Positions 1 through 32,099 of a stretch of DNA of 32,099 nucleotides are shown in pieces (the stretch's first letter is position 1; each line of letters starts with the position of its first letter). The stretch spans positions 1 to 32,099 of the forward strand of contig DYSW01000017.1 in assembly GCA_020726285.1 (NCBI GenBank), read 5' to 3'. The position numbers and the translations under genes are program-made. Origin of the DNA: Melioribacter roseus (GTDB lineage: Bacteria; Bacteroidota; Ignavibacteria; Ignavibacteriales; Melioribacteraceae). Under the pieces are notes generated by a model that worked only from the letters and a program-made list of their open reading frames with translations, searched no databases and was not told the origin of the DNA.

Positions 1-26
1 ACTGATCACTGATTACTGATTACAGT
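1..26. repeat. Heptanucleotide repeat (ACTGATT)n, cut by the window edge
   Basis: The window opens with three 7-bp units, ACTGATC, ACTGATT and ACTGATT, followed by a broken unit ACAGT. The array may continue to the left of the window. The same heptamer, on the opposite strand, forms the array at 22327-22371. In both places the ACTGATT orientation reads toward the next start codon (127 here; 22318 on the minus strand there). Confidence 0.75.
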
Positions 27-85
27 CTTTTTCAAAAGTAATAGTAAAAATGTGATAAATTGCAAAAAATGATAAGTTATAGAAA

Positions 86-130
86 ATGAAGCTGGTTGAT
101 TTGGGAAATATTTCTATTTTTATTCTATGA
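86..130 (+). CDS. Possible 14-codon leader ORF overlapping the ClC start
   Basis: An ATG at 86 opens a 14-codon frame (MKLVDLGNISIFIL) whose TGA overlaps the ATG of the ClC gene as ATGA. That arrangement would allow translational coupling. There is no clear Shine-Dalgarno sequence in front of it and no conservation data, so it may well be a chance ORF in AT-rich DNA. Confidence 0.15.
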   Translation: MKLVDLGNISIFIL

Positions 131-2211
131 AAAAAGATAAATTAGCTTTTAATATTAGAAAATCGCTTAAAATCAGTAAATGGATAAACTCCAAACTTAA
201 CGAAAGTGGAATGCACGAATATTCCCTTTTTTCTATATATTCAATATTAATTGGAGCGGTTGTTGGATTTGGGGCGGTTGCTTTTCACGAACTGATAAAT
301 TTTATTTTCGACGGGTTGTTTCATTCAAAAACATACTTACAAGAAAATTACCTTTGGATTGTCATACTTTTTCCAATTATTGGAATGCTTATTCAAAGTC
401 TGATGATTTTCTTCTTCCCAGAAATTGCAAGCCGAAAAGGTGTTGTTGATGTAATTAAAGCCGTTTCATTGCGTGGTGGATTTATTAAATTCAGAACAAC
501 ATTATTTCATTTTTTAGCTCCTGCAATAAATATGGGATTTGGTGGAACCGTTGGACCAGAAGGACCTGCATCGCAAATTGGCGGTGGAATTGCAAGTAAG
601 CTGGGACAATTTCTTGGATTATCTGATATTCGACGTAGGATTTTTACCGCCGCTGGTTCAGGAGCTGCAATTGCTGCCGTTTTTAACACTCCATTGGGCG
701 GTGTTTTCTTTGCATTTGAGATAATTCTTCTTCACGATTTTCAATCTGTAACATTTGCTGGATTGATTCTTGCTTCTGTTTCTGCTAGTGCCGTCTCGCG
801 AATTATGCTTGGAAATGAAGTCGTCTTTCAGTTTGCCCAACCAAATATTGGAGATTATCAGCAATTTTATCTGTATTTAATTTTGGGAATTTTTGGCGGT
901 TTATTCTCAGCTGCGTTCGTTATCTATTCCGACAAAATTTCTGATTTTATTAAAACGAAGTTGCTGAAAAGATTCCCACAATTTATTGTAATGGCATTAG
1001 CTGGGTTAATTTTGGGAATAGCTGGATTTTTCTTCCCGGGAATTTTTGGAATTGGTTATTCTACAATAAATAACATACTTTCAAGCAACTATACTCTTCA
1101 AATTGTTGTAATTCTAACTATTCTAAAGTTTTTTCTGGTGCCGATTATTCTTTCTTCTGGTGGATTTGGAGGAATATTTGCCCCATCTTTATTTATGGGT
1201 GCGGGAATTGGATTTATTTTTGCAGCAATTTTTAATAATTTTTTCGGGTTTTCCTTAGATTACACAACTTATATTTTGGTGGGAATGGGAGCAATTCTCG
1301 GTGGCGTTAATTTTATTCCTATCTCGGCAATTCTAATAATTTTTGAAATGTCGCGAGATTACACAATTATTATTCCATTAATGACTGCAGTTATTTCAAG
1401 CACTTTAACAGTTCAGTTGATTGTAAAAAAAGCTGAACACTTAAAACATTTAGAAAATAGCGGTTATAGTGTCCCGAGAAATAATCTTTCTGATATTCTT
1501 TCTGCTATCCCTGTTAAAGCATTGCTGAAAAAAGATTTTATTCTACTTAAAGCAAATTCTTCACTACAAGAAATTGTAAACGAATATGTGGAAAATGGAA
1601 ATAAATCAATTTTAATGGTGAATGAAAATATGAATGTTATTGGAATTGTTACAGATGCCGAACTTCGTCCAATTTTAACTGATTATGAATCAGTTAAAGA
1701 TTTTTTTGTTGGAGCTGATGTTATGAACACCAATTTTTCTATTCTAAAACCAAATGATAATCTGGAACACGCACTACAAGTTTTTGCAAAGTATGAATTC
1801 GATGAACTTCCTGTTGTTGATAATTCATCTAATAAAATTATCGGTGTTTTAAATAAGCAAGATTTAATAAAAAGCTATAATCAGGAAACAATCAAAAAAA
1901 ATCTTGCTGGAAATATTGCAACCGAAATTAAAACAATCAGCAAAACAAAATGGTCTGCCGTAACAGATTCGCATTCAATTGTCGAAATCAAAATTCCTAA
2001 ACAATTCGTTGGTAAATCTCTCGGTGAATTATCATTTCGAAATGTTTACAACATCGAAGTTTTGCTAATTAAACAGGAACAAAATATTGATAGTAACAAT
2101 TCGAATAAAGAAAATATACTTTTCCCTTCGGTAGATTACCACTTTTCGGAATCTGATAGAATTTTACTTTTTGGTGAAAATGAAAAATTAGAACAAACTC
2201 GAGAGTGGTAA
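127..2211 (+). CDS. ClC-family chloride channel/antiporter with CBS pair and TrkA-C-like tail
   Basis: An inner-membrane protein of the ClC family, which moves chloride or related anions, often in exchange for protons. Family motifs are visible: GPEGP at residues 143-147 with the gating glutamate E145, a GSGAAIAAVFNTPLGG stretch at about 177-192 followed by FAFE (E198), and GGFGGIFAPSLFMGAG at about 346-361. The cytoplasmic part has two CBS repeats (about 460-585) that normally bind adenine nucleotides, then a TrkA-C/RCK-C-like domain to the end. The usual GSGIPE-type selectivity motif is replaced by a KGVVDV segment near residue 104, so anion preference is uncertain. It is followed after 71 bp by an MFS permease. 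Family assignment is sure; ion and mode (channel or exchanger) are not. Confidence 0.93.
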   Translation: MKKDKLAFNIRKSLKISKWINSKLNESGMHEYSLFSIYSILIGAVVGFGAVAFHELINFIFDGLFHSKTYLQENYLWIVILFPIIGMLIQSLMIFFFPEIASRKGVVDVIKAVSLRGGFIKFRTTLFHFLAPAINMGFGGTVGPEGPASQIGGGIASKLGQFLGLSDIRRRIFTAAGSGAAIAAVFNTPLGGVFFAFEIILLHDFQSVTFAGLILASVSASAVSRIMLGNEVVFQFAQPNIGDYQQFYLYLILGIFGGLFSAAFVIYSDKISDFIKTKLLKRFPQFIVMALAGLILGIAGFFFPGIFGIGYSTINNILSSNYTLQIVVILTILKFFLVPIILSSGGFGGIFAPSLFMGAGIGFIFAAIFNNFFGFSLDYTTYILVGMGAILGGVNFIPISAILIIFEMSRDYTIIIPLMTAVISSTLTVQLIVKKAEHLKHLENSGYSVPRNNLSDILSAIPVKALLKKDFILLKANSSLQEIVNEYVENGNKSILMVNENMNVIGIVTDAELRPILTDYESVKDFFVGADVMNTNFSILKPNDNLEHALQVFAKYEFDELPVVDNSSNKIIGVLNKQDLIKSYNQETIKKNLAGNIATEIKTISKTKWSAVTDSHSIVEIKIPKQFVGKSLGELSFRNVYNIEVLLIKQEQNIDSNNSNKENILFPSVDYHFSESDRILLFGENEKLEQTREW

Positions 2212-2282
2212 AAAGTAAGAAGTTGATAGATATTAATATTTCAATTTGCGTTGAGTAATTCAGTAAAAAAGGATTTAGATTT

Positions 2283-3536
2283 ATGAAAATATTCTCAAAA
2301 AGTTGGTTTTGGGTTCCTTCTCTTTATTTTATTGAAGGTTTACCTTATGTTGCCGTTATGACTCTTTCCGTAATTTTTTACAAAAATATGCAAATTTCCA
2401 ACACTGAAATTGCTCTTTATACAAGTTGGTTCTATTTGCCTTGGGTAATTAAACCACTTTGGTCGCCGATAGTTGATTTATTTAAAACTAAACGACAATG
2501 GATTATTTACACACAATTTTTTATCGGTTTAAGTTTTGGTTTGCTTGCATTAACGCTTCCTTTCGAAAATTATTTTATTTACACAGTAGTATTTTTTTGG
2601 CTAATTGCATTTTCATCGGCTACTCACGATATTTCTGCCGATGGTTTATACTTGATTGCTCAATCACAACACGACCAAGCAAAATTTGTTGGAATTAGAA
2701 GTACTTTTTACAGATTTGCTATGATTTTTGGACAAGGAATTGTTGTGATAATTGCAGGAGAATTACAAGAATCCACAAAAAATGTAATAACTGCTTGGAG
2801 TATTACTTTTGCAATTTTATTTACAATCTTTCTCTTTTTTGGATTGTACCATTTTTTTATGCTTCCTCGAAATGAAAATGATGTAACAGAAAAAGAAAGT
2901 TTTATGTCGGAATTTTGGGATGTGTTCGATTCATTCTTCAAGAAAAAAAATATTTTAATAATTCTATTGTTCCTTCTGCTTTTCCGTTTTTCTGAAGCAC
3001 AACTTGGTAAAATGGCAATTCCATTTCTTCTTGATTCAAAAATGGTTGGCGGTTTACAAATTTCTACAACAAATGTCGGTTTTATTTACGGAACAGTTGG
3101 CGTTATTTTGCTTGTAATTGGCGGACTTTTGGGCGGATATGTTATTTCCAGGCAAGGTTTGAAAAAATGGATTTTTCCGATGGCGCTAATGGTAAATCTA
3201 CCAAACTTAATTTATTTCTTATTCTCAATCTTTCATATTTATGATTATAACTTACTGCTGATTGGAATTGCTTTTGACCAATTCGGTTCAGGTTTTGGAT
3301 TTACAGCATATTTAGTTTATATGATGATGATTTCTGAAGGTGAACATTCCACTGCACATTATGCAATTTCTACTGGAATTATGGCTTTGGGTATGATGTT
3401 GCCTGGAATGTTTAGCGGTTATATACAAGAAATTCTTGGTTATAAACTCTTTTTCTTATGGATTTTGATAGCAACAATTCCATCTTTATTGATAATAAAA
3501 TTTCTTAAAATTGATGATAATTACGGGAAAAGATGA
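2283..3536 (+). CDS. AmpG-like (PAT family) MFS permease
   Basis: A 417-residue membrane protein with about 12 hydrophobic segments. The start resembles the PAT subgroup of the major facilitator superfamily (AmpG muropeptide permease, acetyl-CoA transporter): a GLPYV motif at about 19-23, an LYTSWFYLPWVIKPLWSPIVD loop near residues 45-65, and a Dxx-adjacent DISADG segment. AmpG carries anhydromuropeptides into the cytoplasm for cell-wall recycling. Whether this protein does that is inferred only from the family. An AAAAGGA sequence at 2267-2273 lies nine bases before the ATG. It points toward the GSCFA gene on the other strand, 45 bp away, with no obvious terminator between them. Confidence 0.85.
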   Translation: MKIFSKSWFWVPSLYFIEGLPYVAVMTLSVIFYKNMQISNTEIALYTSWFYLPWVIKPLWSPIVDLFKTKRQWIIYTQFFIGLSFGLLALTLPFENYFIYTVVFFWLIAFSSATHDISADGLYLIAQSQHDQAKFVGIRSTFYRFAMIFGQGIVVIIAGELQESTKNVITAWSITFAILFTIFLFFGLYHFFMLPRNENDVTEKESFMSEFWDVFDSFFKKKNILIILLFLLLFRFSEAQLGKMAIPFLLDSKMVGGLQISTTNVGFIYGTVGVILLVIGGLLGGYVISRQGLKKWIFPMALMVNLPNLIYFLFSIFHIYDYNLLLIGIAFDQFGSGFGFTAYLVYMMMISEGEHSTAHYAISTGIMALGMMLPGMFSGYIQEILGYKLFFLWILIATIPSLLIIKFLKIDDNYGKR

Positions 3537-3581
3537 ATTTGTGATTAAGAATTATGAATTATTCTCGATTTCGTCAATTTA

Positions 3582-4529
3582 TCAAAATTTAATATATTCA
3601 AACCCGTTTTCTATTTCGGAAATTTGTTTATTTAGATTTGTCAGAAAATTTTTACCTTCCTCACTTTCTGGATTTCTGATTTTGTGATTTTTAGCTTGAA
3701 CAATTTTTTCTATTCGCGAGATAATTTCCAATGTTTTTTCATCAAAAAAAGTGGCGGAGAATTTTTCCCAAATATAATTAATTGCTTCTTCCGAAGGATG
3801 AATTAAGTCGCTTCCATAAAATCTGTAATCTCGCAAATCATCCAAAAGTAATTCATAAGATGGAAAATAAACAACATCATTAAATTCGTTTTCAATTTTT
3901 TCTAAAGCTAAAATTAAATTTGCTTTGCTTCGCTGATTTTCAATTGCTCCATCTTTCCAATGACGAACTGGGCTAACCGTAACAATAATTTTGGCTTTTG
4001 GATTTTGATATTTTATCAATTTTATTGTTTTCAAAATAATTTGAGTTGTCTCAAAATTCGTAAGTTTTTTTCGGTCAAACTGATTTTCTGGTAATTTGTG
4101 ATTATTTGAAACAACTATTCCTTTTTCAAGATGTGTGTAAATAAACGATGTTCCAAAAGTTAAAATTACCCAATCAACTTCATTCAAAAATTTATTCGCT
4201 TGTTTTGTTGTGAAATTTATTTTATCGAGAATTTCATCTAACTTGTGAGATGAAAAGCTGCTGTGATGAAAAAATGAATGAAATTCTCCTTGAAAAAAAA
4301 ATAAATCATTTTCATTAAAAAGTCTGTTTTCGAAAGAAATTTCAATTGAATTTAGAATTGATTGCGGATTGAATAAAACACCAAATGGATTTTGTGAAAT
4401 TTGAAATTTTAGCGAAGAGAATTTTTGTCCGATATTATCCGCAAAACACGAACCAATTGTAAGAATTTTATGCTTGTGTTCTATTTTGTGAATCGATTTT
4501 TCAATTTCAATTTCTGTTCGGAATTTCAT
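3582..4529 (-). CDS. GSCFA domain protein (SGNH-like hydrolase)
   Basis: The namesake motif GSCFADNIG is at about residues 26-34, and a late HPSEEA segment supplies a catalytic-type histidine as in SGNH/GDSL hydrolases. GSCFA proteins are common in Bacteroidota, and a role on cell-surface glycans or esters is presumed. No signal peptide is visible, so it looks cytoplasmic. Its ATG begins directly after the stop codon of rsmI (no spacer), so it is probably translated from the same message as rsmI and the DUF4139 gene. The exact substrate is unknown. Confidence 0.88.
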   Translation of the reverse strand: MKFRTEIEIEKSIHKIEHKHKILTIGSCFADNIGQKFSSLKFQISQNPFGVLFNPQSILNSIEISFENRLFNENDLFFFQGEFHSFFHHSSFSSHKLDEILDKINFTTKQANKFLNEVDWVILTFGTSFIYTHLEKGIVVSNNHKLPENQFDRKKLTNFETTQIILKTIKLIKYQNPKAKIIVTVSPVRHWKDGAIENQRSKANLILALEKIENEFNDVVYFPSYELLLDDLRDYRFYGSDLIHPSEEAINYIWEKFSATFFDEKTLEIISRIEKIVQAKNHKIRNPESEEGKNFLTNLNKQISEIENGFEYIKF

Positions 4530-5231
4530 CTATCTTCCATTATTTTTTCGATTATCAATTATCAAAACAAATTCTCCTTTCAAACTTCTCTTTTTTGCTT
4601 CTGAAAGAACTTTTTTCACAGTTCCTCTGTAAATAAATTCATCATCAAAAGTAAGACGATAAGCCATAATTATAAATTGTTCTTCTCCAAGAAATTGAGC
4701 CACTTCCTCAAGAATTTTGAGTAATCGATAAGGAGTTTCCATTAAAATAATCAAATCGTCAGTTTTTTTGATTTTTGCAAAAGCGAGTTTTCGCAAATCC
4801 GATTTTACAGGCAACCAACCAGAAAATTTGAACGAATTTAGATTTATTCCAGCGGCGGAAAGTGCAGTAATTACTGAATTTGCTCCAGGTAACGGAATTA
4901 TATGAATCTTATTTTGTATTGCTGAAGCAAGAAGAATTTCGCCAGGATCGGAAAAAATTGGAGTTCCTGCATCCGAAATTAAAGCCGCTGATTTCCCATT
5001 TTTTAGATTTGTAATTATTTCCTGAAAATTATCATTTTCATTGTGCTCGTTAATTTGCATCAAATCTTTTTGTGGAATTTCTAATTTGGAAAGCAATTTT
5101 CGGGCGACCTTAAATTCTTCGCAAATTAAAAAATCAACTTCTTTTAACACGCGAATTGCTCGCAAAGTTATATCTTCAAAATTCCCAATTGGAGTTGGAA
5201 CAATAAATAATTTACCAAAATTTTTAGCCAT
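4530..5231 (-). CDS. rsmI: 16S rRNA (cytidine1402-2'-O)-methyltransferase RsmI
   Basis: RsmI uses S-adenosylmethionine to methylate the ribose of C1402 in the decoding centre of 16S rRNA. The sequence shows the tetrapyrrole-methylase fold signatures: IVPTPIGNFEDITLRA near the N-terminus, CEEFKVARKLL, and SDAGTPIFSDPG at about 87-98 (most relatives have PGISDPG at this point). Later PGANSVITALSAAG and METPYRL complete the pattern. At 233 residues it is at the short end of the family and lacks the C-terminal extension found in some members. Its ATG overlaps the TGA of the upstream DUF4139 gene, which suggests coupled translation. Confidence 0.95.
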   Translation of the reverse strand: MAKNFGKLFIVPTPIGNFEDITLRAIRVLKEVDFLICEEFKVARKLLSKLEIPQKDLMQINEHNENDNFQEIITNLKNGKSAALISDAGTPIFSDPGEILLASAIQNKIHIIPLPGANSVITALSAAGINLNSFKFSGWLPVKSDLRKLAFAKIKKTDDLIILMETPYRLLKILEEVAQFLGEEQFIIMAYRLTFDDEFIYRGTVKKVLSEAKKRSLKGEFVLIIDNRKNNGR

Positions 5232-6577
5232 CAGTTTGTAACTCGCACTTTAAGATGAATTGTTTGTTCGGAATTTGGTTTTACGTTTATAAGAAATTTT
5301 AGGCTTGTGTTTTCTTTTTCATATTCAAAATTCGAATCAATTACCTTAAAATTTCTACCAATTGATTGAAAAACTTCTGCTTGAACATGTTCGTTTTTAT
5401 GATTTTTTATCAGAATTTCCTTTTCAATTTCTGTTACTCTATCAGAAATGTTTTCTTGCGAAATTATTTTTTCAGTCGCAACCAAATCGAATGCTTGCCC
5501 AAGTTGGAAAGAAACAAATTCATCTTTTGGCGTGTGTGGAATATTATCTTCACCAACTAATTCTAAAGAATTTCCGTCTTTCTTGAAAATTCGAGCAATT
5601 CCCATCGGCAAAGCAATTCCAAGATTATTCTCTTTCGAATTCTTAAATCGGACGGTTACATTGAAATTTCGGAAATCATCATTATTCGAATAGCTGAACA
5701 AATACGACGAAAACGTGTGTTTCTTATCGATTTTTAGATTATTTCCTTCAATAAACGAAATTTGTTTTATTTCATTATTTGAAATTGTTGACGTTCTATT
5801 TAGTTCATAAATGTAGAATTCGAAGAAATTTCTATCTTCAAATTGAGAATTTCTTCCGCCAGATTTTGCCATCGGCATTGCATCTACTGCGTAATACGCA
5901 ACTTCTTCGTTCGCCTGATTAATTTTTCCAGCAACCAATTTCAACTTTGCCTTTTCATAAGTTGCTCCAGAATTGTTTTCGATACTTACCCACGAAGATA
6001 AATCGAGAGTTTTTTCGTCAGCCGAAAGCACAGCAATATATTCTGCGTGCCACGAAATTCCGCTTGTTTGATAGCTCAAATTCAGATTTTGTTCACCAGA
6101 AATCGGAGAATCAACAACATATTCCAAAGTTGGTTTTGTAATTAAACCTTCGGGCAAATCGGCTACTTTAATTTGGAAATTCTGAGTATTTGGCAACATC
6201 GTTAAACCAAGATTTTCATTCTGCAATACAATAGAATTTCCACTTGTGGAAAGCAATTTCCCGCTGATTAAATTTCCTTTTTCGTCAATCAAATCAATTT
6301 GTTTATCGACATATTTATGCAAAATTTTCTGCAAACTTGCCAAATCATATTTATAATTTTGTTCTAAAACTATTCCATTCATTTCCAATTTTACTGAAGT
6401 TGGTTCAACTTTTTCGGCAACATTTCCAATCATAATTGTAGAAATTCCCTTTTTAACATTCATTTTTCGAACTTCTTTTACAACTCCAAGATTCTGATTG
6501 TAAATTGTTACTGATAAATCTTGAGCCGCAAAATTCCCAATTATCAAAAAGAGAAGTATAATTTTTAAAGATTTCAT
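5231..6577 (-). CDS. DUF4139 domain protein, exported
   Basis: The start chosen is the ATG at 6577, giving MKSLKIILLFLIIGNFAAQ, a clear signal peptide; three codons upstream another ATG is possible. The mature protein is mostly beta-strand. It has the DUF4139 pattern: an N-terminal VYNQNLGVVKE segment, SYQTSGISWHAEY in the middle (about 172-184), and a C-terminal segment ending in QTIHLKVRV. Members of this family are periplasmic or surface proteins of unknown function. It is the first gene of a three-gene unit with rsmI and the GSCFA gene. No lipobox is seen. Confidence 0.85.
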   Translation of the reverse strand: MKSLKIILLFLIIGNFAAQDLSVTIYNQNLGVVKEVRKMNVKKGISTIMIGNVAEKVEPTSVKLEMNGIVLEQNYKYDLASLQKILHKYVDKQIDLIDEKGNLISGKLLSTSGNSIVLQNENLGLTMLPNTQNFQIKVADLPEGLITKPTLEYVVDSPISGEQNLNLSYQTSGISWHAEYIAVLSADEKTLDLSSWVSIENNSGATYEKAKLKLVAGKINQANEEVAYYAVDAMPMAKSGGRNSQFEDRNFFEFYIYELNRTSTISNNEIKQISFIEGNNLKIDKKHTFSSYLFSYSNNDDFRNFNVTVRFKNSKENNLGIALPMGIARIFKKDGNSLELVGEDNIPHTPKDEFVSFQLGQAFDLVATEKIISQENISDRVTEIEKEILIKNHKNEHVQAEVFQSIGRNFKVIDSNFEYEKENTSLKFLINVKPNSEQTIHLKVRVTN

Positions 6578-6671
6578 ATCGCACATTAATATTATTTAGT
6601 CAGTATTCAATTTATTGATTGCAAATCAAATAAGAAAATCATTTATTTCGAACCAAAAATATGGTTATTAA

Positions 6672-7604
6672 ATGAAATATAAATTAATGAAATTGCCTTT
6701 AGTTGAATACTTTTTTATAACACTTGGTTCCGCTTTTATGGCAATTGGAATCGGAGTTTTTCTTGTAGACGCCAAAGTTGTTCCTGGCGGAGTTAGCGGT
6801 CTTTCGATTGCAATTCACTATTTATCAGACAATTCCATTCCAATCGGTTTGCTAATTTGGTTATTCAATATACCAATTTATTTTTGGGGAATAAAAGAAT
6901 TAGGCAAGCAATTTGGAGTTCGTACATTTTATGCTTTTACTATCAGTTCATTTTTCATCGATTTCTTCCGAGGCGATATTCCCGGTTTTTCATTTATCAA
7001 ATTGCAAGAATTACCAACAATTCAAGTTCTTTTAACGCACGATTTTTTCTTTCTGATATTTATTGCTTCTTTTTTAATTGGCGCAGGTTTGGGAATAATT
7101 TTCAAATTCAAAGGAACAACTGGCGGAGTTGACGTTATTGCGGCAATTTTACACAAAAAATTTGGCATAAAAACCGGAGTTGCAATGATGTCGTTAGATT
7201 TTATAGTAGTTCTTTTGGCTGGATTTGTAATAGAATACAAACATCTTTCTGATGTTAAACCAACGCTTTTGCTTGTGTTTTATGCAATATTTTTAATATT
7301 TATGTCTGCAAGAATTGTTGATATGCTTATTGATGGATTTGATTACGCAAGAAGTGCGATGATAATTTCAGATAAATATGACGAAATTGGGAAAGCGATA
7401 ATTGAAAATATGAGTCGCGGAGCAACCGCAATAAAAACTCGAGGATTATATAGAAATGTGGAACGTGAAGTAATTATGACAGTTGTTACACTAAAAGAAT
7501 TAGGTAAATTAACAGATTTAGTACAATCAATTGATCCTGATGCATTTGTGATAATCAACAACGTTCACGAAGTACTTGGAGATGGATTTAGAAGAAGACT
7601 CTAA
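6672..7604 (+). CDS. YitT family membrane protein (DUF2179 C-terminus)
   Basis: A 310-residue inner-membrane protein with five or six hydrophobic segments in the first two thirds (starting EYFFITLGSAFMAIGIGVFL) and the loop motif VVPGGVSGLS at about 36-45 that marks the YitT/YczE-like family. The last ~80 residues form the soluble DUF2179 domain, with a RGATAIKTRG segment and the final IINNVHEVLGDGF motif. The function is unknown; some relatives are annotated as putative transporters. It is transcribed divergently from the DUF4139 gene across a 95-bp AT-rich gap. A decayed lipoprotein gene follows directly. Confidence 0.92.
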   Translation: MKYKLMKLPLVEYFFITLGSAFMAIGIGVFLVDAKVVPGGVSGLSIAIHYLSDNSIPIGLLIWLFNIPIYFWGIKELGKQFGVRTFYAFTISSFFIDFFRGDIPGFSFIKLQELPTIQVLLTHDFFFLIFIASFLIGAGLGIIFKFKGTTGGVDVIAAILHKKFGIKTGVAMMSLDFIVVLLAGFVIEYKHLSDVKPTLLLVFYAIFLIFMSARIVDMLIDGFDYARSAMIISDKYDEIGKAIIENMSRGATAIKTRGLYRNVEREVIMTVVTLKELGKLTDLVQSIDPDAFVIINNVHEVLGDGFRRRL

Positions 7605-7608
7605 AAAA

Positions 7609-8015
7609 ATGGAAAGAAAATAAGAATTATACTTTTGGTTATGCTTTTATCAACTTCAATTTCTTGTAGCAAGTTGAAGTAAAAGCCGATACATTAACAA
7701 GAGAACAACTTAAATTGATCGTTCAAGATGTTAATTCAACACAAACTTTTCTAATTGTAGGAAGTGCATTGATGATGGGTTTGTTGGTATTTCAAAGTTA
7801 TGACCATTTTTTGCGGGAATTCCCTTTGTTATGCTTCCAATTATTGTTTGACCAAGTTTAACGTATTTTAAAATTGGCGATTACAAAACTAGAATTGAAA
7901 AATGGAAGATTTTAGAAATCTATCAAAAAAACAAAATCAAATTGAAGTTGGATTGACGCCAACTTACAATTACAAAACAGAAAGTGTTGGTTTGAATTTT
8001 CGGCTAAAGTTTTAG
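7609..8015 (+). pseudogene. Decayed small lipoprotein/membrane protein gene
   Basis: This stretch has no intact ORF, but its fragments join into one protein-like reading. ATG at 7609 gives MERK, then a one-base slip in an A-run leads to IRIILLVMLLSTSISC, a good lipoprotein signal with a lipobox. A second shift near 7678 leads to ADTLTREQLKLIVQDVNS and a hydrophobic segment (FLIVGSALMMGLLVF). A third, in the T-run at 7807-7812, leads to FAGIPFVMLPIIV, followed by an in-frame TGA where TGG would fit. A fourth, in the A-run near 7930, leads to IEVGLTPTYNYKTESVGLNF and a stop at 8013-8015. I count at least three or four frame lesions and one nonsense change. The encoded family is not recognised. 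Sequencing error is an alternative, but the neighbouring genes are intact. Confidence 0.65.
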
Positions 8016-8067
8016 TAGAATCTTTCTGAACAAAAAAACATCAGATTTACAAAAAAAATGGAAGATA

Positions 8068-8421
8068 ATGTCAGAATTAAACAAATTGCCACAAATTGAT
8101 TTGAATTCATTAGAAGAATACGAAAAATTTATAACCGAAAATCTTGCGACTGTAATTTATTTCAGCACACCACAATGTAACGTTTGCAAAGTGCTAAAGC
8201 CAAAATTAAAAGAATTGTTGAAAGAAGAATTCCCAGAAATAAAATTCGGCTATGTAAATTGTGAAGAGGCAAAAGAACTTGCGGCTCAAAAAAATGTGTT
8301 TGCAGTTCCAACAATACAATTTTTATTTGATGGACGAGAATTCATCCGCGAATCGCGAAATATCAATTTGAATACACTTTCTCCAAAATTGGAAAGACCA
8401 TATTCTATGATTTTCGAATAA
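8068..8421 (+). CDS. Thioredoxin-like protein (CNVC active site)
   Basis: A 117-residue cytoplasmic protein with the thioredoxin fold: a beta strand (TVIYFST), the redox pair C37-N-V-C40, the following helix (KVLKPKLKELL), and the cis-proline segment FAVPTIQFLFDG. The usual tryptophan before the first cysteine (WCGPC) is replaced by glutamine, so the redox potential and partners probably differ from those of housekeeping thioredoxin. No signal peptide is present. The gene lies just after the decayed lipoprotein gene and before the promoter/terminator module at 8445-8569. Confidence 0.85.
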   Translation: MSELNKLPQIDLNSLEEYEKFITENLATVIYFSTPQCNVCKVLKPKLKELLKEEFPEIKFGYVNCEEAKELAAQKNVFAVPTIQFLFDGREFIRESRNINLNTLSPKLERPYSMIFE

Positions 8422-8444
8422 TCTTTCATTTAAGTTACAAAAAA

Positions 8445-8473
8445 TTGATAAATTCAAAAATTTACAATATATT
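8445..8473 (+). promoter_or_regulatory. Probable promoter, TTGATA-17-TATATT
   Basis: TTGATA (8445-8450) and TATATT (8468-8473) are separated by exactly 17 bases, close to the general housekeeping consensus. The TATATTTC at 8468-8475 also differs by one base from the Bacteroidota TAnnTTTG box. The start of transcription would be near 8480-8481. Everything from there to 8569 would be a short leader or small RNA. Confidence 0.5.
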
Positions 8474-8483
8474 TCGCCCCACG

Positions 8484-8531
8484 ATGAATACTAAAAGACC
8501 AAATAAAAAGAAAATATTAAGTTTTAATTAA
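8484..8531 (+). CDS. Possible leader peptide before the NIF3-family gene
   Basis: The ATG at 8484 lies only about three bases after the predicted transcription start, so the message would be almost leaderless. The frame encodes the 15-residue peptide MNTKRPNKKKILSFN, rich in lysine and asparagine, and stops seven bases before the terminator hairpin at 8538. This is the layout of a leader peptide in transcription attenuation. No independent evidence shows that it is translated. Confidence 0.3.
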   Translation: MNTKRPNKKKILSFN

Positions 8532-8537
8532 AAATAT

Positions 8538-8569
8538 AAATGCACCGAGTTTTCGGTGCATTTTTTTTT
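8538..8569 (+). terminator. Intrinsic terminator (or attenuator) directly before the NIF3 gene
   Basis: An 11-bp perfect stem, AAATGCACCGA (8538-8548) and TCGGTGCATTT (8553-8563), with a GTTT loop, runs into nine consecutive T (8561-8569). This is a strong Rho-independent terminator. It ends only five bases before the ATG at 8575, so it leaves no room for a separate promoter or ribosome binding site for that gene. Confidence 0.9.
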
Positions 8570-8574
8570 GCAAT

Positions 8575-9696
8575 ATGATAATAAAAGATGTAATAAATTA
8601 TATTGAAAATTGGGCTCCTAAAGGAGTCGCTTGGGAAAAAGATAACGTTGGCTTGCAGATTGGAGATTTAAATCGGCAAGTAAATAAAATCTTAATCTCG
8701 CTCGATTTAACGCTAGACGTTGCCAAACAAGCAATCAAAAGCAAAACCGAGCTAATAATTACACATCATCCTTTCTTCTTTTATCCTATAAAACAAATAA
8801 ACTTTACTTCCGACTCTAAATCACAAATAATAAAATTGCTAATTCAAAATGATATTGCTGTTTTTTCGGCTCACACAAATCTTGATTTTACAAAAGATGG
8901 CGTAAGTTTTCAACTTGCCAAGAAAATTGGGCTGAAAAACATCAGATTTTTAAAAAATATTGAAAATACGCTTTTCAAAATTATAGTATTTGTTCCAGAG
9001 GAAGACAAAGAAAAAGTAGCAAATTCAATTTTTGAAGTTGGTGGCGGAATTATTGGAGAATATCAAAAATGTTCTTTCCAAAATAATGGAATTGGAACTT
9101 TTGAAGGTTCGGAATTTAGCAATCCTAAAATAGGGAAAAAGCAAAATTTTGAAACAATTGACGAAGTTAGATTAGAAATTCGAGCAGAAAAGTGGAAACT
9201 TGATAAAATTATCGAGGTAATCAAAAAATCGCATCCATACGAACAACCAGCATTTGATATTTATCCATTACTTAATTCAAATGAAAATTATGGAATTGGT
9301 GCAATTGGAGAATTAGAAAATCCACTGGAAAAAGATGAGTTTTTTCAACAAATTACAAAAAAACTGAATCTTAAAAATTTCCGCTATTCAACCGGGAAAA
9401 ACCATAAAATTAAGAAAGTAGCTGTTTGTGGTGGTTCGTGTTCGAGCGAAGTAAATGTAGCAATCAACCAAAATGCCGATGCTTTTATTACAGCAGATAT
9501 TAATTATCACACTTTTCAGGAAACTGAGGAGAAAATTTGGTTCATTGACGCAGGTCATTTTGAAACTGAAGTTCCAATTTTAGATGAAATTTCGAAAAGG
9601 CTTAGAAATAACGCAAAATTACAAAATGAAAATTTAGAAATTGTTAAATATAAAGGGTCAACAAACCCAATTAGTTTTTATAAATATAAGGAGTAG
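8575..9696 (+). CDS. NIF3-family dinuclear metal protein (YqfO type)
   Basis: A 373-residue member of the NIF3/YbgI/DUF34 family, hexameric ring proteins that bind two metal ions; a GTP cyclohydrolase 1 type 2 label is sometimes attached but the activity is unproven. The N-terminus (MIIKDVINYIENWAPKGVAW followed by DNVGLQIGD) matches the family, which fixes the start at 8575. Metal ligands are seen in ITHHPFFF (about 62-69), TADINYH and IDAGHFETE near the C-terminus. The insert at about 135-235, with HPYEQPAFDIYPL, is the PII/CutA-like domain of the longer YqfO subgroup. A terminator hairpin sits immediately upstream. Its stop codon overlaps the Shine-Dalgarno region of the next gene. Confidence 0.93.
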   Translation: MIIKDVINYIENWAPKGVAWEKDNVGLQIGDLNRQVNKILISLDLTLDVAKQAIKSKTELIITHHPFFFYPIKQINFTSDSKSQIIKLLIQNDIAVFSAHTNLDFTKDGVSFQLAKKIGLKNIRFLKNIENTLFKIIVFVPEEDKEKVANSIFEVGGGIIGEYQKCSFQNNGIGTFEGSEFSNPKIGKKQNFETIDEVRLEIRAEKWKLDKIIEVIKKSHPYEQPAFDIYPLLNSNENYGIGAIGELENPLEKDEFFQQITKKLNLKNFRYSTGKNHKIKKVAVCGGSCSSEVNVAINQNADAFITADINYHTFQETEEKIWFIDAGHFETEVPILDEISKRLRNNAKLQNENLEIVKYKGSTNPISFYKYKE

Positions 9697-9699
9697 CCG

Positions 9700-10437
9700 G
9701 TGAAGCAAAAATTAGCAGATCTTTATGAATTACAGTTAGTAGATATCAAATTAGATAGTTTGGAAGAATTACGCGGAGATCTTCCTCTAATTGTAAATGA
9801 ATTAAACGCCCAAATGAAAGTTCTTCAGAACAATATTGAGGCAAAAGAATTGGATAAAAATACCGCACAAACAAAACGTGAAGAAAATGACAGCCAAATA
9901 AAATTGCACGCTGAAAATTTAACAAAATACAAAGCACAGCTTTACAAAGTCAGAAATAACAAAGAATACGACGCATTAACAAAAGAAATTGATTTTGCCG
10001 AAAATGGGATAAAAGAACTTGAGAAAGAAAATGACGAATTTGAAACGAAAATTTTAGTTTATTCTGATGCAATTGGCACAATTGAAATAGAATTAGAAAA
10101 GCTAAAAATTGAATTTTCAGAGAAAGAAGAAGAATTAACAAAAATTATTCAAACAAACGAAAAAGAAGAATCAAGATTACGAGAAATCCGAGATAAAGTA
10201 GCCGAAAAAATAAGAAAACCAGAAATGAATACGTATTGCAGAATTCGAAAAGCAAAAGGCGGAATAGCCGTTTCGAGTATTGTTCGTGGAGCTTGTTCGG
10301 GTTGCCATAGTGTAATTCCACCACAACGACAATTGGAAATTAAAAAAAATAATCGCTCATTCAATTGCGAAGCGTGCGGCAGGATTCTTGTTTCGACTGA
10401 AATATCCCTTGATGTAGAACAGAAAATAAATTTATAG
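9700..10437 (+). CDS. Coiled-coil protein with C4 zinc ribbon (DUF164/CT398-like)
   Basis: The start is GTG at 9700, supported by AAGGAG at 9688-9693 with a six-base spacer. Residues 1 to about 185 form a long, charged helical hairpin. The C-terminus carries a zinc ribbon with C199-x2-C202 and C223-x2-C226, as in the C4-type zinc ribbon family found beside NIF3 genes in many bacteria. The function is not established; a nucleic-acid or flagellum/pilus-related role has been suggested for relatives. It is three bases downstream of the NIF3 gene and nine bases upstream of aconitase, so the three genes are probably one transcript. Confidence 0.9.
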   Translation: MKQKLADLYELQLVDIKLDSLEELRGDLPLIVNELNAQMKVLQNNIEAKELDKNTAQTKREENDSQIKLHAENLTKYKAQLYKVRNNKEYDALTKEIDFAENGIKELEKENDEFETKILVYSDAIGTIEIELEKLKIEFSEKEEELTKIIQTNEKEESRLREIRDKVAEKIRKPEMNTYCRIRKAKGGIAVSSIVRGACSGCHSVIPPQRQLEIKKNNRSFNCEACGRILVSTEISLDVEQKINL

Positions 10438-10446
10438 GATAAATTA

Positions 10447-12714
10447 ATGACTGCAAACTTTGAAATGATTCAAAAAGTGTATGCTTCAATGGAAGTTGCA
10501 CACGAGAACGCTCGAAAAGCTACAGGTCGTTCTATTACTTACGCCGAAAAAATTCTTTTCAACCATCTTTGGGTTGGAACAGAATCCAAAAATTTTACTC
10601 GCGGCAAAGATTATGTTGAACTTGCTCCAGATAGAGTTGCAATGCAAGATGCAACAGCACAAATGGCTCTTCTCCAATTTATGCACGCTGGAAAACAAGA
10701 AGCCGCAGTTCCATCTACTGTCCATTGCGACCATTTAATCCGTGCAAAGATTGGAGCTGATGAAGATTTAGCAATCGCAAAATATGAAAATCTAGAAGTT
10801 TATGATTTTCTTGAATCTGTTTCCAGAAAATACAGAGTTGGATTTTGGAAACCAGGTGCGGGAATTATTCACCAAGTTGTTTTAGAAAATTATGCTTTCC
10901 CTGGTGGAATGATGATTGGAACTGACTCGCACACACCAAATGCAGGTGGTTTGGGAATGATTGCAATCGGCGTTGGCGGTGCTGATGCAGTTGATGTTAT
11001 GTCGGGAATGGCTTGGGAATTGAAATGGCCCAAACTTATCGGCATTAAATTAACTGGAAAATTAAATGGTTGGACTTCTCCGAAAGATGTAATTCTTAAA
11101 GTTGCTGGGATTTTAACCGTAAAAGGTGGGACAGGTGCAATTGTTGAATATTTTGGCGAAGGAGCAGAATCACTATCCGCTACGGGAAAAGCCACAATTT
11201 GCAATATGGGTGCGGAAATTGGAGCAACAACTTCAACTTTTGCCTTCGACACAAAAATGGCTGATTATCTTCGTGCTACCGAAAGAGAAGATGTTGCTGA
11301 ATTAGCGGAAAAATATGCTCATTTACTTAAAGCAGATAATGATGTTTATGCAAATCCAGAAAAATATTTCGACCAAGTAATTGAAATTAATCTTTCAGTT
11401 CTTGAACCACACTTAAATGGACCATTTTCACCAGACAGAGCTTGGACGATATCTGAAATTAAACAAGCTGTTATAGAAAATGATTTTCCAGAAGCCGTTA
11501 GTGTTGGATTAATAGGAAGTTGCACAAACTCAAGCTATGAAGATATTGACCGCTCAACTTCAATCGTAAAACAAGCATTAGCAAAAGGTTTGAAAGCAAA
11601 AGCTAAATACACAATTACTCCAGGTTCCGAACAAGTTCGAGCAACAATTGAACGAGATGGACAATTAGCTCTTCTCGAAGAATTTGGTGGAACAGTTCTT
11701 GCAAATGCTTGCGGTCCTTGCATTGGTATGTGGGAAAGATTAGATAATCCAACAAACGAAAAAAATACAATTGTTACGTCATTTAACAGAAATTTTGCTA
11801 AACGTCAAGATGGAAATCCAAATACATTGGCATTTGTAGCCTCGCCAGAAATGACAACGGTTTTAGCACTTGCAGGAAAATTAACCTTCAACCCAATTAC
11901 AGATTATCTTGAAAATGAAAATGGAGAAAAAATAAAACTTGACGAACCAATTGGCGATGAACTTCCTAAACTTGGTTACACAAAGGGCGAAGAAGGCTTT
12001 ATTCCGCCAACAGAAGGTGCGTTTGAGTCTACTGAAGTTATTGTAAAAGAAGATAGCACTCGTTTGCAATTGCTCGAAAGATTTCAATCTTGGGATGGAA
12101 ACGACTTCGAAAATGTTTCTCTTCTTCTTAAAGCAAAAGGGAAATGCACAACTGATCATATTTCAATGGCTGGACCTTGGCTAAAATTCCGCGGACATTT
12201 GGATAATATTTCAGATAATTTACTTCTCGGAGCAATTAACTCATTTACAGATAAACCAGGCGAAGTGAAAAATACTTTAACTGGCGAATACAAACGCATA
12301 AGCGATGTTGCTCGAGATTACAAAAGAGTTGGAATTAACTGGATTGTTGTTGGTGATGAAAATTACGGCGAAGGCTCAAGTAGAGAACACGCTGCAATGG
12401 AACCACGTCATCTTGGTGGAAAAGCAATTGTTGTTCGTAGTTTTGCGAGAATTCACGAAACGAATCTCAAAAAACAAGGAATGCTACCGCTAACTTTTGA
12501 TAACCCTGCAGATTACGATTTAATTCAAGAAGATGATAAATTTAGTTTAGTTGGAATAAAATCAATTGCTCCAGGAAGCAAAATATCACTTGTTGTGAAT
12601 CATTCAGATGGAACAAAACACGAAGTAGTGTTAAACCACACAATGAACGAAAATCAAATTGCTTGGTTCAAAGCCGGAAGTGCATTAAACTTGATAGCAG
12701 AACAAAACAGATAG
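10447..12714 (+). CDS. acn: Aconitate hydratase (mitochondrial type)
   Basis: Aconitase interconverts citrate and isocitrate in the TCA cycle, using a [4Fe-4S] cluster in the cytoplasm. The three cluster cysteines are present: C359 in [11 protein letters not shown], and C422 and C425 in ACGPCIGMW. Other substrate-site motifs are seen: [27 protein letters not shown], and [16 protein letters not shown] in the swivel domain. At 755 residues it has the length and sequence type of mitochondrial aconitase (also called AcnA in Bacteroidota), not of AcnB. It is the last gene before a terminator at 12737. Confidence 0.97.
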
Positions 12715-12736
12715 AAATTATAATTATTTTTAATTC

Positions 12737-12771
12737 AAAAGCTCGATTTTGCAAAATTTTCGGGCTTTTTT
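12737..12771 (+). terminator. Intrinsic terminator after aconitase
   Basis: AAAAGCTCGA (12737-12746) pairs with TCGGGCTTTT (12760-12769) in a 10-bp stem with one G-T wobble, followed by further T. The loop itself contains TTTTGCAAAA and can pair. It lies 23 bp after the aconitase stop. The arms are nearly symmetric, so it may also serve aat-side transcripts, although aat ends at 12782. Confidence 0.8.
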
Positions 12772-12781
12772 ATTTATAGAA

Positions 12782-13381
12782 CTAAAAAAATACAAATCTT
12801 TTGTATGCTTGGTTCAAAAGAAATTCATAATCAAAAAGTGAAATTTCTGTCGCTCCGAACATCGCCAAATGAGGTGTTATATATTGAACATCCAAAAGAA
12901 CAAAGTTTTTTTCAACCAATCGCTCAAGTAATTTTGCCAATGCTATTTTGGAAGTTTGTGGCTTTTTGGAAAACATAGATTCACCGAAAAACGCACCCCG
13001 GAAAGTAACACCGTACAAGCCACCAACTAATTCATCTTCATCATAGACTTCAACTGAATGTAAATGTCCCAAATTAAATAAATTCTGATATGCCGAAATT
13101 AGCTCAGCGGAAATCCAAGTTTCTGTGCGGTTCGCACAATTTTTTACAACTTCCATTGTATTAAATGAATATTTAATAACGAATTCATTGTTTTCTATAA
13201 ATTTTTTGAGCGAACGTGGAATGTTAAAATTATCAAGCTGAATGATTGTTCTAATTTGCGGAAAATACCAATCAATTTCTCCAAATTCATCTGCCATAGG
13301 AAATGCTCCGCGGGCATATAAATTAATCATTTTGTCTGGTTGCAGTAATTCTCTTTTATCAAGCGAATCTTCGACGGCCAT
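12782..13381 (-). CDS. aat: Leucyl/phenylalanyl-tRNA-protein transferase
   Basis: This enzyme transfers Leu or Phe from tRNA to the N-terminus of proteins that start with Lys or Arg, marking them for ClpS/ClpAP degradation (N-end rule). Family motifs are seen: MINLYARGAFPMAD at about 18-31, DWYFPQIR (the family usually has WWxPxxR), ETWIS, LGHLHSVEVYDEDELVGGLYG and FFGESMFS. Length 199 residues is normal. The ATG overlaps the TAA of the upstream phosphatase gene by one base (TAATG), so the two are probably co-translated. Confidence 0.94.
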   Translation of the reverse strand: MAVEDSLDKRELLQPDKMINLYARGAFPMADEFGEIDWYFPQIRTIIQLDNFNIPRSLKKFIENNEFVIKYSFNTMEVVKNCANRTETWISAELISAYQNLFNLGHLHSVEVYDEDELVGGLYGVTFRGAFFGESMFSKKPQTSKIALAKLLERLVEKNFVLLDVQYITPHLAMFGATEISLFDYEFLLNQAYKRFVFF

Positions 13382-15024
13382 TATTTTACCAATTTATGCA
13401 GAAGAGAATTTCCAACATTTCCAGTAGTCATTTTAATTTTCAGATAATCCGCAATTGTTGGTGCAATGTCGTGTGGACCAACTGGAGTAGAATTAAAACC
13501 ATGTGGGATTTTTGGTCCAGCAATTATTAATGGAACGAATGTATCATAATCCCACGGAGTGCCATGTGTTGCGGCTACTTGCCTTCTTTCATCAACTTTG
13601 GAGGCTAAAAACCAATTCTGAAGTGGAACGATGTATAAATTTCCCGAGCGTATTTCGTTGTATGAATTCTGAACTTTGCATGAAACAAAATCCTTTTTTA
13701 GATTGTCGTTTTCTAACTCTGTTGCCGTAAAAACTCGATAAACACCTTCTTCGTTTGCCAATAAAGCGGCTAACAGGTTTTCGACTTCTGAAAGATTTAC
13801 ATTTGATTTGCTGATGTTCTCTTCATCAAGGTAAATGTATGGCGGAATAAGTGAAAAAACTACTTCGAAATCGAAATTGAATTTTTCGCGTGCATAATTA
13901 TTGCACTTTTCTATAAATGGGGAAACGGCTAAAACTCCGGTTGGAATGTTCTGCGTTTCAAGAAATTCTGGAGCTTCGCAAACTCCGTGATCGGCGGTAA
14001 CAACAATTAAAACTTTATCCAATCCTATCTTTTCATCAATAAATTCAAAAAGTTGAGAAAGTGTGAAATCAAGGTTTACAATCTGATCTTCGTATTCTAA
14101 TGTTTGTGGGCCAAAAAGATGTCCGATATAATCTGTACAAGAAAAACTGATAGATAAGTAATCTGTAGTTTCGGTTTGTCCAAGTTTCTCGGCAGAAATG
14201 ACCATTTTAGCAAATTCTGAAGTTAATCTATCGCCCCAAGGAGTAAATGCAATTATTTTCTGAAATTGTTCGAGTGAAATATTGTCGAATGAATGTGGAA
14301 AAGTATAACCAAGTTCGGGAATAGTTTTTTCGAACGAATTAGAGTCTAAATCTTTGAATTTGTATTTATTTTTGTCAATTAACAAATTCCAACCTTTTTT
14401 ATAGTAATCTTCAACAATATTTTTAGTATTCCACGATTTTACATATTCTGGCAAATCTTCAAAATAATAATCACTACTCACAAAATTTCCGTTGCTTTTT
14501 GAATACCAAAATGCTTTTCCCGAATGTCCACCAAGAAAAATTGCTCCTCTATCTTTAATAGAAATTCCAAATATTTTAGCTTTTCCATTTTGCGAGAGAT
14601 TAATTTCATCACCAATTGCTGAGCCAATCATTTGTTTTGGAGAAAGTCCGAAACTTGCTTTTCCACCAAGCAAATGAGCGGAATCATCTTGACATGCATT
14701 CTTAAATTCGTGCAAATTTCTATCGTACCAATCATTTCCTACAATTCCGTGATAAGCGGGAATAGAACCAGTTGCAATTGTTGCGTGCCCCGGAGCAGTT
14801 TTTGTTATTGAATGAATTAAGTGAGCATTTGTAAAATTCATTCCATTATCGATTAAGTAGTTAAAACCATCTTTTGAGAGATTTTCTTTATATTTATTAA
14901 TAATATCGCCACGCATTTGATCAACCACGATTTGCAAAACAAGTTTTACATCAGATTTTGAATTTTCTATTTGAGAGAAAGCAACCGAAAACACAAGCAT
15001 TAAAAGCAAAATATTTTTTTTCAT
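13381..15024 (-). CDS. Alkaline phosphatase family protein (PafA-like)
   Basis: The start chosen is the ATG at 15024, which gives the signal peptide MKKNILLLMLVFSVAFSQ; upstream in-frame ATGs at 15033 and 15054 would only add a hydrophilic tail. The mature protein belongs to the PafA/type I phosphodiesterase group of the alkaline phosphatase superfamily: VVDQMRGD with a metal-binding Asp, the nucleophile region KTAPGHAT, an SFSCTDYIGHLFGP segment, VTADHGV with Asp-His ligands, and a late ATHGTPWDYD motif. It would act on phosphate monoesters in the periplasm. It precedes aat, with overlapping stop and start. Confidence 0.92.
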   Translation of the reverse strand: MKKNILLLMLVFSVAFSQIENSKSDVKLVLQIVVDQMRGDIINKYKENLSKDGFNYLIDNGMNFTNAHLIHSITKTAPGHATIATGSIPAYHGIVGNDWYDRNLHEFKNACQDDSAHLLGGKASFGLSPKQMIGSAIGDEINLSQNGKAKIFGISIKDRGAIFLGGHSGKAFWYSKSNGNFVSSDYYFEDLPEYVKSWNTKNIVEDYYKKGWNLLIDKNKYKFKDLDSNSFEKTIPELGYTFPHSFDNISLEQFQKIIAFTPWGDRLTSEFAKMVISAEKLGQTETTDYLSISFSCTDYIGHLFGPQTLEYEDQIVNLDFTLSQLFEFIDEKIGLDKVLIVVTADHGVCEAPEFLETQNIPTGVLAVSPFIEKCNNYAREKFNFDFEVVFSLIPPYIYLDEENISKSNVNLSEVENLLAALLANEEGVYRVFTATELENDNLKKDFVSCKVQNSYNEIRSGNLYIVPLQNWFLASKVDERRQVAATHGTPWDYDTFVPLIIAGPKIPHGFNSTPVGPHDIAPTIADYLKIKMTTGNVGNSLLHKLVK

Positions 15025-15104
15025 AATTACCATTTTTACTATTTTGAGCTGCAAAAATACACTATCTTTTATTACAATTATATAAACATAAGGTTAATTG
15101 AAAT

Positions 15105-15440
15105 ATGACAAGTCCTTGCGAAATAGATAAATCGTCATTTTATATTGCCTGTTTTACTAATTACGATGGATGTGATGTTTTCGATCAACTTAAAATTGGC
15201 ACTAAATTACAATTTGTAGCAGAAGAAAATTCCCAGAACGATGAAGCGGTTGCAATTTATTTTGAAAAGACAAAACTTGGGTATATTACAAAATCGCAAA
15301 ATTTTTGGATAAGTAAAATTTTGAGAACGTGTTATAATATTTTCGAAGTAAAAAATCAGCAAGTTTCTCCAAATGTACATCCCGAAGAGCAAATTCGAGT
15401 TGTTGTAAAAGTAAAATCAAATTTGAGCAAAAAGAAATAA
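15105..15440 (+). CDS. Small HIRAN-domain protein
   Basis: A 111-residue protein consisting of almost only a HIRAN domain. The core pattern is visible: a first strand (FYIACFTNYDG), GTKLQFVAEENSQNDEAVAI, and KLGYITKSQN. HIRAN domains bind DNA ends or 3'-hydroxyl groups in HLTF/Rad5 remodellers, and small stand-alone versions occur in bacteria with unknown roles. It is transcribed divergently from the phosphatase gene across an 80-bp gap. Its stop is one base before the start of the EamA transporter. Confidence 0.8.
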   Translation: MTSPCEIDKSSFYIACFTNYDGCDVFDQLKIGTKLQFVAEENSQNDEAVAIYFEKTKLGYITKSQNFWISKILRTCYNIFEVKNQQVSPNVHPEEQIRVVVKVKSNLSKKK

Positions 15441-15441
15441 T

Positions 15442-16368
15442 TTGACAATTCAAACGAAATCAACTTTTTTCGCAATTATTTCTGTTTTACTTTGGTCAAC
15501 AGTTGCAACGGCTTTTAAAATTACGTTACAAGGAGTTAGTGCAACCGAATTACTTTTTTATGCATCTTTAACAAGTACGTTCATTTTTGCGATTGCAATC
15601 AAAATAAAAAAAATCAGTTTGCAAAACGTATTGTTTGAGAAAACCACACTTTTCAGAAATATTCTACTCGGGCTTATTAATCCATTTTTGTATTATTTAG
15701 TTCTTTTTAAAGCTTACGATCTACTTCCAGCTCAAGAAGCACAGCCACTTAATTATACTTGGCCAATTGCAATTTCTATTTTTTCTTCAATATTCTTAAA
15801 AACTAAAATTAGTTGGGTTACAATTTTAGGTTTGTTGATCTCATTTTTGGGAGTTTTGATTATTGCAACGCATGGGAATATTCTGGGTTTTCAATTTCAC
15901 AATGTTTTTGGGACAATTCTTGCGGTTGGAAGTTCATTAATTTGGGCAACTTTTTGGATATTAAATATTAAAGATTCCCGCAAAGATGAAATCAAGCTAT
16001 TCTCGGCATTTTTCTGGGGAACCATTTTTACATTTTTATATATTCTTGCGTTCGATTCGCTTTCTTTTCCCAAATTAAACTATTTATTTGCAACAATTTA
16101 TATTGGATTTTTTGAAATGGGAATTACTTTTTTGTTGTGGCTAAAGGCATTAAATCTAAGTTCAGATAAAGCAAAAACATCTGCGATTGCTTACTTTTCG
16201 CCATTTTTATCAATGCTTTTTATCGCTATAATTTTAGAAGAAACGATTATTTTTTCATCAATTTTGGGATTATTTCTAATAGTTGGCGGAATATTGGTTC
16301 AAAATTTAGTTCAATTTGTAAAAATATTCAAAAAGAAAAATGAGTTAATTTCTAAAGATTTGTATTAA
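15442..16368 (+). CDS. EamA/DMT-family transporter
   Basis: A 308-residue inner-membrane protein with ten predicted hydrophobic segments in two repeated EamA halves. The first half starts FFAIISVLLWSTVATAFKI and contains the typical AQEAQPLNYTWPI segment; the second half contains IWATFWILN and a TSAIAYFSPFLSML segment. The start is TTG at 15442, one base after the HIRAN stop. The substrate is unknown; relatives export amino acids or metabolites. Its last 17 bases overlap, on the opposite strand, the end of the OxyR remnant. Confidence 0.9.
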   Translation: MTIQTKSTFFAIISVLLWSTVATAFKITLQGVSATELLFYASLTSTFIFAIAIKIKKISLQNVLFEKTTLFRNILLGLINPFLYYLVLFKAYDLLPAQEAQPLNYTWPIAISIFSSIFLKTKISWVTILGLLISFLGVLIIATHGNILGFQFHNVFGTILAVGSSLIWATFWILNIKDSRKDEIKLFSAFFWGTIFTFLYILAFDSLSFPKLNYLFATIYIGFFEMGITFLLWLKALNLSSDKAKTSAIAYFSPFLSMLFIAIILEETIIFSSILGLFLIVGGILVQNLVQFVKIFKKKNELISKDLY

Positions 16369-16780
16369 TTTCACCGCTATTTGTGTTCAGAAGAATATTT
16401 GTTGGAAGATTCTGAATAATTATTTTCTGCAATTCATTGATAATCTTTTTTCTTAAAAATGTTTGATTTACAACCAAATTCACATTTCTTACAGGCGAAG
16501 ATTCGCCAATTTCTCGCACATTTTTTTTCTGATTTTCATTTAAAAATGGAATTGCAAGTTCGGGAATTATCGTAATTCCTTCACTATTTTCGATTATTCT
16601 TATAATTGAATCAATTGAAGTACTTTCATATTTAAAACTATCTCGTTTAGTTTTGCGAGAAGTGCAAATATTTATAATCTGATTCCTGAAACAATTTCCC
16701 TCTTTCAAAAGCCAAAGTTCATCAAGATTTATTTCAGATAGTTTAAGTGAAATATTTGCAGAAAGTGGATTTTTTGAAAA
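16352..16780 (-). pseudogene. 5'-truncated OxyR-like LysR regulator
   Basis: The reading frame is open from right after the TAG of the upstream lipoprotein gene to a TAG at 16352-16354. It encodes only the C-terminal half of an OxyR-type LysR protein. The first visible part is NPLSANISLKLSEINLDELW, then LLKEGNCFRNQIINIC, which keeps both OxyR sensing cysteines with the same eight-residue spacing as E. coli C199 and C208, then ENSEGITIIPELAIPF. The DNA-binding helix-turn-helix and the first part of the sensor domain are missing. The first ATG in frame (16708) begins inside the sensor domain. A gene remnant is most likely; a translated short sensor fragment cannot be excluded. Confidence 0.75.
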
Positions 16781-17491
16781 CTACTTTTTTTTAGCTTTAT
16801 TTTTGTTTTTATTTGCTTCAATTACATCTTCTCGTAAAGTTTCGCCCATTTTAAACCCAATATCATCTGCGGCTCCAGAAACAGCAGAAACCAACTTAGC
16901 TTCATCGACTAGTAAAAGTTGAATTGTATTTATTAAGTTTTGTTCTGTTGTGTTTCCTTTATTGGAAGAAAAATCAAGATTCAGGTAATTTGTTCTATAT
17001 TCTGAATTTGCCCAAACTAACTCGCCACTTTTTCTTTCTGTAATTTCTGCATTGGAATACATTTTAATTGAAACCGTGTTTTGTTCTACAATCAATTCAC
17101 ATTTCTCCAAAACAATGTTGCAAATAAAATCTGTAGAATCACCAAGTGTATCGACTGATTTCATATTTAAATACGCTTGAAGAGAATTTTCCAAACCATC
17201 AGCAACTTTTTCAATTAGCATTTCTGTGTTAATTGCTTTTTCAAGTGCACGTTTTTTTTCATACGTAATTAAGTCTGAACCAATCGAAGAAGCAATTTGT
17301 TCTAAAATAGATTCTTTTTCTTTCTTCTGATTAGATGTTACCGTTGTAATTTGAATTACTCTTGCTTCGGGTTTTACAAGTGTTGTTGTAAAAATCTTTG
17401 AGCCATCAACATCATATTTTGCTAATTCATTTGTGTGTGTACAAGAAATTGCAAAAAGTAATGGAAGAATTAGTATTATTATTCTTTTCAT
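16781..17491 (-). CDS. Lipoprotein of unknown function
   Basis: The start is the ATG at 17491, supported by AAGGAGAAC at 17495-17503. It gives MKRIIILILPLLFAISC with a lipobox (AISC, C17). A longer frame upstream would overlap the thioesterase gene and is rejected. The 236-residue product has a mixed alpha/beta body, a segment EKCELIVEQNTVSIKM suggesting beta strands, and a lysine/asparagine-rich tail. The family is not recognised. It lies 16 bp after the acyl-CoA thioesterase gene. The stop codon is directly followed, in frame, by the headless OxyR remnant, so this gene marks the point where that gene lost its 5' half. Confidence 0.75.
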   Translation of the reverse strand: MKRIIILILPLLFAISCTHTNELAKYDVDGSKIFTTTLVKPEARVIQITTVTSNQKKEKESILEQIASSIGSDLITYEKKRALEKAINTEMLIEKVADGLENSLQAYLNMKSVDTLGDSTDFICNIVLEKCELIVEQNTVSIKMYSNAEITERKSGELVWANSEYRTNYLNLDFSSNKGNTTEQNLINTIQLLLVDEAKLVSAVSGAADDIGFKMGETLREDVIEANKNKNKAKKK

Positions 17492-17507
17492 TTTGTTCTC
17501 CTTATTG

Positions 17508-17915
17508 TTAAACTGAATAAATTTGTAAAATATCATCTGGAATGCGGACTGGTCTTCCAGTTTGAATTGAAAGCAGAACAAATTCTGCTTGTCCATCAAC
17601 ATAAATTTTTGTTTCACCTTTTTTATAAATCCAATAATTAACAACTACTGTGGCTCCATTGTAACTTTCAACTTGAGTTTTTACAATAGCTATTTCGCCC
17701 ATTTTTAATGCCCGTTTATATTCAACTTTGAAGCTTTTAGTAAACCAATTCAAACCTCTATTTACAAACTCTTCCATCGACATTTTATAATCTTTTTTCA
17801 TTTGGTCGTATCTTGCGGCAAGCATAAAATCCAAATATTTTGTGAAATGAACATGCTGGTTTGCGTCAATATCATCTGGTCGAACTGAAATTTCTGATTC
17901 AAAAATTTTGTACAT
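17508..17915 (-). CDS. Acyl-CoA thioesterase (4HBT/YbgC-like hotdog fold)
   Basis: A 135-residue hotdog-fold protein. The family motif is VRPDDIDANQHVHFTKYLDF near the N-terminus, with the usual catalytic Asp (DIDANQHV corresponds to DxDxxGHVN). It continues with the helix LAARYDQMK and the strands FKVEYKRALKMGEIAIVKT and GQAEFVLLS. Such enzymes hydrolyse acyl-CoA thioesters in the cytoplasm; the acyl group is unknown. It sits 11 bp after the TamA-like gene and 16 bp before the lipoprotein gene. Confidence 0.9.
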   Translation of the reverse strand: MYKIFESEISVRPDDIDANQHVHFTKYLDFMLAARYDQMKKDYKMSMEEFVNRGLNWFTKSFKVEYKRALKMGEIAIVKTQVESYNGATVVVNYWIYKKGETKIYVDGQAEFVLLSIQTGRPVRIPDDILQIYSV

Positions 17916-17926
17916 CTTTTCCCTTC

Positions 17927-19708
17927 TTAAAATCTATTTGATAAACCAAAATGAATTTTTCCATCTGAAAATTCATCTTTTTCACCGAGAGCAAAACTGA
18001 ACTTCATCAATCCAACATTTGATTGAAACGAAATTCCCACGCCGTAACCATAAATGAAATTTTTATAATTTTCTGCATTTTGTTGATTAAGGTGCTCGTT
18101 AAAATAATATCCATAATCTAAAAACAAAAATGCAAATGAATCTTTTGCAAGTAAAAATCGATATTCCAAATTTGTCCACATTGTTAAATTTCCTAAAAAT
18201 TGGTTCTCGCGGTAACCACGAACTGAATTTGTGCCGCCAAGTTTGTAGAAATCACTTTCTTCAGCATCTTGAGAATTTAGAAATCGCAAACCAAATGCCG
18301 AATACGCTAAATTTCGAGAATAAATTTGCATTCCTCCAATTAAATCAAGTTCAATTTTATATTGATTTACCAATTTATCTGTTACATTTTCTGTGAATTT
18401 TTCTGGACCAAGAATTTCTTTTTGGCTGTATTTTCCAATTAAATTTGCCCAAATTCCATTTTTGAAAATCACAAAATCATCGCGATAATCTAATGTAAAT
18501 TTAATTCCACTGGAAAAAAAAGATGAATTGTAAACAGTAAACTGTGTTGTATCTTCAAAAGGAATTGTTTCTTCCCACGAATAGAGTAACCCAGCGGAAA
18601 AATTATCACTCGCAATGTAATTAATTTCGCCACCAATCTGACGACGAATATATGTTGTATCTTGAGTTCGCTGATTTACAGAAAAAGATAAATCTATAGG
18701 TAATGAAAAAACCCACGGCTCGAGATAATTAAATTGTAAATCCTGCGAAAATCTATCCAATTTTTTCCACGAAAAACCAACTGCTCGCCCAGTTCCAAAA
18801 AGATTTTTCAGACTAATTTCTATAAATCCAGTAAAATAACCGGGATTTTCCCCTCGTTTTGGAACATAGCCCAAAATCCCATCAAAATAATTGGTGGATT
18901 TTTCTTTTACATTCAGGAATAAAGTTGATTTTGTGTCGGAATTAAAGAGCAATTTTGGTTCTTTTACACTTTGAAAAAAATTCAGTTTTAATAATCGGTT
19001 TTGTATTTTGTCAATTTCTCTTTGCGAATAAACATCGCCAGCATGAATTCTGATTGTTTTCAGAATAAACGAATCTTGCGTCTTTTCGTTTCCATCAATT
19101 ACTACTTTGTCAATTAAAACTGACTTTCCTCGCTCAAAATTGAGATTAACGGTAACTTCGTAAAAATCATTTCCTTGCTGAAAATCAATTTTTTCGATTA
19201 CAAATTTTGCAAATGGAAAACCCGAATTATCATAATTTTGTAGAATTTTATCCAAAATTGACTGAAATTCACTTGGCAGAAATTGTTTTCCTAATATTTC
19301 ACTAAAATATTGGTTGAGAAAGAAGATTTCTTCGCTTGGATTTGTTTCAAGAATTACTTCTTTCAAAACGGAAGATTTTCCGATATTAATTGAAAAATAC
19401 GCCGAATTGATATAAGAATTTGAATCAAGATGAAGAGAATCAAGGATAATTTTGGGAAAGAAAAAGCCATTTGAACTTAAAAAATTTGTTGAACTGAAAG
19501 TTACAGAATCTAACAAAGCCGAAGAATTGTTAAATTTCTTCTGAAAAAGCAATTTGTTTTCCAATTCAATTTTAGAAAAAGTTGAATTTTGCGATAAATT
19601 TATATGAATTTGTGCAAATAAATTCCCCCCGTTTAGAATTAGCCAAATAATTAAAGAAAAAAATATTTGCTTTAATTTTACAGAATTAATAGTTCGGCGA
19701 ATCGTCAA
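17927..19708 (-). CDS. Omp85/TamA-like outer-membrane protein
   Basis: A 593-residue outer-membrane assembly-type protein. A hydrophobic signal (IFFSLIIWLILNGGNLFAQ) is at about residues 15-33. The next ~230 residues form POTRA-like domains (one ends near KVVIDGNEKTQDSFILKTIR, with the typical GN-T motif). The last 320 residues form a D15-type beta-barrel with the loop-6 motif VRGYRENQFLG near residue 497 and a terminal phenylalanine. It is more TamA-like than BamA-like in length, although paralogues are common in Bacteroidota. The start is TTG at 19708, overlapping the end of the sugar kinase gene by 23 bp. Confidence 0.88.
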   Translation of the reverse strand: MTIRRTINSVKLKQIFFSLIIWLILNGGNLFAQIHINLSQNSTFSKIELENKLLFQKKFNNSSALLDSVTFSSTNFLSSNGFFFPKIILDSLHLDSNSYINSAYFSINIGKSSVLKEVILETNPSEEIFFLNQYFSEILGKQFLPSEFQSILDKILQNYDNSGFPFAKFVIEKIDFQQGNDFYEVTVNLNFERGKSVLIDKVVIDGNEKTQDSFILKTIRIHAGDVYSQREIDKIQNRLLKLNFFQSVKEPKLLFNSDTKSTLFLNVKEKSTNYFDGILGYVPKRGENPGYFTGFIEISLKNLFGTGRAVGFSWKKLDRFSQDLQFNYLEPWVFSLPIDLSFSVNQRTQDTTYIRRQIGGEINYIASDNFSAGLLYSWEETIPFEDTTQFTVYNSSFFSSGIKFTLDYRDDFVIFKNGIWANLIGKYSQKEILGPEKFTENVTDKLVNQYKIELDLIGGMQIYSRNLAYSAFGLRFLNSQDAEESDFYKLGGTNSVRGYRENQFLGNLTMWTNLEYRFLLAKDSFAFLFLDYGYYFNEHLNQQNAENYKNFIYGYGVGISFQSNVGLMKFSFALGEKDEFSDGKIHFGLSNRF

Positions 19709-20657
19709 TAGTTTTCATCCTTGTCCCAAGTTCGAAAAACTCAATATTTTGCAAAAATTGCTCTGTTTTAGAAATATCGACAGAACAAACATCAATTTCC
19801 GAAGCATTTGCAACACCAAGACTTGTAGCGAAAACAAGTGAATCTTTAATTACAAGCGATTTTTCAATTCCATACAAAATTCCTGCAACAAAAGCATCGC
19901 CACTTCCTGTTGAATCCGCCACTTCAATTTGTGGTGGAATTATTTTGTATTCGAAACCAAATTTGTTTACATAAATTGCGTTATTTCCGTCAGTTAAAAT
20001 TGCAATATTAATTCCTTTTTGTTGCAGAGATTTAAGAAATGACAATTTTTCGGTTTCGGTTTTCAGAGAAATTGAAAGCGAGCGTTCAACTTCTTCAACA
20101 TTATTGTGAATTATCATTGGTGCTAATTCATAAACTTCTCTTAAATGACTTCCATAAGTATCTACAACTATAACTTTGTCCAAATCTTTTGCTTTTGCAA
20201 TTCCTTTCAGAAGAATTTCCTTAGCTTCGGCGTTTGGCAAACTTCCCGCAAAAACAACAATTGAGGAATTTTCCATCATTTTCTCAATTTTCTCTCTGAA
20301 TTTTATATTTTCTTCAGATGAAATTGAAAAATCTTCAGTAATAATTGAACTTATCAATTTATTTGAATTTTGGTCAATTATTACAATTCCTTTTCGAGTT
20401 TCTGATTTCGCCGAAAAAACAGAAAAATTCATTTTTTCAGATTCAATTGTGTGTCGATAAATCTTTCCATTGTTACCACCAAGCGGAAAAACGGATAAGT
20501 TTTCTACGCCCAATTTATTAAGTTGGCGAGAAATATTTATACCTTTTCCTCCACATGCAAATTTGCTTGTGAAAACTCGAGCGGTTTTTCCAATTTCAAA
20601 ATCATTTAAGAAAAATTTCTCTTCGAGTAACGGATTTAATGTGATAATTGTAATCAT
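19686..20657 (-). CDS. PfkB-family sugar-phosphate kinase (1-phosphofructokinase type)
   Basis: A 323-residue ribokinase-fold kinase of the FruK/LacC/PfkB group. The N-terminus MITIITLNPLLEEKF matches hexose-phosphate kinases (usually TLNPAxD). The substrate-site motif GGKGINISRQL is at 36-46, and ADSTGSGDAFVAGI at 247-260 has the catalytic D254 and the oxyanion hole. It would phosphorylate fructose-1-phosphate, fructose-6-phosphate or tagatose-6-phosphate with ATP; the sequence cannot decide which. The usual NPAxD aspartate is not conserved (NPLLEE). It is the first gene of the unit leading to the TamA-like protein. Confidence 0.9.
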   Translation of the reverse strand: MITIITLNPLLEEKFFLNDFEIGKTARVFTSKFACGGKGINISRQLNKLGVENLSVFPLGGNNGKIYRHTIESEKMNFSVFSAKSETRKGIVIIDQNSNKLISSIITEDFSISSEENIKFREKIEKMMENSSIVVFAGSLPNAEAKEILLKGIAKAKDLDKVIVVDTYGSHLREVYELAPMIIHNNVEEVERSLSISLKTETEKLSFLKSLQQKGINIAILTDGNNAIYVNKFGFEYKIIPPQIEVADSTGSGDAFVAGILYGIEKSLVIKDSLVFATSLGVANASEIDVCSVDISKTEQFLQNIEFFELGTRMKTIDDSPNY

Positions 20658-20744
20658 TTTTTAAAATTATATATTAACGGAAATGTGAATTTTCTAACGC
20701 GGTCAAAATAATATAAAACTGATGACTTTGTTGAATTATTAGAA

Positions 20745-21557
20745 CTATTTAATCAAAACCATTTTCTTTGTTTCGGAAAAAACTTGTCCAGGTTTGTCTA
20801 TGTTACTACTTTGAAAAACATAAAAATAAACACCGCTAGTTAAATTTTTTGCATTAAAATTCACTCTGTGATTTCCTGCATTCTGAATTTGGTTTACTAA
20901 AACTGCAATTTCTTTACCAAGAACGTCATGCACTTTGATTGTTACAAAATCACTTTTGGGCAAATAATAGCTAATTTCTGTTGATGGATTAAACGGATTT
21001 GGGTAGTTTTGTGATAAAAAATATTCGGCTGGATTTTGGTTTTCGTCAACATCCAGATATTCATTCCCCAAACCCATTGAAGTGGAAGGTAAAGTTACCC
21101 AATCTCCAACCCCGTTTGGTATTCTTCCCATTGAAATATCAGTTTCTTGCGGGCCAAAAGAAACAGAATCAATAATTGTTGTTCCATCAGATGCGGTTAA
21201 ACCAATTTGTTCGCCATCACCACTAAGTTTTATGTTTACATGCAAAACTCCAGCTCCTGGAATTTTATCGGCAAATAGAACAATAAATCCGTTTGCGGGA
21301 ATTGTTGTGGAGTCTGGATAAGTTGTAGGAATTTGCCAAAGTGTGAGATTATCCAATGCGTCAGTTATATACATTCCGCCAAGATCAACTGGTTCGGAAT
21401 TTGGGTTGTATATTTCTATCCAATCTGGATATTTGCCTGTTGTGGAATCGTAATAATTTGCGTCGTTACTTGCTAAAAATTCGTTTAAGTACAGATTTTG
21501 AGCATTTGTAATATTTAATAACAAAGCCAAAAGAAAAAATAGCGTAAATTTTTTCAT
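20745..21557 (-). CDS. Lamin-tail-domain protein with T9SS type A sorting tail
   Basis: A 270-residue exported protein. It begins with a signal peptide (MKKFTLFFLLALLLNITNAQ), followed by a lamin-tail (LTD) domain at about 21-160 (LNEFLASNDANYY, PDWIEIYNPNSEPVDLGGMY, ANGFIVLFADK, SGDGEQIGL). The last ~85 residues are a T9SS sorting domain: SQNYPNPFNPSTEISYYLP, an LGKEIAVLVNQ segment and TKKMVLIK at the end. LTDs of this INEFLASN type are typically found in secreted CotH-kinase-related proteins; no kinase domain is present here. The first half of the LTD is almost identical in DNA to the second LTD of the gene at 22459-23748. It is the last gene of the large minus-strand cluster. Confidence 0.93.
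   Translation of the reverse strand: MKKFTLFFLLALLLNITNAQNLYLNEFLASNDANYYDSTTGKYPDWIEIYNPNSEPVDLGGMYITDALDNLTLWQIPTTYPDSTTIPANGFIVLFADKIPGAGVLHVNIKLSGDGEQIGLTASDGTTIIDSVSFGPQETDISMGRIPNGVGDWVTLPSTSMGLGNEYLDVDENQNPAEYFLSQNYPNPFNPSTEISYYLPKSDFVTIKVHDVLGKEIAVLVNQIQNAGNHRVNFNAKNLTSGVYFYVFQSSNIDKPGQVFSETKKMVLIK
21202..21482. repeat. 281-bp direct repeat, copy A
   Basis: It matches 22604-22884 base for base at a constant offset of 1402, with one mismatch (21434 T against 22836 C, which changes Lys to Glu). The match ends sharply at both sides; the flanking LTD sequence is much more diverged. It lies inside the LTD of the T9SS protein. Confidence 0.95.
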
Positions 21558-21562
21558 AATAA

Positions 21563-22318
21563 TTATTCCCTTATGTTTTTTAGTTTATAAATATAAAGTT
21601 TATTTGTTTCATCATTTACAACGTAAAAAGTAGAATCGGTAAAATTTATTGCCAAACCTTCGAACTTTTCAAATTCAAGCGGCAAAACACTTGTTATTTG
21701 AAAAGAAGAATTTAGACTAAAAATTGCTTTGCTTTGGTCGCTTATCAACCAGATTGTGTTTGTTTTTTTGTCGTACTCCAAACCAGATAAATCTAAAACA
21801 TTCTTAATTTCTGTTTGCGAAATCGTTTGAAAAGATGAATTAGTAACAATAAACTTTGTTGGATCTTTTTCGTTGATTAATATAAATTTTCCAGAATCTG
21901 CACAAGTTATTCCTTCCAAACCGCTATTTCCGCTTCCTTCTGATTGAATGAAATTCCGTGAAAGTACATTCCCATCTAAATCCAATTTTATTACTTCTCG
22001 AATTTGTTCTTCAACCACATAAATTGAATTTGAAAATGAATCGAAAGCAATTCCTTCGAGATCATTTCCAACAAACTGTAATTCTTTGATGATTTTCCCT
22101 TCTAAATCGATTTGATATATTTTGTTCGATTGGTCGCTAACTATCCAAAGAGATAAATTATCTTTTCCGAAACACAAACCACTCGGTTCGGCAATTTGCA
22201 TTTGAAATTCTGCAATTAATTCAAGATTCTGAGATTGATAATTGCTCTCAGAATCAAGAATAGCACAACTTGAAATAAATACTATAATCAATATTGAGGT
22301 TGATAATTTAATTTTCAT
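21563..22318 (-). CDS. Beta-propeller lipoprotein (SdiA-regulated/YjiK-like)
   Basis: A 251-residue lipoprotein with the signal MKIKLSTSILIIVFISSC (lipobox, C18). The body is a repeated beta-propeller of the SdiA-regulated/YjiK-like type: EPSGLCFGKDNLSLWIVSDQ, GNDLEGIAFDSFSNSIYVVEE, SGLEGITCADSGKFILINEK and LSGLEYDKKTNTIWLISDQS. This fold is related to phytase-like and NHL-type propellers. The function of the family is unknown, and no phytase activity can be claimed. The 5' untranslated region contains the heptamer array beginning eight bases before the ATG. The gene ends five bases before the LTD-T9SS gene. Confidence 0.85.
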   Translation of the reverse strand: MKIKLSTSILIIVFISSCAILDSESNYQSQNLELIAEFQMQIAEPSGLCFGKDNLSLWIVSDQSNKIYQIDLEGKIIKELQFVGNDLEGIAFDSFSNSIYVVEEQIREVIKLDLDGNVLSRNFIQSEGSGNSGLEGITCADSGKFILINEKDPTKFIVTNSSFQTISQTEIKNVLDLSGLEYDKKTNTIWLISDQSKAIFSLNSSFQITSVLPLEFEKFEGLAINFTDSTFYVVNDETNKLYIYKLKNIRE

Positions 22319-22326
22319 TTTTTTTG

Positions 22327-22371
22327 AGTAATCAGTAATCAGTAATCAGTAATCAGTAATCAGTAATGAGT
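22327..22371. repeat. Heptanucleotide tandem array (AGTAATC)5-6
   Basis: Five perfect units of AGTAATC (22327-22361), a sixth with one change (AGTAATG, 22362-22368) and a partial AGT. On the minus strand it reads ACTGATT repeated and ends eight bases before the start codon at 22318, in the place where a ribosome binding site would be. Seven is not a multiple of three, but the array is outside coding sequence. A similar array in the same orientation to its gene opens the window (1-26). Confidence 0.95.
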
Positions 22372-22372
22372 G

Positions 22373-22449
22373 AACCGAAATTGTGCTTTAATCTAACTCC
22401 GTTAGGCAAGCTTTAAACTCAAAGTTTTCAATTCTAAACTATTTCGGTT
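22373..22449 (-). other. Structured inverted-repeat element in the cluster's only large gap
   Basis: AACCGAAAT (22373-22381) and ATTTCGGTT (22441-22449) are perfect 9-bp inverted arms. Between them are CTAAC-TCC-GTTAG (22393-22405) nested in GCTT/AAGC, and AGTTT/AAACT on the other side. The minus-strand RNA could fold as a three-way junction. There is no T-run, so it is not an ordinary terminator. It may be a REP-like palindrome, an RNA element or chance in AT-rich DNA. Confidence 0.4.
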
Positions 22450-22458
22450 AACTGCTTT

Positions 22459-23748
22459 TCAATTGTTGCTCGCTCCAAGTGTTGGTGTCGGGAAAGTTGT
22501 CCAATTTTCACTTCCATCTGGATTTCTTCCAAAAGATGTATCTGGAGCTTGAATATTATACGAAAGTGAATCAATAATTGAAATACCGTTTGGTGCAATC
22601 AATCCAATTTGTTCGCCATCACCACTAAGTTTTATGTTTACATGCAAAACTCCAGCTCCTGGAATTTTATCGGCAAATAGAACAATAAATCCGTTTGCGG
22701 GAATTGTTGTGGAGTCTGGATAAGTTGTAGGAATTTGCCAAAGTGTGAGATTATCCAATGCGTCAGTTATATACATTCCGCCAAGATCAACTGGTTCGGA
22801 ATTTGGGTTGTATATTTCTATCCAATCTGGATATTCGCCTGTTGTGGAATCGTAATAATTTGCGTCGTTACTTGCTAAAAATTCATTTATAAACAAAATT
22901 GGTTTAATATAACCAACTTGGAAAGACAATGTATCGCTTGTTGTTGTGTGCAAATCTTCATCGCTTGCGGTTATGAAATAAGTGTAAATAGTTGCATCTG
23001 CGACAGACGAAATTGTGGCTGAAAACACAGAGTCAGATAAAGTCATTGAAACTGAATTTCCATTGTAATTTAGTACAACATTCGTCAAATCTCCATCTTT
23101 ATCGGTTACAATTGCTGAAATTATAACATTATCGCCAGCAATTATTGTTTCAGGCGAAACCGAAATATCATTGATTTCTGGAGAATAACTTGCTACGCTT
23201 CCATTGTTTGATGAATTTGGAGTTGGTGAAGTAAATTGTTGCCAAGTTTCGCTTCCATCTGGATTTCTTCCTTCGGAAATATCGGTTGTTTGTGCAGTGT
23301 AAGTTATTTCATCAATTATTTTTAAACCGTTTTCTTCAGTTAATGTAATATCTTCTCCATCGGCAGAAAGTGCAAAATCAACGTGCAACGGACTTATTTG
23401 GGATTTATTATCACAATAAATCACTAAAAATCCACCAGCGGGAATTGTTGTTAGTTCTGGATTTGTTTTTGAAATTTGGGATTTTTTATAATCGTTTTTT
23501 GTGTCGGAAATGTACATTCCGCCAATATTAACAGCAGCTGTTCCGTAATTATAAATTTCTATCCAATCTGGAAAATCGTCTGTTTCTGCAAGGTAAAAAG
23601 AGGCATCGTTACTTGCTAAATATTCGTTTATTACTAATTTTATATCGCTTCCTTGCATTTGAGTTTCATCGGCAACATCACTTATATCGCATGATAAAAC
23701 GGTAAAAACAAGTAATATAATTGGGATTATTTGTTTGAATAATTTCAT
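22459..23748 (-). CDS. Lipoprotein with two lamin-tail domains and an Ig-like linker
   Basis: A 429-residue lipoprotein with the signal MKLFKQIIPIILLVFTVLSC (C20). It has LTD1 at about 38-175 (INEYLASNDASFY, PDWIEIYNYG, SADGEDITL), an Ig-like linker at about 190-285 (VSPETIIAGDNVIISAIVTD), and LTD2 at about 290-425 (INEFLASNDANYY onward). It ends after a FPTPTLGASNN segment without a T9SS tail, so it should stay anchored by lipid. The DNA for the start of LTD2 is nearly identical to that in the gene at 20745. AGAGGAG stands before the ATG, 11 bp after the porin gene. Confidence 0.9.
   Translation of the reverse strand: MKLFKQIIPIILLVFTVLSCDISDVADETQMQGSDIKLVINEYLASNDASFYLAETDDFPDWIEIYNYGTAAVNIGGMYISDTKNDYKKSQISKTNPELTTIPAGGFLVIYCDNKSQISPLHVDFALSADGEDITLTEENGLKIIDEITYTAQTTDISEGRNPDGSETWQQFTSPTPNSSNNGSVASYSPEINDISVSPETIIAGDNVIISAIVTDKDGDLTNVVLNYNGNSVSMTLSDSVFSATISSVADATIYTYFITASDEDLHTTTSDTLSFQVGYIKPILFINEFLASNDANYYDSTTGEYPDWIEIYNPNSEPVDLGGMYITDALDNLTLWQIPTTYPDSTTIPANGFIVLFADKIPGAGVLHVNIKLSGDGEQIGLIAPNGISIIDSLSYNIQAPDTSFGRNPDGSENWTTFPTPTLGASNN
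22604..22884. repeat. 281-bp direct repeat, copy B
   Basis: The partner of 21202-21482, with one mismatch in 281 bp. It lies in LTD2 of the lipoprotein gene. Same orientation as copy A, so recombination between the two would delete 1402 bp. Confidence 0.95.
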
Positions 23749-23759
23749 AATTTCTCCTC

Positions 23760-24971
23760 TTAGAAAAAGACCTTTGCCATAAGTTGAATAAAACTAAATT
23801 CATCTTTGCCAATTGCTGAGTTTTCGGATGTTTCTACCATTGTATAATTTAATTGAGTAACCATATTTGGGTTTGGATACCAATTTATTCCAAATGTATA
23901 ATTATTTGAGTTTCCACCGAGAATTCCAACTTCAGTATCTGAAAGCATCAAGTTACTAAATCTTGCGGCAAGTTCCCAAGCACCATTTTTACAATTTTTG
24001 GGAATTAGTTGGGAAAATTCCCCTTGAAGATTATCCCATTTTCGCGATTCGCCAGTTATCGTATAAGTTAGTAGTGCGTAACCGCCATTAAAATTAACTT
24101 GTTCTAATTCATTAAATCGATTTACTTGTAGAATTTGATATTCTGTTTGGAGATGTAATGCATCATAAACAAAAGCAAACTCAGTGGCATATCGCATTGT
24201 ATTGCTAACATCAAAAATGTTGTCTGTATCAAGAACTTCAACATCGCCAATTTTTGTTTCGGGTTCTGTTGCATAAGAAACCGCCCATTGATTATCGCTT
24301 GGTCTTTCCCAAACAGATGAAGCTCCCAAATGCAAAATCATTTTTTCGGTTTGAATTGGTGCTGTAACAAATCTTAATGCCAATCCGCCGCCTGTTTCAT
24401 CAGCAGTTTTATTTTTATTGATATCAAATGTTTGTCCGAATAACGCAGTGCGAACATTCCAATTTTTGCCCCATTTGGAATATTCCAACGACATTCGTCT
24501 TTCAACATCAAATGCGTTTGAGACTAAAGCTCTTTCTGGGAAAATAATATTTCTCGATGTTGTTAGAATTTCCAAACCGTAAGGAATTTTGAAATGTCCG
24601 AATTTTATATGCGAATTCTCAAAACCGTGATAAGCAAAAAACATATCCTTAAATTCCACAGTTCCTTCCGCAACATCAATATCCCATTCAGCTCGCCAAT
24701 CTTTCCAAAGTTGCATTTTTACTGCCATTCGAGCTTTTCGAAGATGTGTTCCGTTGCTGAATTCATTTTTTCCTTCAAAAAAATATGCTCCGTTTAGAAA
24801 CATTCTGATGTCAAATCTTCCATTGAAATCTCCATCGGCAGATTTCCAAAATAGGATTCCATTTTCCCATTCTGTTTTCCCCTCGTTTTGATTTTGTTGC
24901 GAGAATAAATTGCTTGTTAAAAGCAAGATGAATCCAAACAAAAATATTGTTTCTTTGAATGTTTTTCTCAT
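23760..24971 (-). CDS. OprP/OprO-like outer-membrane porin
   Basis: A 403-residue outer-membrane beta-barrel with a signal peptide ending in SNLFSQ. The sequence resembles the phosphate-selective porin O/P family: DFNGRFDIRMFLNGAYF, LRKARMAVKMQLWKDWRAEW, KDMFFAYHGF, IKFGHFKIPYGLE and ERRMSLEYSKWGKNW, and a final phenylalanine. In Pseudomonas such porins take up phosphate or polyphosphate; in Bacteroidota the family is broad, so anion selectivity is only suggested. AGGAGAAAC precedes the ATG. It lies 21 bp after the SLC13 transporter gene, which fits an outer- and inner-membrane uptake pair. Confidence 0.88.
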   Translation of the reverse strand: MRKTFKETIFLFGFILLLTSNLFSQQNQNEGKTEWENGILFWKSADGDFNGRFDIRMFLNGAYFFEGKNEFSNGTHLRKARMAVKMQLWKDWRAEWDIDVAEGTVEFKDMFFAYHGFENSHIKFGHFKIPYGLEILTTSRNIIFPERALVSNAFDVERRMSLEYSKWGKNWNVRTALFGQTFDINKNKTADETGGGLALRFVTAPIQTEKMILHLGASSVWERPSDNQWAVSYATEPETKIGDVEVLDTDNIFDVSNTMRYATEFAFVYDALHLQTEYQILQVNRFNELEQVNFNGGYALLTYTITGESRKWDNLQGEFSQLIPKNCKNGAWELAARFSNLMLSDTEVGILGGNSNNYTFGINWYPNPNMVTQLNYTMVETSENSAIGKDEFSFIQLMAKVFF

Positions 24972-24992
24972 AGTTTCTCCTATAATTTTGTT

Positions 24993-26777
24993 TTAAAATA
25001 TTCCAAAAACTCCGTTCGGAGTGTAATTCAAAAATCTTAACCAAGTTTCACTCCAAATTATTATCATTAACCAGCTTACAAACAACATTACAATTCCAAA
25101 TTTGAAAGTATCCGACCAACTGTAATGATCTGTTACATACAATAAAGCCGCGGGTTTGCTGTTGAAAGGAAGAGCGTAAACGTGTTCAATTAAAAGCGCA
25201 ACAGGAAATGCCAAACTTAGAATTGGGAAGCCAAATCGTTGTGCAATTCCGATAGAAATTGGGATGAAAATTAGAGTTCTCATTGTTTTTGATTGAAAGA
25301 AAAGTGAACTGAAAATCATTCCAGCAGTTAAAATTAAAAACAAAATTGTAAATGATGTTCCGCTACCAAATCCAAGATAATCAAAAAATGCATTTACACT
25401 AATAGATGCTAAATCTGTCGAACTCAATCCTTCGCCCAAAGTATAGGCGCCTGCAGAAAATAAAAGCAAATGCCAAGGAATATCGACATTATTCCATTTT
25501 AGAATACCAACTTTGGGTAAAAGCGATACAATTGTTCCAACAAAAACAACTGCGGTTTTACTTGTTCCGTGGTATTTATCTGTTGCCCACAAAAAAAGTA
25601 CCGCAAGAAAAATTATAATTGCTCGAACTTCCTCACCCGTAATTTTTCCCATTTTGTGTAATTCTTCTTTTAATCTTTCTATTCCGCCTGAAATTTGTGG
25701 GATTTGCTCTTCCTTCGGAATTCTAAAAATTAATTTTGTGCCAATCAAATAGCCTAAAAATAATAAAATGATTGAAAGTGGAAACGCGGCAATCATCCAG
25801 TCAGAATAGAAAAAATCTTCGGAGTTAATTGCTCCAGCAATTAATGCACCAGCAAGTAAATTTGCTCCAGAACCTGTAATAAATCCGCTTGCCGAAACGT
25901 TAATTTGAAATAGATTTTGTAGAATCAAATTTCTTCCGAAATTGTTTCTTCTCGTTCCGCCAGTTGCTCCATAAGTTGCTGCAATTACCATCATAATAGG
26001 TAAAAGAATTGCAGCTTTTGCCGTTGTAGCAGAAATAAATGCCGAAAGTACGACATTTATTATCATAAACGAAAAAAGAACCAAAGTTGAATTTTTACCA
26101 AATTTTACAATTAACCAGAGAGCAAATCTTTTGGCGACTTGCGTTTTTACAAGCATACTTGCAAGTACGAACGATAAAATATTTAACCACATTACTTGAT
26201 GACCAAGTTGGGAATACGCATCTTTTTCGCCCAAAACATTGGTTAAAACAAGCGACACAATCAGAATTAACGATGTTAAATAACTCGGAATTGCTTCAGT
26301 TACCCACAAAATTAGTGAAGCAAGAAAAATAGCCAGCATAAAAGCATTCTTTTTAGAAAAGGAAGAACTTTCCATTTTTTGCCAGACTGTTTTCTCGTTT
26401 TCAGATAATTGTAATTTTTCTATTGATTTTATTTTCCCTTTTTCAATTTTGGTAGATAACCGCGAATAAACCGTCTGTAACGAATCGGGAATTTGACTTT
26501 GGGAATTGTAAAGGATAACTTTCTGAGGATTTTCATATTCCGATTTTGCTTTTTCACTCAACAAATTAGGATTAATATTTGTCAGAAATGGTAATTCCAA
26601 TACAAACGCAAAAAGAATAAAAACAACAACTGCAAGAAAAACACCCCAAATTGACATCAACTTTTCAACTTTAGTTTGCTCTCGCAAAGGTAATTTTTCT
26701 ACTTTGTAATTATTCAAATCTAGTAGATCAAAATTATTTGTGGGTTGTGTCTTTTCTTCTATCACTTTTTCCATCAA
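24993..26777 (-). CDS. SLC13/DASS-type anion transporter
   Basis: A 594-residue inner-membrane protein of the divalent anion:sodium symporter family (substrates in relatives: dicarboxylates, sulfate, phosphate). The first TM (about 40-65) is followed by a ~75-residue charged periplasmic insert, then about 11 TMs. Landmarks are WVTEAIPSYLTSLI, SATTAKAAILLPIM (in place of the usual SNTAxTA), TGSGANLLAGALI, and FQSKTMRTLIFIPIS (second SNT-like motif). Both SNT motifs are altered, so substrate and ion coupling may differ. It ends 21 bp before the OprP-like gene and starts four bases after the two-TM protein gene. Confidence 0.9.
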   Translation of the reverse strand: MMEKVIEEKTQPTNNFDLLDLNNYKVEKLPLREQTKVEKLMSIWGVFLAVVVFILFAFVLELPFLTNINPNLLSEKAKSEYENPQKVILYNSQSQIPDSLQTVYSRLSTKIEKGKIKSIEKLQLSENEKTVWQKMESSSFSKKNAFMLAIFLASLILWVTEAIPSYLTSLILIVSLVLTNVLGEKDAYSQLGHQVMWLNILSFVLASMLVKTQVAKRFALWLIVKFGKNSTLVLFSFMIINVVLSAFISATTAKAAILLPIMMVIAATYGATGGTRRNNFGRNLILQNLFQINVSASGFITGSGANLLAGALIAGAINSEDFFYSDWMIAAFPLSIILLFLGYLIGTKLIFRIPKEEQIPQISGGIERLKEELHKMGKITGEEVRAIIIFLAVLFLWATDKYHGTSKTAVVFVGTIVSLLPKVGILKWNNVDIPWHLLLFSAGAYTLGEGLSSTDLASISVNAFFDYLGFGSGTSFTILFLILTAGMIFSSLFFQSKTMRTLIFIPISIGIAQRFGFPILSLAFPVALLIEHVYALPFNSKPAALLYVTDHYSWSDTFKFGIVMLFVSWLMIIIWSETWLRFLNYTPNGVFGIF

Positions 26778-26781
26778 TTTA

Positions 26782-28257
26782 TTAATAAATTTCTGTCCAA
26801 ACAGATTCTAATCGTTTAATTCCATTTCTATTTAAGATAAATCTATAATGACTAATTGTAGTTTCTTCGGCACTAATATATTTAATTACTAAATTCATAT
26901 TATAAACTCGTTTGCCAATTGTTGTGGCAAAACCGTTTTCAGTAAGTGCCGAAATTGGAATGCGTGGATTATCCATTTTGGAAAGTAATCGATTAACATC
27001 GAATCTAAAAATATTTGTAATTGCATCAGATTTATAATCTTTTATTGCTTTTTTGTATTCAGTGGGAAGTAATAATGTTTTTGTTTTATATCTGATTATT
27101 TTTTCTCTTGAAAACTTATTGTAAAATTCTTTGGCTCTATATTTATAATGAATTTCAAAAATTCGCTTTGGAATTTCTTCGTTCGATACAAAATCAAAAT
27201 CCTCGAAAAATTTGCCGATTTTCACCTTTTCGTCAGTGTAAAGTCGAATTCTATAATCATAAAAATCTTTTAAAAATCTTGAAGAAAGAAATTCCTTACT
27301 CATTTCTTTCATTCTATCTTTAAGAATGTAGCTTAAAACAAGCACAAACAACAGTTGAATTGTTAAGTTGCCATAAACAGCTTGATATAAAAACGCAACA
27401 GTAGTAGCAAAAAGCATTGCAAGTCCCGCCGCCATTCCAAACATAAATTGTTCAACCCACTTTGTGTTTTTTTCTTGATTTGTATCAATATGCAAAACCG
27501 AAGCAAAGTATTTTTTTAAGATATTAAAGCGAGTTAAAAACTCTTCGTTGTCAGAATCCACACTTGGAATTGAATGATATTCTTGTGCAATTCTGTAATC
27601 AGTTTCGTTTCTCAAAAATGTTAATAATTCTTCTTTCAGATGATTTAATTCAGATTTTTTGGCTTCATTGAGAAAGTTTAGAATTTTGAACAAATGCCTT
27701 TCTGTTAACAAACTTAAAAATTCATCTGAAAATGAAAAAACAGTTGAGTATTCATTTGAAATTTTTGGAATATCTACAATTTTATGAAGTGAGCGAAATT
27801 CCTTTTGAATTTTATGAATGCTACTCAATTCCGAATTTATCATATTCTGCATTTCGTTTACAGATTCACTTTTCATAATATTTTTTGCTGATTCTCGTAA
27901 TGCCGAGCCTAAAATATCTACAAAAATCTTGTTATGGAATTCGTAATCCGCAAAATTCTGTTTATTTGGGGCTTTTGCCAAAATCTGATATGAATTCTTC
28001 AATCGTATAAAAGGCGAAGTTTTACCATTCCAAATTTCTGACAAAGTATAAACTGGCGTTTTAAATCGAATATAATTTTGAATAGAATCATAAAAATTAA
28101 CTTTTCTAAAAGTATGCCGATTAATTCCTAATGAAGGAGGAAGAAAAATGTAAGTTTCTACTTCGTACTTTGCATTCTGATTATTCTTGTTGAATTTATA
28201 TTCAAGTTTTATTTCAAACTGAGTTTTATTATGAATTTTTACTGCTTCATCAATCAT
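26782..28257 (-). CDS. Unrecognised two-TM protein in the CYTH cluster
   Basis: I do not recognise the family. The start chosen is ATG at 28257 (491 residues); a TTG at 28275 would overlap the CYTH gene by ten bases. About 265 soluble residues come first: a beta-rich start (FEIKLEYKFNK, YEVETYIFLPPSLGINR) and then a helical section. Two TM helices follow at about 274-294 and 298-312 (GMAAGLAMLFATTVAFLYQ, TIQLLFVLVLSYIL), then ~180 soluble residues rich in Lys/Arg and Tyr, with a final beta-rich part (YNMNLVIKYISAEETTISHY). No signal peptide, so both soluble parts are probably cytoplasmic. It is packed between the CYTH gene and the SLC13 gene. Confidence 0.8.
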   Translation of the reverse strand: MIDEAVKIHNKTQFEIKLEYKFNKNNQNAKYEVETYIFLPPSLGINRHTFRKVNFYDSIQNYIRFKTPVYTLSEIWNGKTSPFIRLKNSYQILAKAPNKQNFADYEFHNKIFVDILGSALRESAKNIMKSESVNEMQNMINSELSSIHKIQKEFRSLHKIVDIPKISNEYSTVFSFSDEFLSLLTERHLFKILNFLNEAKKSELNHLKEELLTFLRNETDYRIAQEYHSIPSVDSDNEEFLTRFNILKKYFASVLHIDTNQEKNTKWVEQFMFGMAAGLAMLFATTVAFLYQAVYGNLTIQLLFVLVLSYILKDRMKEMSKEFLSSRFLKDFYDYRIRLYTDEKVKIGKFFEDFDFVSNEEIPKRIFEIHYKYRAKEFYNKFSREKIIRYKTKTLLLPTEYKKAIKDYKSDAITNIFRFDVNRLLSKMDNPRIPISALTENGFATTIGKRVYNMNLVIKYISAEETTISHYRFILNRNGIKRLESVWTEIY

Positions 28258-28265
28258 TTCTGAAA

Positions 28266-28736
28266 CTACTTCCAATATTTAAATGGATTTTTCATTAGCA
28301 TTGAATTATAATAATTGACATTTCCTGTAACTTCTTCACCAAGCCAATTTGGTCTTAAAAAATTTTCATTTTCGTCAGAAAGTTCAACTTCAGCAACAAT
28401 CAAACCTTCGTTTTCACCATAAAATTCATCAACCTCAAAAGTGTGATTTTCTGATTTCACAAGAAAACGAGTTTTGTCAATTACTCCCGCTTCGCAAATC
28501 TGAAGCAATTCATTAGCTTCTTCAACTGGAATTTCCTTTTCCCATTCATATCGCGAAGCACCAGCGGAATTGCCAATTCCTTTGATTGTGATAAAACCTT
28601 TTTCTCCCTTTATGCGAACACGAACAGTTCTTTCGGGAACAGAAGAAAGATAACCTTGTGTTATTCTTGTTGATTTACTTGCCAAATGTTTAAAATCATC
28701 TTTAACCAAAAACTTCCTTTCAATTTCTTGTGCCAT
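28266..28736 (-). CDS. CYTH-domain protein (triphosphate tunnel metalloenzyme)
   Basis: A 156-residue cytoplasmic protein that is one CYTH domain. The ExExK signature is at E4-I-E6-R-K8, followed by RITQGYL, RTVRVRIKGEKGFITIKG, RYEWEKEIP, DKTRFLV, FEVDEFYGENEGLIVAEVEL and WLGEEVTGN: the usual alternating charged residues that line the tunnel. Bacterial relatives hydrolyse inorganic tripolyphosphate or other triphosphates, or (class IV) make cAMP. The short form here is most like the tripolyphosphatase group. GGAG with a seven-base spacer precedes the ATG. It follows the divergent CYTH-like gene by 20 bp. Confidence 0.93.
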   Translation of the reverse strand: MAQEIERKFLVKDDFKHLASKSTRITQGYLSSVPERTVRVRIKGEKGFITIKGIGNSAGASRYEWEKEIPVEEANELLQICEAGVIDKTRFLVKSENHTFEVDEFYGENEGLIVAEVELSDENENFLRPNWLGEEVTGNVNYYNSMLMKNPFKYWK

Positions 28737-28756
28737 TTTTTCTCCAAAATAATAAT

Positions 28757-29401
28757 TTACAATGTTTCGTTAGCCAATGGTTTGTTTATCCAACCAATTA
28801 CACGCTTAATTGCTTGCAAATAGTTGATATTCTCAAATTTATCCATTCCCGTTTCTTGCATTGTTTTAAGAATATCTTCGGTTTCAGTCGATTCTGAATT
28901 AATAGAATATACTCGTGCTCCATTTATCAAAACTTCGGCAAATTCGCAAATTGTATTGTTTACCATATAACCGAAACGAAGTTTTGAAACGCGTATTGCG
29001 GCTAAATTGTTGTTAGATTTTACAATTTCCATAAATTCTTCGTAAGTGTAAAATTCCTTATTCAATTCTGGTATTTCAACCATAAAAGCTGGAAAAACTT
29101 CATTAATTAGAATTTCTTTTGATATCGGAAATTCACCTTTCATTAACGGGTTCCACTGTTCGAGTCCATCTTTTTCCTGAACGAATGTTTTAATATCCAT
29201 TTTTCCATTTCGAATTTTTGTATTGTTAATATCATTTGTTCGCGAAAGAATATAAATTTCCTCCGATTGTCTTTCCCACACTTTTTCGGGAACAGGCATC
29301 GATAATCTTGCTAATAAAAAATGAACATCTTCAAAATCCTGACCAAAAGACCTAAACTCAAAACGAGGTTTTGATTGTTTGCCAATTTCTAACTCTGACA
29401 T
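28757..29401 (-). CDS. Divergent CYTH-like protein
   Basis: A 214-residue cytoplasmic protein, the first gene of the cluster, with GGAG at 29407-29410. It is not a confident member of any family, but its outline follows a CYTH domain. There is an FEFR strand at 14-17 where ExExK would be. K62, R64, K67 and K71 alternate in KIRNGKMDIK. R137, K140 and R142 precede a strand pair with CEFAEVLINGARVYSINSES (152-171), like the acidic strands of CYTH. ExExK itself is degenerate, so the metal site may be lost. It could be a partner or regulator of the canonical CYTH protein next door. This is an inference from spacing of charged residues. Confidence 0.7.
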   Translation of the reverse strand: MSELEIGKQSKPRFEFRSFGQDFEDVHFLLARLSMPVPEKVWERQSEEIYILSRTNDINNTKIRNGKMDIKTFVQEKDGLEQWNPLMKGEFPISKEILINEVFPAFMVEIPELNKEFYTYEEFMEIVKSNNNLAAIRVSKLRFGYMVNNTICEFAEVLINGARVYSINSESTETEDILKTMQETGMDKFENINYLQAIKRVIGWINKPLANETL

Positions 29402-29575
29402 TGTTTCTCCATTTCTTGTAAATTTTGTAAAATTTTAGTTGAAAGTTACAAAAAAAAACAAGTACAATTTTGAAAAATAGTAACAACGAACAGTTTAGAA
29501 ATTATTATTACTTCATTCAAAATTTGTCAACCTTTTTCAAGGCGATACAATTAACAATTTATTGGAAATTCTTCT

Positions 29576-29583
29576 TATTTTTG
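29576..29583 (+). promoter_or_regulatory. TAnnTTTG box before the LptF/LptG pair
   Basis: TATTTTTG fits the Bacteroidota -7 consensus TAnnTTTG and lies about 25 bases before the start at 29608. No convincing TTTG -33 box is found at the proper distance, so it is only a candidate. The rest of the 206-bp divergent gap (29402-29607) shows no other structure. Confidence 0.25.
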
Positions 29584-29607
29584 CAACTCAAAAAGCGGTT
29601 ACAATAG

Positions 29608-30951
29608 TTGATAATTTATAGATACATTTTACTCAATCATTTTTTTCCATTTCTCTTTTCTATGTTAACTCTGATTGGCATTTTTCTTTTGAATTTTATG
29701 ATGAAATTTGCTGACAGACTAATTGGGAAGGGAATTCCCGTCTTAACAATATTAGAGTTAATTGTTTATAATTTAGCGTGGATGTTGGTCCTTATAATTC
29801 CAATGGCGGTTTTGGTTGCAACTATAATGGCTTTTGGAAATATGGCACAAGAAAACGAGATAGCAATTCTGAAAGCGAGTGGAGTAAGTCTTTATAGAAC
29901 CATGCTCCCGCCATTTTTGGCAAGTATTTTTCTCGCAATATTTTTGGTTTGGTTCAATAATTATGTTTACCCAAATGCAAACCACGCAGCACGCATTTTG
30001 ATGTATGATATTTCACGCACAAAACCCGCAGTTTCACTTGTTCCAGGTGTAATTTCAGATGAAATTCCAAATTACTCTATTCTTGCAAGAAAAATTGATA
30101 ATCGCTCGAATAAACTATATAAACTTACAATTTATGATAAAAGCGATTTTGATAGAATGACGATTATTACGGCGCGCGAAGGAAAAATCTATTTTAATAA
30201 AAGTCAGTCGAAATTATTCTTAGATTTATATAATGGCGAAATACACATCAGCTCTACTTCATCTAACAAAGATTACAGAAAACTTACATTTACGCGTCAC
30301 AAAGTTTCTTTACCCGCCGATCAATTTTCACTTCGACAAACAACAGATTTAACTCGTGGCGATAGAGAACTTGGGGCTTTCGAAATGCAAATGATTGTAG
30401 ATAGTTTACAAAAATTGAACATAAAACACCACAGAGAAATTGATGAACTTGCAAAGACAAAACTGCTAAATGTAAAGCGAAATTCCAGAATAAACAGCAA
30501 GGATAAATTTAGAATTTTGATGGCGGCAACAGATAATTTGAATGTTGCTAAAAGCTATTTTCGTACTTATTTTCTTAGATTAGAAGCAAATCAACAAAGG
30601 ATAAATCGTTACGAAGTAGAAATTCATAAAAAATATGCAATTCCAATTGCAAGTATAATTTTTATTTTGATCGGTGCTCCGCTCGGAACAATGTTACGAA
30701 AAGGCGGATATGGAGTTGCTGCTGGAGTTAGTTTACTTTTCTTTTTAATTTATTGGGCGTTTTTAATTGGTGGCGAAAAACTTGCTGATCGTAGTTTGTT
30801 TTCGCCTTTGCTTGGCATTTGGTCAGCAAATATCGTTTTAGGAATTTTTGGAATTTACTTAACAAGAAAAAGTGCAAAAGAGCGAATTTCACTCGATTTT
30901 TCATTTGCAATAAATTTGTTCAGAAGAAAGAGAAAAGATGAAAATAGTTGA
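29608..30951 (+). CDS. LptF/LptG-family permease (YjgP/YjgQ)
   Basis: A 447-residue inner-membrane subunit of the LptB2FG lipopolysaccharide exporter, which pulls LPS from the inner membrane toward the LptA bridge. There are three N-terminal TMs, with the coupling segment FGNMAQENEIAILKASGVSL (about 72-91), then a periplasmic beta-jellyroll (about 125-340), then three C-terminal TMs with PIASIIFILIGAPLGTMLRKGG. The start is TTG at 29608. It overlaps the next gene by 14 bp. Which of the two corresponds to LptF cannot be decided here. Confidence 0.93.
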   Translation: MIIYRYILLNHFFPFLFSMLTLIGIFLLNFMMKFADRLIGKGIPVLTILELIVYNLAWMLVLIIPMAVLVATIMAFGNMAQENEIAILKASGVSLYRTMLPPFLASIFLAIFLVWFNNYVYPNANHAARILMYDISRTKPAVSLVPGVISDEIPNYSILARKIDNRSNKLYKLTIYDKSDFDRMTIITAREGKIYFNKSQSKLFLDLYNGEIHISSTSSNKDYRKLTFTRHKVSLPADQFSLRQTTDLTRGDRELGAFEMQMIVDSLQKLNIKHHREIDELAKTKLLNVKRNSRINSKDKFRILMAATDNLNVAKSYFRTYFLRLEANQQRINRYEVEIHKKYAIPIASIIFILIGAPLGTMLRKGGYGVAAGVSLLFFLIYWAFLIGGEKLADRSLFSPLLGIWSANIVLGIFGIYLTRKSAKERISLDFSFAINLFRRKRKDENS

Positions 30952-32023
30952 TAAATATATAATCAAACAATTTCTTCTAACAACAATTTTTGGATTAATT
31001 GCGTTCATTTTTATTTTCATTATAATTGATTTGATGGAAAAATTGGATAATTTTATTGATAATTCCGCCAATATTGAGATTGTAATAAAATACTACATTT
31101 CTTTTACACCAGAAATTATTAGATTAATGATTCCAGTAGCCGTATTGCTTTCTGCGTTGTTCACCGTCGGCAAAATGTCGAATCAAAGTGAAACTACGGT
31201 AATTAAAGCTAGTGGAATTAGCTTTATACGATTTTCCCAACCGTTTTTACTTGCAACAATTGTTATAAGTATTTTCGCACTAATTTTTGGCGGATATGTA
31301 GTTCCCAAAGCAAATAAATCAAGAATAGCAATTGAAAAGCAATTTCTGAATATGTCGCAAAATCGCTCGAATGCAAATATTTTCTTCCAAGATTCACCAA
31401 CAAGAATTGTAACGATGCGATTCTATGATTCCGATTCCAAAATTATACATTTTGTTAGCATTCAAGAATTTAGCAAACAAAACATTGCAAGATTAAGTTA
31501 CAGATTCGATGCAAAAAAAATGATTTACGACAGCACAAAATCTACTTGGGTTTTATTAAATGGAGTTTTTAGGGCTTTTAGAGTTGGAACAGATACAAGT
31601 TTTACCTTTAATGAATATAAAATAAAAAAATTCAACTTTAATTTGGATGATATTTTACGCAAACAAAGGCGTCCCGAAGAGATGAATTTAACTGAACTTA
31701 GAGAAGAAGCAGATTTAACAATTAGCTCTGGAAACGACCCGACAAGATTGTTAATTGAATATTATTCTCGTTTTGCTTTTGCTTTTGCTGGGATTATTAC
31801 TTTACTTTTTGGTCTTCCGCTTTCAGTTAACAAAAGAAATTCTGGCGTGGCGCTACAAGTGGGAATCAATTTGCTAATTACTTTTACTTATCTCGTTTTA
31901 ATGCAAATTAGTCAAGCTTTTGGAAAAAATGGCGATTTGAATCCGTTTATAACAGCTTGGCTTGCAAATTTTGTTTTCTTGTTTTTGGCAATTATCAATA
32001 TTTATCGCACTCAAAAATCCTAA
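30938..32023 (+). CDS. Second LptF/LptG-family permease
   Basis: A 361-residue partner of the preceding gene: three TMs with the segment GKMSNQSETTVIKASGISFI (about 88-107), a periplasmic beta domain, and three C-terminal TMs starting FAFAFAGIITLLFGLPLSV. The length is usual for LptF/LptG proteins. The ATG lies inside the end of the previous gene (14-bp overlap), so the pair is surely co-expressed, as expected for the heterodimeric LPS exporter. LptB (the ATPase) is not in this window. Confidence 0.93.
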   Translation: MKIVDKYIIKQFLLTTIFGLIAFIFIFIIIDLMEKLDNFIDNSANIEIVIKYYISFTPEIIRLMIPVAVLLSALFTVGKMSNQSETTVIKASGISFIRFSQPFLLATIVISIFALIFGGYVVPKANKSRIAIEKQFLNMSQNRSNANIFFQDSPTRIVTMRFYDSDSKIIHFVSIQEFSKQNIARLSYRFDAKKMIYDSTKSTWVLLNGVFRAFRVGTDTSFTFNEYKIKKFNFNLDDILRKQRRPEEMNLTELREEADLTISSGNDPTRLLIEYYSRFAFAFAGIITLLFGLPLSVNKRNSGVALQVGINLLITFTYLVLMQISQAFGKNGDLNPFITAWLANFVFLFLAIINIYRTQKS

Positions 32024-32035
32024 TTTTTACAGAAT

Positions 32036-32099
32036 TCAATAATTTTTGTAAAAATATTCAACCAATTTTTCTTGTAAATAATTCACTTTGTCGGAATTT
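32036..32099 (-). CDS. Possible 3' end of a gene running in from the right
   Basis: On the minus strand a frame is open from the window edge to a TGA at 32036-32038 and reads NSDKVNYLQEKLVEYFYKNY, a plausible helical C-terminus. It would converge on the LptF/LptG pair with a 12-bp gap. Twenty open codons in AT-rich DNA are only weak support. Confidence 0.35.
   Translation of the reverse strand, partial: NSDKVNYLQEKLVEYFYKNY

Follow-up and report, generated by a model that had tools for sequence, protein, structure and literature searches.

A probable recent gene conversion between two neighbouring surface-protein genes of Melioribacter roseus, confined to part of their lamin tail domains

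Two genes lying close together in the window (the whole stretch of 32,099 nt that was analysed; contig 116 of a draft assembly of 2.06 Mb in 140 contigs) encode lamin tail domains (LTDs) which are strongly diverged except for one segment of 281 bp, and the question is how this segment came to be nearly the same in both. Our reading, to which we assign a probability of about 0.93, is that approximately 281 bp of the second LTD of gene A (A-LTD2) were recently copied over the matching LTD of gene B by gene conversion without crossing over, between paralogous neighbours that are themselves old. The features of the locus are as follows.

20745-21557, minus strand: gene B, 270 aa, with a signal peptide (read off the sequence), one LTD and a T9SS type A sorting domain (Pfam LTD 2.1e-13; Por_Secre_tail 3.9e-9; TIGR04183)
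21202-21482, minus strand: putatively converted tract of gene B (recipient copy), matching 22604-22884 at 280/281 positions and more diverged from gene B of the sister species G001 (17%) than the rest of the domain (11%)
21563-22318, minus strand: propeller lipoprotein (SdiA-regulated/phytase-like), 251 aa (PF06977 3e-21; PF13449 1.4e-13; lipobox-like VFISSC read from the sequence)
22327-22371, no strand: array of 6.4 copies of the heptamer AGTAATC between gene A and the propeller gene (TRF)
22459-23748, minus strand: gene A, 429 aa, a lipoprotein with two LTDs (PF00932 3.9e-27 over two stretches; lipobox-like TVLSC read from the sequence)
22604-22884, minus strand: tract in A-LTD2, the probable donor copy; in the tract tree it joins the gene B copy, the two being sister to the A-LTD2 of G001
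23760-24971, minus strand: porin O/P, a conserved upstream neighbour whose order is kept in relatives (PF07396 2.6e-57)
24993-26777, minus strand: DASS-family anion symporter (PF00939, TIGR00785)

PF00932 scores of 51.1 and 95.2 bits, against a Pfam gathering cut-off of 34.3, identify the domains as lamin tail domains. The C-terminal sorting domain of gene B also scores over its cut-offs (PF18962, 37.1 vs. 27; TIGR04183, 34.9 vs. 23), and the product is a predicted T9SS type A cargo; some 50 sites across the genome match its tail.

The two copies of the tract stand in direct orientation at a spacing of 1402 bp and cover the N-terminal two thirds of the LTD, both genes being on the minus strand. 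Their sole mismatch is 21434 T/22836 C (1/281; 95% interval 0.01-2.0%). In the alignment of A-LTD2 with the LTD of gene B, mismatches number 6/15 before the tract and 59/142 (approximately 41%) after it, so the one-base difference between segments with strongly diverged surroundings, pointed out in the initial annotation, is exact. When the alignment columns were permuted, 0 of 20,000 permutations gave a run of 281 columns having one mismatch or fewer (the longest reached 83); the identity cannot be attributed to chance. High identity that breaks off abruptly at both ends, in paralogues diverged elsewhere, is a mark of gene conversion. The search for a third copy or another donor found none in the assembly.

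LTD cores are conserved in sequence, and strong purifying selection on the protein might be thought to hold the segment identical. Yet over the 93 codons of the tract A and B show no synonymous change and a single non-synonymous one, whereas the same codons of gene B and its G001 orthologue show 18 synonymous and 16 non-synonymous changes. Nor is the tract more conserved than its surroundings between the A orthologues of this species and the relative G023 (31% different in the tract vs. 29% in the rest); this similar divergence means that repeated conversion explains the likeness of the paralogues better than constraint does. Selection on the protein is thus refuted by the synonymous sites, and we consider its chances negligible.

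Conversion, in turn, predicts that different parts of the domain will tell different histories. Trees were built from 22 LTDs of the family, with the tract and the last third of the domain treated separately. As shown by the tract tree, (G001_B,(G001_A2,(own_A2,own_B))), with supports of 95/95, 97/92 and 100/99, the two copies of this genome group together, while in the last third each joins its orthologue (own_B with G001_B, 100/98; own_A2 with G001_A2, 95/88). AU tests rejected the pairing of own_B with G001_B for the tract (p=0.0004) and that of own_A2 with own_B for the rest of the domain (p=0.0008). The site patterns agree: in the tract, 0 sites favour orthology and 21 unite the copies within each species, vs. 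31 and 2 in the last third (Fisher test between the two parts, 5e-13). Such a contradiction between the tree of a tract and that of its flanking sequence is what gene conversion produces.

The initial annotation had left the choice between recent gene conversion and recent duplication. G001, of the same genus, is syntenic across the whole region with approximately 94% DNA identity and keeps the order A, propeller, B. Since the LTDs of both A and B are already in place there, the loci predate the event, and the 1402-bp unit cannot have been duplicated or inserted recently; the conflicting trees and the diverged but syntenic sister strongly favour the conversion half of that proposal. Relatives do not show equal identity over the full LTD, named there as the outcome that would point to simple strong conservation. 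Gene A of G001 contains a 100-N scaffold gap (L079:7773-7872), so that LTD1 and the beginning of LTD2 are missing; an internal deletion of this gene, apparent in protein searches, proved to be that gap.

The direction of transfer was most likely from A, the double-LTD lipoprotein, to B, the protein with an LTD and a type IX tail, and is well supported by sequence comparison, although it rests on one sister species, G001, whose own copies are partly homogenised. In the tract tree own_B lies beside own_A2, with G001_A2 next, indicative of a transfer from A to B. The window differs from G001 by approximately 6% along the locus, with a peak of approximately 20% over the B tract and 10-12% in the rest of gene B (B tract vs. 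rest of B, taken alone, p=0.06); A-LTD2 differs from its G001 orthologue by 15-18% in the tract and by more after it. With its B copy over-diverged and its A copy no more diverged than its own flank, the tract looks replaced in B. The single difference in 281 bp, set against 14% between the A orthologues, implies that the event took place only a small part as long ago as the divergence from G001, so that conversion most likely occurred long after the two species separated.

This transfer would be accounted for if the directly repeated LTD copies recombined by a RecA-type homologous process that left no crossover. A RecA-dependent non-crossover route for direct repeats fits, as the near-identity ends on both sides of the tract, and such a route would be analogous to that of the tuf genes (PMC5485169). 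The exchange may have lasted because neither domain is harmed by sharing these N-terminal two thirds, or because both require them.

Homogenisation of this pair recurs in relatives. In G001, A and B differ at 32 of 230 comparable tract sites (14%) vs. 39% after the tract (p=4e-8); the homogenised part is shorter and ends near the same right border. In L094, which its coordinates suggest is the locus of G059, the tract tree pairs A2 with the second of the gene B LTDs (Bb), with support of 100/99. The contrast is weaker for A2 and B of G023 (21% in the tract vs. 39%; longest-run permutation p approximately 0.09), and the placement of G023_A2 and G023_B in the tract tree is unresolved. The pair was homogenised earlier as well, either in the common ancestor that this species shares with G001 or within the G001 lineage, and in a separate event in G059. 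Taken together, A-LTD2 and the LTD of B have been converted repeatedly, which amounts to concerted evolution of part of one domain. In more distant relatives the likeness lies instead among LTDs inside gene B (L090 B1-B3). Gene B of G035 (L090:7164-8367) carries three tandem LTDs with 91-92% identical DNA over units of approximately 400 bp, suggesting recent homogenisation or expansion inside one gene.

Could the tract of gene B have been filled by reads of the A copy during assembly? The source genome is a draft, the G001 assembly is gapped in gene A and a G023 contig stops at the start of the B LTD; these last two breaks suggest that LTD repeats may trouble assemblers. However, the two copies still differ at one base, each is flanked by unique sequence, and the single contig that holds them has no N; comparable within-genome likeness is seen in G001 and G059. 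We therefore regard an artefact as improbable.

Gene conversion is a known type of event and only the instance is new, a clear but ordinary case; our literature search for conversion of LTD genes found nothing specific. A close parallel is the partial-gene conversion of bacterial RF1/RF2 genes (PMC4530459), in which one domain was likewise converted repeatedly between old paralogues in several lineages, leaving conflicting signals along the gene. Those are translation factors, whereas here the genes encode surface proteins, lie 1.4 kb apart and include one recent event (99.6% identity). A set of 26 prokaryotic genes under long-lasting concerted evolution (PMC6053082) resembles the present pair in that within-genome paralogues are closer than orthologues, recurrently across lineages; here conversion is limited to part of one domain. 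The tufA/tufB genes of Salmonella share conversion tracts in duplicate genes, which are RecA-dependent there (PMC5485169) and presumably here, but they are near-identical over their full length and 762 kb apart, while in our case near-identity is bound to the tract and the distance is 1.4 kb.

Recombination between the direct copies was also proposed to delete 1402 bp and to join gene A in frame to the T9SS tail. The arithmetic holds, giving 534 codons including the stop, but the product is absent from all relatives with both genes: comparison of nine such loci revealed no fused gene, and the propeller gene stays between A and B in 9/9. The deletion is to be expected as a by-product of the repeats, but nothing points to its occurrence or use. 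One could imagine a recombinational switch in which cells lose the 1402 bp and make a lipoprotein-LTD-T9SS fusion, since direct repeats of 281 bp could plausibly support deletion and the fused reading frame is uninterrupted. Such a deletion would, however, be irreversible, the propeller gene is retained in every one of the nine loci, and a lipoprotein signal combined with a T9SS tail would make an odd cargo; a switch is very improbable. An ancestral fused gene that later split is unsupported, because both the family and more distant relatives show the order porin-A-propeller, followed by B where that gene is present.

Other members of the family, and more distant relatives too, repeat the order DASS - porin O/P - A - propeller - B; the conserved cluster spans 23760-28736 here and is also seen in L081 and L094. 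A Na/Pi cotransporter gene lies inside it in G059, genes for a PHO4-type phosphate transporter and a PhoD-like phosphatase are nearby in G023, and a CYTH protein gene lies upstream in this genome. Association with such genes suggests that the cluster handles phosphate or phosphate esters at the cell surface. DNA binding has been put forward as the role of LTDs in secreted bacterial DNases (PMC4486849), and DNA-degradation loci that include phosphate transporter genes also encode an LTD-nuclease protein (PMC8289736). It is conceivable, though rather unlikely, that long-term selection keeps A-LTD2 and the B LTD alike for a common ligand or partner at the surface in a phosphate-scavenging system made up of the DASS symporter, porin O/P, the LTD lipoprotein, the phytase-like propeller and the T9SS-secreted LTD protein, conversion then being co-evolution of two parts of one machine. 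For an uncultured lineage, the locus offers a clean case of gene conversion within part of a domain, roughly dated and oriented and repeated in relatives, and whole-domain trees of LTD proteins will blend two histories. It also draws attention to a conserved cluster of surface genes, in which the two LTD proteins may have a common partner.

Between the DASS and CYTH genes, 26782-28275 encodes a 497-aa protein without a Pfam or NCBIfam match, which is kept in G001 and G031. The AGTAATC array lies just before the propeller gene; three exact units occur at only one other place in the genome. In G001 the array is unexpanded, with a degenerate remnant only, and its length could differ between cells.
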